Positions 1 through 64,000 of a DNA stretch of 64,000 bases are shown piece after piece. The notes beneath the pieces were generated by a model, which saw nothing but the letters and a program-made list of their open reading frames with translations, was not told the DNA's origin and did not search any database. Position 1 is the first letter of the stretch. Each line of letters opens with the position of its first letter. Source of the DNA: Paenibacillus curdlanolyticus YK9 (GTDB lineage: Bacteria > Bacillota > Bacilli > Paenibacillales > Paenibacillaceae); assembly GCF_000179615.1 (NCBI RefSeq), contig NZ_AEDD01000001.1, positions 434,001 to 498,000 on the forward strand. The letters are read 5' to 3'. The translations under genes were made by a program, and so were the position numbers.

Positions 1-7
1 ATTTCTT

Positions 8-1336
8 ATGAACGAGCCAACTTCTACAGCTTCTAATACAGAGGAGCCTGAGCGAAAGCTGGAAGTGGAGCAGCGCATTGGCGGTACGCAGAGCTTCCTT
101 CTAGGTCTGCAGCATGTGTTCGTCTCGAACGTCTGGCTGGACCCGCTCTTCATTGCCGTTATGATCGGCATGACGCCTTTTATGACATCTGGGCTCATTA
201 ATGCGGTATTCGTAGTGGCGGGGTTAGTTACGCTGACCCAAGCGACAAGGCTGGCCAAGCTGCCGATCGTGCAGGGGCCGTCCGCTTCCTTCGACGCGCT
301 AATGATCTCAACTGGCAAAACATCAGGGCTGGCAGCCGCTTCTGGCGGCATGCTCGTGAGCGCCATCGTCGTATTCATCCTGTCAATTACAGGCTGGATC
401 AGCAAGCTTCGAAGCTGGTTTACGCCAGCCGTGGCCGGCACGGTCATATGCGTAGTCGGTATCGCCTTATCGCAATTTACGATGTATGAATTTCTTGGCG
501 GAGCACCGGGGGAACCGGGTTTCTTGGCATCGCCTGTCCTCATTTTATCGATTACAACCGCAGCCATCGTCGTTATCCTTGCGAATTTCGGCCGAGGCTG
601 GCTTCAGCGTTATGCGTTTCTTATCGCGCTGCTTGTTGGAGACGTTGTCGCATGCTGCATGGGCAAAATTGATTTTAGCACGGTGGGCGCGCAGGACTGG
701 TTTGCTTTGCCTAAGCTGCTGCCTTACGGTGCCATCAAGTGGGATATGAGCATCATCGTTTCGTTTTTGATCGCTTATTTGGCTGCTATTATGGAAGCGA
801 TGGGCGTCTATCAAGCCGCTTCGGAGGTCACGGACGTCAAGCTGGATGATCGCCGCATCCGCCGAGGGTTTGTTGGCGAATCCTCAGGCTCGATCTTATC
901 CTCATTTTTGGGCGGCTTGCCTACAACGGCTTATGCGCAAAATGTGAGCCTGCTTCGACTGACCCGCACAGGCTCCCGATACCCGATTATATGGGCTGGC
1001 GCGATTTTTCTAGTGCTGGGCTTCGTTCCCAAAGCAGGAGCGGTGCTTGCGCTAACGCCATCACCGGTAGTGGGCGGCTTATTCCTGCCGGCAGCGGCAG
1101 GGCTTATTATGTCGGGCGTATCGCTATTGACGAAAATGGAAAAAACCGAAGCGAACTTTACGATTGTCGGCCTCGCGATTGTGCTGGCGATTGCATTGCC
1201 GGGCAACATGTCCGGCGTTTCGGGATTCTGGGGAACGGTACTGACGAACCAAGTGCTCGTCGGCGCGCTAAGCGTACTGCTGCTTCAGCTTCTGCTCGTT
1301 TCCATTCCCAAGCGAATTCGCAAATTGAATAAGTAA
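8..1336 (+). CDS. NCS2-family xanthine/uracil (nucleobase) permease
   Basis: Integral membrane proton symporter of the nucleobase/ascorbate (NCS2) family, 442 aa, with about 12-14 hydrophobic segments filling nearly the whole protein. The family hallmarks are visible: a Gln-His pair in the first membrane helix (residues 35-36) and the signature region QN-x-S-xxxx-TR at residues 311-320. The usual glycine at the fourth signature position is Ser314. The ATG is only 7 bases from the window edge, so no ribosome binding site can be judged and the true start could lie upstream. Family membership is secure. Substrate (uracil, xanthine or another purine) cannot be set from sequence alone. Confidence 0.88.
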   Translation: MNEPTSTASNTEEPERKLEVEQRIGGTQSFLLGLQHVFVSNVWLDPLFIAVMIGMTPFMTSGLINAVFVVAGLVTLTQATRLAKLPIVQGPSASFDALMISTGKTSGLAAASGGMLVSAIVVFILSITGWISKLRSWFTPAVAGTVICVVGIALSQFTMYEFLGGAPGEPGFLASPVLILSITTAAIVVILANFGRGWLQRYAFLIALLVGDVVACCMGKIDFSTVGAQDWFALPKLLPYGAIKWDMSIIVSFLIAYLAAIMEAMGVYQAASEVTDVKLDDRRIRRGFVGESSGSILSSFLGGLPTTAYAQNVSLLRLTRTGSRYPIIWAGAIFLVLGFVPKAGAVLALTPSPVVGGLFLPAAAGLIMSGVSLLTKMEKTEANFTIVGLAIVLAIALPGNMSGVSGFWGTVLTNQVLVGALSVLLLQLLLVSIPKRIRKLNK

Positions 1337-1346
1337 GTTGATTTCA

Positions 1347-1378
1347 AGCTGTGCAGCGCCTGCTGCATGGCTTTTTTT
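1347..1378 (+). terminator. Rho-independent terminator after the permease gene
   Basis: An 11-bp stem (1347-1357 with 1362-1372, including two G-U pairs), a 4-base loop and six T residues follow the permease stop by about 10 bases. Confidence 0.75.
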
Positions 1379-1683
1379 GATGCTGGATGCCGCGGCGGAC
1401 GCGCAGAGCAAGAACTTTTTTGCAGATGATGGATATTGGCATGGGGGGCGTGAATAGGATGACAATACCCCTCTACTTCAGCACGAAGCTATCGCAGCTG
1501 GCGCAGGGCGGCCGATCCGTCTACGGCCGAGACAAATCGGGCGCGCTCGCGTTCAAAAATAGTCAATAATCCAAGTTGCCAGAACATAAGATGAAGTATA
1601 AACTAGATACAAGAACTAATTGTCAGAACATTTCGTCATTTCGTAAAAAGGATCGCTATTATCGCTGCAAGGGAGGGATTGCC
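1379..1683. other. Gene-poor stretch with one doubtful 36-codon ORF
   Basis: No recognisable gene. An ATG at 1459, ten bases after a run of six G, opens a 36-codon frame to 1569 (begins MTIPLYFSTK). It resembles nothing I know and may be chance or a remnant. The last 50 bases hold the AGGGAGGG ribosome binding site of the next gene. Confidence 0.3.
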
Positions 1684-2280
1684 GTGAACAAGAGCCACGA
1701 GGTAGAGTATTGTAATTTGGAGCTGCGATTCGACCGCCGGCAAATCCAGAATCTCATTCGGGACCTTATCCAAGAAGGCTACTCTTTGTATTGGAGCGAA
1801 ACGGAATATCAATTCCTGATCTCGATCCGCACTGGGCGGAAGCTTGTTAAGCTACGCTTCCAACGAATCAAGCAGCGTTACAAAATCGTAGGCGATTATT
1901 TGATTAAAGACGAGAAGCTGTCTGAACTGATTGAAAAGCTGATTAATGACACACGGGGCCACGCAGTTGTTAAGCGGATAAAAGACCGTCAAATTGTCAT
2001 CGAGAACATTATGTTCGGTGAAATTATACGTTTAGTGGAGGTGTCCGGCATGGAACATCGGATTATTTATCAAAAAAAACCTTTTGTAACGATCGAGGAA
2101 ATGATTCAGGCGTTCCAATCGAAGAGGGCGGAGGAACGGGCTGCGGTGCTGCGTTACGAGCTTGATTACGAGCTGTCGGTGCTTTACGAGGCGTTAACGA
2201 ACAATGACGAGGAGACGATCGCAGGCTCCAAGGAAAAGCTGATCGGGCTTCGTTCCGAAATGCTGCAGCTTGAGCTTTAA
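1684..2280 (+). CDS. Conserved-looking hypothetical protein, 198 aa, charged and soluble
   Basis: I do not recognise this protein. The frame is open from 1576, but GTG at 1684 directly follows AGGGAGGG with good spacing and is the better start. The product has no signal peptide or membrane segment. It is rich in Arg, Lys and Glu, with an N-terminal alternating segment suggesting beta structure and a long C-terminal helical, possibly coiled-coil region (about residues 150-198, Glu/Leu-rich). It is flanked by its own terminator and followed by gndA on the same strand. Function unknown. Confidence 0.7.
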   Translation: MNKSHEVEYCNLELRFDRRQIQNLIRDLIQEGYSLYWSETEYQFLISIRTGRKLVKLRFQRIKQRYKIVGDYLIKDEKLSELIEKLINDTRGHAVVKRIKDRQIVIENIMFGEIIRLVEVSGMEHRIIYQKKPFVTIEEMIQAFQSKRAEERAAVLRYELDYELSVLYEALTNNDEETIAGSKEKLIGLRSEMLQLEL

Positions 2281-2330
2281 GGGCACTCTCGACATCACCA
2301 TAATACTGCCGAATAATCGGCTAACAGGAG

Positions 2331-2369
2331 CGGGATTCGTCGCCAATAAGGGATGAGTCCCGTTCTTTT
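2331..2369 (+). terminator. Terminator between hypothetical gene and gndA
   Basis: A ten-base-pair stem (2331-2340 with 2353-2362, two G-U pairs) is followed by TTCTTTT. Confidence 0.65.
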
Positions 2370-2524
2370 GGCTGCTATTATAAAAAACCTTTACGGGTAT
2401 GATTAGAAATTGTGATGAAAGTGTGGCGGTTTTTTCCTTGTCGACAGTTTTCTTCCGTTGCCAAAAAGAGTACAATAATAATTATTACGAACAAACTACC
2501 AGAGAAAAGGGATGGAAGAAACGA

Positions 2525-3937
<1,413 letters not shown>

Positions 3938-3951
3938 TACGCTTAACATGA

Positions 3952-3994
3952 AGAAGGGTTGTCCTCTAGCGAAAGCTAGGAGGACAACCCTTCT
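3952..3994. terminator. Long perfect hairpin between gndA and a convergent gene
   Basis: A 19-20-bp inverted repeat with a GAAA tetraloop (one bulged base) lies 14 bases after gndA. Its right arm encodes the last codons and stop of the opposite-strand gene. No clear T-run follows on either side, but the stem is strong enough to separate convergent transcripts. Confidence 0.6.
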
Positions 3995-4275
3995 ACTGCG
4001 TCTGTCAGCCATCGGCGCAGGCGGTCGACCTCATGGTCGCCGTTTTTGCGTTGGATCAGGCTCATGGATGCTTCAGCGAAAGAATGGAATGCTTTAATAA
4101 GATTCGGCTGCGAGCTATCCATCAATGTAGGATCGATGTCAGCCACTTTCTTTTTGATATATTCAAGCACCCAGATGACATCTTCCCGGCAAAGCGGATA
4201 AGAGGGGTCAAGCAGCCGGTTTAATCGTTTGGAGGCAGGGCTGTCCAGTGGCAGCGGACGAGTTGGTTCATACAT
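3976..4275 (-). CDS. Hypothetical protein, 99 aa
   Basis: Unrecognised small soluble protein, convergent with gndA and divergent from aroK. The start at 4275 follows AAGGAG nine bases upstream; an in-frame ATG six codons earlier (4293) is possible but has a weaker site. The sequence is charged and mostly helical in character, with no membrane segment or metal-binding motif. The stop codon lies inside the hairpin that ends gndA. Good ribosome binding site and coding-like composition support it; function unknown. Confidence 0.6.
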   Translation of the reverse strand: MYEPTRPLPLDSPASKRLNRLLDPSYPLCREDVIWVLEYIKKKVADIDPTLMDSSQPNLIKAFHSFAEASMSLIQRKNGDHEVDRLRRWLTDAVEGLSS

Positions 4276-4393
4276 AGGCCAGTTCTCCTTCATGTTTTTC
4301 TCTACTCTCATCCTTACGGCAAAATGAAGATTTTTATACCAGTTTGTCCGGAAAAAATGGTATGATAAGGCGGTATGTAAAGAGGAGGGTTTC

Positions 4394-4957
4394 ATGATGA
4401 GCGAATCAAACCATCCTCATTCGGGCGCTTCGAATACGGGAATCACCGATAAAATTGTTCTAGTCGGATTTATGGGAACGGGCAAATCGACAGTTTCCCG
4501 GCTGTTAGCCGAGCAATTGGGCTGGCGTCGAATCGATTCGGATGAAGAAATCGTTCGAGTTACGGGCAAAGCGATTAAGGACTTGTTCGCAGAAGGCGGC
4601 GAAGCCCATTTTCGCAGCATTGAGACGGATACGCTGAGGAACATTCTGCAGTCGGATGCGCCGGCAGTTGTTGCGACAGGGGGAGGCGCAGTTCTTCGCG
4701 AGGAGAATCGCAGCGCGATGCTTGCACATGCGCTAGTCGTTGCGCTTAAAGCGGACGAAGCCCATATTGTAGAGCGGGTTTCTAGCGATTCATCGCGGCC
4801 TTTATTGCAAGGGGATACGGCGGCTAACGTGCGCCGATTGCTGGAGGAGCGGCGGACCGCTTATGATTTTGCACCGCTAATTATCGATACGACAGGGCTA
4901 ACCCCTGAAGCGGTATGTAAAATAATTGTGGAACAGCGATATCAACTACATAAATAA
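4394..4957 (+). CDS. aroK: Shikimate kinase
   Basis: Phosphorylates shikimate with ATP, the fifth step of the chorismate pathway. The Walker A loop GFMGTGKST is at residues 25-33, the shikimate-binding R-x-D-S-D stretch lies shortly after, then FRSIE and the GGG motif of the substrate site, and the lid arginine region SRPLL. Length is 187 aa, typical plus a roughly 18-residue polar N-terminal extension. GAGGAGG precedes two adjacent ATGs (4394, 4397), and the second has the better spacing. aroA follows after 22 bases, so the two consecutive shikimate-pathway kinase and synthase steps are probably one transcript. Confidence 0.93.
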   Translation: MMSESNHPHSGASNTGITDKIVLVGFMGTGKSTVSRLLAEQLGWRRIDSDEEIVRVTGKAIKDLFAEGGEAHFRSIETDTLRNILQSDAPAVVATGGGAVLREENRSAMLAHALVVALKADEAHIVERVSSDSSRPLLQGDTAANVRRLLEERRTAYDFAPLIIDTTGLTPEAVCKIIVEQRYQLHK

Positions 4958-4979
4958 TATAAAAGGGGACTCAACAAAC

Positions 4980-6272
4980 ATGGACGTTATCGTAACGCCT
5001 ACACCGAGATTGCAAGGCGACATTCAGGCGCTTTCTTCCAAAAACTACACAACTCGCTACCTGCTCGTAGCTGCACTGGCTGAAGGTACGAGTACGATTT
5101 ATTATCCTGCACACAGCGAAGATAGCGATGCTATGCGCCGTTGCATTCGCGATTTGGGCGCGGTTGTCGAAGAGGATGAAGAGAAAATTACGATCACAGG
5201 CTTCGGCAGCCGTCCAAGCGACGTGAAAGAGCTGAATGTAGGCAATGCTGGCGCAGTTCTTCGCTTCTTGATGGCGATCGCTTCCCTGAGCCCGGAGGTT
5301 ACATTCGTTAACACGTATCCGGATTCGCTCGGCAAACGCCCGCATGATGATTTGATCGTATCGCTCGAGCAACTGGGCGCATCGATTGAGCATAATGAAG
5401 GCAAGCTGCCGATCACGATTCGCGGGGGTCAACTAAAGGGCGGCAAAATTACGGTGTCCGGCAATATCAGCTCGCAGTTCCTTAGTGCGCTGCTCTTCCT
5501 GACGCCAATGCTTGAAGAGGATAGCGAGATTGAAGTGCTTCATGATCTCAAATCCAAAATCGTCATTGGCCAGACGCTGGAAGTTATCGAGCAAGCAGGC
5601 ATTGTGATCCACGCGAGCGAGGATCTGATGCACTACCGCATTCCAGGCCGCCAGAAGTACGAGGCGAAAACATACCGTGTGCAAGGCGACTATCCGGGTT
5701 CGGCAGCCGTTCTTGCGGCAGCAGCCGTAACGGAGTCCGATGTGACGCTGCGCGGGCTGGAAGAGAAGAGCAAACAAGGCGAGCGCGCGATTGTAGATGT
5801 GCTCCGCATGATGAATGTGCCATTGACGCACGATAATGCTGTTGTGCGCGTACAGGGCAACGGCAAGCTTAAGGCGCTGGAGTTCGACGGCGACGTGGCG
5901 ACAGATGCTGTGCTTGCAATGGTAGCTGCCGCTGTATTCGCCGAAGGCACTTCCCGTTTCTACAATGTTGAGAATCTCCGTTATAAAGAGTGCGATCGCA
6001 TTACCGATTACTTGAACGAGCTGCGTAAAGCAGGCGCTAACGTGGAAGAGCGTCAAAGCGAAATCATCGTCCATGGCCGTCCAGAAGGCGTTGAGGGCGG
6101 CGTCGAGATCGATGCGCATTACGATCATCGCGTGATTATGGCGCTAACTGTTGTAGGCCTGCGTTCGAAGCAGCCGATCCGGATTCGCGACGCGCATCAT
6201 GTAGCAAAATCGTATCCGATCTACTTCGATCATCTGAAGGCGCTCGGCGCGCAAGTCGAGTGGGTTGAATAA
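4980..6272 (+). CDS. aroA: 3-phosphoshikimate 1-carboxyvinyltransferase (EPSP synthase), divergent type
   Basis: Transfers the enolpyruvyl group of PEP to shikimate-3-phosphate; 430 aa, two-domain inside-out alpha/beta barrel. Recognisable landmarks are the SSQ shikimate-phosphate site, RYKECDR, YDHR and the C-terminal SYP-x-YFD-x-L. Two normally rigid motifs differ. The N-terminal lysine loop reads SSKNYTTR (residues 19-26) instead of the usual SKS-xx-R form. The PEP loop reads GNAGAVLR (88-95), giving Ala and Phe at the places of E. coli Thr97 and Pro101. ATG 4980 follows AAAAGGGGA. The preceding in-frame codons overlap aroK and are unlikely to be translated. Confidence 0.93.
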   Translation: MDVIVTPTPRLQGDIQALSSKNYTTRYLLVAALAEGTSTIYYPAHSEDSDAMRRCIRDLGAVVEEDEEKITITGFGSRPSDVKELNVGNAGAVLRFLMAIASLSPEVTFVNTYPDSLGKRPHDDLIVSLEQLGASIEHNEGKLPITIRGGQLKGGKITVSGNISSQFLSALLFLTPMLEEDSEIEVLHDLKSKIVIGQTLEVIEQAGIVIHASEDLMHYRIPGRQKYEAKTYRVQGDYPGSAAVLAAAAVTESDVTLRGLEEKSKQGERAIVDVLRMMNVPLTHDNAVVRVQGNGKLKALEFDGDVATDAVLAMVAAAVFAEGTSRFYNVENLRYKECDRITDYLNELRKAGANVEERQSEIIVHGRPEGVEGGVEIDAHYDHRVIMALTVVGLRSKQPIRIRDAHHVAKSYPIYFDHLKALGAQVEWVE

Positions 6273-6278
6273 CACTGT

Positions 6279-6308
6279 GCCGCCCTATTCAGGGCGGCCA
6301 GTCTATTT
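6279..6308 (+). terminator. Weak terminator after aroA
   Basis: A perfect 8-bp GC-rich stem (6279-6286 with 6291-6298) with a 4-base loop is followed by a poor T-tract. Confidence 0.5.
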
Positions 6309-6331
6309 TAGACTACAGGGAGGTTACATTG

Positions 6332-6763
6332 ATGGCATATACGCATCCATCACGCGACGAAATCCGCACCATCTTGGAGCAGTCGAACACGATTGCGGTT
6401 GTCGGGCTGTCAGATAAGCCGGACCGGACATCCTACATGGTTTCCGAGGCGATGCAGGCGAAGGGCTACCGGATTATTCCGGTGAATCCGAATGCGCAAA
6501 CGATTCTGGGCGAGAAATGTTATCCTTCATTGGCCGATATCCCTGAACCTGTTGATATTGTCAATGTGTTTCGCCGCAGCGAGCACACGCCTCCTGTAGC
6601 TGAAGAAGCGGTTGCCATCGGAGCGAAAGTATTGTGGCTTCAGCTTGGCATTGCCAATGAAGAGGCGGCAGCGATTGCTACCGCTGGCGGCGTAACCATC
6701 ATTATGGATCGCTGCATCAAGGTGGAAGATTCCATTTTGCTGCCGGGCGGCAAATCCAAATAG
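6332..6763 (+). CDS. CoA-binding domain protein (YccU/Rossmann-like)
   Basis: A 143-aa single-domain protein of the CoA-binding (succinyl-CoA synthetase alpha-like) fold. An opening beta strand and glycine-rich loop (IAVVGLSDKPDRTSY) are followed by YRIIPVNP, LGEKCYPSL and DIVNVFRR, then a C-terminal MDRCIKVE. These are the standard stations of the YccU/YneT family. ATG 6332 lies 8-10 bases after AGGGAGG, better than the adjacent TTG. Enzymatic role in this family is unknown; a ligand or redox function has been suggested but cannot be read here. Confidence 0.8.
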   Translation: MAYTHPSRDEIRTILEQSNTIAVVGLSDKPDRTSYMVSEAMQAKGYRIIPVNPNAQTILGEKCYPSLADIPEPVDIVNVFRRSEHTPPVAEEAVAIGAKVLWLQLGIANEEAAAIATAGGVTIIMDRCIKVEDSILLPGGKSK

Positions 6764-6886
6764 TGTCAGGATAAAATGCGGTGTCGTTTCCTACAATAAG
6801 TGAGGTTTCCGATCGTCATCATAGGCAATTGCTTAGGTAACGATCCGGAGCCGAACTACGTAAGCATCCAAGGAGGACGACATCGC

Positions 6887-7480
6887 ATGTATCAAGGGAA
6901 CCAGCAAGGAACGACGTTTTCGCAGAACGCACAACAGCCATATCATGCAGGCGGCTATGTGCAGTCGCATTATCAAGGCCAACTTAGCCAACCAAGCTTT
7001 GGGCAGCCAGGCGTTCTTCCGGGGAGTTACCAAGCCTCCAGTCATCAGTCCTATGCTGCTCCTCAGGCATATAGCAGCACCCAGAACTTCACGCCAGCAT
7101 CGCAATCGCTTGGTCCTGTGATTTCTCGCGTAGGCTGGCAAGCAGGCCCTGACTTGCACCAGCAGCCAATGCAGCATAGTTTCACACCTAATCAAACATT
7201 CAACCAACAGGCGTCGTCCCATTCGTATACTGCAGGTCCTGTCATTTCCCGATACGGTTATCAAGCTGGCCCTGATTCGTTCGGTCCTGTGAACCAATCG
7301 TTCCAGCAACAACAGCATGCGTATCAACCGTCCATTCAACAGGCGCATCAGCCAGTATTCTATGGGGCGACTGCAACATCTGCAACGCATCAGCATCCCG
7401 TGTATCAAGCGACGAATGCATATGCCGAAGCGGGTCCTGTCATTCAACATTTTGGCGGATGGGAATCCAATCAACGCTAA
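6887..7480 (+). CDS. Low-complexity Gln/Ser/Tyr-rich repeat protein, 197 aa
   Basis: No enzyme or binding domain is recognisable. ATG 6887 follows AGGAGGA by six to nine bases. The protein is rich in Gln, Ser, Tyr, His and Pro, has essentially no hydrophobic core, no signal peptide and few charged residues, and so is probably intrinsically disordered. It contains three copies of a GPVI-centred unit (residues 76, 117 and 183). Such composition is common in spore coat or surface-assembly proteins, but that role is only inferred. It lies in its own short unit between the CoA-binding gene and the PTS operon. Confidence 0.7.
   Translation: MYQGNQQGTTFSQNAQQPYHAGGYVQSHYQGQLSQPSFGQPGVLPGSYQASSHQSYAAPQAYSSTQNFTPASQSLGPVISRVGWQAGPDLHQQPMQHSFTPNQTFNQQASSHSYTAGPVISRYGYQAGPDSFGPVNQSFQQQQHAYQPSIQQAHQPVFYGATATSATHQHPVYQATNAYAEAGPVIQHFGGWESNQR
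7112..7468 (+). repeat. Three-copy GPVI protein repeat
   Basis: The units at 7112-7153 and 7235-7276 encode GPVISR-x-G-x-QAGPD almost identically. The third unit (7433-7468) is degenerate, GPVIQHFGGWES, and sits at the C-terminus. Confidence 0.75.
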
Positions 7481-7501
7481 ACGTGTTTTATTGTAAGAAG
7501 C

Positions 7502-7537
7502 AGGGCTGTTTCCGGTCGAATGACCAGAGGCAGCCCT
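7502..7537 (+). terminator. Hairpin after the repeat-protein gene
   Basis: A long stem (7502-7517 with 7522-7537, one mismatch and two G-U pairs) has no good T-tract. It is a probable transcript end or barrier before the PTS promoter. Confidence 0.45.
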
Positions 7538-7559
7538 CCTATTGCGTACACGTTATTTT

Positions 7560-7588
7560 TTGACAAAATACATAATAGCGCTTACGAT
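7560..7588 (+). promoter_or_regulatory. Candidate sigma-A promoter of the PTS operon
   Basis: A perfect -35 TTGACA (7560-7565), a 17-base spacer and the -10 TACGAT (7583-7588) place transcription start about 25 bases before the TTG start codon of the EIICBA gene. Confidence 0.6.
7572..7587 (+). promoter_or_regulatory. Cre-like element overlapping the PTS promoter
   Basis: This 16-mer matches the CcpA operator consensus WTGNNARCGNWWWCAW at 14 of 16 positions, with mismatches at positions 3 and 15. It covers the spacer and -10, where bound CcpA would block RNA polymerase. The inference rests on a single imperfect match. Confidence 0.3.
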
Positions 7589-7619
7589 CGTACTAGATAT
7601 CGAGGGGAGGACACAGCAA

Positions 7620-9506
7620 TTGAACGTGCTCGGTAGGATGCAACAGCTAGGTAGATCGGTTATGCTGCCCATGATCGCATTGCCTGCAGCATCAATATTT
7701 CTTAGCTTGAGCACTCTGCCATGGGAAAGCGTCGGTTTAGGCAATATGGCTCATTATTTAGCTTTGGCGGGCCATGCGATTTTTGCCTTTCTGCCCTATG
7801 TATTTGCGCTTGGCGTAGCTGTCGGCATGTCTGGTAATGCTGGATCGGCCGGAATGGCTGCTCTAGCAGGGATGTTTATCTATGTAGGCATAACGCAGAC
7901 CAGCAATCCCGATATTCAGCCTACCGTATTTATTGGTGCCATCATGGGGCTTGTGTCAGGTTTAAGCTATGAGCGATTCAAAAATATTAAATTGCCGGAG
8001 TATATCCAATTTTTCGGCGGACCTCGTTTTGTTCCGTTATTTGTCAGTGTATTCGCCGTTATCTTCTCCGCTATGATGGTAGGAGCAGCGCCGCATATCC
8101 AAGATGGATTGTTTCGCCTTGGAGAAATCGTTAGCTCGGCTGGCGGGTTTGGCGTGTTTTTATATGGGTTTATTCATCGAATACTGGTTGTGTTCGGTTT
8201 GCATCATTTATTGAATCATGTTTTCTGGTTTCAAGTGGGCGGGTACACAGAGCCTGATGGGACTGTCGCTTATGGCGATCTTCCGCGTTTTTTTGCTGGA
8301 GATCCGACGGCGGGCGCTTATATGGCGGGGCTCTATCCGACGATGATGTTTGCGCTTCCTGCAATTGCGTTTGCTATTATTCAAGAAGCGCGCGAGGATT
8401 TGAAGCCCAAAATTCGCAAAACCTTTTTGTCCGCTGCGCTTGCGTCATTCCTTACAGGCGTAACGGAGCCGGTAGAGTTTGCGTTCCTATTCGTCGCGCC
8501 TTATTTGTTCGTCATTCACGCTTTATTGTCAGGCGTTATGATGTGGGTTACATACGAGCTAGGCATTCGGCACGGCTTTTCGTTCTCGGCCGGTGCGATC
8601 GATTATATTTTGAACGAGCATCTTGCCACGCGAGGACTGCTTATTATCCCGATTGGCCTCGTATTCGGAATTATTTATTACGTACTATTCCGATGGGCCA
8701 TTCGAAGGTTCCGCATTCCGACGCCGGGACGCGAAGAGGGCTCTCAGCTCGATGAGTGGGCAGGCGATATTCCATATCGCGCGCCATTGATTCTGGAAGC
8801 GATCGGCGGCAAAGAAAACATCGTACAGATGGAGGCATGCATTACGCGCCTTCGCTTGAAGGTTGCCAACGAGAAGCTGCTTGACATCAATTCGCTCCGA
8901 AATCTCGGTGCTGCCGGGGTAATCCGGCTTGGCGGCGGTCATGTACAGGTCGTATTCGGCACCTTCTCTGAACTCATACGCGAAGAGATGAACAAAGTCA
9001 TTCGCAATGACCAGACACAGCTGCTGTTCTGTTCGCCAGTCCAAGGCCGGATGATGCCGCTGGAGGAAGTGCCTGACCCGATTTTTGCAGGCAAGCTCGT
9101 CGGTCAAGGCGTTGCGTTCATGCCGGATAAAGGCGAACTGGTTTCTCCGGTTAAGGGGACCGTTATTCTCATTTATCCGACGATGCATGCTATCGGCATT
9201 CGAACCGAGGAAGGAATCGATGTTCTGCTGCATATCGGCATCGATACGTCGAAGCTTACGGATCATGGCTATTTTCAATCGGTTGTCAGCGAAGGGGAGA
9301 CGGTTTTGCCAGGTCAGTTGCTTATTCGGTTTGATTTGAATCGGATCCGCAAGGCGAGCAAATCGTTAGCGACACCGATGATCATAACGAACTCCGAACT
9401 GGTCAAAACCTGGCGCTTCGCTCCGTTCAAAGCGGTGAAGAAAGGCCAGGCATCGGTCATGTCGGTCGTACTACTAGAGAGAGACGCTGGGGGGGAGAAG
9501 CGATGA
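7620..9506 (+). CDS. PTS sugar permease EIICBA, glucose/N-acetylglucosamine family
   Basis: Membrane permease that imports and phosphorylates a sugar using phosphate from enzyme I and HPr. The N-terminal EIIC domain (about residues 1-375) carries GVTEPVEFAF. EIIB has the phospho-cysteine in ACITRLR at Cys407. EIIA (about 480-628) has the catalytic histidines at 523 and 538 (HIGID). The EIIC stretch with RFFAGDPTAGAYM resembles GlcNAc permeases more than glucose permeases. The best start is TTG 7620, ten bases after GGGGAGG; the next ATG (7638) is too far from that site. The stop overlaps the enzyme I start by ATGA, so the two are translationally coupled. Confidence 0.92.
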   Translation: MNVLGRMQQLGRSVMLPMIALPAASIFLSLSTLPWESVGLGNMAHYLALAGHAIFAFLPYVFALGVAVGMSGNAGSAGMAALAGMFIYVGITQTSNPDIQPTVFIGAIMGLVSGLSYERFKNIKLPEYIQFFGGPRFVPLFVSVFAVIFSAMMVGAAPHIQDGLFRLGEIVSSAGGFGVFLYGFIHRILVVFGLHHLLNHVFWFQVGGYTEPDGTVAYGDLPRFFAGDPTAGAYMAGLYPTMMFALPAIAFAIIQEAREDLKPKIRKTFLSAALASFLTGVTEPVEFAFLFVAPYLFVIHALLSGVMMWVTYELGIRHGFSFSAGAIDYILNEHLATRGLLIIPIGLVFGIIYYVLFRWAIRRFRIPTPGREEGSQLDEWAGDIPYRAPLILEAIGGKENIVQMEACITRLRLKVANEKLLDINSLRNLGAAGVIRLGGGHVQVVFGTFSELIREEMNKVIRNDQTQLLFCSPVQGRMMPLEEVPDPIFAGKLVGQGVAFMPDKGELVSPVKGTVILIYPTMHAIGIRTEEGIDVLLHIGIDTSKLTDHGYFQSVVSEGETVLPGQLLIRFDLNRIRKASKSLATPMIITNSELVKTWRFAPFKAVKKGQASVMSVVLLERDAGGEKR

Positions 9507-11233
9507 TAAACGGGATCGGCGCATCACCGGGAATTGCAATCGGCAAATCATTTGTTCTACCCAATTGGGAATGGGAGCTAACGGATCAAAAAATCGACGT
9601 CGCAGATCTCGCGCGCGAGTTCGAACGTTTATATGAGGGCATTCGCACCTCTAAGGTTGAGATCGAGCAGATGAAGGATGAGCTGCGGGAGGTCGTGGGC
9701 ACGGAGGAAAGCACAATATTCGATGCTCATCTCGCAATCCTTGATGATCCTGCCTTCATGAATGAAATTCAAGGGATGATTCAACGCCAGTATAAAGCGG
9801 CTGAAGTTGCCGTGAAGGAAGCGATCGACCATTTTGTGACGATGTTCGATCTGTTGGATGACGAGTACATGAAGGAACGGGCACTGGATATTAAGGATGT
9901 CGGCAATCGCTTGCTTAAACATCTGCTGGGCGCCCCAGAGATCACGTTGCCTTCTGATACGCAGCCCTTTATTCTCGTGGCCAAAGAGCTGTCTCCATCG
10001 CAGCTGGCGCATTTGAACCCGCAGCATGTACTGGGCATCGTTACGTTGTCGGGCAGCACGACCTCGCATTCCGCCATTATGGCGCGCGCTCTGGGCATCC
10101 CTCTCGTCGTTAGTCTGGTCGTTGAAGAGGCGCCGGAAGATCCGATTCAAACGGGCGAAATGCTCGTTATTGACGGCAATGAAGGCATCGTGCTGATCGA
10201 GCCGACCATCGAGGAGATCAAGCAATATGCAGAGCTGCAGCGTGTGCAGCGGGAAGCGCGCCAACGGCTTCGCGGCTTTGCCGATGTATTGCCGGTTACG
10301 CCGGATGGCAAGGAATTAGGGCTGGGGGCGAACATCAGCTCGCTGAAGGAGCTCGAAGTCGCATTAAGCAGCGGCGCTTATGGCGTCGGGCTGTTCCGAA
10401 CCGAATTTTTGTACATGGATCGGCAGCGGTTTCCGCGCGAAGACGAACAGTTTGATGTCTATCGAAGTGTGGCTGATCGCCTTGGCGGCAAGCCGCTTAT
10501 TATTAGAACGTTGGATATTGGCGGCGACAAACAGTTGGACTATTTCGAATTGCCGGAGGAAGATAATCCGTTTCTCGGGTATCGGGCGATTCGCATTAGC
10601 TTGGATCGCACAGACTTGTTCAAGACGCAGCTTCGGGCTATTTTGCGCGCAAGCCATTATGGCCAGGTCAAAATCATGTATCCGCTTATTAGCTCTGTCG
10701 AAGAAGTGCAGGGGGCGAATCGCCTCCTTGAGGAAGCGAAGCAAGAGCTGTTATTGGAAGGGATTCCATTCGATTCGCAGCTGGAAACCGGCATCATGAT
10801 TGAACTGCCAGCGGCGGTTCAAATCGCTGAGCTGCTCGCGGAGGAAGTTGATTTCTTCAGCATCGGAACGAATGATCTTGTCCAATTTACGTTGGCAGTC
10901 GATCGGATGAATGAACAAATTTCGTATTTGTATGAGCCGTTCCATCCAGCCATTCTGCGAATGCTGAAGATGACGGTAGAAGCCGCGAAGAAAAACGGCA
11001 TTAAAGTCAGCGTTTGCGGCGAAATGGCAAGCGATCTCGATGCGCTGCCGATATGGCTTGCGCTGGATGTCGATGAGCTTAGCATGTCGGGGCATTCCAT
11101 TTTGGAAGTCAAAGAGCGGCTGCTTCGCACGAATCAGTCAGAAAGCCGTGAATTGTTCGCTGAATTGCTGCGCTGCAGAACGAGTGCCGACATTCACGAC
11201 AAGCTCAAGTCGTTCGTCAAAGCGGTTCATTAA
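9503..11233 (+). CDS. ptsP: PTS enzyme I (phosphoenolpyruvate-protein phosphotransferase)
   Basis: Takes phosphate from PEP and hands it to HPr, the first step of all PTS sugar uptake; cytosolic dimer, 576 aa, standard length. The phosphorylated histidine is His189 in GSTTSHSAIMAR. The PEP-binding barrel carries GLFRTEFLYM, a metal-site region and the active-site cysteine Cys505 in VCGEMA. ATG 9503 overlaps the EIICBA stop and is preceded by a GGGGGGGAG site. ptsH, the usual neighbour, is absent here; the only HPr-like gene in the window is at 30.7 kb and lacks the catalytic histidine. Confidence 0.95.
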   Translation: MINGIGASPGIAIGKSFVLPNWEWELTDQKIDVADLAREFERLYEGIRTSKVEIEQMKDELREVVGTEESTIFDAHLAILDDPAFMNEIQGMIQRQYKAAEVAVKEAIDHFVTMFDLLDDEYMKERALDIKDVGNRLLKHLLGAPEITLPSDTQPFILVAKELSPSQLAHLNPQHVLGIVTLSGSTTSHSAIMARALGIPLVVSLVVEEAPEDPIQTGEMLVIDGNEGIVLIEPTIEEIKQYAELQRVQREARQRLRGFADVLPVTPDGKELGLGANISSLKELEVALSSGAYGVGLFRTEFLYMDRQRFPREDEQFDVYRSVADRLGGKPLIIRTLDIGGDKQLDYFELPEEDNPFLGYRAIRISLDRTDLFKTQLRAILRASHYGQVKIMYPLISSVEEVQGANRLLEEAKQELLLEGIPFDSQLETGIMIELPAAVQIAELLAEEVDFFSIGTNDLVQFTLAVDRMNEQISYLYEPFHPAILRMLKMTVEAAKKNGIKVSVCGEMASDLDALPIWLALDVDELSMSGHSILEVKERLLRTNQSESRELFAELLRCRTSADIHDKLKSFVKAVH

Positions 11234-11274
11234 AAAACCGGCTGCCCGTTTAACGGACAGCCGGCTATCTTTTA
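11233..11274. terminator. Bidirectional terminator between ptsP and the PfpI gene
   Basis: A 12-bp GC-rich stem (11238-11249 with 11253-11264) has an A-run on its left and CTATCTTTT on its right, so it can serve both convergent genes. Confidence 0.75.
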
Positions 11275-11289
11275 TTACGGTACAGAAGG

Positions 11290-11817
11290 CTAAGCTCTCG
11301 CGCGCAACGCTTCTACGAATGCTTGTCCGTATTCGGGCAAGTCGGGCGGTCTGCGAGCGGAAATCAAGTTTCCATCCACAACGACAGCCTCGTCAAACCA
11401 CTCGGCACCTGCATTTTCCATGTCATCCCGAATGCCTGGCGTAGAGGTTACTTTACGGCCGTTCAAAATCTTAGCAGATACGAGCACCCAGCCCGCATGG
11501 CAGATTTGGCCGATCGGCTTATTCTGGTCGTTCATCTCGCGAACGATATCCAATACTTTCGGATAGCGGCGAATTTTGTCGGGCGCCCAGCCGCCTGGCA
11601 CGAGAAGGCCATCGATTTTTGCACTGTCCAGCTCGTCATAAGACAAGTCAGCTACAGCGGGAACGCCGTATTTGCCGATATGCTTCTTGCCTTTCTCAGG
11701 TCCTGCATAAAGAACAGTCGCGCCTTCCTCGCGAACGCGATAAACCGGGTACCAAAGCTCCAAGTCTTCGAATTCGTCATCAAGCAAGCAAATAATCGTT
11801 TGGTTATTCAGACTCAT
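11290..11817 (-). CDS. DJ-1/PfpI family protein (YfkM/YhbO-like)
   Basis: A 175-aa member of the class I glutamine amidotransferase-like PfpI group, proposed proteases or glyoxalase/deglycase-type stress proteins. The nucleophile cysteine lies in QICHAGW, with the partner acidic residue in DDEFEDLE near the N-terminus and the conserved PGG turn between them. ATG 11817 follows AAAGGAGC with five-base spacing. A promoter on the same strand overlaps the start of the divergent vanZ-like gene. In Bacillus relatives belong to the general stress response; no SigB promoter is evident here. Confidence 0.87.
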   Translation of the reverse strand: MSLNNQTIICLLDDEFEDLELWYPVYRVREEGATVLYAGPEKGKKHIGKYGVPAVADLSYDELDSAKIDGLLVPGGWAPDKIRRYPKVLDIVREMNDQNKPIGQICHAGWVLVSAKILNGRKVTSTPGIRDDMENAGAEWFDEAVVVDGNLISARRPPDLPEYGQAFVEALRARA

Positions 11818-11859
11818 AAGTGCTCCTTTCCAATGCGAAAAATCAGTTTTTCTTACCTT

Positions 11860-11888
11860 ATTGTATCGAAGGTGACGTAATGAAGCAA
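11860..11888 (-). promoter_or_regulatory. Candidate promoter of the PfpI gene
   Basis: On the minus strand TTGCTT, 17 bases and TACAAT. It overlaps the first codons of the divergent vanZ-like gene. Confidence 0.5.
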
Positions 11889-12332
11889 ACCGTATATAAA
11901 GCCGATCCTCGCGCAAACCAATGGAGAAGCAGCCGATGGATTCGCGTCTTGCCCGCTATTACATGCATGATCGTTATCTTCATTCTGTCGGCACAGCCGG
12001 GAAGTGAGCTGGACACTGTATTTTTACCTTGGTTTCAACAGCTGTTTCCTGCGATGGAAGGCTTTGATTGGGGACATTATATTGCTTATTTTGGTTTAGG
12101 CGTCACGTTTGATTGGATGTTCGGGTCTAAATACTCGCGATTGGCTGCATGCTGCTTGATCGTTCTGGCATGCACGTTATATGGGCTTACAGACGAGGTT
12201 CATCAGCTGTTTGTGAAAGGCAGAACCTTTGATTTGCATGATTTGCTTCATGATGCGGTCGGCGCTGCGGCAGCAGCTTTATTGTTAAGCATTCCAGCGA
12301 TTCGAAGCGTGTGGAACAGCCTGCTGCGATAG
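11880..12332 (+). CDS. VanZ-like membrane protein
   Basis: A 150-aa protein with about four membrane helices. It carries the VanZ-family motifs SAQPGS after the first helix and DEVHQLFVKGRTFDLHD in the third loop. ATG 11880 follows GAAGGTGA. VanZ gives low-level teicoplanin resistance in enterococci, but most chromosomal relatives have no known role and probably act at the cell envelope. Nothing nearby suggests a glycopeptide-resistance cluster. Confidence 0.85.
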   Translation: MKQTVYKADPRANQWRSSRWIRVLPAITCMIVIFILSAQPGSELDTVFLPWFQQLFPAMEGFDWGHYIAYFGLGVTFDWMFGSKYSRLAACCLIVLACTLYGLTDEVHQLFVKGRTFDLHDLLHDAVGAAAAALLLSIPAIRSVWNSLLR

Positions 12333-12450
12333 CAAAAATTACAAAGCGATTTGAGAAGGAATTCAGGCGAACGAAGTCGAAACAGTATCCGATAAACCGC
12401 CGTTTAGACGGCTTAACGGACTGCCCTTCAGGCGAAGGAGTGACTTTAGT

Positions 12451-12885
12451 GTGCAAAAGCTGTGTATGTGCGGAGAAATGATGAAAATGAAACTGCGCAC
12501 AGTCATTTATTCTGGTAAAGTAGAGATTGATAATGTACCTGTCTATTCATGCAAAGTGTGCAGCCGCAGCGAAGTGTTTCCTGTCGTAAAGCCGGATTTG
12601 ACCGGCCTGATCGGCAAACTTGGCGCGCATCCGGATAAACAAATATTCCGGTTTAACGAATGGAATGAGTGGGCAAATTTATTAGTGGAGGCATGCAACG
12701 GGAAACGAAAAGAACCGGATACCTCGGCCGTCGACAAGCTTGTCGCAGAGCGCATCGATATGCTGCTCGATTTGTACTCGCTTGCCGAGAAGCTTGGGGA
12801 TGCCGACTGGAAGGAAGATCTCGCTAAGCGATTGGCTCAAATTAGCCATTCTGCCTCCTTACATAGACGTGTGCCCACGTTATAA
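12451..12885 (+). CDS. Zinc-ribbon hypothetical protein, 144 aa
   Basis: A GTG start ten bases after AAGGAG. The N-terminus holds two cysteine pairs (MCGE region residues 5-7 and SCKVC at about 34-37) typical of a structural zinc ribbon, followed by a mainly helical charged C-terminal half. No catalytic motif is seen. It lies upstream of ytxJ-ccpA on the same strand. It could be a YgiT-type or other small regulator; I do not recognise the exact family. Confidence 0.7.
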   Translation: MQKLCMCGEMMKMKLRTVIYSGKVEIDNVPVYSCKVCSRSEVFPVVKPDLTGLIGKLGAHPDKQIFRFNEWNEWANLLVEACNGKRKEPDTSAVDKLVAERIDMLLDLYSLAEKLGDADWKEDLAKRLAQISHSASLHRRVPTL

Positions 12886-12929
12886 CATTCGTTTGATGAA
12901 TGACTAATTAGAATGGGGAGGAAACGATA

Positions 12930-13286
12930 ATGACTTTGTACGAAACGTTAACTACAGTTGAGCAATGGGAGGGTGCGGAAGCATCTTCCGCTGAGAAGCC
13001 GTTATTCGTTTTCAAGCACAGCACGCGCTGCTCGGTAAGCGCAGAAGCAATTGAAGCATGGACCAAATGGCTGGAAGAAAACCAAGATGCAGGCATTCGC
13101 CAAACGCTTGTGAACGTCGTTGAGGATCGGCCAGTGTCCAATGCAATCGCAGAAAAAACAGGCGTGACTCATGCATCCCCTCAAGCGCTTCTCATCGTGA
13201 ATGGTGAAGTCGTGTGGAATACTTCTCACTGGCATATTACATATGCTTCGCTGGAGGAACATCTTCGCGAACATTGCGGAAAGTAA
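12930..13286 (+). CDS. ytxJ: Bacilliredoxin-like protein YtxJ (BrxC family)
   Basis: Thioredoxin-fold protein of 118 aa that matches the YtxJ/DUF2847 family: FKHSTRCSVSA with its single active-site cysteine, then RPVSN, a SPQ cis-proline loop and NTSHWHIT. The family is linked to removal of bacillithiol from oxidised proteins. ATG 12930 follows GGGGAGG. In B. subtilis ytxJ also sits just upstream of ccpA, so the order is conserved and supports the name. Confidence 0.9.
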   Translation: MTLYETLTTVEQWEGAEASSAEKPLFVFKHSTRCSVSAEAIEAWTKWLEENQDAGIRQTLVNVVEDRPVSNAIAEKTGVTHASPQALLIVNGEVVWNTSHWHITYASLEEHLREHCGK

Positions 13287-13355
13287 ATTTTTGTCGTATC
13301 ATTACGTTAACATGAAGCGGTGCGATAAAAATTCGGAGCAATGGAGAGAAGGAAC

Positions 13356-14363
13356 GTGACGGTAACCATTTATGATGTAGCAAGGGAAGCAGGCGTGTCC
13401 ATGGCAACGGTATCTCGGGTTGTCAACAACAACCCGAACGTTAAGCCTCAGACACGCAAGAAGGTATACGAAGCGATTGAACGCCTCGGCTATCGTCCGA
13501 ACGCGGTTGCACGCGGATTGGCCAGTAAAAAAACGACGACGGTTGGCGTCGTAATTCCTGATATTTCAAACGCTATTTTTGCTGAAGTTGCGCGCGGAAT
13601 TGAAGATATTGCCAATATGTATCATTATAATATTATTTTGTGTAACGCAGATAAACGGAAAGAAAAGGAAATCCGTGTCATTAACACGCTACTCGAGAAG
13701 CAGGTTGATGGCTTGCTCTTCATGGGCGGCGCTGTTACCGAGGAGCATTTGCAAGCGTTCAAAACGGCTAACGTGCCTGTTGTGCTTTGCGCAACCTCCG
13801 ATGAGAATGGCCAGATCCCAGCGGTAGATATTAATCATGAGGAAGCTGCCTTTGATGCGGTGAAGACGCTTATCGCCAATGGACATCGCAAAATTGCGAT
13901 GATCAGCGGCACGCTGCAGGATCCATCGAATGGCTATGCCCGTTTCCATGGGTACAAGCGTGCGCTTGAAGCGGAAGGCATCGCGTATGACGAAGATCTT
14001 GTCCGCATTGGTAACTATCGTTATGAATCCGGCGTTGAAGCGGCTAAATATTTCTTAGAGCTCTCTGAGCGGCCTACTGCGATCTTCGCAGCCACGGATG
14101 AAATGGCGATCGGCGCGATTCACAGCATTCAGGATGCAGGCCTAAAGGTACCGGATCACGTATCTGTCATCAGTGTCGATAACAGCCGGATGGCATCGAT
14201 GGTCCGTCCTCAGCTGACGACCGTCGCGCAGCCGATGTATGATATCGGTGCGGTATCCATGCGTTTGCTGACGAAGCTGATGAAGAAGGAAGCGGTTGAC
14301 CAAGCAAAAGTTATTCTGCCGCATGAAGTCATTACTCGTAATTCGGTAGGAGGACTTGCTTAA
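13356..14363 (+). CDS. ccpA: Catabolite control protein A
   Basis: Global LacI-family regulator of carbon catabolite repression; binds cre sites with Ser46-phosphorylated HPr or Crh as corepressor. The N-terminal helix-turn-helix ([20 protein letters not shown]) and hinge helix ([14 protein letters not shown]) are nearly the B. subtilis sequence, and the periplasmic-binding-like core with [10 protein letters not shown] follows. GTG 13356 gives 335 aa, matching the known 334, while an ATG five codons upstream (13341) is also possible. Both have a close AGAAGG or CGGAG site. The stop overlaps the mtnN start (TAATG). Confidence 0.95.
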
Positions 14364-15061
14364 TGGCTTTTGAACGAATCGGTATTATCGGGGCAATGGT
14401 GGAAGAGATTGAGCTCTTGCACCGCCATGTTGAAGTGAAGTCTGAGCAGGTACGAGCAGGCATCACTTATTACGAAGGTACGCTCCATGGAAAAACGGTT
14501 ATCTACTGCAAATCGGGCGTTGGCAAAGTAAATGCGGCGGTATGCACGCAATTGCTCATCGACCAGAAGGTAGATTCCATTCTGTTTACTGGCGTGGCAG
14601 GCGCTGTTGATCCGGCACTGAATATCGGTGATATCGTCGTGTCGACAACATGCCTCCAGCATGATATGGATTGCACGCCGCTTGGATTCGCTCGGGGCCA
14701 AATCCCGTTCCAAGAGGTATGGGAATTCCACGCTGACGAGCGCCTCGTAGGCTTGGCGTCCTCCGCTGCTGAGAAGCTGTTCTCCGGCCATCACCGGACA
14801 GGCAAGGTGTTATCGGGCGATCAGTTCATTGCGAGCCGTGAGGCTGTTCAAGAGCTGTTTGAGAAGCTGGCTGGAACGTGTACGGAGATGGAAGGCGCAG
14901 CAGTTGCACAGGTTTGTGCGATGAATGAAACGCCATTTGTTGTTATTCGTTCGATGTCAGACAAGGCGGACGGTTCAGCTCATGTTAATTTTGCAGAGTT
15001 TACGATCGTTGCTGCCAACAACTCTTTCGGAATCATCAATGAAATGATTAGCCAAATGTAG
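14363..15061 (+). CDS. mtnN: 5'-methylthioadenosine/S-adenosylhomocysteine nucleosidase
   Basis: Cleaves MTA and SAH to adenine and the thioribose sugar, feeding methionine salvage and removing methylation by-products. It is 232 aa, the normal length. The start IGIIGAMVEEI, the phosphorylase-like SGVGKVNAA and FTGVAGA, and the substrate-binding EMEGAAVAQV with catalytic SMSDKAD are all present. An AGGAGGA site lies inside the ccpA end, and the ATG overlaps the ccpA stop, so the two are coupled. Confidence 0.95.
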   Translation: MAFERIGIIGAMVEEIELLHRHVEVKSEQVRAGITYYEGTLHGKTVIYCKSGVGKVNAAVCTQLLIDQKVDSILFTGVAGAVDPALNIGDIVVSTTCLQHDMDCTPLGFARGQIPFQEVWEFHADERLVGLASSAAEKLFSGHHRTGKVLSGDQFIASREAVQELFEKLAGTCTEMEGAAVAQVCAMNETPFVVIRSMSDKADGSAHVNFAEFTIVAANNSFGIINEMISQM

Positions 15062-15071
15062 CTTAAATAGC

Positions 15072-15110
15072 AGAAGGACAGATGCGATGCGAATCGCCAT
15101 CTGTCCTTCT
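15072..15110. terminator. Hairpin between mtnN and acuC
   Basis: A 13-bp stem (15072-15084 with 15098-15110) lies between convergent genes, with a weak T-tract on the plus side. Confidence 0.6.
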
Positions 15111-15143
15111 TTGTCGTACCGCCGCATCATGTATTTCTAGCGT

Positions 15144-16325
15144 CTAAATACGCTGCAAAACACGAGCCTGCGTCAGCCGATTGGATTCCTCGATCTGGCT
15201 GCGGCGAGGCATAGGCTCCCACTTGACCATATCGTCGTGCCAATGAGCAGGCAACTGATCGATCCCGCCGGCGCGTTCTGCCCAAGCTTCCTTCCAATCT
15301 TCTGCAATAGGGGATGATGGGCCTGATTCATGATGCGTCAACGGGTGACCAATCATCGTCATCCAAACCAGCGACCAAGCGCGAGGGACAACTTTCCAAA
15401 TGTCATAGCCGCCTCCGCCTAGCGCGACCCATTTGCCGCCGGTGTAGCGGTCCGCGAGACTTTTAATGATGGCAGGCATTTCATGATAAATGCGCATGCT
15501 GCAATGCATGTGAGACAACGGGTCGTATGCATGCGCGTCGCAGCCATGCTGGCTGACGATTAGATCCGGCTGGAACATCCGAGCAGCTTCCTCTACGGTC
15601 GCCTGGAAGCACTCTAGCCACGATTCATCCTCGGTGTAAGGCTCAAGCGGAACATTCATACAAGCGCCTATACCTGCGTCAACTCCGCGTTCATGCACGA
15701 AGCCTGTTCCAGGGAACAGAAATTTGCCGGTCTCGTGAATGGAATAAGTAAATACATGCTCATTGCTGTAGAAGGTCCATTGGACCCCGTCGCCATGATG
15801 GACATCGGTATCGATATATAGGATGCGCGAGCCGTATTTGCTGCGTATATGCTCGATTGCGATTGCGGCATCATTATAAATGCAGAAGCCAGTTCCGCGG
15901 TCGGGAAAAGCATGATGAAGCCCGCCTGCCATGTGAAAGGCTCTTGTCGCGAGGCCGCTCATAACGGTTTCAGCTGCATGGACGGAGCCGCCTACGATGG
16001 CAGCAGAAGCCTGATGCATGCCTTCAAAATAAGGCGTATCATCCGTTGTAAATCCATATTTAGCTGCTGCAGCAACTGACGCTTCGCTAGGTGTTGCTTC
16101 GCTTAATTCCTTAACGGCTTGCACATAGTCTGGACGATGAATGGATAAGATCAGCTCATCATCCGCTGGTGTCGGGACGATGATGTCAGTGCCTTGTAGA
16201 GCATCGCTTCGGATCAGCAGGTCTGTGGTTGTTATTAAGCGTGTAGGATCAAAGGGATGATGCTCATTAAACCGATAGCGCTCTGAATCGGGATGATGGA
16301 TAAATACGGCGTTAGCCGTTGGCAT
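15144..16325 (-). CDS. acuC: Acetoin utilization protein AcuC, class I-type lysine deacetylase
   Basis: Zinc-dependent histone-deacetylase-fold enzyme, 393 aa. In B. subtilis AcuC removes the acetyl group from AcsA and so reactivates it. Visible motifs are GGLHHAF with the catalytic tandem histidines, DTDVHHGDGV with the zinc ligands, the third ligand region SQHGCDAH and GGGGYD. ATG 16325 is about ten bases after AGGAAGG; the upstream GTG is too close to that site. acuA lies 65 bases upstream on the same strand. acuB, which separates them in Bacillus, is missing. Confidence 0.93.
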   Translation of the reverse strand: MPTANAVFIHHPDSERYRFNEHHPFDPTRLITTTDLLIRSDALQGTDIIVPTPADDELILSIHRPDYVQAVKELSEATPSEASVAAAAKYGFTTDDTPYFEGMHQASAAIVGGSVHAAETVMSGLATRAFHMAGGLHHAFPDRGTGFCIYNDAAIAIEHIRSKYGSRILYIDTDVHHGDGVQWTFYSNEHVFTYSIHETGKFLFPGTGFVHERGVDAGIGACMNVPLEPYTEDESWLECFQATVEEAARMFQPDLIVSQHGCDAHAYDPLSHMHCSMRIYHEMPAIIKSLADRYTGGKWVALGGGGYDIWKVVPRAWSLVWMTMIGHPLTHHESGPSSPIAEDWKEAWAERAGGIDQLPAHWHDDMVKWEPMPRRSQIEESNRLTQARVLQRI

Positions 16326-16390
16326 ATAGACAAACACCCTTCCTAAAATACGGCGGTTACGATGTGAGATGTGGTGATGCCGCCGATTGC

Positions 16391-17023
16391 TTAATACATG
16401 AATCGTTGCCTGAATCGAACCCGATCAAACTGCTCAACTGAAGCGAGCGGAACGTCTGGCCCTACGCGAACCATTAAGCAATTCGCTGGATGCGAACAGA
16501 TTTCGGGATCATCCGTTGCGAACCAGATCATGCCAATCGACTGCATGACCCGTTCCATCATTCCGCGATATTCCCACACGCTCAGCTTCATTCCTTCTAA
16601 GTCCCAATGCCAGTAATATTCCGTCGTATAAACGATCATTCGGTCGAGCTGACCGTCTGCAAACGCCGTTTGAATCATCCGTTTGCCGATGCCGCCCGAT
16701 CGATATTCGGCTGCGACCTCGACAGCTCCTAGCTCGATGAGATCGACCATGCCAGCATCCGACCAGCGCTCGAGCTCGTCGGGATAATGGAAGGTGACAT
16801 AGCCAATAATGGTTTCGCCATCTCGGCAGACGATAATTCGGCCTTCCGGGAGCGCCGCGATTTCGATTAGCGCGGCTAATTGATCGGCAGGGCGGCGGAA
16901 AGCGTGGAGTCCTGCATGCATGTGGTATGCTTGCAAGCGTTCGGGAGGTACAGGGCCTTCAATGACGAGTTCGCGGTTGCCTTGGGTTACGGAGATGCGT
17001 TGATATCGCTTTATATGCTCCAA
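16391..17023 (-). CDS. acuA: Protein acetyltransferase AcuA
   Basis: GNAT-family acetyltransferase that inactivates acetyl-CoA synthetase by acetylating its active-site lysine. TTG 17023 follows AAGGGGGAA and gives exactly 210 aa, the B. subtilis length, starting MEHIKRYQ. The acetyl-CoA binding segment is YRSGGIGKRM (about residues 110-120). The conserved TEYYWHWDL and WFATDDPEI-x-SHPANCLM blocks are unmistakable. It is transcribed away from acsA, its substrate gene, and with acuC, which reverses its action. Confidence 0.93.
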   Translation of the reverse strand: MEHIKRYQRISVTQGNRELVIEGPVPPERLQAYHMHAGLHAFRRPADQLAALIEIAALPEGRIIVCRDGETIIGYVTFHYPDELERWSDAGMVDLIELGAVEVAAEYRSGGIGKRMIQTAFADGQLDRMIVYTTEYYWHWDLEGMKLSVWEYRGMMERVMQSIGMIWFATDDPEICSHPANCLMVRVGPDVPLASVEQFDRVRFRQRFMY

Positions 17024-17075
17024 TGCCAGAATTCCCCCTTTTTCCGTCAACAAATGCGGCAATGGCCTAATTACA

Positions 17076-17104
17076 CTTATAGCAAATCGAAAGTCATTTG
17101 AAAA
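17076..17104 (-). promoter_or_regulatory. Candidate promoter of acuA-acuC
   Basis: Minus strand: TTTTCA, 17 bases, then an extended -10 TGC-TATAAG. Confidence 0.45.
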
Positions 17105-17128
17105 GGATAGTGTCGTTTGTAGGCTCTA

Positions 17129-17137
17129 TGGTATAAT
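17129..17137 (+). promoter_or_regulatory. Extended -10 promoter of acsA
   Basis: TGG followed by a perfect TATAAT (17132-17137). No good -35 is seen, which is usual for extended -10 promoters. The expected start is near 17144. Confidence 0.6.
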
Positions 17138-17150
17138 ATCATAGGTAGAA

Positions 17151-17166
17151 ATGAAAACGCATACTT
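17151..17166 (+). promoter_or_regulatory. CcpA-binding cre site in the acsA leader
   Basis: ATGAAAACGCATACTT matches the cre consensus WTGNNARCGNWWWCAW at 15 of 16 positions. It begins about 7 bases after the inferred transcription start, a roadblock position. acsA of B. subtilis is also repressed by CcpA, and ccpA itself lies 3 kb away. Confidence 0.65.
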
Positions 17167-17218
17167 GCTTGCGCCTTCCAATAGATGAAGGTCGCGATTC
17201 GACGGGAGGATGATAAGC

Positions 17219-18943
17219 ATGATCAACTTACATCAAGAACGTATACCGGCAACAGCAGAGCGCACGAACCTTGGAGATTATGATACCGCCCGTGCGCAGT
17301 TTGATTGGGAGCAAGTAGAAAGTCACTTCACATGGCATAAGACCGGCAAGGTCAATATGGCGCATGAAGCAATCGATCGACATGTATTGGAAGGCAAAGG
17401 CGATAAAGTTGCGCTCCATTATAGCGATGCTGCTCGCGATGAGAGCTGGACATATGGTCAGCTGAGCAAACAATCGAATCGGTTCGCCAATGTTCTGCGC
17501 CAGCATGGCGTTGCCAAAGGCGATCGCGTGTTTATTTTTATGCCCCGCACGCCAGAGCTTTATGTCAGCCTACTTGGAGCGCTGAAAGTAGGCGCTGTCG
17601 TTGGTCCGCTGTTCGAAGCATTTATGGAAACGGCAGTGAAGGACCGGTTGCTCGATAGCGGCGCTTGTGCGATTGTAACGACGCCGGCATTGGTGCAGCG
17701 CATAAAGCGGGACGAATTGCCTAATCTGAAACATATTATTCTCGTTGGCGGTACGGACCCTTCACAGGAAGGTGCGCTGAACTACGAGCAAGAGATGGCA
17801 GGCGCTTCAGAAGAGGCAGAGGTAGAGTGGCTTGACCGCGAGGACGGGCTGATTTTACATTATACATCGGGATCGACAGGAAAGCCGAAAGGCGTATTCC
17901 ATGCCCAAAATGCGATGATTCAGCATTATTATACCGGCCGCGTTGTTCTCGATCTGCGTGAGGATGACGTGTACTGGTGCACAGCTGATCCGGGCTGGGT
18001 GACTGGGACGTCCTACGGCATTTTCGCGCCATGGCTTAATGGTGCAACCAATGTGGTGCGCGGCGGCCGCTTCAGCCCGCAGGATTGGTACAGCACGCTT
18101 CAGCGTTATGGCGTTACCGTGTGGTACAGCGCTCCAACGGCATTCCGAATGCTGATGGGAGCTGGGGAGGATGTCGTATCAAACTTTGACCTTTCCAGCT
18201 TGCGTCATGTGCTAAGCGTAGGTGAGCCGCTTAACCCTGAGGTTGTGCGGTGGGGACTTAAAGTATACAACCAACGCATCCATGACACATGGTGGATGAC
18301 GGAGACGGGCGGGCAGTTAATCTGCAACTACCCATCCATGGATATCAAGCCAGGTTCCATGGGCAAGCCGCTGCCGGGCGTACGCGCTGCGATCATTGAT
18401 GATCAAGGCAATGAGCTTCCGCCTTATCGGATGGGTAACTTGGCTGTAGCTGCTCCTTGGCCGTCGATGATGCGCCGCATTTGGAATAATGATGCGAAGT
18501 ATGAGGAGTATTTCCGAATTCCGGGCTGGTACATTTCCGGAGACTCCGCTTATATGGATGAGGATGGATACTTCTGGTTCCAAGGCCGTATCGACGATGT
18601 TATTAATACGTCGGGCGAGCGTGTTGGTCCATTTGAGGTTGAGAGCAAACTGGTTGAGCATCCCGCCGTTGCAGAAGCAGGCGTTATTGGTAAGCCTGAT
18701 CCAGTGCGTGGCGAAATCATTAAAGCATTCATTGCACTTCGTGAAGGCTTCACGGCTTCAGACGAGCTGAAGGAAGACATCGCGAAGTTTGTCAAAATCG
18801 GATTGTCTGCGCATGCATCTCCGCGTGAGATTGAATTCCGAGACAAGCTTCCAAAAACGCGAAGCGGTAAAATTATGCGTCGCGTATTGAAAGCATGGGA
18901 GCTCAATTTGCCAACAGGCGATTTGTCGACCATAGAAGATTAA
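17219..18943 (+). CDS. acsA: Acetyl-CoA synthetase
   Basis: Converts acetate, ATP and CoA to acetyl-CoA; ANL superfamily adenylating enzyme of 574 aa. The P-loop-like YTSGSTGKPKG, the WWMTETGG adenylate site and the C-terminal lysine in KTRSGKIMRR (Lys551) are present. Lys551 corresponds to the lysine whose acetylation by AcuA and deacetylation by AcuC switch the enzyme. ATG 17219 follows GGGAGGA by eight bases; an ATG three codons upstream overlaps that site. It is divergent from acuA and carries a cre element in its leader. Confidence 0.96.
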   Translation: MINLHQERIPATAERTNLGDYDTARAQFDWEQVESHFTWHKTGKVNMAHEAIDRHVLEGKGDKVALHYSDAARDESWTYGQLSKQSNRFANVLRQHGVAKGDRVFIFMPRTPELYVSLLGALKVGAVVGPLFEAFMETAVKDRLLDSGACAIVTTPALVQRIKRDELPNLKHIILVGGTDPSQEGALNYEQEMAGASEEAEVEWLDREDGLILHYTSGSTGKPKGVFHAQNAMIQHYYTGRVVLDLREDDVYWCTADPGWVTGTSYGIFAPWLNGATNVVRGGRFSPQDWYSTLQRYGVTVWYSAPTAFRMLMGAGEDVVSNFDLSSLRHVLSVGEPLNPEVVRWGLKVYNQRIHDTWWMTETGGQLICNYPSMDIKPGSMGKPLPGVRAAIIDDQGNELPPYRMGNLAVAAPWPSMMRRIWNNDAKYEEYFRIPGWYISGDSAYMDEDGYFWFQGRIDDVINTSGERVGPFEVESKLVEHPAVAEAGVIGKPDPVRGEIIKAFIALREGFTASDELKEDIAKFVKIGLSAHASPREIEFRDKLPKTRSGKIMRRVLKAWELNLPTGDLSTIED

Positions 18944-18951
18944 ACGAATCG

Positions 18952-18995
18952 AGCTGCGTTTGGGAGTCAGGGGACCTCCAAACGCAGCTTTTTTC
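18952..18995 (+). terminator. Terminator of acsA
   Basis: A 14-15-bp stem (18952-18966 with 18976-18989) is followed by six T. Confidence 0.85.
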
Positions 18996-19002
18996 ATTTT
19001 AT

Positions 19003-19058
19003 TGAAAAAAAGAAGGGCTATTCCGGCGGTCATCTTGACCTTACCGGAATAGCCCTTC
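19003..19058 (-). terminator. Terminator of the penicillin-binding protein gene
   Basis: A perfect 15-bp stem (19012-19026 with 19044-19058) reads into TTTTTTTC on the minus strand. Confidence 0.85.
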
Positions 19059-19079
19059 ACGCGTTTATGCTCTTATTGG

Positions 19080-22000
19080 CTAACCGCCATATATGAGCGA
19101 AGCGGAACTCGATGATTCCCCGCGATCATTAATAGCTGTAACCTGGTAAGCGCCCCCAGTCATCACTGAGACATATTCGAATCGTGTCTCGCTCGTTGAA
19201 CCGAGTCTTACATACTTGCCATCGTTATTGGCGCTATAATATACATTGTATTTCGTTACTTGATCAGAAACCGCATTCGAGCTCCATGTAATCCGGACGC
19301 CCATATCAGTCGCTTCTACAGCTAATCCTGTTGGCGCGGAAGGTAATGGGATGGAGCCTTCCGGCGTTTCCGGTTCAGTTGGTGTACCGCCAGAGTTGGA
19401 ATTTCCGGTGGACGTGCCGCCGGATGTTCCTCCTGTATTGTCTGTCGAACCGCCTGGCTTCGTGCCCGGCGTTGGGACGCCTGATCCTAAGTCTGGCGTT
19501 GTCGGCGGCGTTACAGGATCACTAGGCCCGCTAGAACCGCCTACAGAACGGCTAGGTGCTGATTCATGACCGACAACGTCTACTGCTGTTACGTAATAAG
19601 TGAAGGCAGCGCCAGCTGGCGTTGCCGTCGAGAAGACGGTTTTTTCGCCGACTAAGATTGAATCGCCAATTTTTTTGAATGGCGCCCCCGGCCGATCAGA
19701 GCGATATAGGCGATAGCCAACAACGTCTGCTTCTGGGCTCGGATTGAATGTCACATTCGATGCAGAAGCACTTACTGATGCCAGCCTAACATTAGCAGGT
19801 GCGCTAGGCGCGCTGCCGTCGTCTTGTCTTGGATCCGTTTTGGATGGTGCATTGTTCTCCGCATCCTCTGGCAAGAAGAATGACATTGGCCGGCGTTTGC
19901 TGGAAGGCAATGCCGATTGTGCATGTTGAATTTCTTCCATCAACACATCGAGCGGATTTTTCCGTTTGACGACGATCTGCTCGCGAACCATATCGGACGG
20001 CGTAGCAATATTCGGGACGTAATTCACACCGTTATAAGGGATGAATGCCATCTTAACGAGTGCGTCATCAGATGTTCTCGGCAAATACTTTTTGTTAAAC
20101 CAGTCCGTTACCAGAAGTCCGGCTTGTCTGGTCAGATCTGTCGGAAGCTTCCCGCTGACGCTGGACACGGTAGCTCGAACGATTCCGTCAGGCTTGGACC
20201 ATGACTTGGTCGGGAACAATTCGGGCTCGGCAGCAGTCACTTCGTTCATGATGAGCGTCCAGATCGAGCGAGCGCGCGAGCGTCCGTCTTTAGACAAGGT
20301 GTGAATGGATTTCTCGTAGCCAGCCCATACGCCAAGTGTAATGTCAGGTGTGAATCCCATAAACCAGACATCGCCATAATCCTGTGTAGAACCGGTCTTG
20401 CCGGCAACTGGAATTTTGCCATATTGCTTAAATTTAGATTTTACAGAGTGAGCGGTACCATTCGCATCGGAGATAACAGTGCTGAGCATGTCTGTCATCA
20501 AGAATGCGGTTTGCTCGGAATAAACCCGTTTTGGCTGAGCCTTATGCTCGTAGACGACTTTGCCTGTAGAATCTGTAATCTTGGAAATCATGTATGCGTC
20601 ATTGAAAACGCCTTTGTTCGGAACCGTGCCGTAAGCATTGGTCAGCTCTTCAACCGTTACGCCTTTGCTTAGGCCGCCGATAACGCCAGTTTGGGCATGA
20701 TCATCCTCAGGCTGCAAGGTTGTGATGCCTAATGAACGAGCGAATTTCCATGCGTTATCGATTTTGACGTCGTCAAGGAAAAGCTTAAGCGCTGGCAAAT
20801 TGAGCGAGCGGTTCAATGCTTCTCGCGCCGTAACGAGGCCGAGATAACGATTGTTCGAGTTTTTAGGAATATGATAGCCCTTCTGTCCGTCTTTCAGAAC
20901 GATAGGGGCATCGTCCAATACGCCAGCTGGCTGGATATAACCGTTCTCTAATGCTGGCAAGTAAGCGGCGATCGTCTTCATCGTCGAACCAGGCTGACGC
21001 GTCATTTGAGTCGCGAAGTTCATTTGCTCTTCGTAGAAATCGCGGCCCTCTAGCATGCCAAGAATGGCGCCTGTCCGATGATCAATCATAATGCCGGCGA
21101 TTTGCTCGATTCCTTTTTCCTTGCTGTCTGGCGCAAAGTTTTCTGGATTCTCGCCAATCTTATGCATGAGGTTGTAGATTTTCTTATCAATCGTCGTATA
21201 CACGCGATATCCGCCGCGCTGAAGCTGCTCGCGTGCTTCCTCAAGCAGGCTTGGATTTTCTGCGATTTTCTCTTTCGTCAAATCAGGATCCTGCTGCAAA
21301 AGCAAAATCTCGGCTGCTTCGCGCTCAGATTCCAGCATGAGATAAGGGAAGGTCGCGTACGCTTTCTTCGTTGGCTTCGCCATTGAAGAGCGAATGTCGA
21401 ATTGCAATGCTTCATCGTATTGCTGCTTCGTAATCCGGCCTTTGTTCAGCATGTAATTAAGCACGTTATGCTGGCGTTCAATCGCGTATTTGAGCCCTTT
21501 CTCGTTCCATTCGCCCTTGCCATTATAGGCGGTATAGGCGGATGGACGCTGCGGCAAACCGGCAAGATAGGCCGACTGCGCAATGTTCAGCTGATTTAAG
21601 TCGGAAATATTAAAAATGCCTTTGGCTGCTGCTTTAATGCCATATAAATTGTAGCCGCTTGAGCCATTGCCGAAAGGCACCTTGTTCAGGTAAGCCGTTA
21701 GGATCTCATCCTTGGTGATGAAACGCTCCATGCGAATGGATAGGAAGATTTCCTTTACCTTACGGCTGTCTGACTTGTCTAGACTGAGGAACATGCGTCT
21801 GGCGATCTGCTGCGTCAGCGTACTGCCGCCAGTCTGCGTTTCTTTGTTCATTACCTTCTGTAAAACTGCCCTCGCGGTACCCTTCAAGTCTATGCCAAAG
21901 TGCTCATAGAAGTTATTATCCTCCGTGGCAAGCACTGCATCTATGACTTGCTTCGGAACATCCTTGAGCTCGACTACGCGTCGATCCTCTTCCGTTCGCA

Positions 22001-22265
22001 ATTGCCCGATCGGCGTAACGTTATCGTTAAAATAAACGAAGCCGGTTTCTGAATTGTCAACGAGCTTCTCTTCAATGAGCGCTCGAGGACGAACAGGCTC
22101 GTCCTTTACGAATGATGCGACATAGCCAGTTGCAATGCCTCCTGCGAATAAGCCGATCATAAGTCCGAAAATGAACATCCATTTAAAGGTGATCCAAACG
22201 ACGAGACCGAACGTTCGCCATTTGCTATGTACCGCGGGTGATGATGACTTCGGTTCTTCTGCCAT
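19080..22265 (-). CDS. Class A penicillin-binding protein with two C-terminal fibronectin III domains
   Basis: Bifunctional peptidoglycan synthase of 1061 aa, PBP1A/PonA type. A cytoplasmic N-terminus and one membrane helix (about 18-47) lead to the GT51 glycosyltransferase with ATEDNNFYEH (Glu115) and GGSTLTQQ. The transpeptidase follows with Ser427-x-x-Lys430 (STMK), SLN at 487-489 and KTG at 623-625. Two fibronectin III-like domains (about 823-903 and 976-1059) are joined by a 70-residue Gly/Ser/Thr/Pro linker. The start ATG lies 12 bases after AGGAGG; a TTG three codons earlier is too close. It is monocistronic and ends in a strong terminator. Confidence 0.93.
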   Translation of the reverse strand: MAEEPKSSSPAVHSKWRTFGLVVWITFKWMFIFGLMIGLFAGGIATGYVASFVKDEPVRPRALIEEKLVDNSETGFVYFNDNVTPIGQLRTEEDRRVVELKDVPKQVIDAVLATEDNNFYEHFGIDLKGTARAVLQKVMNKETQTGGSTLTQQIARRMFLSLDKSDSRKVKEIFLSIRMERFITKDEILTAYLNKVPFGNGSSGYNLYGIKAAAKGIFNISDLNQLNIAQSAYLAGLPQRPSAYTAYNGKGEWNEKGLKYAIERQHNVLNYMLNKGRITKQQYDEALQFDIRSSMAKPTKKAYATFPYLMLESEREAAEILLLQQDPDLTKEKIAENPSLLEEAREQLQRGGYRVYTTIDKKIYNLMHKIGENPENFAPDSKEKGIEQIAGIMIDHRTGAILGMLEGRDFYEEQMNFATQMTRQPGSTMKTIAAYLPALENGYIQPAGVLDDAPIVLKDGQKGYHIPKNSNNRYLGLVTAREALNRSLNLPALKLFLDDVKIDNAWKFARSLGITTLQPEDDHAQTGVIGGLSKGVTVEELTNAYGTVPNKGVFNDAYMISKITDSTGKVVYEHKAQPKRVYSEQTAFLMTDMLSTVISDANGTAHSVKSKFKQYGKIPVAGKTGSTQDYGDVWFMGFTPDITLGVWAGYEKSIHTLSKDGRSRARSIWTLIMNEVTAAEPELFPTKSWSKPDGIVRATVSSVSGKLPTDLTRQAGLLVTDWFNKKYLPRTSDDALVKMAFIPYNGVNYVPNIATPSDMVREQIVVKRKNPLDVLMEEIQHAQSALPSSKRRPMSFFLPEDAENNAPSKTDPRQDDGSAPSAPANVRLASVSASASNVTFNPSPEADVVGYRLYRSDRPGAPFKKIGDSILVGEKTVFSTATPAGAAFTYYVTAVDVVGHESAPSRSVGGSSGPSDPVTPPTTPDLGSGVPTPGTKPGGSTDNTGGTSGGTSTGNSNSGGTPTEPETPEGSIPLPSAPTGLAVEATDMGVRITWSSNAVSDQVTKYNVYYSANNDGKYVRLGSTSETRFEYVSVMTGGAYQVTAINDRGESSSSASLIYGG

Positions 22266-22382
22266 ACAAGCCAATTCCTCCTCCGATTAACAGACCTATT
22301 ATAGCATAATTCGAGCCCGATCGGCACCCTTTGATTGGGGGGGATTCCCAGTGTCTCCACTGCGAGCCAGCGCATCGTTCAT

Positions 22383-22418
22383 AAAAAAACAAGCATTCCA
22401 ATTAGCGTGGAATGCTTG
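22383..22418 (-). terminator. Terminator of ktrB
   Basis: A perfect 11-bp stem (22390-22400 with 22408-22418) reads into seven T on the minus strand. Confidence 0.85.
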
Positions 22419-22431
22419 CTGATAGGCTGGA

Positions 22432-23793
22432 TCAACCAATTGTGATGCGGCCCTCCGGCCGCCTGAATTTGTCCTTCTCTGGCTTGCGGGCCAACGCGAA
22501 CGCTAGTGTGACAGGGCCCAGACGACCAACGAACATCAGCACGATGAGAAAGGCTTTGCCAAAAGAGCTAAACTGATCCGTAATGCCCGTCGACATGCCA
22601 GTCGTCGCGAATGCGGAAGTTACCTCGAACAAGAGGGGGAGGAACGGGGCTGACTCCGTCGTTGTTAGCACCATCGTCGCGATGACGATAAGGAAGAACG
22701 AGAGGAGCGTGAACGTAATCGCCTTATGAATGCGCTCCTGATCGAGACGTCTCCGGAACAGCACGACGTCTTCGCGTCCTCTGAGCATGGCGATCACAGC
22801 AAAGATAAGCACGACTAACGTCGTCACTTTGATGCCTCCTCCAGTGGAGCCAGGCGCGGCGCCTACGAACATTAACAGCAGAATGGCGAATTGGGATGCC
22901 TGACGCAATTCGCCTATATCGACTGTGCTTAAGCCAGCGGAACGGGAGCTGACCGATTGCAGCATCGCATTAAGCAGCTTATGGCCGAAGGATAATGGCT
23001 GCAGCGTGTTTGGGTTGGTATATTCGAAAATAAAAATGATGATCGTGCCGAACACAATAAGCGCAACGGAGGCTGATAATACGACCTTGGAGTGAAGCGT
23101 CAGCCGCTTATTTTGGCGATAGGTAATAAGGTCGGACAGCACGATGAAGCCGAGCCCGCCAAGAATAATGAGAATGATCGAGACGATCATAACGAACGGA
23201 TCCTCGACGTATTCAATCAAGCTGGCGGAACGATCGGGATACATCCCGAATAAATCGAACCCTGCATTATTAAAAATGGAGATGCTGTGAAACACCCCGA
23301 AGTAAATAGCTCGTCCGACTGGCATCTCCGTCATGAATCGCGCAGCTAGCAGGACCGCGCCAACGGCTTCGATCACAAGCGAGTAGATCATTACTTTTTT
23401 GATTAAAGGGATAATGCCTTCGAGCGTCGTTTGGTTCATGGCTTCCTGCAGAATAAGCCGCTCCCGGAAGGAAATGCGTCGTCTAAGTACAATCGCAATA
23501 AGTGTAGCCATAGTCGTAAAGCCAAGCCCGCCTACCTGAATCAATACCATGAGCGACACTTGCCCGAGCGTAGTGAAATCCATGCCCACATTAATGACGG
23601 ACAAGCCGGTCACACACGCGGCTGAGGCGGCGATAAACATGGCGTCTAGAAAAGGGAGGGCTTCCCCGCTTGTGTTGGCGCTTGGCGTGGCCAAGATGAC
23701 GGAACCTATCAAAATAATAACGATAAAGCCAATGGCGAGCGTTTGAGGGGGCGTTAAGCGAAATGCCCTCTTTTTATTCGAGTAATTCAGCAT
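22432..23793 (-). CDS. ktrB: Potassium uptake channel subunit KtrB/TrkH
   Basis: Membrane pore subunit of a Na+-dependent K+ uptake system, 453 aa. The four selectivity-filter repeats are visible in order: CVTGLSV, NNAGFD, SRSAGLST and ATTGMSTG. The gating loop rich in Gly/Ser (GAAPGSTGGGIK) lies before repeat four. ATG 23793 follows GGAG at eight bases. The cytoplasmic regulatory subunit KtrA is not nearby, as for ktrD in B. subtilis. KtrB and KtrD cannot be told apart here. Confidence 0.92.
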   Translation of the reverse strand: MLNYSNKKRAFRLTPPQTLAIGFIVIILIGSVILATPSANTSGEALPFLDAMFIAASAACVTGLSVINVGMDFTTLGQVSLMVLIQVGGLGFTTMATLIAIVLRRRISFRERLILQEAMNQTTLEGIIPLIKKVMIYSLVIEAVGAVLLAARFMTEMPVGRAIYFGVFHSISIFNNAGFDLFGMYPDRSASLIEYVEDPFVMIVSIILIILGGLGFIVLSDLITYRQNKRLTLHSKVVLSASVALIVFGTIIIFIFEYTNPNTLQPLSFGHKLLNAMLQSVSSRSAGLSTVDIGELRQASQFAILLLMFVGAAPGSTGGGIKVTTLVVLIFAVIAMLRGREDVVLFRRRLDQERIHKAITFTLLSFFLIVIATMVLTTTESAPFLPLLFEVTSAFATTGMSTGITDQFSSFGKAFLIVLMFVGRLGPVTLAFALARKPEKDKFRRPEGRITIG

Positions 23794-23938
23794 GTATTCA
23801 TCTCCGAACAGGTGTAAGTATGTATAAAGATGAAATTAGCATACCCTGTATAGTTGGATGGATCAATATTGGTATCCAAAATTAAATTATGCTACGATAA
23901 GCACACGTTTACTAGGCAGGATAGGAGAAGGAATAGAG

Positions 23939-24148
23939 ATGAATGAATCAGGTAATGTAAGAAGCAATATTCGAATCGGATCGACGGTAGATATCGTATT
24001 GAAAAAGGACCAACGGACCGGCGCGTTAACGCAGGGGGTTGTTCAACAAATATTGACCAATTCGCCTAACCATCCGCATGGCATCAAGGTTCGGCTGCAG
24101 GACGGCCAGGTGGGGCGCGTGAAACAGATCCACTCTAACGGGAGTTAG
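23939..24148 (+). CDS. ywbE: YwbE family protein
   Basis: A 69-aa protein nearly fully made of the YwbE/DUF2196 domain: NIRIGSTVDIVLKKDQRTG, then SPNHPHGIKVRL and DGQVGRVKQI. It has a small beta-barrel character and may bind nucleic acid, but no function is established. ATG 23939 follows AGGAGAAGGA; in-frame codons upstream lack a site. Confidence 0.9.
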   Translation: MNESGNVRSNIRIGSTVDIVLKKDQRTGALTQGVVQQILTNSPNHPHGIKVRLQDGQVGRVKQIHSNGS

Positions 24149-24204
24149 CAAGCATTGTCTGTTTGCTAAAGCTTGCAACTGCCAGTCGGGAAGGACTACA
24201 CTAG

Positions 24205-24210
24205 TATAAT
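24205..24210 (+). promoter_or_regulatory. Candidate -10 element of the small ORF-yidC unit
   Basis: A perfect TATAAT lies about 30 bases before the small ORF. No convincing -35 was found at the usual distance. Confidence 0.35.
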
Positions 24211-24241
24211 CAGCTGTGAACGATGAAGGGAGGTGAACCTG

Positions 24242-24595
24242 TTGTTTGAATTAAACGATCTTATTCCGTATTTGTTCTCAATTAGCGTGTTGTGTTCGTT
24301 CGCTTATGTTTACTTCTCTTGGACGGCTAATTCGCCGATGCATTATTATGAGAGCGAGCCGTCGCTGTGGCTTGTAGAAGCCCCGTTGGTGGGTACTGTT
24401 CGTGAATGGGCGGATATCAGGCATGGGCTTGTCAGGAAAGTGAAGCGGAAGGAAGCGCCTGATGAAGATGCTTCAGATTGTAACTCCTCGGTAGCGGGAC
24501 CATGTTCTACTAGACGAGGAGGGTTCAAATGGGAAATACGAAATCGGTCAGCAGCAGGTTCACGGCTTTACGCATCTATGGGTTTTTATTACTGA
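24242..24595 (+). CDS. Small membrane ORF upstream of yidC, candidate MifM-like arrest peptide
   Basis: Reading from TTG 24242 (eight bases after AAGGGAGG) gives up to 117 aa with one membrane helix at about residues 8-27. A short loop and an amphipathic stretch (42-59) lead to a basic segment RHGLVRKVKRK (60-70) and then EAPDEDASD (71-79). The frame runs on through the yidC start and stops 67 bases inside yidC. The layout recalls B. subtilis MifM: a membrane anchor, then basic and acidic arrest residues, then a hairpin masking the yidC2 ribosome binding site. A plain small membrane protein is the alternative. Sequence similarity to MifM is from memory, not from an alignment. Confidence 0.55.
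   Translation: MFELNDLIPYLFSISVLCSFAYVYFSWTANSPMHYYESEPSLWLVEAPLVGTVREWADIRHGLVRKVKRKEAPDEDASDCNSSVAGPCSTRRGGFKWEIRNRSAAGSRLYASMGFYY
24484..24523 (+). promoter_or_regulatory. Hairpin sequestering the yidC ribosome binding site
   Basis: CTCCTCG (24484-24490) is fully complementary to CGAGGAG (24515-24521), which is most of the yidC Shine-Dalgarno sequence (24516-24523); ATG is at 24529. The left arm begins six bases after the DEDASD codons of the upstream ORF, so a ribosome paused there would cover it and free the site. Confidence 0.6.
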
Positions 24596-25371
24596 TTGTC
24601 GCGTTAATGCTAGTAAGCGGTTGTAGTGCCAAAGGCACGATAGACAGCAGCACGCCTGGCACATTTAATCATTATATTGTCTATCCGTTCTCAGCGGTCA
24701 TCCAGCATGTGGCTACATGGTTTGACGGCAGCTATGGGTTATCGATTATTGTAATCACACTGCTCGTTAGGCTTATCCTTATGCCATTGATGATCCGGCA
24801 GCAAACCGGTCAGCTGGCTATGAGAGCCAAGATGAAGACATTGACGCCAGAATTGAATGCGGTCAAAGAAAAGTACAAGTCGAAGAAAGATGCGGAATCT
24901 CAACGGAAGCTGCAGCAAGAGACGATGCAGCTTTACCAGCAGCACGGCGTTAATCCTCTCGCAATTGGATGTCTGCCTTTGCTTATTCAGCTGCCGATTC
25001 TGACGGGGTTGTATTACGCGATTCGCATGACTCCTGAGCTGAAAACCCATGCTTTCCTATGGTTTAAGCTAGGCTCTGCGGATCCGATCATGCCGTTTAT
25101 TGCAGCGGGCGTGTACTTGATTCAATCGTTCGTTTCGCAACGATTATCGGGTTCGGATGCCAGCCAACAGAAGCAGATGGCCATGCTGATGTACTTATCG
25201 CCGATTATGATGGGGCTCTTTTCATTCACGGCGCCAGCAGCGCTGCCGTTGTATTGGGCGGTCGGAGGCGTGTTCATGATTGGACAATCGTGGCTGGCCT
25301 ATAGGCTGTACCATAGACGCACGGGAAAGCTGACGGAACAGTCGGCTGCAAGTCCAATTAGCGCTGAATAA
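24529..25371 (+). CDS. yidC: Membrane protein insertase YidC/OxaA family, lipoprotein type
   Basis: Inserts and folds membrane proteins with or without SecYEG. A 280-aa precursor with a lipoprotein signal ending LVSGC (Cys32), then the YidC core of five membrane helices. The groove arginine is in LLVRLILMPL, followed by a basic cytoplasmic hairpin (about 100-135) and PLLIQLPILTGLY. Bacilli usually have two copies, SpoIIIJ next to rnpA and YqjG/YidC2. The isolated position and the upstream regulatory ORF argue for the YidC2-type copy, an inference. Confidence 0.92.
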   Translation: MGNTKSVSSRFTALRIYGFLLLIVALMLVSGCSAKGTIDSSTPGTFNHYIVYPFSAVIQHVATWFDGSYGLSIIVITLLVRLILMPLMIRQQTGQLAMRAKMKTLTPELNAVKEKYKSKKDAESQRKLQQETMQLYQQHGVNPLAIGCLPLLIQLPILTGLYYAIRMTPELKTHAFLWFKLGSADPIMPFIAAGVYLIQSFVSQRLSGSDASQQKQMAMLMYLSPIMMGLFSFTAPAALPLYWAVGGVFMIGQSWLAYRLYHRRTGKLTEQSAASPISAE

Positions 25372-25376
25372 AAGGG

Positions 25377-25405
25377 AAGGGCGGATCGAGAGGTTCCGCC
25401 CTTTT
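25377..25405 (+). terminator. Terminator of yidC
   Basis: A nine-base-pair stem (25377-25385 with 25395-25403) is followed by a short T-tract. Confidence 0.65.
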
Positions 25406-25420
25406 CGCATCAGCAACGCA

Positions 25421-25460
25421 ATAAATAAAGAAAGCCATTGAGTGAATGCACTCAATGGCT
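25421..25460 (-). terminator. Terminator of rpsD
   Basis: A perfect 12-bp stem (25433-25444 with 25449-25460) reads into TTCTTTATTTAT on the minus strand. Confidence 0.8.
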
Positions 25461-25475
25461 CTCTTAGTGATGCTA

Positions 25476-26078
25476 TTAACGGCTGTAGAACTCGACGATT
25501 TGTTTTTCGTCGATGTCTTGGGACAGCTCAGCGCGCTCTGGCAGACGAAGGAATTTACCTTCGAGTGCAGCTTCGTTCAGGTCCAAGTAGTTTGGAACAT
25601 GGCTGCGGCTTTCGCGAGCTTCTTTGATCGATTTCATGCTGCGGCTGCGCTCGCGCAGGCCGATAACGTCGCCAAGTGCAACCGTGTAGGAAGCGATGTC
25701 GACTTTTTTGCCGTTAACCGTTACGTGGCCATGGGATACGAGCTGACGTGCGCCTGCACGGGAGTTCGCGAAGCCAAGACGGTAAACGAGGTTGTCCAAA
25801 CGGCTCTCAAGCAAGAACATGAAGTTTTCGCCGGAGATACCTTTTTGTTTCGATGCGCGATCGAACAGGTTGCGGAATTGCTTCTCGTTCAAGCCGTACA
25901 TGTGGCGAAGCTTTTGTTTTTCTTGCAATTGAACGCCATAACCGCTAATTTTCTTGCGAAGGTTAGCGCCGTGTTGGCCTGGTGGGAATGGGCGTTTTGC
26001 AAGTTCTTTACCCGTACCGCTCAGGGAAATACCGAGACGACGGCTAAGTTTAAATTTAGGGCCTGTATAACGTGACAT
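25476..26078 (-). CDS. rpsD: 30S ribosomal protein S4
   Basis: Primary 16S rRNA-binding protein that nucleates small-subunit assembly and, in many bacteria, represses its own translation. 200 aa, standard length. The N-terminal S4 domain starts [16 protein letters not shown]. The S4-type RNA-binding motif is [20 protein letters not shown] and [16 protein letters not shown] precedes the ATG. As in Bacillus it is a single gene away from the main ribosomal clusters, with a strong promoter and a long structured leader. Confidence 0.97.
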
Positions 26079-26248
26079 ATGTGTGTAACTCCTTCTTCAA
26101 ATGTAATTTTGAAAATGGGGTCGCTGTTTCGCCGGAAAATATCTGCTTATCCCAAAGCGCGATAAGTCCTGACAGACTAGTTCAGCCGCTGGCCTGTCAG
26201 CGATAAATTCCTAAGGGTGACACAAAAAGCCCCGCCCAACAATCATTA
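26079..26248 (-). ncRNA. Structured rpsD leader, probable S4 autoregulatory element
   Basis: About 170 bases of untranslated leader separate the rpsD promoter from its start. It contains nested pairings on the minus strand: CTGACAG with CTGTCAG, and CTTATC with GATAAG. B. subtilis rpsD is repressed by S4 binding to its leader. I infer the same here but cannot confirm the pseudoknot by eye. Confidence 0.5.
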
Positions 26249-26254
26249 ATAAAT

Positions 26255-26282
26255 TTTATAGGAAAACGAACTGCATTGTCAA
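26255..26282 (-). promoter_or_regulatory. Strong sigma-A promoter of rpsD
   Basis: Minus strand: perfect TTGACA, 16 bases, then TATAAA. Confidence 0.75.
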
Positions 26283-26341
26283 GTGGAAAGCCATATGGAG
26301 CACGGGGAACAACCTTAACAAAACATTTGATTCAAAAGTCC

Positions 26342-26358
26342 TATGCAACTAGTGCATA
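26342..26358. promoter_or_regulatory. Palindrome in the intergenic region before the diguanylate cyclase
   Basis: TATGCA-N5-TGCATA, a perfect 6-bp dyad about 120 bases before the GGDEF gene. It is operator-like but has no known binder. Confidence 0.3.
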
Positions 26359-26480
26359 ATTCATGAGAATACAGTATTATAGTATTACCTACTTTATATT
26401 ATATTTATTGGTAGACTGCATGAAGGAAGACAGATGAATTCATTCATTTTCTGTTTTGACGGAAGGGCGGTGAGCTACCT

Positions 26481-28400
26481 GTGCGCCAACATATATTGAA
26501 CGATGCTGAGACTTCTGCCGGCAGATCTGAACAAGCGTCGGATCTGTGGTATGAGAGTGAAGACATCAACGCCAATGACGTCCCTTATTTGATGTCGTTA
26601 CTGAGAGAAAGCTTCAGCCAATGGCTTGCAGAGTCGAATGGCTTGCCTTTGATGAATAGCGTAGCGCTGAGCTTGTTCACGCCTGAGCTTGCAGTAGCGG
26701 ATACTGCGGGAGCACTTGCACGCAACGTTCCTATGGACGAGGTTGCGTTGCAAGCCGCACAAGAGGCATTTGCTGCACAAGCGGCTTCGATTGTACACGG
26801 CTCGGGATGCGAGGCGGTTGCAATCCCGCTTATGCGCAGGAAAGATGAGCAGCAGCCGTTCGCGGTGCTTACAGCTGTTGCGCCGGAAGCGGATGACGTT
26901 CTAATCGCCCAATTACAAGCGGCGACGTATCATTTGCGAGGCTGTTTCTACAGGCGGTTCGAGCGCATGTTTATTGCAGACATCATCCAGCATCAAAGGA
27001 TATCCGAACGAGATGCCCAGCATCGCGCTTCTTTGTTTGCTGCCGCAAAGCGGCTGTATGACGGTATCGATGTTGGATCAGTGCTGTCAGAAATGATGCA
27101 GAGCCTGGTCGCGCTATATCCTGATTCGCGCATTCGTCTTTATTTGTCTCAGGATCATATGAAAGGGGATGCAAGGGTGAAGCCCTTGCACTTTAATCAT
27201 CCATCCGGCGATTTTGTAGCGAAGTCGTTTCTTGAGGCGAAGCCTTTCGTGCGCGGCAGAGAAGGCGGGTTAGTCGATTTGGCAGTGCCCATGTCGGGCA
27301 AACAAGCGGTTTATGGCGTGCTTCGATTGTTAATTAACGAGGACCTATGGGATGCGGCGGACTTGCCGGCGCTCGTTCTTCTGGCGGATACCGCCGGAAG
27401 TGCTTTCGAGAATGCGAAGCTCTATGAGCAATCTAATGTTCTTATCGGCGAGCTGCGGCTTATTAATGAGCTCACGAAGCTATTAAGCCAATCGCTCAAG
27501 CTCAAGGATATCTTCAACTATACGACAAGCGAATTGCTTCGGATTTATCAGGCGGATTGCTGCTGCTTGTTAAGCTATGATAAAACGTTAAACAAGTTTG
27601 TTGTGATGTCGAGCAACCTCCCATCCTTTGAGAATGAGCAGTTTTCCATCGAGTATGGATTTACGGGCGTGGTGTATCGCTCGCAGGAGCCCGTAATCAT
27701 ATCAGATTACTGGCAGTCTAATAACGTGTCCTCTCGGTGGATGGATGACTCAGGCTCTCGATCGCTGATTGCTGCGCCGATTTTGTCAGGCTCCGAGGTT
27801 GTTGGCGTCATTTTGGTCGGTCACCGCAGCCCAAACTACTTCTCTTATGAGAATTACAAGCTGCTGCAGGTGCTGTCGAGTCATATTGGGCTTGCGATGT
27901 CGAACGCTTCGCTGCATGCTGAAGTGCGGCGAATGGTCATTACTGACCATTTGACTGGCCTGAGCGCGCGCCATTACTTGAACGACCGGATTCAGCGCAA
28001 GCAACGGAAGGATCGCTGCGGCTCGCTCATTGTCGTGGATATCGATAAGTTCAAGAGCATCAACGATACGTATGGGCATCAAGTGGGCGACCAAATTTTG
28101 ATGCAGGTATCCGAGACGATCAAAGCCTCGATCCGCGAGACGGACATCGCAGCGCGATGGGGCGGCGAAGAATTGGCCATTTATTTGCCAGAAATTCGCA
28201 GGGAGCAGGCGTATCGGATCGCGGAACGGATCCGGAAGAAAGTTGAGTTGGAAACGCATCCGTCTGTGACGGTATCCTGCGGGTTGTCAGAGTGGACATT
28301 TGAAGATGAGAAAGTAAGCGTTGAATCGCTCTTTTACCGTGCTGACATGGCGCTGTATCAAGCGAAAAACAGCGGGCGTAACCGCATATATATCGGATAG
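26481..28400 (+). CDS. GAF-containing diguanylate cyclase (GGDEF)
   Basis: Makes the second messenger c-di-GMP. 639 aa from a GTG start. The N-terminal 190 residues are uncharacterised, followed by two GAF-like sensor domains (about 190-315 and 330-475) and a C-terminal GGDEF domain (480-639). The active site is GGEEL at 561-564. An inhibitory I-site RETD precedes it by five residues, so product inhibition is likely. The signal sensed is unknown. No membrane helices are seen, so it is probably cytosolic. It is monocistronic with its own terminator. Confidence 0.9.
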   Translation: MRQHILNDAETSAGRSEQASDLWYESEDINANDVPYLMSLLRESFSQWLAESNGLPLMNSVALSLFTPELAVADTAGALARNVPMDEVALQAAQEAFAAQAASIVHGSGCEAVAIPLMRRKDEQQPFAVLTAVAPEADDVLIAQLQAATYHLRGCFYRRFERMFIADIIQHQRISERDAQHRASLFAAAKRLYDGIDVGSVLSEMMQSLVALYPDSRIRLYLSQDHMKGDARVKPLHFNHPSGDFVAKSFLEAKPFVRGREGGLVDLAVPMSGKQAVYGVLRLLINEDLWDAADLPALVLLADTAGSAFENAKLYEQSNVLIGELRLINELTKLLSQSLKLKDIFNYTTSELLRIYQADCCCLLSYDKTLNKFVVMSSNLPSFENEQFSIEYGFTGVVYRSQEPVIISDYWQSNNVSSRWMDDSGSRSLIAAPILSGSEVVGVILVGHRSPNYFSYENYKLLQVLSSHIGLAMSNASLHAEVRRMVITDHLTGLSARHYLNDRIQRKQRKDRCGSLIVVDIDKFKSINDTYGHQVGDQILMQVSETIKASIRETDIAARWGGEELAIYLPEIRREQAYRIAERIRKKVELETHPSVTVSCGLSEWTFEDEKVSVESLFYRADMALYQAKNSGRNRIYIG

Positions 28401-28410
28401 CTGCAAGGAA

Positions 28411-28448
28411 GGGACACTCGAGTAACACTCGCATAGTGTCCTTTTTTT
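28411..28448 (+). terminator. Terminator of the diguanylate cyclase gene
   Basis: A two-part stem (28412-28422 with 28428-28441, three-base bulge) is followed by seven T. Confidence 0.75.
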
Positions 28449-28501
28449 GTGGTTACATTACCCTTGATAACAGCCATCTCGTACAGGGTGGAGGAGCAAG
28501 G

Positions 28502-29380
28502 ATGACCAAAGGTCGATGGTGTAAGAGCTGGTTCATATCTTTTGTATGGTGCGCGGCGATTGGCGGGCTGACCGGCTGCGGCGATGTTTCAGGGACGATG
28601 GAACCGGAGAAGTTTTTTTCGCTTTCCGTTTCAGGTCTGGCAGGGAAAGATCAATATACATTCCAAGGCCAAAGCGGCGTGGTATTGCCCGCCGGCGTCC
28701 GCGTACATGCCTTACAGTACCGAGGGGAGATTTCGGCGCATTCGCGTATGAAGGTCCAATTGAGCGGCGATGGAGACGGGGCTGGAGGAAGCAAGGGAAT
28801 CGGGCTGCTGTCCACGACGGACGAATGGCGGGCAATACCTCGGAAGGGTGCTGACCAATGGACGCAAGTACCCGACATGAAGGGATTGGGCGCTAAATCG
28901 ATGACGGGCGCGCAGACAAGCGGAAAGCTTCATTCCTGGAGCGAGGAAAGCTGGGCAGGCATTAACCCTGTTGAACGGCTGGAGCGCATTAGAGATGCTG
29001 CTAAACGCGTTATGTACGATGAGTCGGATAACGATAGCGGATATCGCGTGGTACGCATCGTTCTCGACGGGGCAGCGGCGAAGAAGGACTGGAGCGATCG
29101 CATACAAGCGGAGTGGAGCAAGGTGAAGGGCGAGCAGCCCCTACTGGCGGCATCAAGCCACATGAAGAGCAGTACATGGCAAGCGGCGTATGCTGAGGCG
29201 GATAAACAACTGCAAGCGATGCTGCGATCGCTGACGGCAGAGACAACCATTATTTTAAAGGCTGATCGTCGTTCCATGCTGCCGCTTCACATTACAGAGC
29301 AATCCAAGCTACAGTTTATGTCGGAAGGACAGGCAAGAGAAGAATTTTATACGAATGAAGTCAACTTCGGTGATTACTGA
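28502..29380 (+). CDS. Putative lipoprotein, 292 aa, unknown function
   Basis: ATG 28502 follows GGAGGAG. The N-terminal signal (about residues 1-25) ends in the lipobox LTGC, predicting lipid anchoring on the outer face of the membrane. The mature part has no motif I recognise; it is Gly/Ser-rich at 90-130 and helical near 220-260. The G+C-rich plus-one frame is also open here, which is coincidental. A possible sporulation or stress lipoprotein, but nothing in the sequence fixes a role. Confidence 0.72.
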   Translation: MTKGRWCKSWFISFVWCAAIGGLTGCGDVSGTMEPEKFFSLSVSGLAGKDQYTFQGQSGVVLPAGVRVHALQYRGEISAHSRMKVQLSGDGDGAGGSKGIGLLSTTDEWRAIPRKGADQWTQVPDMKGLGAKSMTGAQTSGKLHSWSEESWAGINPVERLERIRDAAKRVMYDESDNDSGYRVVRIVLDGAAAKKDWSDRIQAEWSKVKGEQPLLAASSHMKSSTWQAAYAEADKQLQAMLRSLTAETTIILKADRRSMLPLHITEQSKLQFMSEGQAREEFYTNEVNFGDY

Positions 29381-29468
29381 TTCATTGACTGTTCTATGTG
29401 CAACTGATGAGGTAACCATGCTACGATACACGAGAGCAATAAAGATGGTGAGCAAGGGGGCTCGAACG

Positions 29469-30584
29469 ATGTACGATAGCAGGTTAAAGCAATTAGCGGA
29501 AAATTTGGTCCAATACTCGGTTGATGTGCAGCCTGGCGAAAATATTCTGATTGACTATACGGGCAGTGAGCGCGAGCTGGTGAAGCAGCTGGTTGAAGAA
29601 GTGGCCAAACGTGGAGGCCGCCCATTCGTAGAAACAAGTGATCGGGGCGTGCTGCGCGCCTTGCTTCGCAATGCATCCAAGGAGCAGCTGGAAATATGGG
29701 CGGAGCTTGATCTGGCGCGCATGAAACGCATGCAGGGCTATATTGCCGTCCGGTCCGGCGATAATGTGAATGAGCTGTCTGACGTGCCAAGCGATCACAT
29801 GAAGTTGTACGAGTCGATCTATCGTCACCCGGTTCACTCCGAGCAGCGAGTCAAGAAGACTAGGTGGGTCGTGCTGCGATACCCGAATGCATCTATGGCT
29901 CAATTAGCCAATATGAGCAATGAAGCATTCGAGAATTTTTATTTCGATGTGTGCAATCTCGACTACAGCAAGATGGAGAAGGCGATGGAGCCCCTGCGCC
30001 AGTTGATGCTGAAGACGGATCGTGTTCGAATTGTAGCGCCTGGAACGGAGTTGACTTTCTCGATTAAAGGCATTGGGGCTGTTAATTGTTCGGGTCACCG
30101 CAACATTCCTGATGGGGAGGTGTACTCGGCGCCGGTCCGCGATTCGGTACAAGGAACGATTACCTACAATACGCCTTCGATCTATTCAGGCGTTACGTTC
30201 GAGCAAGTTTCATTTACTTTCGAAAATGGAAAAATCGTGCATGCGACAGCCAATGACACGAAGCGGCTGAACGAAATTTTGGATTCAGACGAGGGTGCCC
30301 GTTACATCGGGGAATTCAGCCTAGGGTTTAATCCCTATATTTTGCATCCGATGAAAGATATTTTGTTTGATGAGAAAATTGCAGGCAGCCTGCATTTCAC
30401 TCCGGGTCAAGCTTATGAGCAGGCCGATAACGGCAATCGTTCTGCGGTCCATTGGGATCTTGTGCTGATTCAGCGACCTGACTATGGAGGCGGAGAAGTT
30501 TACTTCGACGATGTGTTGATTCGTAAAGATGGAATGTTCGTAATTGATGCGCTTACAGGATTAAATCCAGAAAATTTGAGATAA
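29469..30584 (+). CDS. M29 family aminopeptidase (AmpS/PepS type)
   Basis: Cytosolic dinuclear-metal exopeptidase releasing N-terminal residues. 371 aa from ATG 29469, which follows AAGGGGG; slightly shorter than typical (about 400-410). Family landmarks include the metal-ligand glutamates in NIPDGEVYSAP and YIGEFSLG, the LHFTPGQAY segment and the C-terminal VHWDLV with His and Asp ligands. In-frame codons upstream lack a ribosome binding site. It stands alone between the lipoprotein and HPr-like genes. Confidence 0.9.
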   Translation: MYDSRLKQLAENLVQYSVDVQPGENILIDYTGSERELVKQLVEEVAKRGGRPFVETSDRGVLRALLRNASKEQLEIWAELDLARMKRMQGYIAVRSGDNVNELSDVPSDHMKLYESIYRHPVHSEQRVKKTRWVVLRYPNASMAQLANMSNEAFENFYFDVCNLDYSKMEKAMEPLRQLMLKTDRVRIVAPGTELTFSIKGIGAVNCSGHRNIPDGEVYSAPVRDSVQGTITYNTPSIYSGVTFEQVSFTFENGKIVHATANDTKRLNEILDSDEGARYIGEFSLGFNPYILHPMKDILFDEKIAGSLHFTPGQAYEQADNGNRSAVHWDLVLIQRPDYGGGEVYFDDVLIRKDGMFVIDALTGLNPENLR

Positions 30585-30607
30585 CGGGATAGATTACATT
30601 TTTTCTC

Positions 30608-30636
30608 TTGAATGACGCTTCTTTTCACGGTATGAT
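30608..30636 (+). promoter_or_regulatory. Promoter of the HPr-like gene
   Basis: TTGAAT, a 17-base spacer and TATGAT lie 49 bases before the ATG. Confidence 0.65.
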
Positions 30637-30684
30637 GAAGACGTTATTAAGGAAATGGTTACTATCTAGGGTGGAGGGATCTTC

Positions 30685-30927
30685 ATGTCCAACAATGCAG
30701 CAATCGTAGAAATTTCCCAAACAGCTAGCCAATTTCGGTCCTCGATCGTTCTTCAAGCGGAAAACAAATATATTGACGTGAAAAGCATTCTTGGTTTGTT
30801 TACGACGTTGCTCGGCGGTCAATCGTATGAGTTGCACGTTCACGGTCCGGATGCTGAAGAGGCGAAAAAGGCAATGGCGAATGTATTTGCTAAACATAAC
30901 TTGAACATTACGGTGATTAGCGAATAA
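30685..30927 (+). CDS. HPr-like protein lacking the catalytic histidine (Crh-like?)
   Basis: 80 aa against 85-88 for HPr. The second helix motif KSILGL (Ser34) aligns with the regulatory Ser46 region of HPr. The C-terminal helix pattern DAEEAKKAMANVF also fits. At the active-site loop, GIHARPA of HPr is replaced by SQFRSSI, with Gln where His15 should be, as in Crh. About 12 residues between helix 1 and the serine helix are missing. It therefore cannot pass phosphate in the PTS. A regulatory role with HPr kinase and CcpA is possible but unproven. GGAGG precedes ATG 30685, and it has its own promoter and terminator. Confidence 0.7.
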   Translation: MSNNAAIVEISQTASQFRSSIVLQAENKYIDVKSILGLFTTLLGGQSYELHVHGPDAEEAKKAMANVFAKHNLNITVISE

Positions 30928-30940
30928 TGTTGTGGAAGAG

Positions 30941-30963
30941 AAAGCGCCCTTAATGGGCGCTTT
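30941..30963 (+). terminator. Terminator of the HPr-like gene
   Basis: A perfect 9-bp stem AAAGCGCCC/GGGCGCTTT has a five-base loop, and T-rich sequence follows. Confidence 0.7.
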
Positions 30964-30977
30964 GTTCTGTTTGCTCC

Positions 30978-31006
30978 TTGTACTTATTTGCATTTTCGTC
31001 TAATAT
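30978..31006 (+). promoter_or_regulatory. Promoter of ylaN
   Basis: TTGTAC, a 17-base spacer and TAATAT lie 45 bases before the ATG. Confidence 0.5.
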
Positions 31007-31051
31007 AAAGAATATAGAAGACGGCGAAGAATGCGCACAGGGGGGAAAACG

Positions 31052-31339
31052 ATGTCTTCACCGGATGTTATGGAGCATTTGCATCAGAAAGCATTCAATC
31101 TTCTCGAGGAAGATGCCAATAAAATCGAAAAGCTGATCGAAGTTCAGATGGAAAACTTGACGACGCGTCAATGCCCTCTTTATGAGGAAGTATTGGATAC
31201 GCAGATGTATGGCTTCTCCCGTGAAGTTGATTTTGCGGTGAGAGCAGGACTGGTTGAAGAATCAGTTGGTCGGGACATCGTGAGCAAGCTGGAACGGAAC
31301 TTAGCTAAGTTGTATGAAGCATTGAATAACAAGGAGTAG
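31052..31339 (+). CDS. ylaN: YlaN family protein (UPF0358)
   Basis: 95-aa helical cytosolic protein. The block CPLYEEVLDTQMYGFSREVD is nearly identical to B. subtilis YlaN. YlaN is important for growth under iron limitation and, in staphylococci, is reported to influence Fur. ATG 31052 follows a run of six G; the frame is open seven codons upstream without a site. It is monocistronic. Confidence 0.92.
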   Translation: MSSPDVMEHLHQKAFNLLEEDANKIEKLIEVQMENLTTRQCPLYEEVLDTQMYGFSREVDFAVRAGLVEESVGRDIVSKLERNLAKLYEALNNKE

Positions 31340-31366
31340 TCTCGCATGCGAGGCTGCTTTTTTTTA
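31338..31366 (+). terminator. Terminator of ylaN
   Basis: A seven-base-pair stem around CATG is followed by GCTTTTTTTT; it starts at the stop codon. Confidence 0.75.
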
Positions 31367-31398
31367 TGCGATGCTGATCAGGAAGGATCATTCAATTA

Positions 31399-31434
31399 AA
31401 AAACAAGGCCAGGGAGTTTTCCTAGGCCTTGTTT
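31399..31434. terminator. Terminator of the glucoamylase gene, possibly bidirectional
   Basis: A perfect 10-bp stem (31401-31410 with 31425-31434) is flanked by an A-run on the left and T on the right. Confidence 0.75.
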
Positions 31435-31443
31435 TAATCTGTT

Positions 31444-31453
31444 CAAACGTTTG
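31444..31453. promoter_or_regulatory. LacI-type palindrome CAAACGTTTG downstream of the glucoamylase gene
   Basis: A perfect 10-bp dyad of the CAANCGNTTG type, the core of MalR-like operators. It sits 13 bases beyond the glucoamylase stop and matches two other sites around this cluster. Confidence 0.35.
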
Positions 31454-31466
31454 TACAAAAGAGAAA

Positions 31467-33410
31467 TTAGGACCATTGCCCATGTTCTTCGAGCATAGTT
31501 ACCGCTAATACAAACATCGCGTGCGACCAAGTCAGAGGCACAACCCATGCGGTTTCGCCAGTGTGCTGGTCAACCTGTTCAGGCAGGAGGCCTGTTTCCG
31601 TTTGATGGTCGATTGCCCATTGCAGAAGCTTTTTGGCCTCCTCATAACGACCGGTTTGAATCCGATAGTGCGCAAGCCATAGCGTTGTCAAGATCCAAGG
31701 GTTGCCGCCGATGTAATTGTCATCCTCATACCGCTTGATGCCGCCAACGTTAGGGCTGGTCAGGAGCTGCTCAATCGTGTCAGCTGTTCGCTGCATATAA
31801 GGATGATCAGCAGGCACTGCCGCGAATGGTACGGAGATGCCGAGCAAGCTAATGTCCACGATTGGATCATGCTCCACAACATGGCGAGTATACTGCTTGA
31901 GCCCGGCAGTCGTGTAAGCGCCTTTGCCGCTAGCGATAGCTTCCTCGTACTCCGATTGTGAAACGGTCAGCTTCAGGCCGCGATAGAAGCTGCCTTTGTC
32001 CTCGTTCCAGCATAGGTTCTCGATAGATGCCGCGATGCGGTCAGCCGCAGTTTGCCATGCATCTCGATTCGATTGCTCGCCAAGCAGTTCTGCAAAGGAT
32101 GCCGCAGCTCTGAAAGCGCCGAACACGGCAGCAGCAGAATATGTATGCTCAGCCTCGCGTTCTTCCCACAGATCGTTGCTTGGCAGCGGGAGGCCTGTCT
32201 CTTCGTCCAAATACGAAAGCAAGAAGTCTGTGCCTTTCGATACAGCCGGCCATACGCGCTTCGCGAATGCCAGGTCCTGTTTCGTCTGATAATGCTGCCA
32301 CATGCCCCAAATAATCGAAGCGCCTTCATCAATCTGCAATCCCCAGGATGGCGCAAGCGAGCCGTCGTGATAGTGGCGCTGCTGCCACGAGCCGTCAGGG
32401 TCTTGTGCGGTTAATGCCCAGTCGTAGAATCGATCGGATAGTCCATGCAAGCCTGCTTGGTCTAGCGCAGTCGTGATGAAGGCAGCGTCACGTCCCCAAC
32501 AATAAGCATAGCCGCCGCAGCGGGAGAAGGTCTCGTCGAATTCAGGAGCAGCTACGATGCTTCCCGTCTGCTCGTCTGACATCAGCTTGAACATGAGGAG
32601 CGAACGCTCGTACAATTGCTTGACGCTTGGCAGATCGGTCGGGCAAGGCGCCGCCTCTGCAAGATATTGATGCCAATATTCCGTCGTCAGCTGAACCCAT
32701 GCATCAGAAGGCTGCGATTTGGCTTCTTGCAGCGTTTTCCAAACAGCCGGACGATCACTGCCAACTGCAATGTATACCGGGATCGTAATCGATTGTCCAG
32801 GCTGAACGGCTTGGAAGCTCCACGCTAAAGCGCCATCTGGCTGCATGTCGATGACGTTGCCGTTTAGCTCACCTGTTTCAGCAGCTGACCATGCATGACC
32901 CGCCTGAAACTTTGTGCATACGTTTGCGCTAGAAAGCGCAAAAAAAGTGCCGCTGCGATAATGCAACAAAGCATCCTCGGCAGGCTCGAATAACGTCGTG
33001 TTATAAAGCTGGCTTTCCCGAATATGGAACGAAGAGTAAAGAAGCCATTCGAAGTCAACTGGCGCGTTTCCATTGTTCGTGAGAGTATGCTCCATGACGA
33101 GGAGGTCACGATTCGGTACGGCGAAATAACGGCTCGAAACGCGAACTGGAGTTTGCGTGCTCTGGGACTTGATTTGCAAAATATTCGTGCGTGCAACATA
33201 GTCAGCTTCGCTGGACCAGTCGTTATTCGCATCGTCCATCCACTCGGTGCGATCGTTGAAACGGATTCCAAAACGGACAGCATCAGCATGCTGAGGGAAA
33301 TCGATATGCGGCCACCAAAGCCGATACAGCGTGCCCGACCGCCCAAAGGCGGCGAGCATGGATCCATTACCAACAATTGCGTCGATGAGATAAGGTTTAT
33401 TAGCGTTCAT
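31467..33410 (-). CDS. Glycoside hydrolase family 15 glucoamylase-like enzyme
   Basis: Releases glucose from alpha-glucan or oligosaccharide ends; 647 aa. An N-terminal beta-sandwich (about 1-260) is followed by the (alpha/alpha)6 barrel. The substrate-site motif YCWGRDAAFI, the general acid in NDLWEERE and the base in LLPEQVDQ are all present. There is no signal peptide, so it acts on maltodextrins inside the cell. It starts 10 bases after the LacI gene and is co-transcribed with it. Relatives include glucodextranase and trehalose hydrolases, so the exact linkage is open. Confidence 0.88.
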   Translation of the reverse strand: MNANKPYLIDAIVGNGSMLAAFGRSGTLYRLWWPHIDFPQHADAVRFGIRFNDRTEWMDDANNDWSSEADYVARTNILQIKSQSTQTPVRVSSRYFAVPNRDLLVMEHTLTNNGNAPVDFEWLLYSSFHIRESQLYNTTLFEPAEDALLHYRSGTFFALSSANVCTKFQAGHAWSAAETGELNGNVIDMQPDGALAWSFQAVQPGQSITIPVYIAVGSDRPAVWKTLQEAKSQPSDAWVQLTTEYWHQYLAEAAPCPTDLPSVKQLYERSLLMFKLMSDEQTGSIVAAPEFDETFSRCGGYAYCWGRDAAFITTALDQAGLHGLSDRFYDWALTAQDPDGSWQQRHYHDGSLAPSWGLQIDEGASIIWGMWQHYQTKQDLAFAKRVWPAVSKGTDFLLSYLDEETGLPLPSNDLWEEREAEHTYSAAAVFGAFRAAASFAELLGEQSNRDAWQTAADRIAASIENLCWNEDKGSFYRGLKLTVSQSEYEEAIASGKGAYTTAGLKQYTRHVVEHDPIVDISLLGISVPFAAVPADHPYMQRTADTIEQLLTSPNVGGIKRYEDDNYIGGNPWILTTLWLAHYRIQTGRYEEAKKLLQWAIDHQTETGLLPEQVDQHTGETAWVVPLTWSHAMFVLAVTMLEEHGQWS

Positions 33411-33420
33411 TTTGTAATAG

Positions 33421-34449
33421 TCAGCCTCTCTTATTCGTAGTCATTAAAGAAGATTCGCGGATCATGAGACGGTGCGGAATAATGATTTGCTTCTGGTGAG
33501 CGGGTTCATCATTAACGGCGCGGACGAGTGTTTGCGCTGCAATATAACCGAGCTGATAAGTGCCGATATCGATGGAACTGATCGGAGGCGTGGCTAACTC
33601 TGACAGTGCGATGTTATTAAAGCTTACGAGGCTAATATCATCAGGAACCGAGTAGCCTAGCTCGTTTAATCCGCGTAAAACGCCAAATGCAACAACATCG
33701 TCGATGACAACAAGCGCAGTAGGGCGCTCGGGCAAGCTCATAATAAGAGACATTGCGCGATAGCCGCTTTCTTGCAAAAATTCGCCTTCTACGATCCAAT
33801 CGGGACGGACAGGCAGACCTGCGGCCTCCAATGCGCTGCTGTAGCCGCTAAGACGATCGCCAGAGACAGTTAAGTTAATTGGACCGCTTACAAAACCAAT
33901 CCGCTCATGACCTTGGCTAATTAAATGCTGCGTTGCATCAAATGCGGCTTGTTTATTGTCGTTATCGACGGATAAAGCATCTGGATAAGAATCGCTGCGT
34001 CCAATAAGCACAAAAGGAAACGCTTGCTGAACTAGAAAAGCAACAATTGGGTCATTTATGCGGGAGCTAATCAAGATGACACCGTCCACACGCCGTCCGC
34101 GCACAAGTCTCGATACCGTTTCGATTTCATCGTGTTCGCTCGTAGCAGTCGTCATGAGCATGTCATAGCCCGCTCGATTCGCCTGCGTCAAAATGCCGCG
34201 AAGCAGCTCTCCGAAGAAAAAGTTCTGGAATAGCTCTTCTGCCGGTCTTGGAAGCAGGATTGCGAGCGTGTTCGTCGTTTTGGAAACGAGGCTCTTCGCC
34301 ATGACATTCGGATGATACCCAAGCTCATCCATTATTTTTTTTACTTTGCGTGAAGTATCCAAACTGATGCGCGGGTGGTTGGATACAACCCTCGACACGG
34401 TGGAAGGGGAAACGCCTGCAATTCTTGCAATATCTTTGATTGTGACCAT
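33421..34449 (-). CDS. LacI-family transcriptional regulator of the maltodextrin cluster
   Basis: 342-aa repressor or activator. The N-terminal helix-turn-helix TIKDIARIAGVSPSTVSRVV and hinge helix YHPNVMAKSLVSK are followed by the sugar-binding core, ending in an HRLMIRESS tail. ATG 34449 is preceded by GAGAGG. It has its own promoter with a CAATCGTTTG palindrome in the leader, and the GH15 gene follows directly. It most resembles MalR-type regulators; the effector is presumably maltose or maltodextrin. Confidence 0.88.
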   Translation of the reverse strand: MVTIKDIARIAGVSPSTVSRVVSNHPRISLDTSRKVKKIMDELGYHPNVMAKSLVSKTTNTLAILLPRPAEELFQNFFFGELLRGILTQANRAGYDMLMTTATSEHDEIETVSRLVRGRRVDGVILISSRINDPIVAFLVQQAFPFVLIGRSDSYPDALSVDNDNKQAAFDATQHLISQGHERIGFVSGPINLTVSGDRLSGYSSALEAAGLPVRPDWIVEGEFLQESGYRAMSLIMSLPERPTALVVIDDVVAFGVLRGLNELGYSVPDDISLVSFNNIALSELATPPISSIDIGTYQLGYIAAQTLVRAVNDEPAHQKQIIIPHRLMIRESSLMTTNKRG

Positions 34450-34470
34450 AACGACAACAGCCTCTCTGTG

Positions 34471-34480
34471 CAATCGTTTG
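34471..34480. promoter_or_regulatory. LacI-type operator in the regulator leader
   Basis: CAATCGTTTG, 22 bases before the regulator start codon and about 12 bases after the inferred transcription start. Suggests autoregulation. Confidence 0.45.
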
Positions 34481-34498
34481 AAATGTTACTGCCCCTAT

Positions 34499-34525
34499 GT
34501 TATAGCAAGTAGCGATTATTGTAAA
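34499..34525 (-). promoter_or_regulatory. Candidate promoter of lacI-GH15
   Basis: Minus strand: TTTACA, 15 bases, then an extended -10 TGC-TATAAC. Confidence 0.45.
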
Positions 34526-34556
34526 TAGACAGGCTATTTCTGTCCATTTTCCTAGA

Positions 34557-34609
34557 AAAAAATACAAAAAAAGTGCTGAAGTAGGAAGCGGAATCCTACA
34601 TCAACACTT
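34557..34609 (-). terminator. Terminator of the GH13 gene
   Basis: A 16-bp stem with one mismatch (34571-34586 with 34594-34609) reads into a T-rich run on the minus strand, separating GH13 from lacI-GH15. Confidence 0.75.
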
Positions 34610-34640
34610 TTTGATGGTACAAAGGCGGAGGGAACTGCGT

Positions 34641-36398
34641 CTATCGTTGTGCCAGCACCGCAAACCCGAATGGCTCGAGCGAGATGCTGCAAGCATTTGT
34701 TCCTGCACCGGACATCGTCATGCCGCTGGATAATTGATCCGACCAGTGGAGTTGGCTGATGGAGGCGGGAGGCGCATAAGTTAAAGCTTGGTCTGATGCG
34801 TTAATAACGATCAGCAGCCGGTCATTGTCGTCAAAACGCTCATAGGCGAGTAAGTGGCTGCCATGCTGAGCGTTTACGAACTGCAAGCCAACTCCCCGAA
34901 GTGCTGCGTAGCGCGAGCGTAAGGACAGGGCGTTTTTGTAAAAGCTTAGCAGCGACTGGTTTTGCTTATAGGGGTCCCAAACCATGCATTGCCGGCATCC
35001 CGGATCGCCTTCGCCGTTCATGCCTACTTCATCTCCGTAATAAATGCAAGGCGTGCCAGGGTACGTAAGCTGGAACAACGCTGCCAATCGCATCCGCCGT
35101 TCCTCGTCGCCGCAAAGCGTCAGAAGGCGAGGCGTATCGTGGCTATCCAGCAGGTTGAAGGCTACCTCGGTAACCTGCTGCGGGTACTCCGCTAGCTGGC
35201 GTCCGATGGCATCGGCGAATTGCTTCGCATCCTTTTTGCCATAAGCGAAAAAGTCGAGCACGGCATTGGTGAAAGGATAGTTCATAACAGCATCGAACTG
35301 ATCGCCCTGCAGCCACATGAGAGAATCATGCCAGATTTCGCCTAAAATATAAGCGTCAGGATTCGCACGTTTCACCGTTTGCCGGAACTCGCGCCAGAAC
35401 GCATGATCGACCTCGTTGGCAACGTCGAGGCGCCAGCCATCAATGCCAATTTCCTCAATCCAATATTTGGCTACATCGAGCAAATATTGCTTCACTTCAG
35501 CATTCTCCGTGTTCAGCTTCGGCATCGTCGGAGCAAAGCTGAAGGTTTCATACGTTGGAATGCCGTCCTGTACGCCGATGGGCCATTCCCGAACATGGAA
35601 CCAATCTGCATAACGAGAGCTTGCTCCATTGGCTAGCACGTCAACGAACGGTGGGAATGTGCGTCCGGCATGGTTAAATACCGCATCGAGCAGGACGCGA
35701 ACGCCGCGAGCATGGCAATCGTCTACAAGCTGCTTGAGCAGCTCGTTCGTTCCGAAAGCAGGGTCGACCTGCATATAGTCAGTGGTATCATATTTGTGAT
35801 TCGTGGGCGCAAGGAATACCGGCGTAAAGTAGATGGCATTGATGCCCAGGTCAGTGAGATGGTCCAAATGATCAATGACGCCTTGCAGGTCGCCGCCGAA
35901 GAAATTGGTAGGCGTAGGCTCTCCGCCCCATGCCTCGGTGCCTTCAGGGTTTAGAGAAGGGTCGCCATTGGCGAAGCGTTCCGGAAAAATTTGATAGAAC
36001 ACCGCGTCCTTTACCCAAGCAGGCGGCTGGAATAGGTCGATAGGGTTTAAATAGGGATAATCGAAGAAGGCCATCGGGTCTGCAGGCGCTTCGGTTTCGA
36101 AGGCATGCTCGGTCAAGTAAATGATCTCGCCGTCTGCTCCAGTAAGCTTGAAGGCATAGCGAAGACGTCGGAAAGGAGGCTTGACCGCTGCTTCCCAATA
36201 GTCGAAGAGGGCGTCGGAAGAGAGGATATGCATCGCTGCGGTTGCAGCCGTCTTGTCCCAATCATATTTATCGCCGTGGATCGCTTCCACAGACTGTACA
36301 TCATCTCGTTTGGTGCGAATGCGGAGAAACACTGTATCTTGGTTGTATGCGAACGCCCAGTTTTGCTTAGGGCGGTGATAGATCGCTTCTTTTAGCAT
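34641..36398 (-). CDS. Neopullulanase/cyclomaltodextrinase-type GH13 enzyme
   Basis: Cleaves cyclodextrins, pullulan or maltodextrins; 585 aa, the usual size of cytosolic maltogenic amylases. An N-terminal CBM34-like domain (1-125) precedes the TIM barrel. The nucleophile is Asp325 in GWRLDVANE, the acid Glu354 in ILGEIWHD and the third aspartate Asp421 in LLDSHDTPR. These positions agree with neopullulanases. There is no signal peptide. ATG 36398 follows GAGGAGA. It probably shortens imported dextrins for the GH15 enzyme next door. Confidence 0.92.
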
Positions 36399-36465
36399 CG
36401 TGATTGTCTCCTCTACATGATGAAGGTGATGAGGCATATAAATATGTTTCCATGCCGGATAAAAA

Positions 36466-36516
36466 TAAAAAAGGCACAACCTTGGAGTTCGCCATCTTGA
36501 CGTCCGAGGTTGTACC
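36466..36516 (-). terminator. Terminator hairpin between the Ca2+/H+ antiporter and GH13
   Basis: A ten-base-pair stem (36507-36516 with 36474-36483) with a large loop reads into TTTTTT on the minus strand. It ends the antiporter transcript. If GH13 uses the upstream -10, it also lies inside the GH13 leader. Confidence 0.65.
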
Positions 36517-36569
36517 TTCGTGATTTGCACAGGTAGCATTGCCTTTAAATTGTGTAGGTTAGGTGCTGG

Positions 36570-36581
36570 GCAACCGGTTTC
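36570..36581. promoter_or_regulatory. LacI-type operator before GH13
   Basis: GCAACCGGTTTC, a near-perfect dyad of the same CAANCGNTT type, lies just after a minus-strand TATAAT (36589-36594). It would cover the transcription start. Confidence 0.4.
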
Positions 36582-36588
36582 TTAACTC

Positions 36589-36594
36589 ATTATA
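36589..36594 (-). promoter_or_regulatory. Candidate -10 for the GH13 transcript
   Basis: A perfect TATAAT on the minus strand without a clear -35, located between the antiporter stop and the LacI-type dyad. Confidence 0.3.
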
Positions 36595-36621
36595 GCGGAT
36601 TGCGGCTAATCGCGCTAGCCT

Positions 36622-37686
36622 TTACACCAAATAGAACGCAAATCCGAGAATGACATAGAGCATAAGCAGCAGGACACCCTCATACCAGTTGGTAGCTCCG
36701 TCTTTGGAAATCGACTTGGCGATAAACACCGATACCCCGATCGCTGTCAATTCGATTGGCGAGAATACGATGTCCATCCAAGAGCCTTTATTAAACAGCG
36801 TACTAACCAAAATAAGCACAGGCGCGACGAATAATGCAATTTGCAAGCTGCTTCCGATCGCAATTTCGACGGCTGCGCCGATTTTATTTTTCATCGCCAG
36901 CATAATCGCAGCGCTATGCTCTGCCGCGTTACCGACGATCGCAATGACGAATGCCCCTACGAAGAGCTCAGACAGCCCAAATTTGTGCGTAAACGAGTCC
37001 AGCGTATGAACGAGCCATTCGCTCACGAAAGCGACCATAACGGTGGCTACAACGAGCATAAGCACGGAGACGCCTTTGGACCAAGCAGGCTCTTCGCCAT
37101 GATCCGCTGACATTTCTTCATCCGCCAGCATATCCTTGTGCGTGATCATGGAGAAGACGAGCCAGAGCAGGTAACATACGATGAGAATGCATGCAACCGC
37201 GATGCTTAGCAATTTGTCCTGATCTAGCGAGAAATGTTCGATCTTCACGAACACAGCAGGCACAAACAGCGCGACAATCGCAAGCGTCATCAGCGTGCCA
37301 TTATGGTCTGCTAACCTTGCATTAAAGCGCTGCTCCTTGTACTTCAATCCGCCAAGCAGGACGCTTAGGCCGAGCACGAGCAGCAGGTTGCCGATGATGG
37401 AGCCGGTAATGCTCGCCTTCACCATATCGAACAGCCCTTCTTTGACTAAGAAAATAGCAATGATTAACTCCGCGGCATTACCGAATGTCGCATTTAGAAA
37501 TCCGCCGAGACGTTGGCCAGCATAGTGGGCGACGCTTTCGGTCGCTTTTCCAAGAAAGCCAGCGACGAACACGATGGCGATTGCTGAGATAACGAATTGC
37601 AGGGTCATATCCCAATGGCCAAAATGGCCGATCGCGCTCAGCGCAAACATAACAATCAAGCCTAGAAAAAACAGTTTCTGTCTCAC
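36622..37686 (-). CDS. Ca2+/H+ antiporter (Cax/ChaA/YfkE family)
   Basis: Exports calcium in exchange for protons; 354 aa with about 11 membrane helices in two inverted halves. Each half has the family alpha-repeat: GNAAELIIAI near residue 69 and GNAAEHSAAI near 251, with the glutamates that bind the cation. An acidic cytosolic loop (about 186-200) joins the halves. GTG start with GAGGTG seven to eight bases upstream. Own terminator. Confidence 0.92.
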   Translation of the reverse strand: MRQKLFFLGLIVMFALSAIGHFGHWDMTLQFVISAIAIVFVAGFLGKATESVAHYAGQRLGGFLNATFGNAAELIIAIFLVKEGLFDMVKASITGSIIGNLLLVLGLSVLLGGLKYKEQRFNARLADHNGTLMTLAIVALFVPAVFVKIEHFSLDQDKLLSIAVACILIVCYLLWLVFSMITHKDMLADEEMSADHGEEPAWSKGVSVLMLVVATVMVAFVSEWLVHTLDSFTHKFGLSELFVGAFVIAIVGNAAEHSAAIMLAMKNKIGAAVEIAIGSSLQIALFVAPVLILVSTLFNKGSWMDIVFSPIELTAIGVSVFIAKSISKDGATNWYEGVLLLMLYVILGFAFYLV

Positions 37687-37788
37687 AATTGGACACCTCG
37701 TTTTACAACATTGTGCGTTAGCTGATCAATACTATACTAAAAATTAGTTTTCATGTAAACTTTCCCATATTCGACGGCATTCGCGGCT

Positions 37789-37816
37789 TGCTTCACGGCG
37801 GTCGTTCTATTACAAT
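37789..37816 (+). promoter_or_regulatory. Candidate promoter of the Asp23 gene
   Basis: TTGCTT, 16 bases, TACAAT; 35 bases before the ATG. Confidence 0.45.
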
Positions 37817-37850
37817 AATAGCAAATGGTAAATGATGAGGAGTGAGCGAC

Positions 37851-38234
37851 ATGACTGAACAACTTCAAACCGGCCTTATTCGAATATCCGACGACGTCGT
37901 CGCTACGATCGCTGGATTGGCTGCGTTAGAGACGCCAGGAATTGCTGCAATGTCAGGCGGAATTTCTGAAGGGCTCGCAAAGCGTCTGAGCGGTAAAAAC
38001 GTTCAAAAAGGCGTGTCGGTGGAGGTCGGCCAACTCGAGGCAGCTATAGATTTGCGCGTCATTGTCAAGTATGGCATTCCGATTCATGAGGTCAGCCGCC
38101 AACTGCAATTAAACGTACGCGAATCGGTCGAGAACATGACAGGCCTGCACGTCGTTGAAGTGAATATTAAGGTTGAAGGCGTGGCTTTCAAGGAAGAAGA
38201 AGTAGCAGACGTGGATTCCACCCGCGTGAAATAA
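37851..38234 (+). CDS. Asp23/Gls24 family envelope stress protein
   Basis: 127-aa single-domain protein of the Asp23 family (YqhY/YloU relatives), linked to envelope stress or fatty-acid homeostasis. The start TGLIRISDDVVATIAGLAALETPGI and the closing VHVVEVNIKVEGV-type strand fit the fold. ATG 37851 lies eight bases after GATGAGGAG. Monocistronic, ended by a strong hairpin. Confidence 0.88.
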   Translation: MTEQLQTGLIRISDDVVATIAGLAALETPGIAAMSGGISEGLAKRLSGKNVQKGVSVEVGQLEAAIDLRVIVKYGIPIHEVSRQLQLNVRESVENMTGLHVVEVNIKVEGVAFKEEEVADVDSTRVK

Positions 38235-38248
38235 TTTCGATTCATGTT

Positions 38249-38289
38249 AAACGCCCCTCAACGGCCGTAAGGCTCGTTGAGGGGCGTTT
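38249..38289. terminator. Bidirectional terminator between asp23 and ftsW/spoVE
   Basis: A perfect 15-bp stem (38249-38263 with 38275-38289) separates convergent genes. Confidence 0.8.
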
Positions 38290-38291
38290 AT

Positions 38292-39467
38292 TTATCTCGC
38301 AGCAGGCTTAACAGCTCGATCACTGCGATAATACTCCCGAGATATGCTTAGCAGGACGCCCATACATAGCAGGACGACGATAATGGAGGACCCGCCATAG
38401 CTGATGAAAGGAAGCGTCACGCCCGTAATCGGGATGGCGCCTGTAACGCCGCCAATGTTAATGAATGCTTGGAAGCCGATAAGTCCGACGATTCCCGTAC
38501 CTACGACCGTACCATACGTATCGGGGCAGCGGAGGGCGACGATCAGTCCGCGCCATAGGAAGAGCAGGAAGATGAGCAAGAATGCGACGCTTCCGATGAA
38601 CCCAAACTCTTCGGCGATGATAGAAAAGATAAAGTCATTGTACGGAAACGGCAAGTAGTCCAGCTTCTGTACGCTTTGTCCGAAGCCCGCGCCTGTAAGT
38701 CCGCCGTGGCCGAGCGCGCCTAATGAGCGAACGAGATGAAAGCCGCTATCCTGCGCAGTGTCGAGCGGATGAAGGTAGGAAGTAAACCGGTTAATGCGAT
38801 ACAACGATTTGCTCGGATTAATAAGCGCCGAGAAGGACAGATATAGAACGAATCCGATAATCGCAACAAGTCCCGCCGAAGCGAGCTGCTTTAAATTCGC
38901 TCCCCCGCCAACCATCATGAACGCAGCGGTTGTTGCGATGATCACGCAGCCGCCGAGATCGGGCTGATTCATGATTAGGCCGCAAAACAATCCCAGGATA
39001 ATAAAAACGGGCAGCAGCCCTCTTTTGAAATCGCGGAACGTTTCGCCCTTCTTGGCGATCAGTCGGCCCAAATACAATATAATGGCAAGCTTGGCGAACT
39101 CCGTCGGTTGAATGCCGAAGCTGCCGATATAGAGCCAGCTTCGAGCGCCATGCACTTCTGTTGCGATGTAGGGCACGATAGCTAACAATCCGAGCGACCC
39201 TACGATATACAGCATGCCGATCCCTTTCTGAAACGACAGATAGGGCATGTTCATACAGGCGAACATGCCAATCAAGCCGATTGAAGCAAACATGATCTGA
39301 CGTTTCAAAAAGAATAAGGAATCGTAATGGTAGCGCGAGTCTGCTACCGCAATGCTGGAGCTGGAGCTGAAAACCATAACGAGACCGAAGCCGACGAGCA
39401 GAATAATGAGCACGAGCAGCAAAAAATCAGGTCGACCTTTCGATGTGGTTCCCGTTTTTGTCTTCAT
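38292..39467 (-). CDS. FtsW/RodA/SpoVE family peptidoglycan polymerase
   Basis: SEDS glycosyltransferase that polymerises lipid II, working with a class B PBP in division, elongation or spore cortex formation. 391 aa, about ten membrane helices. Motifs: the HGARSWL loop after helix 3, MNQPDLGG, the long extracellular loop with SLGALGHGGLTGAGFGQS, and the signature LPFISYGGSS. ATG 39467. It lies immediately after the yugN-like gene on the same strand, outside any dcw cluster, so which SEDS paralogue it is remains open. Confidence 0.9.
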   Translation of the reverse strand: MKTKTGTTSKGRPDFLLLVLIILLVGFGLVMVFSSSSSIAVADSRYHYDSLFFLKRQIMFASIGLIGMFACMNMPYLSFQKGIGMLYIVGSLGLLAIVPYIATEVHGARSWLYIGSFGIQPTEFAKLAIILYLGRLIAKKGETFRDFKRGLLPVFIILGLFCGLIMNQPDLGGCVIIATTAAFMMVGGGANLKQLASAGLVAIIGFVLYLSFSALINPSKSLYRINRFTSYLHPLDTAQDSGFHLVRSLGALGHGGLTGAGFGQSVQKLDYLPFPYNDFIFSIIAEEFGFIGSVAFLLIFLLFLWRGLIVALRCPDTYGTVVGTGIVGLIGFQAFINIGGVTGAIPITGVTLPFISYGGSSIIVVLLCMGVLLSISREYYRSDRAVKPAAR

Positions 39468-39480
39468 ATCCTGATTCCTG

Positions 39481-39825
39481 CTAAGCGAGCAGTTTGCGCA
39501 ATTGTTCGAGCCGTTGAGTAGCAATGCTCAAAATTTGTTGCGGCACTTGCGATTCATAATCGAGACCATGCGGGAATGTGCCGCGGCCGAGGTATACGGA
39601 TTCGATGGACAGGATCGCGCTGGACGATTCCAGCTTGCCTTCGATCGCGCGTGTGTTAAACCGGACGAAGTATACTTCGTTATTTGATTTATCTTCCAGT
39701 TTAAGATCGTATGTAGCGCGGGTGTATTCCCACTGCCATCTAACGAATCCGAGCTTGTCCGCCGATTCGTCTAAGTGGCCCAAATCGCTCGTCATGCCGT
39801 TTAATCCCGTATTTTCGATAATCAT
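39481..39825 (-). CDS. YugN-like family protein
   Basis: 114-aa cytosolic protein of the YugN family, found in Bacilli and without known function. The start MIIENTGLNG and the alternating beta segment WQWEYTRATYDLKLEDK are typical. ATG 39825 follows AGGAGGT. The ftsW-like gene begins 14 bases after its stop, so the two are probably one operon. Confidence 0.82.
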   Translation of the reverse strand: MIIENTGLNGMTSDLGHLDESADKLGFVRWQWEYTRATYDLKLEDKSNNEVYFVRFNTRAIEGKLESSSAILSIESVYLGRGTFPHGLDYESQVPQQILSIATQRLEQLRKLLA

Positions 39826-39995
39826 TTGTTGTTGACCTCCTAATGTTCAAAAGAGAAATTGTTACTGTCACCCGTCAATTGGCGGATGATGGGGATTGTA
39901 TTCTTTACCCATGATAGTATGTTTCCCCTTTGCGCGCAAGCCTTGCACGAAGTGGTCGGAAATCGTGGCTGGACTACCCTTGCATGGTCGTATTC

Positions 39996-40004
39996 TGGTA
40001 CAAT
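39996..40004 (+). promoter_or_regulatory. Extended -10 promoter of the M20 amidohydrolase gene
   Basis: TGG followed by TACAAT, 44 bases before the ATG. Confidence 0.4.
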
Positions 40005-40047
40005 TGATTTCATATGTAAGTTTGAAGCGATAGGGAGGGGACACGGT

Positions 40048-41247
40048 ATGTCGACACGATGGGATCCGTCAGAACAACTACAAACTGCATATGCGGATAT
40101 GGTCGAGTGGCGCCGCTATTTGCACCGTCATCCCGAGCTTTCGTTCCGGGAGAAACAAACGTCGTCGTGGATTGGAGAGAAGCTGCGCTCGTTCGGATGC
40201 GACGTGCGAGAAGGCGTTGGCGGTTATGGCGTTGTCGCGGAATTGTCCGGCGAACAGGCTGGCCCATGCGTAGCACTGCGTGCCGATATCGACGCGCTTC
40301 CTATCCAGGATGCCAAATCATGCGATTATGCATCAACCGTACCAGGGGTCATGCATGCATGCGGCCATGATGCCCATACCGCCACAATGCTTGGGATCGT
40401 GCGTAGCTATGCGGTTAATCGCTCGCAATGGAAGGGCACTCGCCGATTCCTGTTTCAGCCGGCTGAAGAGCTTTGTCCAGGTGGCGCGCTGCCGATGATC
40501 AAGGACGGCGTATTAGATGGCGTAGACGCGATCTATGGCGTTCATTTGTGGACGCCGCTACCCTATGGGAAGGTAGCTTCCAGAGGCGGCCCTTTCATGG
40601 CGGCGCCGGATGAGTTTACGATTGAAGTGACAGGAAAAGGCGGGCACGGCGGACTGCCTCACCAGACGATAGATGCTGTAGTGGTAGGCGCGTCGCTCGT
40701 ACAGGCTTTGCAAACGATCGTTAGCCGCAATGTGGATCCGACCGATCCGGCAGTGGTAACGGTGGGGGCATTTCAAGCGGGCTCTACAGGCAACGTCATT
40801 GCAGAACGTGCCGTTCTTCATGGCACCGTCCGAACGTTCCGGCACGAGGTGAGGGCTGGCATACGAACTCGTATGGAAACAATCGTTCAGCATATTGCAG
40901 CGATGTTCGGTGCCCAGATCTCGCTGGACTATCGTGAGGGCTATCCGGCAGTGGTGAACGATGCTGGAGAGGCGGAGCGATTCGACTCGGTTGCCAAGCA
41001 TTTGTTTGGCGATGAAGCGGTGCAGCATTCCGGTTTGATTATGGCAGGCGAAGATTTCTCTTATTATTTGCAGCGGGTTCCGGGCTGTTTCATGTTCGTA
41101 GGAGCTGGCAACGAGGCATGCGGCGCTGTTTATCCGCATCATCACCCCCGCTTTGACATTGACGAACGCGCGATGTTACATGCCGCAAGGCTGTTGATTG
41201 GAGTAGCGGAGCATCGGGCTTCAGGAGCGATGCCATCGGATGAGTAA
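40048..41247 (+). CDS. M20 family amidohydrolase (N-acyl amino acid/IAA-amino acid hydrolase type)
   Basis: Metal-dependent hydrolase removing acyl groups from amino acids or related amides; 399 aa, cytosolic. The metal-site motif MHACGHDAHTA, the catalytic glutamates in QPAEELCPGG and the C-terminal HHHPRFDIDE define the M20D branch. A dimerisation lid lies between about residues 190 and 310. ATG 40048 follows GGGAGGGGA; the open frame upstream has no other site. No neighbouring gene indicates the substrate; hippurate-like or N-acetyl amino acids are typical. Confidence 0.9.
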   Translation: MSTRWDPSEQLQTAYADMVEWRRYLHRHPELSFREKQTSSWIGEKLRSFGCDVREGVGGYGVVAELSGEQAGPCVALRADIDALPIQDAKSCDYASTVPGVMHACGHDAHTATMLGIVRSYAVNRSQWKGTRRFLFQPAEELCPGGALPMIKDGVLDGVDAIYGVHLWTPLPYGKVASRGGPFMAAPDEFTIEVTGKGGHGGLPHQTIDAVVVGASLVQALQTIVSRNVDPTDPAVVTVGAFQAGSTGNVIAERAVLHGTVRTFRHEVRAGIRTRMETIVQHIAAMFGAQISLDYREGYPAVVNDAGEAERFDSVAKHLFGDEAVQHSGLIMAGEDFSYYLQRVPGCFMFVGAGNEACGAVYPHHHPRFDIDERAMLHAARLLIGVAEHRASGAMPSDE

Positions 41248-41255
41248 TCGATTAG

Positions 41256-41300
41256 AGCGTCTTTTGTTCCGAATATTCGGGACGAAAGGCGCTTTTCTTT
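41256..41300 (+). terminator. Terminator of the amidohydrolase gene
   Basis: A long stem of up to 17 pairs with several G-U (41256-41274 with 41275-41294) is followed by TTCTTTTT. Confidence 0.75.
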
Positions 41301-41373
41301 TTATCTAATGACGGATAATAATTCCACCTTTTTTTCAAACTAATAAAGTTAAAGTTCGAACAGATGCGGAGTG

Positions 41374-43086
41374 ATGGAATTGCATACAGCTTCAGTAAAT
41401 GCCTCTACGCCAAAGCCGCTCATCGTGCTTGCCGACTTGACTGTCCTGCTCGATGAGCGGATGCAGGAAAGCCAGGCAGCCAGAGAAGCGCTTAGCCGGT
41501 TTGCGGATCTTGAGAAAAGTCCGAGCTTTATTCATACCTATCGGATTTCGCCGTTATCGTTATGGAATGCAGCATCCTCTGGCATAGCCGCCAATGTTGT
41601 GCTGGACACGCTGGCTCGCTTTAACCGATACCATGTGCCAAAGGGAGTAGAGGATCGGATTCGGGAGTTAATGGAGCGGTTTGGACGTTTAAGGCTAGAC
41701 CGTTGCGCGAACGACAAGCTTAGGCTGACCGGGGATGAAGCGCTGCTGGCGGCGATCCGACTAGAGCCCTCCATTCAGGCTTGTCTCGAATCTAATGGCA
41801 ATCAATCGGGGCTAAGCGTTCGGGGTGATCGAAGAGGGGCAATCAAGCGAGAACTGACCCGTTTAGGCTATCCAGTCATCGATTGTGCCGGTTACCGCAT
41901 GGGGGAATTGCTCGCTGTGACGCTTCGTTCAAAGACGAAAAATGGTTCGCCATTCGTTTTGCGGGACTATCAGCATGAAGCAGTTGAACGGTTTCATGAG
42001 GAGGGCACAGTGGCGGGCGGAAGCGGGGTCATGGTGCTGCCTTGCGGTGCCGGCAAGACGATCATTGGGATCGGTGCAGTTGCCCGCTTGCAGTGTGCCA
42101 CGCTCATTGTGACATCAAGCTTAACCTCCGTTCAGCAGTGGAAGTCGGAATTGTTGGACAAGACGACGTTAGAGGAGGAGGCGATTGGCGAATATTCGTC
42201 TCAGTCCAAGCAAGTCCGCCCGATAACCATTGCTACGTATAACATGTTGGCAACTGGCGGCGGGGCAGAGGGGGAGTATCGTCATATGGCGTTATTTAAC
42301 GAACGGGACTGGGGCTTGATTATTTATGATGAGGTTCATATGCTGCCTGCCCCTGTGTTCCGATTGACAGCGGAGCTTCAGGCGACACGCAGGCTAGGTC
42401 TGACTGCCACGCTAATTCGCGAGGATGGTCGAGAGACCGATGTGTTCTCCTTAATTGGCCCTAAGCGTTATGAGCTTCCTTGGAAAGAGCTTGAACGGCA
42501 AGGGCAGATCGCTGAGCTTCGCTGTGAAGAGGTTCGCGTGCCATTGCCAGACGGAGTAGCACATAGCTACTGGACAAGCGATGCGCGAACGAGGACTCGA
42601 ATGGCGGCAGAAAATCCGAATAAAACAGCCGTTGTACGCCAGCTATTGGAGCGCCATAGAGACAAGCCTGCACTAGTCATTGGCGCTTATCTTAGCCAAT
42701 TGAAACAAATTGCGGCATCGCTAGACGCGCCTTTGCTTACAGGCGAAATGGCGCATAACGAGCGGACGCATATTTATGAATCGTTCCGGAGAGGGGAGCA
42801 TCCTGTGCTCGTCGTATCCAAGATTGCGAATTTCGCCGTTGATTTGCCGGATGCGGCAATTGCCGTACAAGTGTCTGGCACGTTCGGTTCTCGCCAAGAG
42901 GAAGCGCAGCGCATCGGCAGGCTGCTGCGTCCGAAGAAGGAGCACAACGAAGCCGTCTTCTATACGCTTGTTTCCGAAGGAACCAAAGAGGTTGACTACG
43001 CCATGAAGAGGCAGCAATTTATGACAGAGCAAGGCTATCGATACGGGATGAGTGCAGTTCAAATCGGCGAGGAGGGAAGAACATGA
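41374..43086 (+). CDS. XPB-type superfamily 2 DNA helicase
   Basis: DNA-dependent ATPase of the XPB/Rad25 branch; 570 aa. An N-terminal damage-recognition-like domain (about 1-190) is followed by the Q-like RDYQHEAV, Walker A PCGAGKT, the DEVH box in IIYDEVHML, motif III GLTATL joined to the XPB-specific RED triplet (IREDGRE), and motif VI RIGRLLRPK. XPB unwinds DNA in eukaryotic repair and transcription; bacterial versions are less known. The stop overlaps the next gene by ATGA, the partner usually found beside bacterial XPB. The start is uncertain by a few codons. Confidence 0.88.
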   Translation: MELHTASVNASTPKPLIVLADLTVLLDERMQESQAAREALSRFADLEKSPSFIHTYRISPLSLWNAASSGIAANVVLDTLARFNRYHVPKGVEDRIRELMERFGRLRLDRCANDKLRLTGDEALLAAIRLEPSIQACLESNGNQSGLSVRGDRRGAIKRELTRLGYPVIDCAGYRMGELLAVTLRSKTKNGSPFVLRDYQHEAVERFHEEGTVAGGSGVMVLPCGAGKTIIGIGAVARLQCATLIVTSSLTSVQQWKSELLDKTTLEEEAIGEYSSQSKQVRPITIATYNMLATGGGAEGEYRHMALFNERDWGLIIYDEVHMLPAPVFRLTAELQATRRLGLTATLIREDGRETDVFSLIGPKRYELPWKELERQGQIAELRCEEVRVPLPDGVAHSYWTSDARTRTRMAAENPNKTAVVRQLLERHRDKPALVIGAYLSQLKQIAASLDAPLLTGEMAHNERTHIYESFRRGEHPVLVVSKIANFAVDLPDAAIAVQVSGTFGSRQEEAQRIGRLLRPKKEHNEAVFYTLVSEGTKEVDYAMKRQQFMTEQGYRYGMSAVQIGEEGRT

Positions 43087-45062
43087 TGCTTGCCTATTGG
43101 ACAAGCCGCATGTCGATGGATGCTGTTGCACGTGTACAAACTGCATCTATATGGTCCAATGCTAAGTCAATCGAATGGCCAAGATCGGCGCTTGAGCCTG
43201 AAATTCTGAAAGAAGTTAAGCGGCGGCTGTCGGTTAACGCAAGTCGATTGCTGGGTTATTGGATTCGCGAGGCTGGTCCGCTGCCCATGCCTGAGGAGCG
43301 GATTTTGAATACGGGGGTTCGTGGAATCGGATTGGCAGGCGCTGAAGTGCGAGCCGCTCTTCATGAGCTGTGCGAATACGGCATTTTATTTGCTGTTCGC
43401 AAATCGTGGGGGGAACGGCTATTCTTCCTGCCGCGCGACAGCTACATGGCCTGGAGAAGAGCGCAAGGCTATGACGAGTCGTATTGGAAGGAAGCGCCAT
43501 CGGCAGGCGGCAGCTTCGATGGGGCCGGGCGCCGGGTTTCTGAGCAGCTGCCGTTAGGCAGACGGCTGGTGCGGGCCTATGCTGCGCTCAAACGGACGGA
43601 ATTGAAGCTGACAGCCAAAGGCTTATTTCCAAAGAAGACAATTGCTGATTCGCTGTCGGCACTTGGATGGGAACAGGCTGACGCTGCGGCGCTGTTCGAT
43701 TTTGTAAAGCCCGTTCACCTTGAGCATTATCCCGCTCCATTCGCTGTTGTGCTGGACGTTGCGGCTAAGCTGGGATTGCTGAGACGGGCTCAAGCTACCG
43801 TCGGCTTTGCGTGGGACAACGTTCGGCTTGAGCAATGGCTCATGGGCAGTCCGTTGCTGCGCGAAGCGGAGCTGCTGCGGCTCATCACGATGCATTACAG
43901 CTGGGAAGGCGCAGAGATGATATCGTTTACGTCGGAGCTTCTGCTGTTAAAGCCAAGAGTCGAATATAGCGTCAATCAGCCTCTGACCAGCTGCCAGAAC
44001 AGCTGGATGCAAGTGATGAGCAGATTCGGATGGGCAAATGCAGCTGCCCGTGAGGATGGATCTATGAGCTACTGCTGGCTGATTGATCCTTGGGAGCCTG
44101 AGAAAACGACGGATGAGGAAGCATATTCGTTGACGGAAGATATTCCCTTAATCGTGCTGCCGGATGGAGAGCTTATCGTTTCCCCGAGTGCAAGCTATGA
44201 CTTAACCTGGACATTGGAGCAGGCAGCGCAATGGGTTCGTGACGATGCAGTTTCGATTTATCGGCTTACGAGCCAATCGGTAGCAGCGGCTGTGGAAGGC
44301 GGCATGGATCAGGAGAAGCTGCTGAACGCGCTGCGAGAGGCTTCCGGCGGCTTGCCCATTCCGGAGGAGTTGGAGCGTGCAGTCGGTCACTGGGCAGCGC
44401 AGGCCAATCGCACGATGCTTGAAGAGGTGCTGCTGCTCCGCTGCGATTCAGTCGAAATCGCCAATGCTGCATACGCTCATCCAGCAATTAAAGGCTTGCT
44501 TGCGGAAAGGATCGGAGAACGCAGCTTTATTGTCCGTCCTGCAGACGTACCGTCGCTTCGGCAGCAATTAGAGCGTGCTGGATGGCCGCTAGCGAAGAAC
44601 AAACCGTCTGCAATTCCGGCATTGGAGCAGTCATCCAATGAAGGGCAGCTGGTCGAAGCAGGACCGTTCATCGTAGATGGGCATGCTCTTCAAATTTATG
44701 AACTCGAATCGCCAGAGCGCATTGTTGCAGATGCTGGCAACAGCAAAGACAATCAGGCCTATGCGCCAGCGCAATGGCCGGCTTCATGGACGGGGCAGCT
44801 GCGTGCGTATCATCATTCGACCAGGCGGCAAATCGTTGAGAGCGCTTTGGCGTGGGGAGCGCCAATCGAGATCAAGTCCGAGGGACGTCTTGTTGAACTG
44901 GTGCCGGAGCGATTAAGCGGTTTTGCAGATCGATGGGTGGTATCGGGTTTCTTGCGCGGCCAAACCGATGAAGTTGTAACGCCTGTAGACTTATCTCCCC
45001 ATATGTGGGAAGAAATGAGGATTATTATCCCGTCTCCCTTCGTAGATAATAAGCGGGAATAA
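43083..45062 (+). CDS. Helicase-associated protein partnered with XPB (Helicase_C_3-like)
   Basis: 659-aa soluble protein translationally coupled to the XPB helicase (4-base overlap, GAGGAGGGAAG site). I recognise the XPB/Ssl2-like helicase-associated domain in the middle (about 350-530, with DIPLIVLPDGELIVSP and a winged-helix-like series after it). A WYL-like beta-rich tail (about 570-655) ends with ELVPERLSGF. No ATPase motifs are seen. The same gene pair occurs in mycobacteria (Rv0861c-Rv0862c, as I recall). A DNA-binding or loading partner is the likely role. Confidence 0.75.
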   Translation: MMLAYWTSRMSMDAVARVQTASIWSNAKSIEWPRSALEPEILKEVKRRLSVNASRLLGYWIREAGPLPMPEERILNTGVRGIGLAGAEVRAALHELCEYGILFAVRKSWGERLFFLPRDSYMAWRRAQGYDESYWKEAPSAGGSFDGAGRRVSEQLPLGRRLVRAYAALKRTELKLTAKGLFPKKTIADSLSALGWEQADAAALFDFVKPVHLEHYPAPFAVVLDVAAKLGLLRRAQATVGFAWDNVRLEQWLMGSPLLREAELLRLITMHYSWEGAEMISFTSELLLLKPRVEYSVNQPLTSCQNSWMQVMSRFGWANAAAREDGSMSYCWLIDPWEPEKTTDEEAYSLTEDIPLIVLPDGELIVSPSASYDLTWTLEQAAQWVRDDAVSIYRLTSQSVAAAVEGGMDQEKLLNALREASGGLPIPEELERAVGHWAAQANRTMLEEVLLLRCDSVEIANAAYAHPAIKGLLAERIGERSFIVRPADVPSLRQQLERAGWPLAKNKPSAIPALEQSSNEGQLVEAGPFIVDGHALQIYELESPERIVADAGNSKDNQAYAPAQWPASWTGQLRAYHHSTRRQIVESALAWGAPIEIKSEGRLVELVPERLSGFADRWVVSGFLRGQTDEVVTPVDLSPHMWEEMRIIIPSPFVDNKRE

Positions 45063-45090
45063 CCACGCTCTATCGTTCCGTCCTCTGAAA

Positions 45091-45099
45091 TGGTATAGT
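45091..45099 (+). promoter_or_regulatory. Extended -10 promoter of ylbF
   Basis: TGG followed by TATAGT, 44 bases before the ATG. Confidence 0.45.
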
Positions 45100-45142
45100 A
45101 AAGAAGAGCCAAATTAGATGAATTCCGAAGGAAGGTGTATGG

Positions 45143-45643
45143 ATGCCAACGGTAGAACATCAGTCCGAGATTGAAATTAGCGCGTTTACGGATAGCGGCT
45201 ATTTGGAATCAATCGATATGACTGCATTGTTGATGGAAGCTTATGATTTAGGAGATAGTATTAACCATTCGGCGGAAGTCGCCGATTATTTATATTGGAA
45301 AGCCGTAGTCGATCAAGATGCGGATGTGCAGGCTGTCGTAAAGCAATTCGCGAAGGCGAGAGAGCAATTCGCCGATTGTGAACGATTCGGAAGGTTTCAT
45401 CCGGATTTTCATGCGGCTAAGGATCGGGTTGCAGCCGTGCAGGCACAGCTAGAATCGTTCGATTGTGTCCGTAAATTTAAAGCAGCGGAGCATGAGGTGG
45501 ATACGATGCTTTATGAAGTGTCGCGCATCATCGCTGATGCTGTTTCAGAGTCCGTAAAGGTGCCGAGCAATGATCCTAACCCGAAAGGAAGTGGCTGTGG
45601 AAGCGGCGGCTCCTGCGGCTGCGGAAGCGGAGGCTGCGGATAG
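45143..45643 (+). CDS. ylbF: YlbF family regulator (RicF) with cysteine-rich tail
   Basis: In B. subtilis RicF, with RicA and RicT, forms an Fe-S complex that acts with RNase Y in mRNA maturation and promotes competence, sporulation and biofilm formation. 166 aa. The helical YlbF domain fills residues 25-140. The tail contains four cysteines in a Gly/Ser-rich run (CGSGGSCGCGSGGCG), suited to bind an iron-sulfur cluster. ATG 45143 follows GAAGGAAGG. ylbG follows after 48 bases, as in Bacillus. Confidence 0.9.
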   Translation: MPTVEHQSEIEISAFTDSGYLESIDMTALLMEAYDLGDSINHSAEVADYLYWKAVVDQDADVQAVVKQFAKAREQFADCERFGRFHPDFHAAKDRVAAVQAQLESFDCVRKFKAAEHEVDTMLYEVSRIIADAVSESVKVPSNDPNPKGSGCGSGGSCGCGSGGCG

Positions 45644-45691
45644 CGAACGGAAGAAAGCGGATTCGCCGCTGGAAACGAGGGGAGGGACGTT

Positions 45692-45955
45692 ATGATTGCA
45701 GATCGTACGGGATATATCATTTGGGTATCCGATTTGAAAGCAGCAAGATCTCTGGACAAATATGGAACCGTTCACTACATGTCTAGAAAGATGCACTATG
45801 TCGTATTCTATGTGGATACGGACCGTGCGGAGGATACGGCTCGCAATGTGGCTCGATTGCCGTTTGTTAAGAAAATTGAGCGTTCCTACCGAAACGAGCT
45901 AAAAACGGAATATACGAAGAATGTACCGGATAAGTCGCGATTTTACAGTCTATAA
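45692..45955 (+). CDS. ylbG: YlbG family protein (DUF2129)
   Basis: 87-aa cytosolic protein; RTGYIIWVSDLKAARSLDKYG and the following YVVFYVD strand are characteristic of YlbG. The gene accompanies ylbF throughout Bacilli. ATG 45692 follows GGGGAGGG. Function unknown. Confidence 0.9.
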   Translation: MIADRTGYIIWVSDLKAARSLDKYGTVHYMSRKMHYVVFYVDTDRAEDTARNVARLPFVKKIERSYRNELKTEYTKNVPDKSRFYSL

Positions 45956-46225
45956 TGACTATGATAGGCATAAACCCGGATAGGATTAATCGTATATTTA
46001 CGCGGCGTATTGTCCTGCCTATTCTTGTTGGTGTATAGAAAATTTTTTTGAATAAGGCTGGACAAGCGGTATGAGGCTCGTTATATTTCATATATTGGTA
46101 ATACAATTTATAACAATATTGGCGACCGCTTAATTTACTGTTGAAATATCAGGCTGGAATGGTAGAATGGAAGCGTGCATAAAAATAGTAACAAAGGCCT
46201 GCTTCCCGGGGAGGGGTGAGTCGGG

Positions 46226-46663
46226 ATGAGAGACAAAACGACCGAGAGATGGAGTACTTACGAACCGTTTCATGTAGAACTGGCGGATAAGAAGGTGGCG
46301 GATGTTGTCATCACGAATCATGCCAAAAGTCGGTGGGCGGATCGCGTAGAAAGCGAAAAGACCGGGTTTGCTGATATTGCCGAGTTTATGTGGCAGTGTT
46401 TGAAGCAAGGGCGTATCGCTTCGTACTATCGCAACGAACAGGATGTTTATTTAATCGATGACGATCTCGTTTTCGTTGCTGAGTTCGCCGAGCTTGAGAA
46501 GGAAAGGGATCTGATTGGGAATCCGCTTCACAAGATGATTGTGGTCACCTTCTTAGGTCGAATGTCAGAGACGATTGAGCTTCGCGACTTGAAGTCGTAT
46601 TATTCATGGTTGCGTCATTCAAGGAGAATGACATTGATTAAGAACAGCAGAAAGCGTAAATAG
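46226..46663 (+). CDS. Hypothetical protein, 145 aa
   Basis: ATG 46226 after a very strong GGGGAGGGGTGAG site. Soluble, mixed alpha/beta, beginning with a polar stretch and then VVITNHAKSRWADRVE, which looks like a small RNA- or nuclease-related motif but is not one I can name. The C-terminus is strongly basic. It is preceded by a 270-base AT-rich gap without other features and followed by its own terminator. Confidence 0.72.
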   Translation: MRDKTTERWSTYEPFHVELADKKVADVVITNHAKSRWADRVESEKTGFADIAEFMWQCLKQGRIASYYRNEQDVYLIDDDLVFVAEFAELEKERDLIGNPLHKMIVVTFLGRMSETIELRDLKSYYSWLRHSRRMTLIKNSRKRK

Positions 46664-46678
46664 CATACGATCGAATGG

Positions 46679-46706
46679 AGGGGCGCCGATAAGGCGCTTC
46701 TTTTTT
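46679..46706 (+). terminator. Terminator after the 145-aa gene
   Basis: A nine-base-pair stem with two G-U pairs and a GATAA loop is followed by six T. Confidence 0.75.
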
Positions 46707-46766
46707 GTAGCAAAATAACGGTATAATGGATGGCAGAGGCACATAACCGGAAGGCAGGAACAAACC

Positions 46767-47678
46767 ATGGCGCTTAACTTTCATCAGCTTCATATTTTTT
46801 ATTCCGTCGCAGAAAGAGGAAGCTTCTCAGCTGCCGCACAGGCCTTGCATATGACGCAGCCTGCGGTGACGATGCAGGTGCAGTCGCTGGAGGATTATTT
46901 CGGCACGAAGCTGCTGCAGCGCTCCACCAAGAAGATTGAGCTGACGGAAGCAGGGAGGGCACTGTTGCCCTATGCGCAGCGCAGTATGGAATTGATCCGA
47001 GAAACCGACGCAGCAATGGCTGCATTTACGAGCAAATTAAAAGGCCGGCTGCAGCTAGGCGCTAGTTTGACGATCGGCGAATATATTTTACCACGGCTGT
47101 TAGGCCCGTTCGGCAAGGAATACCCGCAAGTGTCAATCAGCATGAAGGTCATGAACACGGCTCAAATTATCGATGACATTACAAGCCATCAGCTTAATTT
47201 TGGATTGATCGAAGCGCCAGTCAACCATCCTGAAATGCTGATGGAGAAAGTGCTAAGCGATGAGCTGGTGCTGATTACGGCCAAAGATCATCCGCTCTCG
47301 AAGATGGATCATGTCACAATTTCGGATGCTGTGCAGTACCCATTCGTCCTCCGGGAGCAGGGCTCCGGGACTAGGCTTGTGATGGAAGAGCAGCTGAAAG
47401 CTAAGGAGATTGATCCTAACGCATTAGAAATTGTGATGGAGCTGGGCAGCACCGGGGCGATCAAATCCGCGGTGGAAGCAGGCGTTGGCATATCCATCGT
47501 CTCTGCGTCTTCTGTGAAGCATGAGGTGGCATTGGGGCTAATTCGTGTCATTCCGTTGTCGGATGTCCAATTCAAGCGGCATTTTTATGCGATTCAACTT
47601 AAGTCTGCCTTGCTTCCGATATCAGCTGTAACATTTTTGACTTTTTTAAGAGAGAGGGATCTTCAGCAATGGCTATAA
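46767..47678 (+). CDS. LysR-family transcriptional regulator (CysL-like)
   Basis: 303-aa regulator. The winged helix-turn-helix is NFHQLHIFYSVAERGSFSAA and the following MTQPAVTMQVQSLE. The periplasmic-binding-like effector domain (90-300) contains LREQGSGTR, often seen in CysL and related sulfur or selenium regulators. A perfect TATAAT lies at 46722-46727. Its end overlaps the PHP gene by ten bases, so both are co-transcribed. The sulfonate operon lies downstream on the same strand, which suggests but does not prove a sulfur-related role. Confidence 0.88.
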   Translation: MALNFHQLHIFYSVAERGSFSAAAQALHMTQPAVTMQVQSLEDYFGTKLLQRSTKKIELTEAGRALLPYAQRSMELIRETDAAMAAFTSKLKGRLQLGASLTIGEYILPRLLGPFGKEYPQVSISMKVMNTAQIIDDITSHQLNFGLIEAPVNHPEMLMEKVLSDELVLITAKDHPLSKMDHVTISDAVQYPFVLREQGSGTRLVMEEQLKAKEIDPNALEIVMELGSTGAIKSAVEAGVGISIVSASSVKHEVALGLIRVIPLSDVQFKRHFYAIQLKSALLPISAVTFLTFLRERDLQQWL

Positions 47679-48535
47679 TGGGGAATGCGGATATGCATAC
47701 GCATACGCTGGCTTCGGACGGGACGAACGCGCCCGCGGTCGTCGTTCGGTTGGCGAAGGAAGCAGGTCTAGCCGCAGTCGCGATAACGGATCATGATACG
47801 ATAAGCGGCTGGGCAGAAGCAATGGCTGAGGGCGAGCGGATCGGGATTGAGGTCATTCCTGGGGTTGAGTTGAGCACAGTGATGAATGGCAGAGACATTC
47901 ATATTCTAGGCTATTGGTGCAATTCAGATGACGAACAGTGGCAGGAGAGATTGCGATCTCAGCAAGGCTTTCGAGGCAAGCGCAATCTCATGATGATCGA
48001 AAGGCTTCAAGCGCTTGGCATTGATGTAACCATAGATGAAATTATTGCATTGGCGAGAAAGCATGGAAAGCAAGTGGAAGGCGCTGAGCAAATCGGACGC
48101 CCCCATTTGGCGGAAGTGCTTATCGCACGCGGCGTCGTCACTGATATCCGCGAAGCGTTCGATCGCTATTTGGGAGAGAGCGGGCTCGCCTATTGCAATC
48201 CGCCAAGGCTGCAACCTTTTGAAGCGATCGATTGGATCCGAGAAGCGGGCGGCGTCAGTGTCATTGCGCATCCGGGCTTATACGGCGATGATGAGCTGGT
48301 GGAGGCAATCGTTCGACACGGCGCACAAGGGATCGAAGCGTATCATTCCGATCATGATGCCGATCAGGAGCTGCGATATGAGGCGATGGCGCAACGGTAC
48401 GGCTTACTCGTTACTGGCGGCTCCGATTTTCATGGCGAGAAGCAAGGCGTTGTTTTTCATGGGCCGATTGGACATCGTTCTGTCGGTATGCAGGTTGTAG
48501 ATCGGCTGAAACAGTTAATAAGACGCGATAAATAA
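47669..48535 (+). CDS. PHP-domain phosphoesterase (TrpH/RNase AM type)
   Basis: 288-aa metal-dependent phosphatase. The first PHP motif DMHTHTLASDG, then AITDHDT, IPGVELST, IAHPGLYG and GGSDFHG supply the metal ligands of a trinuclear site. The length and order match TrpH/YciV, which hydrolyses 3',5'-nucleoside bisphosphates such as pAp and trims short RNA. pAp is a by-product of sulfate assimilation, so its place between a CysL-like regulator and the sulfonate operon makes sense. Start overlaps the LysR stop. Confidence 0.88.
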   Translation: MAIMGNADMHTHTLASDGTNAPAVVVRLAKEAGLAAVAITDHDTISGWAEAMAEGERIGIEVIPGVELSTVMNGRDIHILGYWCNSDDEQWQERLRSQQGFRGKRNLMMIERLQALGIDVTIDEIIALARKHGKQVEGAEQIGRPHLAEVLIARGVVTDIREAFDRYLGESGLAYCNPPRLQPFEAIDWIREAGGVSVIAHPGLYGDDELVEAIVRHGAQGIEAYHSDHDADQELRYEAMAQRYGLLVTGGSDFHGEKQGVVFHGPIGHRSVGMQVVDRLKQLIRRDK

Positions 48536-48561
48536 CGGCATTTCCCTAGTAGTATAATGAC

Positions 48562-48597
48562 AAGCTGTCGGCCCTTGGGGCGGGCAGCTTTTTTTTG
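48562..48597 (+). terminator. Terminator of the LysR-PHP operon
   Basis: AAGCTG/CAGCTT with an inner GGCC/GGC stem, then eight T. Confidence 0.7.
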
Positions 48598-48635
48598 TTA
48601 TATGAACTTTTTTCGGATGCAATAGAAAATCATAG

Positions 48636-48664
48636 TTGACTTATAGGATTAATGTATAGATAAT
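48636..48664 (+). promoter_or_regulatory. Promoter of the ssu operon
   Basis: TTGACT, a 17-base spacer and GATAAT. Confidence 0.65.
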
Positions 48665-48685
48665 ATGGAATGTCATTATCTAATA

Positions 48686-48710
48686 AATTCCTATTGGTTT
48701 ACAAGGAATT
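48686..48710. promoter_or_regulatory. AATTCC-N13-GGAATT dyad in the ssu leader, CymR-like operator candidate
   Basis: An inverted repeat about 15 bases after the expected transcription start. The minus strand reads CCAATAGGAATT, close to the ATNGGAATT core I recall for the sulfur repressor CymR. B. subtilis represses ssu when cysteine or sulfate is available. Confidence 0.4.
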
Positions 48711-48800
48711 AAAGTGTCGATACTCTTCCAAGAGCTTGACAGGCTGAGCATTTGATCGCTTGGAATATGAATTTTGAATATTAAAGGGGATTTGTCCAAA

Positions 48801-49808
48801 ATGAGAAACCATTCGAAATTAATTCGCAGTTTAGTATCGATCTCGCTCATTGCGCTGTTCGTACTCCTGTCTGCTTGCAGCTCCAACAGCTCTAATGAAA
48901 CTTCGACTACTAACCAACCAACTGACTCGACTCAAAAGAGCGGCGGCGGCAAAGAAATTCATATCGGTTATCAAAAATACGGTACGGTTAACATTCTTAA
49001 AGCAAAAGGCACGCTGGAAAAACGATTGGAATCCGATGGGTACAAGGTAACCTGGACCGAATTTCCGGGAGGGCCGCAGCTGCTGGAAGCGCTGAATGTC
49101 GGGAGCATTGATATTGGCCATACTGGCGAAGCGCCTCCGATTTTTGCGCAGGCAGCGGGCGCGCCTCTCGTTTATTTGGCCCATGAGCCAGTCAGTCCGG
49201 CAAGCGAGGGAATTATCGTTCCGAAGGATTCCCCTATTACTTCTATTGCAGATTTGAAAGGTAAAAAGATCGCGCTGAATAAAGGGTCCAACGTTCATTA
49301 TTTGCTCGTTAAAGCGTTGGAAAAAGCGGGCGTCGACTATAAGGACATTACGACGGTCTTCTTGCCGCCAGGCGACGCGCGGGTTGCTTTCGAGAACGGC
49401 AACGTAGATGCTTGGGTCATTTGGGATCCGTTCCTCGCAGCCGCACAGACCGCAACGGGCGCTAAGCTGCTTACGGATGGGAAGGATTTGGTTTCCAATA
49501 TCGAGTTTTATCTCGCTTCACGCAAGTTTGCTGAAGCCAATCAACCGATAATCGATATCTTTACCGAAGAGCTGAATAAAATCGACGAATGGTCGAAAGC
49601 GAATCAGAAGGAAGTGGCAGCGCTGCTGTCGCCGCAGCTTGGGATTGATATTTCTTCGCTCGAGCTGGCATCAGGGCGTCGAGATTATGGCTTGTCGCCG
49701 ATTGACGATTCGATTATCGAGGCTCAGCAGCGAATCGCTGACACGTTCTATGAGCTGAAGCTCATTCCGAATGAAATTAGAGTGAAGGAAGCAACGCTGC
49801 AAAAATAA
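48801..49808 (+). CDS. ssuA: Aliphatic sulfonate ABC transporter, substrate-binding lipoprotein
   Basis: Captures alkanesulfonates outside the cell and delivers them to the SsuBC importer. 335-aa precursor with lipobox LLSAC (Cys about 26), a Ser/Thr-rich linker, then the periplasmic-binding fold with [28 protein letters not shown] and [11 protein letters not shown], all typical of SsuA. ATG 48801 follows AAAGGGGA. First gene of ssuA-D-C-B, behind a sigma-A promoter and a dyad operator. Confidence 0.93.
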
Positions 49809-49834
49809 TCGAACGAGAAGGAGAAGATTGCGAT

Positions 49835-50980
49835 ATGGAAGTCTTCTGGTTTATTCCAACACACGGCGATGGACGCTATTTGGGCTCTGCAGAAGGAGCG
49901 CGCGCCGTCGATGCTAAATATATGCAGCAGGTCGCGCAAGCGGCTGATCGGCTTGGCTACGAGGGCGTGCTGATCCCGACAGGCAGCTCGTGCGAGGATG
50001 CATGGGTGGTTGCGTCTTCCCTTATCCCGGTAACCGAACGGTTAAAATTTCTTGTCGCGATTCGTCCGGGCTTAATGTCGCCTACCTTATCCGCAAGAAT
50101 GGCGGCAACATTCGATCGGGTGTCGAGTGGACGGCTTCTCGTCAATGTGGTAACGGGTGGAGATCCCGTTGAACTGGCGGGCGACGGCGTGTTCTTGAGT
50201 CATGATGAGCGCTATGATCTGACGTCTGAGTTTTTGGATATTTGGCGTCGAGAATTAGCGGGCGAGACGGTCGATTTCGAGGGCGCGCATTTGAAGGTTG
50301 AGGGAGGAAAGGTGCTCTATCCGCCGACGCAGCGTCCTTATCCTCCACTTTATTTCGGTGGTTCGTCGACTGCAGCGATTCAAGTGGCAGCGGATCATAT
50401 CGATGTGTATCTGACATGGGGCGAGCCGCCGCATGAGGTAGCCAAGAAAATTGAGCAGGTTCGACATAAAGCCGCAGAACAGGGCAAAACAGTCCGCTTC
50501 GGCATTCGGTTGCATGCCATCGTAAGAGAAACGTCGGAGGAAGCTTGGCGCGAAGCCGATCGGCTCATCAGTAAGGTAGACGATGCGGCGATTGAGGCGG
50601 CGAGTAAGGTGTTCAGCCGTTACGATTCAGAAGGGCAGAAGCGGATGTCCCGCCTTCATGGCGGCGACCGCGGGCAGCTGGAAATCTACCCGAATCTGTG
50701 GGCTGGCGTCGGGCTTGTTCGCGGCGGTGCGGGTACGGCACTGGTAGGCAGTCCCGAACAGGTAGCGGCGCTCATGCAGCAATATGCGGATTTAGGCATC
50801 GATACGTTCATTTTATCGGGTTATCCTCATCTGGAAGAAGCGTACCGTTTCGCCGAATTGGTATTCCCACTGCTGCCTTTAAACCATATTCCGCAGGCGG
50901 AAGGCCCAACTTCGACAAGTCCGTTCGGCGAGTTAATTGCGAATTCGATCAAGCCGTCCGAGCGGGCGCCGGTCAGCTAA
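49835..50980 (+). CDS. ssuD: FMNH2-dependent alkanesulfonate monooxygenase
   Basis: Cleaves the C-S bond of alkanesulfonates with O2 and reduced flavin, releasing sulfite and an aldehyde. 381 aa, luciferase-like TIM barrel. Characteristic segments are [15 protein letters not shown] at the N-terminus, [20 protein letters not shown] and [23 protein letters not shown] precedes the ATG. The NAD(P)H:FMN reductase partner is not in this operon. Confidence 0.95.
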
Positions 50981-50993
50981 GGAGGGGATGAAT

Positions 50994-51791
50994 GTGAAGA
51001 GTCCAGCAGCGATAAATAAGCGTAAAGCGTATCAAAATATAGGACTCGAGTGGCTCATTCCGGCCGTGGTCGTCGTGTTGTGGCAATGGTTCGTCAGTGC
51101 GGGCTTGATCTCACAGCGAATTTTGCCGACTCCGGTAGCTGTTGTCGAAGCGGGGATTAAGCTTGTGCGAAACGGCGATCTGTTCGTATACATTGGAGAC
51201 AGCTCCCGGCGGGCGCTGCTCGGCTTCGTGATTGGCGGGGGCATCGGGTTCGCCTTGGCGATTATCAATGGCTTGCTGCCGCTTTTCGAGAAGCTTACCG
51301 ATTCCAGTATCCAAATGATTCGGACGATCCCGCACTTATCCCTTATTCCGCTAATTATTGCGTGGTTCGGCATTGGCGAGCAGGGTAAAATTTTTCTCGT
51401 CGCGCTCGGCGTTGCTTTTCCGATCTACTTAAACACACTGCACGGCATACGTGCTGTCGACCCCGGTTTAATCGAGATGGGTCGCACCTATGGCTTGCGT
51501 GGATTTTCGCTGTTTCGCACGATTATTTTTCCCGGCGCGCTGCCGTCGATATTGGTAGGCTTGAGGTTTGCGCTTGGCATTATGTGGATTACGTTAATTG
51601 TCTCCGAAACGATCTCAGCTAATAGCGGAATCGGATATATGGCCATGAATGCGAGAGAATTTTTCCAAATGGATATCGTTGTCCTCAGCATCGTGATTTA
51701 TGCCTTGCTCGGCAAGCTGTCGGATTGGATTGCTAAGGTGATGGAGAGGAGTTGGCTGCAATGGCACCCGCATTATCGCAAGGGAAAATAG
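50994..51791 (+). CDS. ssuC: Sulfonate ABC transporter permease
   Basis: Membrane subunit with six helices, 265 aa. The cytoplasmic coupling loop [17 protein letters not shown] followed by FPGALPSI is the EAA-type motif contacting SsuB. GTG 50994 lies eight bases after GGAGG; the ATG two codons upstream abuts that site and is less likely. The 3' end overlaps ssuB by 31 bases. Confidence 0.93.
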
Positions 51792-52588
51792 GCGTACAGC
51801 TGGAGCTTCCCGCTAAGCTGCCTCAACGGAACGCTGCCACTGGAGGCATTCATATCGACATTCAGGAAGCGCAGGTCCAATTCGGCGAGCTTGAGGTGCT
51901 GCGGAATTTGAACCTATCGATTCCGGCTGGCCAATTCCTTGGCGTTGTGGGAAGAAGCGGCTGCGGCAAAAGCACGCTGCTTCGACTAATCGCAGGACTT
52001 GAAACAGCGGCTAAAGGAACGGTACGTTTCGATGGCGCTGCCACATCGGGCTTAAGGCCGGATGTACGGGTCATGTTCCAGGATGCAAGGCTGCTGCCGT
52101 GGAAAACGGTGCTCGACAACGTTCGGATTGGCGTGCCGGATGGCGATCGCGATAAAGCGAGGGAGGCGCTCGCGCTTGTCGGTCTCGCGGATCGCGAGAA
52201 GGAGTGGCCGAGCGTGCTGTCCGGCGGGCAGAAGCAGCGCGTTTCGCTCGCTCGCGCGCTAGCTGGTGACCCAAGCCTGCTGCTTTTTGACGAGCCGCTG
52301 GGCGCTTTGGACGCGCTAACCCGGATTGAAATGCAGCAGCTTATCGAGCGGCTGTGGCAGGAAAGGAAATTTACCGCCATTCTCGTGACGCATGATGTCG
52401 GCGAGGCGGTTGCGCTGACGGATCGCGTCGTGTTGGTGGAGAGCGGTACAATATCCCATGATCAATCGATTACATTGGCGCGGCCCCGGGAGAAGGACAG
52501 CAGCTTTGCCCATTACGAGAGCCTGATCTTGAATCGTGTGCTGGAAAGACGTCCGCCAGCGAACGAACGCGATGGTTTTTCGATTTGA
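51761..52588 (+). CDS. ssuB: Sulfonate ABC transporter ATP-binding protein
   Basis: Energy-coupling ATPase of the importer, 275 aa. Walker [11 protein letters not shown]-loop FQDARLLPW, signature LSGGQKQR, Walker [13 protein letters not shown] and the switch histidine in VTHDVGEA are all present. ATG 51761 lies nine bases after GAGAGGAG. Last gene of the operon; order A-D-C-B differs from the B-A-C-D of B. subtilis. Confidence 0.95.
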
Positions 52589-52599
52589 TTGCTGCATTA

Positions 52600-52643
52600 A
52601 AATGGCGGTACAAGGCTCGATTGTGAGCCCTGTACCGCCATTT
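52600..52643. terminator. Bidirectional terminator between ssuB and rqcH
   Basis: An 18-19-bp stem with one bulge (52600-52618 with 52625-52643) lies between convergent genes. Confidence 0.75.
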
Positions 52644-52691
52644 GTTTGGTTTCATTTTCACAATTCAATGGAGCCGCCGCTTCGCTTGCAG

Positions 52692-54446
52692 CTATTTCAC
52701 TACATGCGGGAGGCTGCGAATCCGCTGCTCATCCGGGGTGATGAAGATCGTCTTCTGCTTATCGTAAATAACGAATCCCGGTTTAGCGCCATTGGGTTTC
52801 CGGACATAACGGATGAGCGTCGTATCGACAGGCACCTGACTTGACTCACGCGCTTGGCTGTAATAAGCGGCAAGCATAGCGGCTTCCTGCAGCGTGGCTT
52901 CGCCGAAGCTTTCGCTTCGAATGACGACGTGCGAGCCGGGAATGTCTTTCGTATGCAGCCATGTATCCGAAGCAGCCGCCAGCTTGTTCGTTAAGTACTC
53001 GTTTTGCGTATTATTTTTGCCAACGTAGATCGGGAACCCTTCAGACGACGTATAGCACAGAAGCGAAGGCTTTAACGTTTTTTTCTTTTTTGTCCCCTTT
53101 TTGCTGCGATCGCGCAAATATTGCTGCTCCACAAGTTCGTCGCGAATTTCCTGCAAATCCTGCAGCGCTGCCGTATGGAGCTGCTGCAGCACCTGTTCGA
53201 GATAGGCGTTTTCATTCTCGGTCAACTTAATCTGTTCTTCGACGGTCTGCAGGCTGTTTTTCTGCTTATTATATTTGCGGAAATAACGCTGGGCGTTCTC
53301 TGAAGGCGTAAGCAGCGGATCTAGCTCGATTCTGATCGTTGGCTGCGTCTCCTCGTAGTAGTTGATGACCTCGATCGAACGATCGCCTTTGCCCGCCGCA
53401 TGCATGTAGGTCGTAAGAAGCTCGCCAAGCACGCGATACTGATCTGCGCCTTTAGCATCCTCGACCGTCTCATGGAGCTTATCCAGCTTGGTTTTGTTTT
53501 TCGCGATTTCGTTTTGAACGAATTTCAGCAGGTCTGCAGCACGCTGTTTCACGGCGTCGCGTCCGGCTTTTTCTCCGTAGTAAGCTTCTAGGCATCGGCT
53601 GATCGAGTCAAACGATTGGCGCTCCCCATCGAAACGAGTTAGCGGCACGACGGAGAAATAGGATTTGCCCTGCTCGGTCGTTACGATTTCAGACGTATAG
53701 CCATGCGTACGAAGCGGCGCCATCATGCCGTCAAAGGCGCGCCATAGCGCATCGACCGTCGCTTCGCTATCGTCTGCATCGACCACGTTCAGGCCAGCAC
53801 GGTGTACGATTTCGCCTGCGAGGAGCGGGCTCAGGCCGCTAAACGCTTGAACGAGTCGTTTGTCAGGCGAACTGGCGGACTCCGCTGCAAGATAAGCGGA
53901 CGTGAACGCATCCTTGCTGTGCACCTCGATCGGATCTGCTTTGTGCTGCTCGGGCGGCGGCGTGTAAGGCGCGCCAGGCATGACGATGCGATAGCTGCTT
54001 AGCGCTGGCGTGACATGATGAATGCCGTCATGGATCGTCCCTGTCGCAGGGTCCTGCAAAATAATGTTGCTGTGGCGTCCCATCAGCTCCACGATAATGC
54101 GCTTATACGACAGGTCGCCAAGCTCATCGCGCTGGCGGACATCGATATGCAGGACGCGTTCGCGCCCGGGCTGACTTATGGCCTCGATGACGGCCCCTTC
54201 GCAATATTTGCGCATTAGCATGCAGAACATCGGCGCTTCCAACGGATTGACATATGTACCTTCTGTCCAATGCGCGCGAGGATAGGTCGGGTTAGCCGAG
54301 AGAAGGAGCTTGCCCGGGTTCGCGCCCCCGCGAATTTGCAGAACGAGATCATGAGGGTTTGGTTGATGAATTTTATGAATGCGGCCGCCTACACAAGACT
54401 GGAGCTCGTGCACGACGGCACGTATAACGATGCCATCCAATGCCAT
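52692..54446 (-). CDS. rqcH: Ribosome quality control protein RqcH (NFACT family)
   Basis: Binds stalled, split 50S subunits and adds C-terminal alanine tails that mark nascent chains for degradation; formerly FbpA/YloA. 584 aa. NFACT-N (about 1-230), a helix-hairpin-helix and coiled-coil centre (about 280-430, strongly charged), then NFACT-R with DTWLHTKDIPGSHVVIR near 505. The conserved Asp-Arg of NFACT-N appears as Glu96-Arg97. ATG 54446 follows AAAGGAGAT. Divergent from the Ca2+-ATPase gene, as yloA and yloB are neighbours in Bacillus. Confidence 0.93.
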   Translation of the reverse strand: MALDGIVIRAVVHELQSCVGGRIHKIHQPNPHDLVLQIRGGANPGKLLLSANPTYPRAHWTEGTYVNPLEAPMFCMLMRKYCEGAVIEAISQPGRERVLHIDVRQRDELGDLSYKRIIVELMGRHSNIILQDPATGTIHDGIHHVTPALSSYRIVMPGAPYTPPPEQHKADPIEVHSKDAFTSAYLAAESASSPDKRLVQAFSGLSPLLAGEIVHRAGLNVVDADDSEATVDALWRAFDGMMAPLRTHGYTSEIVTTEQGKSYFSVVPLTRFDGERQSFDSISRCLEAYYGEKAGRDAVKQRAADLLKFVQNEIAKNKTKLDKLHETVEDAKGADQYRVLGELLTTYMHAAGKGDRSIEVINYYEETQPTIRIELDPLLTPSENAQRYFRKYNKQKNSLQTVEEQIKLTENENAYLEQVLQQLHTAALQDLQEIRDELVEQQYLRDRSKKGTKKKKTLKPSLLCYTSSEGFPIYVGKNNTQNEYLTNKLAAASDTWLHTKDIPGSHVVIRSESFGEATLQEAAMLAAYYSQARESSQVPVDTTLIRYVRKPNGAKPGFVIYDKQKTIFITPDEQRIRSLPHVVK

Positions 54447-54631
54447 GGGATAAATCTCCTTTAGGTATGTCTTTAGAATCATGCTTCTCTATCATGCCAT
54501 AGTCGAACGAAAAACTTAAGTCCGCAACTGGGATAATTTGCGGTTTGTCCGAATAGATTGGAGGCAGGAAGGCTGTCCGTCTGCGGCAAGACCCAGTCGG
54601 CGATCGGCTAAGTGGGAGGGAGAAAATTAGC

Positions 54632-57418
54632 ATGGAGCAGAACAAATGGCATCAATTGAAGATGGAGTCGCTCACCCAGTCGCTAGGCTGCGATGTTGAC
54701 CATGGACTGACCGAGTCAACCGCTGCGGAGCGTCTGCAGCAGTACGGGCTTAATGAGTTGTCGGAAGGAGCCCGCGTATCGCCACTACTGCTGTTTTTGA
54801 ATCAATTCAAAGATTTTATGGTGCTGATTCTTATGGGGGCAACGCTCATATCCGGACTTCTGGGCGAATATTTGGATGCAGTTACGATCGTGGCGATTAT
54901 CGTGCTAAACGCCGTGCTTGGTTTTGTTCAAGAATTTCGTGCGGAACGATCGCTTCGCGCGCTCAAGGCATTGTCCGCGCCTACTGCCAAAACGATTCGC
55001 GGCGGTCAATCCGTTACGGTTCCAGCTAATACGCTTGTGCCCGGCGATTTGATCCTGCTGGAAAGCGGAGACCGCGTGCCGGCAGATATTCGTTTCGTAC
55101 AAGCGAACAGCTGCTATGCAGAGGAATCCGCGCTGACGGGAGAATCCGTCCCTGTCGGGAAACACGCTGATGTAATAGCTGAGGAGGATTTGCCGCTAGG
55201 CGACCAGCGCAATATCGGTTTTATGGGTACGATGCTGACGGGCGGAACGGGACGAGGCGTTGTCATTCGAACCGGAATGGAAACTGAAATGGGGCGGATC
55301 GCCAACCTCATTCAAAATACCGAGGAGATGGAAACCCCGCTTCAGCGGCGGTTGGAGCAGTTGGGCAAAATCCTGATAATCGTTGCGGTCGCTTTAACGG
55401 TGCTTGTCGTCGTAGCAGGCATCATGCACGGACAGCCGGCTTACGGCATGTTCCTTGCGGGCGTAAGCTTGGCCGTGGCGGCTATACCGGAAGGGCTCCC
55501 GGCTATCGTTACGATTGCGCTTGCGCTCGGCGTTCAGCGGATGATCAAACGGAAGGCGATCGTCCGAAAGCTCCCATCCGTCGAGACGCTAGGCTGCGCT
55601 TCGGTCATTTGCTCGGATAAGACAGGTACGTTGACGCAAAACAAAATGACGGTAAAACAAGTATGGTTCGGCGGACGTTCCATCGATATTACAGGCGAGG
55701 GCTATGAGCCGTCAGGCGAAGCGCTGGAGCAGGGCAAGCCCGTCGATCCGAAGCATGACCAGTCGCTTCGCCGGCTGCTGCAAATTGCTGCGCTTTGCAA
55801 TAACGCGGAAATCGTACGCGCTGTCGATACGGAGGAAGGCAAACGGAAAAAAGGAACCGAGATGAAAGAGGAATGGGAGCTTAAAGGAGACCCGACGGAG
55901 GGCGCGCTTACGGTATTGGCGACCAAGCTTGGCTTGGCAGCTAAAACGCTTGAGCCTCTGTATAAACGGGTGGCAGAGTTCCCGTTCGATTCGGATCGGA
56001 AACGGATGTCGGTCGTCGTTGCCCATCAAGGCGGCAAGCTGTTATGCGCCAAAGGGGCGCCCGATGTGCTGCTCGAGCAGTGCGCTTATGTGCTTTGGGA
56101 CGACAAGGTCGTGCCCTTCACGTCTACGCTCAAGCGCAAGGTGTCGGAGGCGGCAGAATCGATGGCATCCTCTGCGCTGCGCGTCCTCGGCTTTGCTTAC
56201 CGGGATCTCCGGCCGCATGATCGCTGCACAACGTCAGCGGAGGCGGAGTCACAGCTGGTGTTCGCAGGCTTGTCGGGGATGATCGATCCGCCGCGCAAGG
56301 AGGCGAGAGATGCGATTGCAACCTGCCGCCGCGCTGGCATCAAGACCGTTATGATTACAGGCGATCATCAGCTTACGGCAGAAGCGATTGCGCATCAGCT
56401 CGGCATTATGCCGCGCGGCGGCATAGCGGTGAGCGGGCGCGAGCTCTCGAATATGGATGACGATCAGCTCGACCGGCTGTCGGACAACATCTATGTTTAC
56501 GCACGCGTATCGCCAGAGCACAAGCTTCGGATCGTCAAGTCGCTGCAGCGCCAGGGGCATGTCGTTGCCATGACAGGCGACGGCGTGAACGACGCTCCTG
56601 CCATTAAGGCGGCAGATATCGGAATTGCGATGGGCATATCGGGTACGGATGTCTCGAAGGAAGCGTCCTCGCTTATTTTAAGTGACGACAACTTCTCGAC
56701 GATTGTAGCGGCGATTGAAGAAGGCCGGAACATTTACGAAAACATCCGAAAATTCATCCGCTATCTGCTCGCATCGAATGTCGGCGAGATCCTGACGATG
56801 TTCCTCGCCATGATGGCGGGGCTGCCGCTGCCGCTCATCCCAATCCAGATTCTATGGGTCAATCTGGTGACCGATGGCTTGCCAGCGATGGCGCTTGGCG
56901 TCGATCAGGCGGAGAAGGATTTGATGAAGCAGAAGCCTCGTTCATCGACCGAAAGCATTTTTGCAAGGCGGCTGGGCTGGAAAATCATTAGCCGCGGCAT
57001 CTTGATCGGCGTTTGTACGCTGGGCGCGTTCTGGCTGACGCTCGCCAAGGCGCCGAACGACCCGCAGCAGCTTGTGCTTGCACAGACCGTCGCATTCGCA
57101 ACACTCGTGCTTGCGCAATTAATTCATGTGTTCGACTGCCGGAGCTCGCGCTCCATCTTCCATCGCAATATTTTGCAAAACAAATATTTGGTGCTGGCGG
57201 TTCTCTCGTCGCTTATCCTCATGCTGGGCGTGCTTTATCTGAAGCCGCTCCAGCCGGTGTTCAAGACGGTTCCGCTTGACCTGCGCGAATGGTGCCTGGT
57301 TTTCGTCGCAGCCGGCATTCCGACGTTCGTGATGGGGATCGGCAGCGTATTAAGCTCGAACCGCAAAAAAACGAATTCCAAATGGACGCCAACCAGCACT
57401 CGCCAAACCGCAAGATAA
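54632..57418 (+). CDS. P-type Ca2+-transporting ATPase (SERCA-like, YloB)
   Basis: Exports calcium using ATP; 928 aa, ten membrane helices. N-terminal cation-ATPase domain, then TGES actuator loop ([10 protein letters not shown]), the Ca-site helix AIPEGLPA, the phosphorylated Asp329 in [14 protein letters not shown], the KGAPD nucleotide site and [10 protein letters not shown]. Membrane helix NLVTDGLPA supplies further Ca ligands, as in SERCA and B. subtilis YloB. A GGGAGGGAG site lies upstream. In Bacillus the protein is abundant in spores. Confidence 0.94.
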
Positions 57419-57426
57419 AGGGAAAG

Positions 57427-57474
57427 AAGCCTCCGGCCAGTATGCTAGCCATGCTGCTGGAGGCTTGCTTTTTG
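57427..57474 (+). terminator. Terminator of the Ca2+-ATPase gene
   Basis: Perfect outer stem AAGCCTCC/GGAGGCTT with inner pairing, then GCTTTTTG. Confidence 0.7.
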
Positions 57475-57592
57475 CTGATTTTATAAGCGATTAGTGCAAA
57501 TGATCGTCCAATTAAGCAATGTTTTTTCGTTTCCTTATACGATATGCTATAGAACAATATAGCCATCTATTCGTTAAAGGAGAGTATTTGAA

Positions 57593-58423
57593 ATGGAATT
57601 CACAAAAATGCATGGATTAGGAAATGATTTTATCGTGTTTGCCGGTCACCAACAGCTGCCGGAGAACGTATCGCAACTTGCGATTGATTTGTGTAACCGA
57701 TTTTTCGGCATTGGCGCCGACGGTCTTGTATATATTCTTCCAAGCGAGAATGCTGATTTCAAAATGCGCATTATTAACTCCGACGGCTCGGAAGCAGAGC
57801 AATGCGGCAATGCCATTCGTTGCGTAGCTAAATATGTGTATGACAACGGCTTGACGACTAATACTGACATTACGATTGAGACGATTGGCGCAGGCGTGCA
57901 GCAAGTGCAGCTGAACGTGAAGGATGGCAAGGTTGCGACTGTGCGCGTCGATATGGGCGAGCCGATTTTGGAAGGTCTTAAAGTGCCGACAACGGTTGAT
58001 GCTGACCGCGTGATTGCACATGCTATCGAAGTTGACGGGCGCGAGTTCTCGTTCACGGCTGTGTCGATGGGAAATCCGCATTGCGTTATTTATGTTGACG
58101 ATGCTGCGAATTTTGATTTGTTGACTTGGGGACCTAAGCTGGAGACGCATCCGATGTTCCCTCGCAAAATCAATGTCGAGTTCGTTACCGTTAACTCGCG
58201 TTCGCACACGGATATGCGCGTATGGGAGCGCGGCGCAGGCCCAACGCTCGCTTGCGGCACAGGCGCATGCGCAACGGTCGTTTCCTCGGTGTTGAATGGC
58301 TTTACCGATCGGACAGCCACGGTATCGCTTAAAGGCGGCGATTTGCAGATTGAATGGAGCGAAGCGGACAACCACGTCTACATGACCGGTCCGGCTGCTG
58401 AAGCATTCCGCGGCACGTTCTAA
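57593..58423 (+). CDS. dapF: Diaminopimelate epimerase
   Basis: Interconverts LL- and meso-diaminopimelate for lysine and peptidoglycan synthesis; cytosolic, PLP-independent. 276 aa, standard. The two catalytic cysteines lie in EQCGNAIRC and LACGTGACA, and the start MEFTKMHGLGNDFIV is diagnostic. AAAGGAG precedes ATG 57593, and an extended -10 (TGC-TATAGA, 57545-57553) lies 40 bases upstream. The fused methyltransferase gene follows after 29 bases. Confidence 0.96.
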   Translation: MEFTKMHGLGNDFIVFAGHQQLPENVSQLAIDLCNRFFGIGADGLVYILPSENADFKMRIINSDGSEAEQCGNAIRCVAKYVYDNGLTTNTDITIETIGAGVQQVQLNVKDGKVATVRVDMGEPILEGLKVPTTVDADRVIAHAIEVDGREFSFTAVSMGNPHCVIYVDDAANFDLLTWGPKLETHPMFPRKINVEFVTVNSRSHTDMRVWERGAGPTLACGTGACATVVSSVLNGFTDRTATVSLKGGDLQIEWSEADNHVYMTGPAAEAFRGTF

Positions 58424-58452
58424 TCGGAATAACGGCTTAGGTGGGATGAAGA

Positions 58453-60348
58453 ATGAAACAGGATTTGCGTGAAGCGCTCCAGCATCGGATTTTGACCGGA
58501 GACGGTGCAATGGGCACGTACCTGTATCAGATGGGATTCCCGGTTGGGGTTTCCTACGAGGAATTCAATGTGCTTCGTCCCGAGGTCATTGGCGGTGTGC
58601 ACAGACGGTATTATGAAGCTGGCGCTAGGCTGATTGAAACCAATACCTTCTCTGCGAATGTCGAGAAGCTCTCCAAGTATGGGCTCGAGTCCGATGTCGA
58701 GCTCATTAACCGCGCTGGCGTACGCCTGGCTCGCGCATCCGTCGGCCATGATGCTTATGTTGTTGGGGCTGTTGGACCGATCCGGGCAGCCAGACGCAAG
58801 GGCGTGCGGACAGCTACGGTTCGAACGGCGTTGTCCCAGCAAATCGGTTTTCTGCTGGATGAAGGCGTCGACGGCATATTGCTGGAAACCTTTTTGGATA
58901 TGGAAGAAATGCTGCTGGCGCTTCGTGCCGTTCGCCAATCCAGCAATGTTCCGGTCATCTGCCAGTTTGCCGTAGAAGACGGCGGCAGCACGCAGGACGG
59001 AGTCAGGCTCTTCGAGGCGTTCAGCCGTCTTCAGGGCGAAGGGGCCGATGTTGTCGGCTTTAATTGCCGAACGGGCCCGAACGGCATTATGCGTTCCATC
59101 GATGCGCTCGATGGCGCTAGCCAGCTTCCGTTCTCTGTGTTCCCGAATGCAGGCATTCCTGACTATGTGGACGGCCAGTACACCTATTCGGCCACGCCAG
59201 CATATTTCGCAGCGACTGCGCGTCGGTTCGCTGATCATGGAGCCCGAGTTATCGGAGGCTGCTGCGGCACGACGCCGGAGCATATCGCTGCCATCGCTGC
59301 TGCGCTGGACGGTTATGTCCCCGCTTTACAAGGCGCGACAGTCCTTGATAAACCGGCAGCTCCGCATGACAGCGGCCCGTCGGTATCGGTGAGTTCGGCG
59401 CCTGTGCCGCCAGCAGCTCCGCCGGAGGCAGAGGAGCCGTCCATCGTTGCGCTCGTTCGACAACGGCACACGGTTATCGTTGAGCTGGATCCGCCGCGCG
59501 ATCTGGACATTACGAAATTTATGGAAGGCGCTGCCGCGCTTAAGGATGCTAAGGCAGATGCCCTGACGATGGCGGATAACTCCTTGGCTGTTACGCGCAT
59601 GAGCAATATTGCGCTCGCTTCCCTTGTGAAGGAACGAGCGGGCATCCGTCCGCTTATTCACGTCGCTTGCCGTGACCGCAACTTGATCGGCACGCAATCG
59701 CATATGATGGGACTAGATGCGCTTGGCATCGATCACGTGCTCGCTGTGACGGGTGACCCGGCGCGTTTCGGCGATTTGCCCGGCTCCAGCTCGGTTTACG
59801 ACTTGACCTCCTTCGAGATGATCAAGATGATTCGGCAATTGAACGAAGGCATGGCTTTCTCCGGAAAGCCGCTTAAGCAAAAAGCGAAATTCGTCATTGG
59901 CGCTGCGTTTAATCCTAACATAAAGCATCTGGACAAAGCGGTGCAGCGGCTCGAACGGAAAATTGCATCTGGCGCTGACTACATTATGACGCAGCCCGTG
60001 TACGATCCAGCGCTTATTGAACGGATCGCGGAAGCGACCGGGCATATCCAAGTGCCGATTTTCATCGGTGTCATGCCGCTGGCAAGCGGTCGCAATGCGG
60101 AATATTTGCACAATGAGGTGCCGGGTATTCAGCTGTCGGACGAGGTTCGGCAGCGAATGGCGGGGCTTGAAGGCGAAGCGGGTCGCGCGGAAGGCGTGCA
60201 AATCGCCACCGAGCTGATCGATGCGATCATGCCGCATTTTAACGGCATCTACTTGATGACGCCGTTCATGTTTTATGAGATGACCGTTCAGTTGACGGAG
60301 CATATTTGGCTGAAGTCGGGACGGTTCACGAATGAAAAAAGAGAATGA
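58453..60348 (+). CDS. Bifunctional homocysteine S-methyltransferase/5,10-methylenetetrahydrofolate reductase (YitJ-like)
   Basis: Fusion enzyme of 631 aa for methionine synthesis. The N-terminal domain (1-290) is a zinc-dependent homocysteine methyltransferase with GDGAMGT, Cys in GFNCRTGP and the Cys pair in GGCCGTTPEH. A Pro/Ala linker (about 295-335) leads to a MetF-type flavin TIM barrel (340-620) with VELDPPRD, VTGDPARFGD and the FFI-like MTQPVYDP. The fusion is typical of Bacilli. It is close behind dapF with no S-box riboswitch in between, so it is probably read from the dapF promoter. Confidence 0.92.
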   Translation: MKQDLREALQHRILTGDGAMGTYLYQMGFPVGVSYEEFNVLRPEVIGGVHRRYYEAGARLIETNTFSANVEKLSKYGLESDVELINRAGVRLARASVGHDAYVVGAVGPIRAARRKGVRTATVRTALSQQIGFLLDEGVDGILLETFLDMEEMLLALRAVRQSSNVPVICQFAVEDGGSTQDGVRLFEAFSRLQGEGADVVGFNCRTGPNGIMRSIDALDGASQLPFSVFPNAGIPDYVDGQYTYSATPAYFAATARRFADHGARVIGGCCGTTPEHIAAIAAALDGYVPALQGATVLDKPAAPHDSGPSVSVSSAPVPPAAPPEAEEPSIVALVRQRHTVIVELDPPRDLDITKFMEGAAALKDAKADALTMADNSLAVTRMSNIALASLVKERAGIRPLIHVACRDRNLIGTQSHMMGLDALGIDHVLAVTGDPARFGDLPGSSSVYDLTSFEMIKMIRQLNEGMAFSGKPLKQKAKFVIGAAFNPNIKHLDKAVQRLERKIASGADYIMTQPVYDPALIERIAEATGHIQVPIFIGVMPLASGRNAEYLHNEVPGIQLSDEVRQRMAGLEGEAGRAEGVQIATELIDAIMPHFNGIYLMTPFMFYEMTVQLTEHIWLKSGRFTNEKRE

Positions 60349-60378
60349 TTTTGTACTTTAATGCGGCTGGTATCGGCG

Positions 60379-60403
60379 AAATTCGGCGATATCAGCCGAA
60401 TTT
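60379..60403 (+). terminator. Hairpin after the methyltransferase/reductase gene
   Basis: A perfect 9-bp stem AAATTCGGC/GCCGAATTT with a seven-base loop; no real T-tract, but it sits just before the remA promoter. Confidence 0.45.
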
Positions 60404-60415
60404 GTGAAAAATCAC

Positions 60416-60444
60416 TTGTTAGTCGCATGAAAATCCTTTAAAAT
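60416..60444 (+). promoter_or_regulatory. Promoter of the remA operon
   Basis: TTGTTA, a 17-base spacer and TAAAAT. Confidence 0.65.
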
Positions 60445-60450
60445 GGATTA

Positions 60451-60697
60451 ACAATGCATATGCCATGCTCTCTCGTCGGTTTTGAAGCGAAACAATGGTT
60501 GCCATCTGTTCGCGCTCAAGAGCTGCGAGCATTGGATGGAACGTTGCGCGGACGTATGAGTCCGGTTATTTTCGTTCATAATAGTGCGGGGGTTCTGCCA
60601 TTCATTTCCGGCAGCTGGAGCTTATTTTGTTTCGAATTTATTGCAAGCCAATTATTATTCGCCAGTTGCATGTGGAGGACCGGAGGGGAGACCAGAG
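60451..60697 (+). other. Long leader between the remA promoter and remA
   Basis: About 245 bases with no recognisable RNA family. An 87-codon frame (60454-60717) fills it but has no ribosome binding site and overlaps remA; I regard it as non-coding. The last 25 bases contain GGAGG and GGAGGGGAG before remA. Confidence 0.4.
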
Positions 60698-60958
60698 ATG
60701 GCTATCAAACTTATTAATATCGGATTCGGCAACATCGTTTCCGCTAATCGAATCATCTCGATCGTCAGTCCGGAATCGGCACCGATCAAGAGAATTATTC
60801 AAGAAGCAAGAGACCGGCATATGCTGATCGACGCGACGTATGGCCGTCGGACGCGCGCCGTCATTATTACCGATAGTGACCATGTGATCTTGTCGGCGGT
60901 GCAGCCTGAGACGGTAGCGCATCGGTTATCCGCCAAAGATGACGATCATGACGAATAG
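60698..60958 (+). CDS. remA: Extracellular matrix regulatory protein RemA
   Basis: Small DNA-binding protein, 86 aa, that activates biofilm matrix and osmoprotection genes in B. subtilis. [35 protein letters not shown] and [29 protein letters not shown] are almost unchanged from YlzA/RemA. ATG 60698 follows GGAGGGGAG. Followed by gmk after 13 bases, as in Bacillus. Confidence 0.95.
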
Positions 60959-60971
60959 TACGGGGAGCATT

Positions 60972-61589
60972 ATGAGCAGAGGATTACTTATTGTATTGTC
61001 CGGCCCTTCTGGCGTAGGCAAAGGCACAGTTTGCGCAAACCTGCGGCATCGGATGCCGGAATTGATTTATTCGGTATCGGCTACGACTCGCCATCCGCGC
61101 CAAGGCGAGATTAACGGCATCAACTATTTCTTTAAATCGCGGGAACAGTTTCAAGATATGATCGCGAATGACGCGCTGTTGGAATGGGCCGAATATGTAG
61201 GCAACTATTACGGCACGCCGCGTGATTTTGTCGATCGAACTCTTGCTTCAGGCAAAGACATTATTCTCGAGATCGAGGTGCAGGGCGCACTGAAGGTGAA
61301 ACAGAAGTTTCCCGAAGGCGTATTTATTTTCCTGATGCCGCCATCGCTTGAGGAACTGAGGCAGCGGATTACAGGTCGCGGAACTGAAAATGCAGATGTG
61401 ATTGATCATCGGATGTCGGTTGCAGTCGAAGAAATGAACCTGCTTCGCCATTACGATTACGCCGTCGTTAACGACGAGATCGATGCTGCTTGCCACCGAA
61501 TTCAAAGTATTATCACTGCTGAGCATTGCCAAGCAAAGCGAATCCTTGCTGACATGCCGCAATTGCCTGCAGCTTCAGAGAAAGCATAG
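60972..61589 (+). CDS. gmk: Guanylate kinase
   Basis: Phosphorylates GMP to GDP; essential for nucleotide and (p)ppGpp metabolism. 205 aa. P-loop [11 protein letters not shown] near the N-terminus, the GMP-binding [17 protein letters not shown], then LEIEVQGA and the lid. ATG 60972 follows GGGGAG; codons upstream overlap remA. Confidence 0.96.
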
Positions 61590-61603
61590 ACGGGGTGAAT
61601 CGA

Positions 61604-61828
61604 ATGTTGTATCCATCGATTGATGAAATGATTGAGAAAGTGGACAGCAAATATAAGCTCGTCGTGGCGGCTTCCCGCCGCGCGCGCATGCTTCGCGAAG
61701 GCTCTAAGCCTGAAATTCGCAATGCACGTTCGCACAAACAAGTCGGCGTTGCGCTTGAAGAGATTTACCATGACATGCTCATTGTTGAATCGGTAGAAGT
61801 GCCGCCATCCAGCAAAGGGAATCGATAA
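61604..61828 (+). CDS. rpoZ: RNA polymerase omega subunit
   Basis: Small accessory subunit that helps fold and hold beta-prime; 74 aa. MLYPSIDEMIEKVDSKYKLVV, ASRRARML and the KQVGVALEEI helix are the family core. ATG 61604 follows GGGGTGA; a GTG three codons upstream lies within that site. Between gmk and coaBC, the usual order. Confidence 0.93.
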   Translation: MLYPSIDEMIEKVDSKYKLVVAASRRARMLREGSKPEIRNARSHKQVGVALEEIYHDMLIVESVEVPPSSKGNR

Positions 61829-61914
61829 TACGAGCCGGGAGTAGCGTGTCCGGCTGTCGGTACTGAAGCTCGCGACATTCGCTATATATCGGCCGCACAG
61901 AACGGCAAAAAGTG

Positions 61915-61942
61915 ACAACCGGATTGCGGTTGTTATTTTTTT
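61915..61942 (+). terminator. Terminator-like hairpin between rpoZ and coaBC
   Basis: A perfect 7-bp stem ACAACCG/CGGTTGT with a GATTG loop is followed by TATTTTTTT, 27 bases before coaBC. Confidence 0.65.
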
Positions 61943-61968
61943 GTTTTCCGAAAGGGAGCGATGACCGA

Positions 61969-63192
61969 ATGAAGGGGAAGACGATCATACTCGGTATTAC
62001 CGGCGGAATTGCAGCCTATAAAGGAGCTGCCTTGTGCAGCAAGCTCGTACAAGCCGGATTTGATGTGCATGTCATCATGACCGAAGGCGCTTGTCAGTTT
62101 ATAACGCCGCTTACGCTGCAGACGCTCTCGCGCAATCCTGTATATACAGATACGTTCGACGAGCGGGATCCGTCTGTCGTGTCCCATATTGACCTTGCTG
62201 ATCGCGCGGATCTTGTGCTCGTAGCGCCAGCGACTGCGAATACGATTGCGAAGATGGCCAATGGCTTGGCAGATGATATGCTGAGTACCACGCTGCTGGC
62301 AGCGACCTGTCCGATTATCGTTGCGCCAGCTATGAACGTACATATGTATGACCATCCTGCTGTAATTCGCAACATTCAGCTGTTGGCTGAGCGGAGCGTT
62401 CGATTTATCGAGCCGGAGACGGGGCAATTAGCTTGCGGCTATGTTGCCAAAGGGCGATTAGCAGAGCCTGAGTCTATCGTTGCTTTCGTTAGCGATATGA
62501 TGCGCGAAGGCGCCCATAAGCCATTGGCAGGCAAGAAGGTGCTCATTACGGCAGGCGGAACGATAGAACGACTAGATCCCGTCCGTTATTTGACGAATGA
62601 TTCCTCAGGGAAAATGGGCTTCGCTCTGGCTGCGTCAGCCAGAGATTCAGGTGCAGAGGTTACGCTCGTAATGGGCAGGACGTCCGAGCTGCCGCCAGAC
62701 GGCGTCGCTCTTGTCCGCGTGGAGTCCGCGCAAGAGATGCTTGAGGCTGTGTTGGAACGGTATGCACAAACGGATTTGGTCATTAAATCGGCTGCAGTTG
62801 CCGACTATCGCCCTGTTTTTCGTGCAGATAAGAAGATCAAGAAGTCTGGGGAACGGCTCGTGCTTGAATTGGAGAAGACAACGGACATCCTGCAGACGCT
62901 TGGCGAGCTTAAAACGAAGCAGTATTTGATCGGGTTCGCTGCGGAGACGGGCGATCTGGACCGCTATGCGATGGACAAGCTTCAGCGCAAGCATTGCGAT
63001 CTTATCGTCGGCAATGATGTGAGCCAAGCGGGCGCGGGCTTTAACTCCGATACGAACATTATCCGCATTTATGATAAAGCTGGAATCGTGGAATCCTTGC
63101 CGCTCATGTCCAAGCTCGAAACGGCACGCCGAATTTTAGCTGTAGCAGCTGAGCGAATGGCCCATTTAGAGTCAGGGAAGGAAGTCCGATGA
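61969..63192 (+). CDS. coaBC: Bifunctional phosphopantothenoylcysteine decarboxylase/synthetase
   Basis: Two consecutive steps of coenzyme A synthesis; 407 aa. The N-terminal flavin-dependent CoaC part shows GITGGIAAYK, the catalytic histidine in VSHIDLADRAD, APAMNVHMYD and Cys in GQLACG. The C-terminal CoaB part (from about 187) shows ITAGGTIERLDPVR, IKSAAVADYRP and NDVSQAGAGF. ATG 61969 lies ten bases after AAAGGGAG. The stop overlaps priA by ATGA. Confidence 0.95.
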   Translation: MKGKTIILGITGGIAAYKGAALCSKLVQAGFDVHVIMTEGACQFITPLTLQTLSRNPVYTDTFDERDPSVVSHIDLADRADLVLVAPATANTIAKMANGLADDMLSTTLLAATCPIIVAPAMNVHMYDHPAVIRNIQLLAERSVRFIEPETGQLACGYVAKGRLAEPESIVAFVSDMMREGAHKPLAGKKVLITAGGTIERLDPVRYLTNDSSGKMGFALAASARDSGAEVTLVMGRTSELPPDGVALVRVESAQEMLEAVLERYAQTDLVIKSAAVADYRPVFRADKKIKKSGERLVLELEKTTDILQTLGELKTKQYLIGFAAETGDLDRYAMDKLQRKHCDLIVGNDVSQAGAGFNSDTNIIRIYDKAGIVESLPLMSKLETARRILAVAAERMAHLESGKEVR

Positions 63193-64000
63193 TCGCTCGC
63201 GTCATCGTTGATGTGCCGAGTCGGCAAACCGACCGGCCGTTTGATTACGAGGTGCCGTTGGCGCTTGAAGGCTGGGTCGAGGCTGGCAGCCGAGTGGGGG
63301 TTCCCTTCGGCGGGCGCGTGCTTCAAGGGTTTGTTGTGGGCGTCATCCCATCGGAAGCATCGGAAGTTGACATGTCGAAGATCAAGCCGATCGCTGAATT
63401 GCTGGACCCGCTTCCTCCGCTGAGGCCTGATCTGATTGAGCTCGCAAGCTGGCTTAGCGTCAAATATTGCTGCACGATGATTGCAGCGCTGCAGGCGATG
63501 CTTCCGGCTGCGCTTAAGGGGAAGGCGGAGAGAACAGTCCGGTTAAGCGAGTCGTTCGAGGAGCAGGAGCCCGAAGCAGCTGCAGCGGTGCTGCTGCCAG
63601 ATGGCCTGCGAGAGTGGCTGAGACGAAGCGGTCCCGTCAAGCTGGATACGCTTCGTGAACGATTCCCAGATGCAGGCGCTTATGTCAAGGCAGCGATTCG
63701 AATAGGATTGTTAGAGGAACAGGTAGCCATCCGGGATAAGGTGAGCATTCGCAAGGTGCAGACCGTCATTCCTCCCGTGGATCGGGAAGGAGCGGCGGAG
63801 GCGCTTGCGGCCTGGCCTGCGCGGGCGGGCAAGCAGCGAGATGTTCTCGCGTTTATGCTGGATGCGGAAGGCCCGGTTCCGCTGCAGAAGCTGCTTGCTG
63901 ACACTGGCACGACAGGATCTACAGTGAAAGCGCTCGTGGACAAAGGCTGGCTAACGATGCGAGAGGTAGAAGCCTCGCGCGACCCTTACGCTGGGCGTAC
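63189..64000 (+). CDS. priA: Primosomal protein N' (replication restart helicase PriA), 3' end outside the window
   Basis: Restarts stalled replication forks. Only the first 270 codons are present, and the frame is open to the window end. The N-terminal 3'-DNA-binding domain is clear: IARVIVDVPSRQTDRPFDYEV, GSRVGVPFGGR and QGFVVG. A winged-helix-like region (about 190-260) follows; the helicase motifs lie beyond 64000. The start overlaps the coaBC stop. Order coaBC-priA is conserved in Bacillus. Confidence 0.92.
   Translation, partial: MIARVIVDVPSRQTDRPFDYEVPLALEGWVEAGSRVGVPFGGRVLQGFVVGVIPSEASEVDMSKIKPIAELLDPLPPLRPDLIELASWLSVKYCCTMIAALQAMLPAALKGKAERTVRLSESFEEQEPEAAAAVLLPDGLREWLRRSGPVKLDTLRERFPDAGAYVKAAIRIGLLEEQVAIRDKVSIRKVQTVIPPVDREGAAEALAAWPARAGKQRDVLAFMLDAEGPVPLQKLLADTGTTGSTVKALVDKGWLTMREVEASRDPYAGR

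Follow-up and report, generated by a model that had tools for sequence, protein, structure and literature searches.

Results

A small membrane ORF overlaps the start of yidC2

Does the small membrane ORF that overlaps the start of yidC2 in Paenibacillus curdlanolyticus YK9 encode an arrest peptide that controls this gene, in the manner of MifM of Bacillus subtilis? We addressed this question in a 64,000-nucleotide stretch of the genome (the window) and in relatives. The host genome carries two YidC genes. One, yidC1 (locus L001), lies in the canonical rpmH-rnpA-yidC-jag order (gene names assigned by eye from translations) and has no upstream ORF (uORF) of this kind. The other, yidC2, starts at ATG 24529. 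The closest named relative found is Paenibacillus sp. MMS18-CY102 (86% identity over YidC2). The features of the locus, all within the window, are as follows.

24227 to 24236, plus strand: ribosome-binding site of the uORF (GGGAGGTGA region), from sequence
24242 to 24595, plus strand: mifM-like uORF, TTG start, 117 aa, stop at 24593–24595; homologues at 90 of 90 yidC2 loci
24266 to 24325, plus strand: predicted N-terminal membrane helix of the uORF, residues ~9–28, from hydropathy; top N-terminal conservation in the alignment
24416 to 24481, plus strand: predicted arrest core IRHGLVRKVKRKEAPDEDASDC, residues 59–80, from column conservation (90 loci) and profile-profile alignment with Bacillus MifM
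24484 to 24490, plus strand: left arm of the hairpin, CTCCTCG, within the uORF; from covariation
24515 to 24521, plus strand: right arm of the hairpin, CGAGGAG, holding most of the yidC2 Shine-Dalgarno sequence; from covariation and folding
24529 to 25371, plus strand: yidC2, second YidC/Oxa1 insertase, 280 aa, lipoprotein-type N terminus (PF02096, E 1.2e-45)

The ribosome-binding site preceding TTG 24242 is strong, and the same GGAGGTGAAC, that is, [KR]EVN translated ahead of the MFEL start, recurs among the uORFs of relatives. A preliminary description of this DNA had reported a small ORF overlapping the yidC start; it is real, with RHGLVRKVKRK at residues 60–70 and EAPDEDASD at residues 71–79 when numbered from this TTG. 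The single N-terminal membrane helix described there is likewise backed by hydropathy and by a conserved N-terminal block. The end of the ORF had been placed wrongly at 24531: reading continues through the yidC2 ribosome-binding site and start, giving an overlap of 67 nt. Searches of Pfam and NCBIfam returned no family match for the uORF.

Directly upstream on the same strand is a YwbE-like small ORF (MNESGNVRSNIRIGSTVDIV..., 23939–24148), identified by eye only, which may lie on one transcript with the uORF and yidC2. Downstream, a strong terminator-like hairpin (AAGAGAGCCATTGAGTG...CACTCAATGGCTTTCTT, 25428–25465, found on the minus strand) separates yidC2 from the convergent rpsD.

The uORF accompanies yidC2 across the Paenibacillaceae

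With YidC2 as bait, 247 genomes of the family were searched, and 90 yidC2-type loci were read upstream. A profile built from five uORFs detected a homologue ahead of the yidC2-type gene at all 90 loci (E ≤0.001 for 89, 0.016 for L067) and gave no homologue at the yidC1 loci examined. Among the listed family genomes of a class-wide sample, 28 of 28 that carry two YidC genes have the uORF, and 0 of 10 single-YidC genomes do. The conservation check proposed in the preliminary description comes out in its favor: the ORF is found family-wide, its basic, Ala-Pro, acidic core is kept, and 0 of the 90 homologues are frameshifted ahead of that core.

Purifying selection on the peptide is strong. For the window and L005, its nearest relative, comparison of the coding sequence as far as the core gives a dN of 0.09 and a dS of 1.42 (dN/dS ~0.06), and the median pN/pS across 74 comparable uORF pairs is 0.24. 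Conservation over the 90 loci concentrates in two blocks, the N-terminal membrane helix and the C-terminal core.

A basic-then-acidic core ends the conserved peptide

Column conservation over the 90 loci gives the core consensus [IL]xRx[VI][KR]R[KR]E[AS]P-D-[DEG]-[DE]...[DE]C. Columns were numbered from the Pro, which served as motif anchor and is therefore present in 90/90 by construction; in the window it is Pro73 (24458–24460). The basic half comprises Arg at P-8 (79/90), Lys or Arg at P-5 (87/90), Arg at P-4 (85/90), and Lys or Arg at P-3 (90/90), followed by Glu or Asp at P-2 (83/90) and Ala or Ser at P-1 (90/90). Beyond the Pro, Asp or Glu occupies P+1 and P+3, each in 88 of the 90 loci, and positions P+1 to P+6 hold a mean of 3.7 acidic residues and never fewer than 3; the corresponding window residues, 74–79, read DEDASD. 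The acidic cluster falls within residues ~70–100, as in MifM-type peptides. A Trp occurs in the core of 43 of the 90 family uORFs and is missing from that of the window.

Two further observations concern individual positions. Of the 90 family uORFs, 69 have a Cys at P+7 (Cys80 in the window, 24479–24481), where it would be the incoming residue if the stall matches the first MifM site. In other Bacilli the core Pro is substituted by Gly (L126), Val (L128), or Ala (L129 and L153); because these uORFs retain the acidic block and the Shine-Dalgarno hairpin, the Pro is not essential family-wide.

A covarying hairpin masks the yidC2 Shine-Dalgarno sequence

The preliminary description had noted complementary segments at the yidC2 ribosome-binding site, CTCCTCG at 24484–24490 and CGAGGAG at 24515–24521, and both lie where it placed them. 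Folded from the window alone (24454–24545), the helix is not convincing (z -0.90, with 35 of 200 shuffles equally stable); as these statistics are not significant, we did not rely on single-sequence folding and turned to the relatives. One locus, L058, has a doubtful automatic yidC start and was excluded from the distance and hairpin statistics, leaving 89. In 89 of 89 loci, the stretch between the core and the yidC2 start has a more stable fold than the mean obtained when its upstream part is dinucleotide-shuffled (mean z -2.9, Wilcoxon statistic 0), and the yidC2 Shine-Dalgarno sequence is paired at 0.84, against 0.70 in shuffles.

The distance from Pro to start is exactly 71 nt in 37 loci, which can therefore be aligned without gaps and without structural knowledge. 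Among the 35 non-redundant sequences of this set, one diagonal stands out, with nine consecutive pairs and 40 double-change cells; the runner-up diagonal has 5. A formal covariation count over 29 distinct sequences finds 86.8% of cells paired and 40 double changes, compared with 13.7 ± 2.9 in shuffles and 4–11 with slid partners, and RNAalifold picks the identical helix unprompted. A tree was computed from the uORF peptide with the arm excluded; on it, columns 32 and 59 show repeated, coordinated changes, five on each side, and they are paired in 35 of 35 sequences. The apparent Ser-Ser and Arg-Gly-Gly residues that follow the core are the two hairpin arms read as codons. These data are decisive: the hairpin that masks the Shine-Dalgarno sequence is conserved and covaries across relatives, with compensatory changes, in support of the preliminary description. 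A search of Rfam returned no family for it; the one weak match, to Acido-Lenti-1, lies on the opposite strand and below the gathering score.

The core, not the end of the peptide, is set relative to the yidC2 start

Over the 89 loci, the core Pro codon lies 71.6 ± 3.4 nt from the yidC2 start, despite very different uORF ends. In five Bacillus-group mifM loci (L130–L134), which a search with MifM of B. subtilis retrieved, the codon corresponding to Pro83 is 70–73 nt away from the yidC2 start and the Shine-Dalgarno sequence lies at +58 to +61, a match that bears out the MifM-like layout proposed earlier. In toeprints, the leading edge of a ribosome lies ~15 nt beyond the P-site codon. MifM stall sites have been mapped at Asp89–Ser92, i.e., P+6 to P+9 (PMC4423224). 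With a stall at these positions, window codons Asp79–Ser82 would occupy the P site and the leading edge would reach 24491 or further, immediately downstream of the left arm; a stall on the first acidic codons, Asp74–Asp76, would fall slightly short of it.

This geometry bears on whether arrest need be invoked at all. Under simple translational coupling, any ribosome translating the uORF would briefly melt the hairpin and allow yidC2 initiation, the peptide sequence being inert. The hairpin and the overlap would by themselves yield some coupling, and the uORF does run past the yidC2 start in 76 of 89 loci, stopping before it in 13. Coupling needs no conserved peptide, whereas this one is strongly selected: its RKE[AS]PDDD core is near-invariant and keeps an almost constant spacing to the start codon, and the tail after the core can end at any position between -36 and +185 nt from that start. 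We consider coupling without arrest very unlikely.

The same tail speaks against a reading in which the uORF product is a stable membrane protein of small size, a partner of YidC2, and the hairpin only tunes stoichiometry. Such a protein would fit the conservation of the membrane helix and the constant company of yidC2. Against it, protein-level conservation ceases after the core, leaving a C-terminal end variable in both sequence and length, and helix and core are joined by a linker of variable sequence and nearly constant length. Neither coupling nor a stable protein explains a conserved core at near-fixed distance followed by a free tail, and the stable partner seems to us even more improbable than coupling.

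An arrest peptide sensing some other input, such as Sec function, membrane potential, or a drug, is conceivable since arrest peptides monitor varied signals, and equally remote given that the target gene is yidC2, that the uORF tracks the second yidC copy, and that the spacer from helix to core, short and narrow in range, is of the kind seen in YidC monitors and not in Sec monitors according to a 2024 survey (PMC10987492). The spacer from membrane helix to Pro has a median of 47 residues (5–95% range 41–51); for MifM, the survey reports a median of 54 from helix to arrest site (PMC10987492).

The uORF is probably a diverged relative of MifM

Like MifM (YqzJ) of B. subtilis, which lies upstream of yidC2/yqjG, the Paenibacillaceae uORF precedes the secondary yidC and combines an N-terminal membrane helix, a short narrow spacer, and a basic-then-acidic C-terminal core. 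Both have a hairpin that masks the Shine-Dalgarno sequence and whose left arm immediately follows the acidic codons, and a core Pro codon ~71 nt from the yidC2 start. The host ribosomal protein L22, with FRPRAMGRAS, also has the Met of the MifM-permissive type; this Met permits MifM stalling, and other lineages generally carry a charged or polar residue there (PMC4423224).

The arrest sequences differ. The B. subtilis motif RIxxWIxxxxxMNxxxxDEED (PMC7897499) does not occur in the window (IRHGLVRKVKRKEAPDEDASD), where the family core replaces it. MifM depends on R69, I70, W73, I74, M80, N81, and DEED; the window peptide has no Trp and carries Lys70-Glu71 at the positions of Met80-Asn81. Lacking both Trp and Met-Asn, it is filed as a variant and not as MifM proper. 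Where family members do have a Trp, it sits one residue further from the Pro. The layout differs as well: most of the family uORFs run past the yidC2 start, and the mifM ORFs examined in Bacillus end before the yidC2 Shine-Dalgarno sequence.

A class-wide profile search reaches uORFs in other families of Bacilli, all directly upstream of yidC (L124–L129 and L148–L154). Three weak matches from the same search, L155–L157, are not upstream of yidC and were discarded. Some uORFs are intermediate in sequence, such as WISKVIRRKVCPNDDGEE of L152 beside WISKVIRMKRSSNDDED of the Bacillus locus L133. Aligned with Bacillus MifM by hhalign, the widened profile gives a short match correctly placed on the core (P 4.6e-4, with a probability of only 33%), and narrower profile sets give P 0.014 (not on the core) and 0.0022. 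In a set of 4641 frames, those of Bacillus MifM score E 0.013–0.4 and rank above the remaining frames of the same loci. MifM (3j9w) was missed at E<10 in a PDB search with the family profiles and was not recovered with the window peptide alone. The direct resemblance in sequence to B. subtilis MifM is weak, and common descent of the Paenibacillaceae uORF and Bacillus MifM is likely, short of proof. The preliminary description had envisaged a new or highly diverged case; the core is indeed diverged from MifM, and the case is not singular, being universal with yidC2 in the family and scattered in other Bacilli.

The Paenibacillaceae peptides may even have an arrest code of their own, unlike the one in B. 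subtilis MifM; we advance this proposal tentatively and would give it somewhat less than even weight. In such a code the basic RxxKRKE[AS]P would lie at the tunnel constriction (RMNSP in MifM) and the acidic PDDD near the catalytic center, with the P+7 Cys possibly incoming and the same permissive L22.

Discussion

The uORF upstream of yidC2 is very probably an insertion-sensing arrest peptide of the MifM type, a monitoring substrate of the YidC pathway that controls yidC2. Direct support comes from the selected peptide, the covarying hairpin masking the Shine-Dalgarno sequence, the near-fixed distance from core to start, and the exclusive tie to a second YidC. From these we infer arrest, release through insertion, and a response to YidC1 activity. 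The N-terminal helix of the uORF would act as a YidC-dependent insertion signal. When insertion is slow, the nascent chain would stall the ribosome near the acidic core; the stalled ribosome would cover or melt the left arm, the hairpin would be unable to close on the yidC2 Shine-Dalgarno sequence, and, with the hairpin kept open, YidC2 would be made. When insertion is fast, pulling would free the stall, the ribosome would pass the yidC2 start, and the hairpin would refold, leaving yidC2 expression low. We also suggest that a non-stalled ribosome, in translating across the yidC2 Shine-Dalgarno sequence and start codon, could add occlusion to the effect of the refolding hairpin.

A 2026 paper counts three arrest peptides upstream of yidC, namely MifM, ApcA, and CliM (PMC13183943). 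CliM (uC_KYxIW) of Clostridia resembles the Paenibacillaceae uORF in its position upstream of yidC, membrane helix, hairpin, and conserved spacing, and differs in its arrest motif, KYxIW, with nothing resembling the Paenibacillaceae core (PMC13183943). ApcA of actinobacteria is likewise an arrest peptide upstream of yidC2, and differs in having an RAPG motif and a single stall site (PMC7897499); the window contains no RAP[PG], though Ala-Pro occurs in its KEAPD. Nor is there an R-A-P-P motif of the RAPP/RQH type near the C terminus, the core being K-E-[AS]-P-D in nearly all loci. The 2024 survey reported 572 MifM-like sequences from 592 Firmicutes genomes, and its text does not mention Paenibacillus (PMC10987492). 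Our literature search found no paper treating Paenibacillus and MifM together, and arrest peptides and Paenibacillus co-occurred only in a motility review. The circuit itself would thus be a known one, with MifM-type uORFs already catalogued in Firmicutes; what appears new is the diverged arrest core and the overlapping ORF layout.

Detailed work on MifM stalling has concerned mainly a single species. The Paenibacillaceae offer many natural, deeply diverged variants whose arrest residues have changed under a constant hairpin and constant distances. With such a set one can test how an arrest sequence may drift and still function, which residues read the tunnel, and whether sensing of YidC in the MifM manner is ancestral in Bacilli with two YidC genes. 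If the arrest code is indeed distinct, it would be a second solution to the same regulatory circuit inside one evolving lineage.

Follow-up and report, generated by a model that had tools for sequence, protein, structure and literature searches.

The window, the whole 64,000-nucleotide stretch of Paenibacillus curdlanolyticus YK9 DNA analysed here, encodes a truncated HPr-like protein that keeps the serine helix of HPr and has lost the phosphocarrier site. The protein, which we name HPRL1, is the product of a near-universal core gene of the Paenibacillus order (Paenibacillales); its divergent paralogues are named HPRL2. We assign a probability of about 0.55 to HPRL1 being an HPr-fold protein that is uncoupled from the PTS and regulates carbon metabolism, with HPr kinase acting on Ser34 as the probable switch.

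The HPRL1 gene and its truncated HPr fold

The gene and its expression signals are positioned as follows.

30608..30636, + strand: σA-type promoter of HPRL1, TTGAAT-17-TATGAT (promoter scan and footprint conservation)
30671..30679, + strand: HPRL1 ribosome-binding site, gtggaggga (sequence; GGAGG-type site in the locus alignment)
30685..30927, + strand: HPRL1, truncated HPr-like protein gene (80-aa open reading frame, Pfam PTS-HPr match, dN/dS)
30941..30963, + strand: HPRL1 intrinsic terminator with a 9-bp stem (terminator scan; hairpins in aligned loci)

HPRL1 is a real gene under strong purifying selection (dN/dS 0.02–0.065). The ratio is 0.024–0.065 against L002 and six other relatives with computable dS, which is near saturation; dN is 0 against L001, and dS is not computable against L003. 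These ratios rule out a pseudogene, and a wrongly called start codon hiding strand β1 is likewise ruled out, the frame being open for only 85 codons with a conserved start and ribosome-binding site. The initial annotation gave HPRL1 its own promoter and terminator, and conservation bears this out: 18/18 of the upstream regions aligned retain the TTG...TATNAT pair, and most of the 15 downstream regions aligned have a GC hairpin at the same position. The promoter scan by itself did not rise above chance (2 found versus 3.2 expected).

Five segments of the coding region are used in the comparison with HPr.

30688..30726, + strand: residues 2–14, N-terminal helix corresponding to HPr helix A, with no preceding β1 (AF2, VIA, alignment columns)
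30727..30747, + strand: SQFRSSI, spanning the close of helix A and the beginning of β2, HPr 27–33, not the active-site loop (Pfam, phmmer, VIA, hhalign)
30784..30786, + strand: Ser34 codon in KSILGL, corresponding to HPr Ser46, the presumed HPr-kinase site (orthologue columns, paralogue motif)
30826..30843, + strand: YELHVH strand, β4 (orthologue columns; strand in AF2)
30907..30918, + strand: extra C-terminal strand, residues 75–78, absent from canonical HPr (AF2 of HPRL1 and HPRL2)

HPRL1 matches the Pfam PTS-HPr profile (PF00381) at 35.3 bits (cut-off 23, E 1.2e-8), with residues 9–69 on profile positions 20–80 of 81, and 75/75 rows of its family alignment match the same profile at E ≤ 0.001. 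A phmmer search of PDB chains pairs HPRL1 SQTASQFRSSIVLQ with HPr VQTASKFSSQIWVE, from HPr position 23 onward, and profile-profile alignment by hhalign against 30 canonical HPr sequences from this order places residues 11–74 on HPr 23–87 (probability 96.7, E 4.6e-10). All three methods set HPRL1 from residue 9, 10 or 11 onward on HPr from 20–23 onward, and because they agree, SQFRSSI corresponds to HPr 27–33; SQTASQF forms the C-terminal half of helix A (HPr 23–29). The initial annotation had read SQFRSSI as the active-site loop with its Gln aligned to His15; that Gln instead aligns with HPr 28. The accompanying estimate of about 12 missing residues holds in number but not in place, the deletion being N-terminal (β1 and the active-site loop) rather than in the stretch linking helix 1 to the serine helix.

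The position of His15 is taken by Asn3 and that of Arg17 by Ala5 (VIA, alignment columns). Across 116 orthologues the His15 place holds Asn in 102 and His in one; His also stands there in 3/33 HPRL2 paralogues, and in all these proteins it lacks the surrounding active-site loop. Arg is found at the Arg17 place in 0/116 orthologues, and Arg or Lys in 23/33 paralogues. Lacking His15, its loop and Arg17, HPRL1 is unable to carry phosphate for the PTS in the way HPr does.

The AF2 model of HPRL1, built from 75 family members (55–93% identical to the window protein), has a pLDDT of 87.5 and a pTM of 0.73. Its elements run H2–14, E20–25, E28–31, H35–41, E48–53, H57–70 and E75–78, without β1, and the model begins at HPr residue 11–12 (VIA). 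The initial annotation had proposed a fold check against HPr and Crh, and no fold unlike HPr emerged: HPr and Crh chains are the top Foldseek and VIA matches, including 1ptf (Foldseek E 1.3e-5), 1pch (Z 12.5, 73 aligned, rmsd 1.6) and Crh 1mu4 (Z 11.1, 70 aligned, rmsd 2.1). Several VIA rows pair model residues 3..72 with HPr 15..85, residue 3 falling on HPr 15. A separate AF2 model of HPRL2 (32 rows, pLDDT 89.0) shows the same element order, again without β1, and is also closest to HPr and Crh, with Crh 1mu4 as the Foldseek top match (E 1e-4). Our guess from the models is that the C-terminal strand fills the place of β1. Matches to ZnT and NifU folds (Z about 4–5) were taken as background.

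HPRL1 shares with HPr (PtsH, PF00381) the fold, with Z up to 12.5, the Ser46 helix and the 35.3-bit Pfam match; unlike HPr, it has no β1, His15 loop or Arg17, carries the extra C-terminal strand and falls below the NCBIfam cut-offs (33.9 bits on TIGR01003, cut-off 47.9). NPr (PtsO) also has the HPr fold (5t17, Z 7.4, 65 aligned, rmsd 1.7), but NPr is a carrier phosphorylated on His, a residue that HPRL lacks at that place.

The serine-kinase helix KSILGL is kept, as first annotated, with Ser34 at HPr Ser46. Ser34 is present in 116/116 HPRL1 orthologues and 33/33 HPRL2 paralogues, the latter counted by motif since the column table misplaces four paralogues with a one-residue insertion and omits L271. 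Unvarying in the 116 distinct orthologues are A6, A14, S19, S20, V22, L23, K28, I30, D31, V32, K33, S34, L36, G37, L38, L42, Y48, L50, H51, G54, D56 and F68. The invariance of Ser34 could be structural, as a helix cap, because the nearby K33, L36, G37 and L38 are equally invariant. On the YELHVH strand, His51 is present in 116/116 and His53 in 115/116 HPRL1 orthologues; the His51 position is mostly Glu or Asp in HPRL2. Within the order, canonical HPr is itself nearly invariant (mean column identity 91%), including much of the sheet, so sheet conservation by itself marks no new site and the idea of a wholly new sheet face in HPRL1 is weakened.

A core gene apart from the PTS operon

The genes around HPRL1 that bear on its context are listed below.

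7542..11233, + strand: PTS IICBA-type gene overlapping ptsI (EI), no ptsH adjoining (Pfam and gene searches)
13341..14363, + strand: ccpA, 16.3 kb upstream of HPRL1 (TIGR01481, 492.1 bits, cut-off 442.35)
29355..30584, + strand: M29-type aminopeptidase gene, directly upstream of HPRL1 (Pfam; synteny)
31052..31339, + strand: ylaN/fpa (DUF1507), downstream of HPRL1 (Pfam; synteny)

The aminopeptidase gene lies directly 5' of HPRL1 in 135/140 distinct loci, on the same strand in 129, and ylaN/fpa follows on the same strand in 140/140. In L002–L005, L027 and L130 the aminopeptidase gene is inverted, with the HPRL1–ylaN order unchanged. A fast-evolving gene with no Pfam match lies at 28436–29380 of the window, between a diguanylate cyclase gene and the aminopeptidase gene; its relatives in the same place are 20–46% identical, and that of the closest strain 73%. 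The core region of Paenibacillus cellulosilyticus, with rpsD, is carried on a 508-kb replicon labelled plasmid (NZ_CP054609.1 155982–172221, L219).

Upstream, the window runs from the PTS IICBA gene and ptsI to ccpA, an MTA/SAH nucleosidase gene and an acetate-CoA ligase gene, and HPRL1 is indeed separate from the PTS operon, as the initial annotation stated. The distance from ccpA to HPRL1 is 13.2–17.3 kb in seven genomes of four families; this proximity may be old synteny, given its likeness to the ccpA-acs-rpsD region of Bacillus.

The YK9 genome encodes two PF00381 proteins, HPRL1 and a full-length His15 HPr behind whiA (L081:1477–1788, − strand). The latter belongs to the same fold family and is 28% identical to HPRL1 over about 65 residues, but unlike HPRL1 is full-length with His15, Arg17 and Ser46. 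It scores 130.4 on NF010354, which we take to be the Crh-type model, over the cut-off of 123. The place behind whiA is that of crh in Bacillus subtilis, and in this order the gene at the crh locus seems to act as the working ptsH; the main HPr of the order has His15 in 30/30 loci read (L173–L202).

Crh keeps β1, Arg17 and Gln15 and is encoded behind whiA. HPRL1 resembles it in having the HPr fold and Ser46, in lacking the active-site His and in lying outside the PTS operon, and differs in having neither Gln15 nor Arg17 nor β1, in its locus and in its NF010354 score of 29.5 against the equivalog cut-off of 123. By these features the initial label of Crh type is wrong, as was the alignment behind it. 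The second suggestion made there, of an HPr-fold domain repurposed for another task, is right in kind: repurposing for regulation is well supported by the fold, the missing active-site His, the invariant Ser46 helix, the strong selection and the position outside the PTS operon.

With the window protein as query, 245/245 genomes of the same family matched with E ≤ 7.5e-28, and 145/149 genomes of an order sample carry a match; pooled, with 63 HPRL-bearing genomes common to the two samples, 327/331 genomes of the order carry HPRL. In the four that lack it (G246, G254, G260 and G268), the aminopeptidase gene adjoins ylaN with nothing HPr-like between. Loss is likely in G260 because G253, of the same family, has the gene. 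Outside the order, the family profile found members in 2/272 genomes of the class sample (98.8 and 90.2 bits), both HPRL2-like; among the matches listed, all others from outside reach at most 44.4 bits, as canonical HPr does. Of the 299 genomes in a phylum sample, E 1e-12 is passed only by the five that belong to the order. A phage or plasmid origin was rejected: searches of phage records and viral contigs gave no HPRL match, and two plasmid records carry a member, one being a Paenibacillus megaplasmid whose gene order is that of the chromosome and the other a Priestia plasmid with HPRL2.

HPr kinase was found in 24/25 genomes tested, including 21/21 with HPRL, and ccpA in 14/14, 13 of them over the cut-off. 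The failure to find HPr kinase in G268 is a weak negative, the same search having missed it in Bacillus subtilis, which has the enzyme. G246, G254 and G260 keep HPr kinase and ccpA without HPRL, so HPRL is not needed for the HPr kinase/CcpA pathway.

Paralogues in organic-acid operons

HPRL2 occurs in some larger genomes, in the two genomes outside the order and on the Priestia plasmid, and six measured members are 46–62% identical to the HPRL1 of the window over the matched part. In a tree built on 82 columns, in which many forks are unresolved, HPRL1 and HPRL2 are split from canonical HPr by a 100/100 branch. L267–L270 nest inside HPRL1 (100/99), and because L269 among them is linked to tct genes, the tct link is suggested to have arisen twice, independently.

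The 33 HPRL2 loci form a non-random sample, comprising six first-sampled loci, the plasmid and 26 loci from 47 genomes picked mostly for extra matches; their neighbours were grouped by single-linkage clustering of ORFs, with Pfam run on one or two representatives per cluster. Here tctA and tctC lie upstream on the same strand in 23/33 loci (tctB in 22), a malic enzyme gene ends at the HPRL2 start in 15/33, a DpiA-type (citrate-type) response regulator is present in 8/33 and TerC in 5/33. The remaining ten loci have no tctA nearby, L271 following a sugar-type ABC transporter, and the Priestia plasmid gene adjoins a LacI regulator near a citrate symporter. AEC-transporter operons also hold HPRL2, and several loci include a citrate-type two-component system (L138–L144, L250–L275). 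No tctA homologue was found in HPRL1 loci L001–L137, whose flanks are mostly 1.5–4 kb. The common theme suggested by the tct and malic-enzyme operons is organic-acid carbon.

Proposed function and its alternatives

The fold, the truncation, the invariance of Ser34, the near-universal distribution, the synteny and the operon links are computational results; from them we infer the phosphorylation of HPRL, the direction of the switch and the partner. An HPr-type ancestor would have lost β1 and the phosphocarrier loop with His15 and Arg17, and HPRL1 would have retained helix A, the sheet and the Ser46 helix while gaining a C-terminal strand. HPRL1 cannot pass on EI phosphate as HPr does; most likely, Ser34 would be phosphorylated by HPr kinase according to carbon state. 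In its phosphorylated or dephosphorylated form the protein would dock through its helix A/helix B face on a carbon-metabolism partner, perhaps also using the His51/His53 sheet face. HPRL1 would act genome-wide and HPRL2 would serve its own tricarboxylate-transport/malic-enzyme operon. Counted against this proposal, the HPRL1 neighbours, aminopeptidase and ylaN, are not carbon genes, and HPRL1 may be no substrate of HPr kinase if the kinase needs residues near HPr 15–17.

Precedent exists for both CcpA corepression and direct enzyme control. According to PMC3463425, HPr kinase phosphorylates Ser46 of both HPr and Crh, and a specific role of Crh is described for non-carbohydrate substrates; according to PMC13130090, unphosphorylated Crh inhibits methylglyoxal synthase (MgsA), and Crh may replace HPr in Geobacillus catabolite repression. 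Direct, CcpA-independent regulation of an enzyme or transporter, as by Crh on MgsA, is a possible though not a probable reading, in which the target would be TctA or malic enzyme of the same operon for HPRL2 and a housekeeping enzyme for HPRL1. The same-strand tctCBA genes ahead of HPRL2 (23/33), the abutting malic enzyme (15/33) and the apparently independent second link at L269 favour it, as do His51 and His53, invariant or nearly so in HPRL1 at positions presumably exposed in HPr; yet His51 is mostly replaced in HPRL2, and operon position is by itself no proof of contact and supplies candidate partners only. A Crh-like role, in which HPRL phosphorylated at Ser34 would bind CcpA and aid cre binding, is consistent with the retained Ser46 helix, the presence of HPr kinase, the nearby ccpA (13–17 kb off in the seven genomes), Arg or Lys at the Arg17 place in 21/23 tct-linked HPRL2, the Crh match of the HPRL2 model and the known Crh role on non-carbohydrate substrates. 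We nevertheless regard it as doubtful: Arg17 is absent from all 116 HPRL1 sequences, and in HPRL1 Leu and Phe replace HPr Met48 and Met51. The title of a 2007 study by Horstmann, cited in PMC4591507, names both His15 and Arg17 in CcpA signalling. A global regulator's corepressor does not have to be encoded in its target operon, so the tct and malic-enzyme operons lean slightly towards direct or local control.

HPRL might also be a decoy, dampening repression through competition with HPr for the kinase or for CcpA, having the same face and no phosphocarrier function; this is unlikely, as closer tracking of the partner-facing residues of HPr would be expected, but helix A of HPRL has been rewritten and shows conservation of its own. 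Phosphate transfer through another histidine is highly improbable: His51, His53 and His71 are near-invariant in HPRL1, but His51 is missing from most HPRL2, and the three lie off what we take to be the EI-docking face.

Searches of open-licence literature on His-less HPr-like proteins, Paenibacillus HPr, and HPr with tricarboxylate transporters listed no description of the HPRL family, and the accessible part of a phylogeny of PTS phosphoryl-transfer chains (PMC2405797) mentions no such family. PMC4765114 reports that an unlinked HPr gene of Paenibacillus sp. JDR-2, its role unclear, is expressed constitutively at a high level; this could be either HPr-type gene. The two plasmid records annotate HPRL as 'HPr family phosphocarrier protein', a mislabel in both cases, and the family, carried by hundreds of genomes, is probably a regulator mislabelled as a phosphocarrier in databases. 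By one natural deletion, HPRL splits the role of HPr as a phosphate carrier from its role as a serine-switched regulator, and the candidate partners supplied by the HPRL2 operons make the roles of HPr-like paralogues beyond CcpA directly testable. Tentatively, HPRL may represent an unrecognised class of PTS-uncoupled HPr-fold signalling proteins, with one global member in nearly all genomes of the order and additional members dedicated to single operons of tricarboxylate transporters and malic enzymes, all read by HPr kinase at one serine. If so, carbon state would reach single operons through private HPr-like switches.
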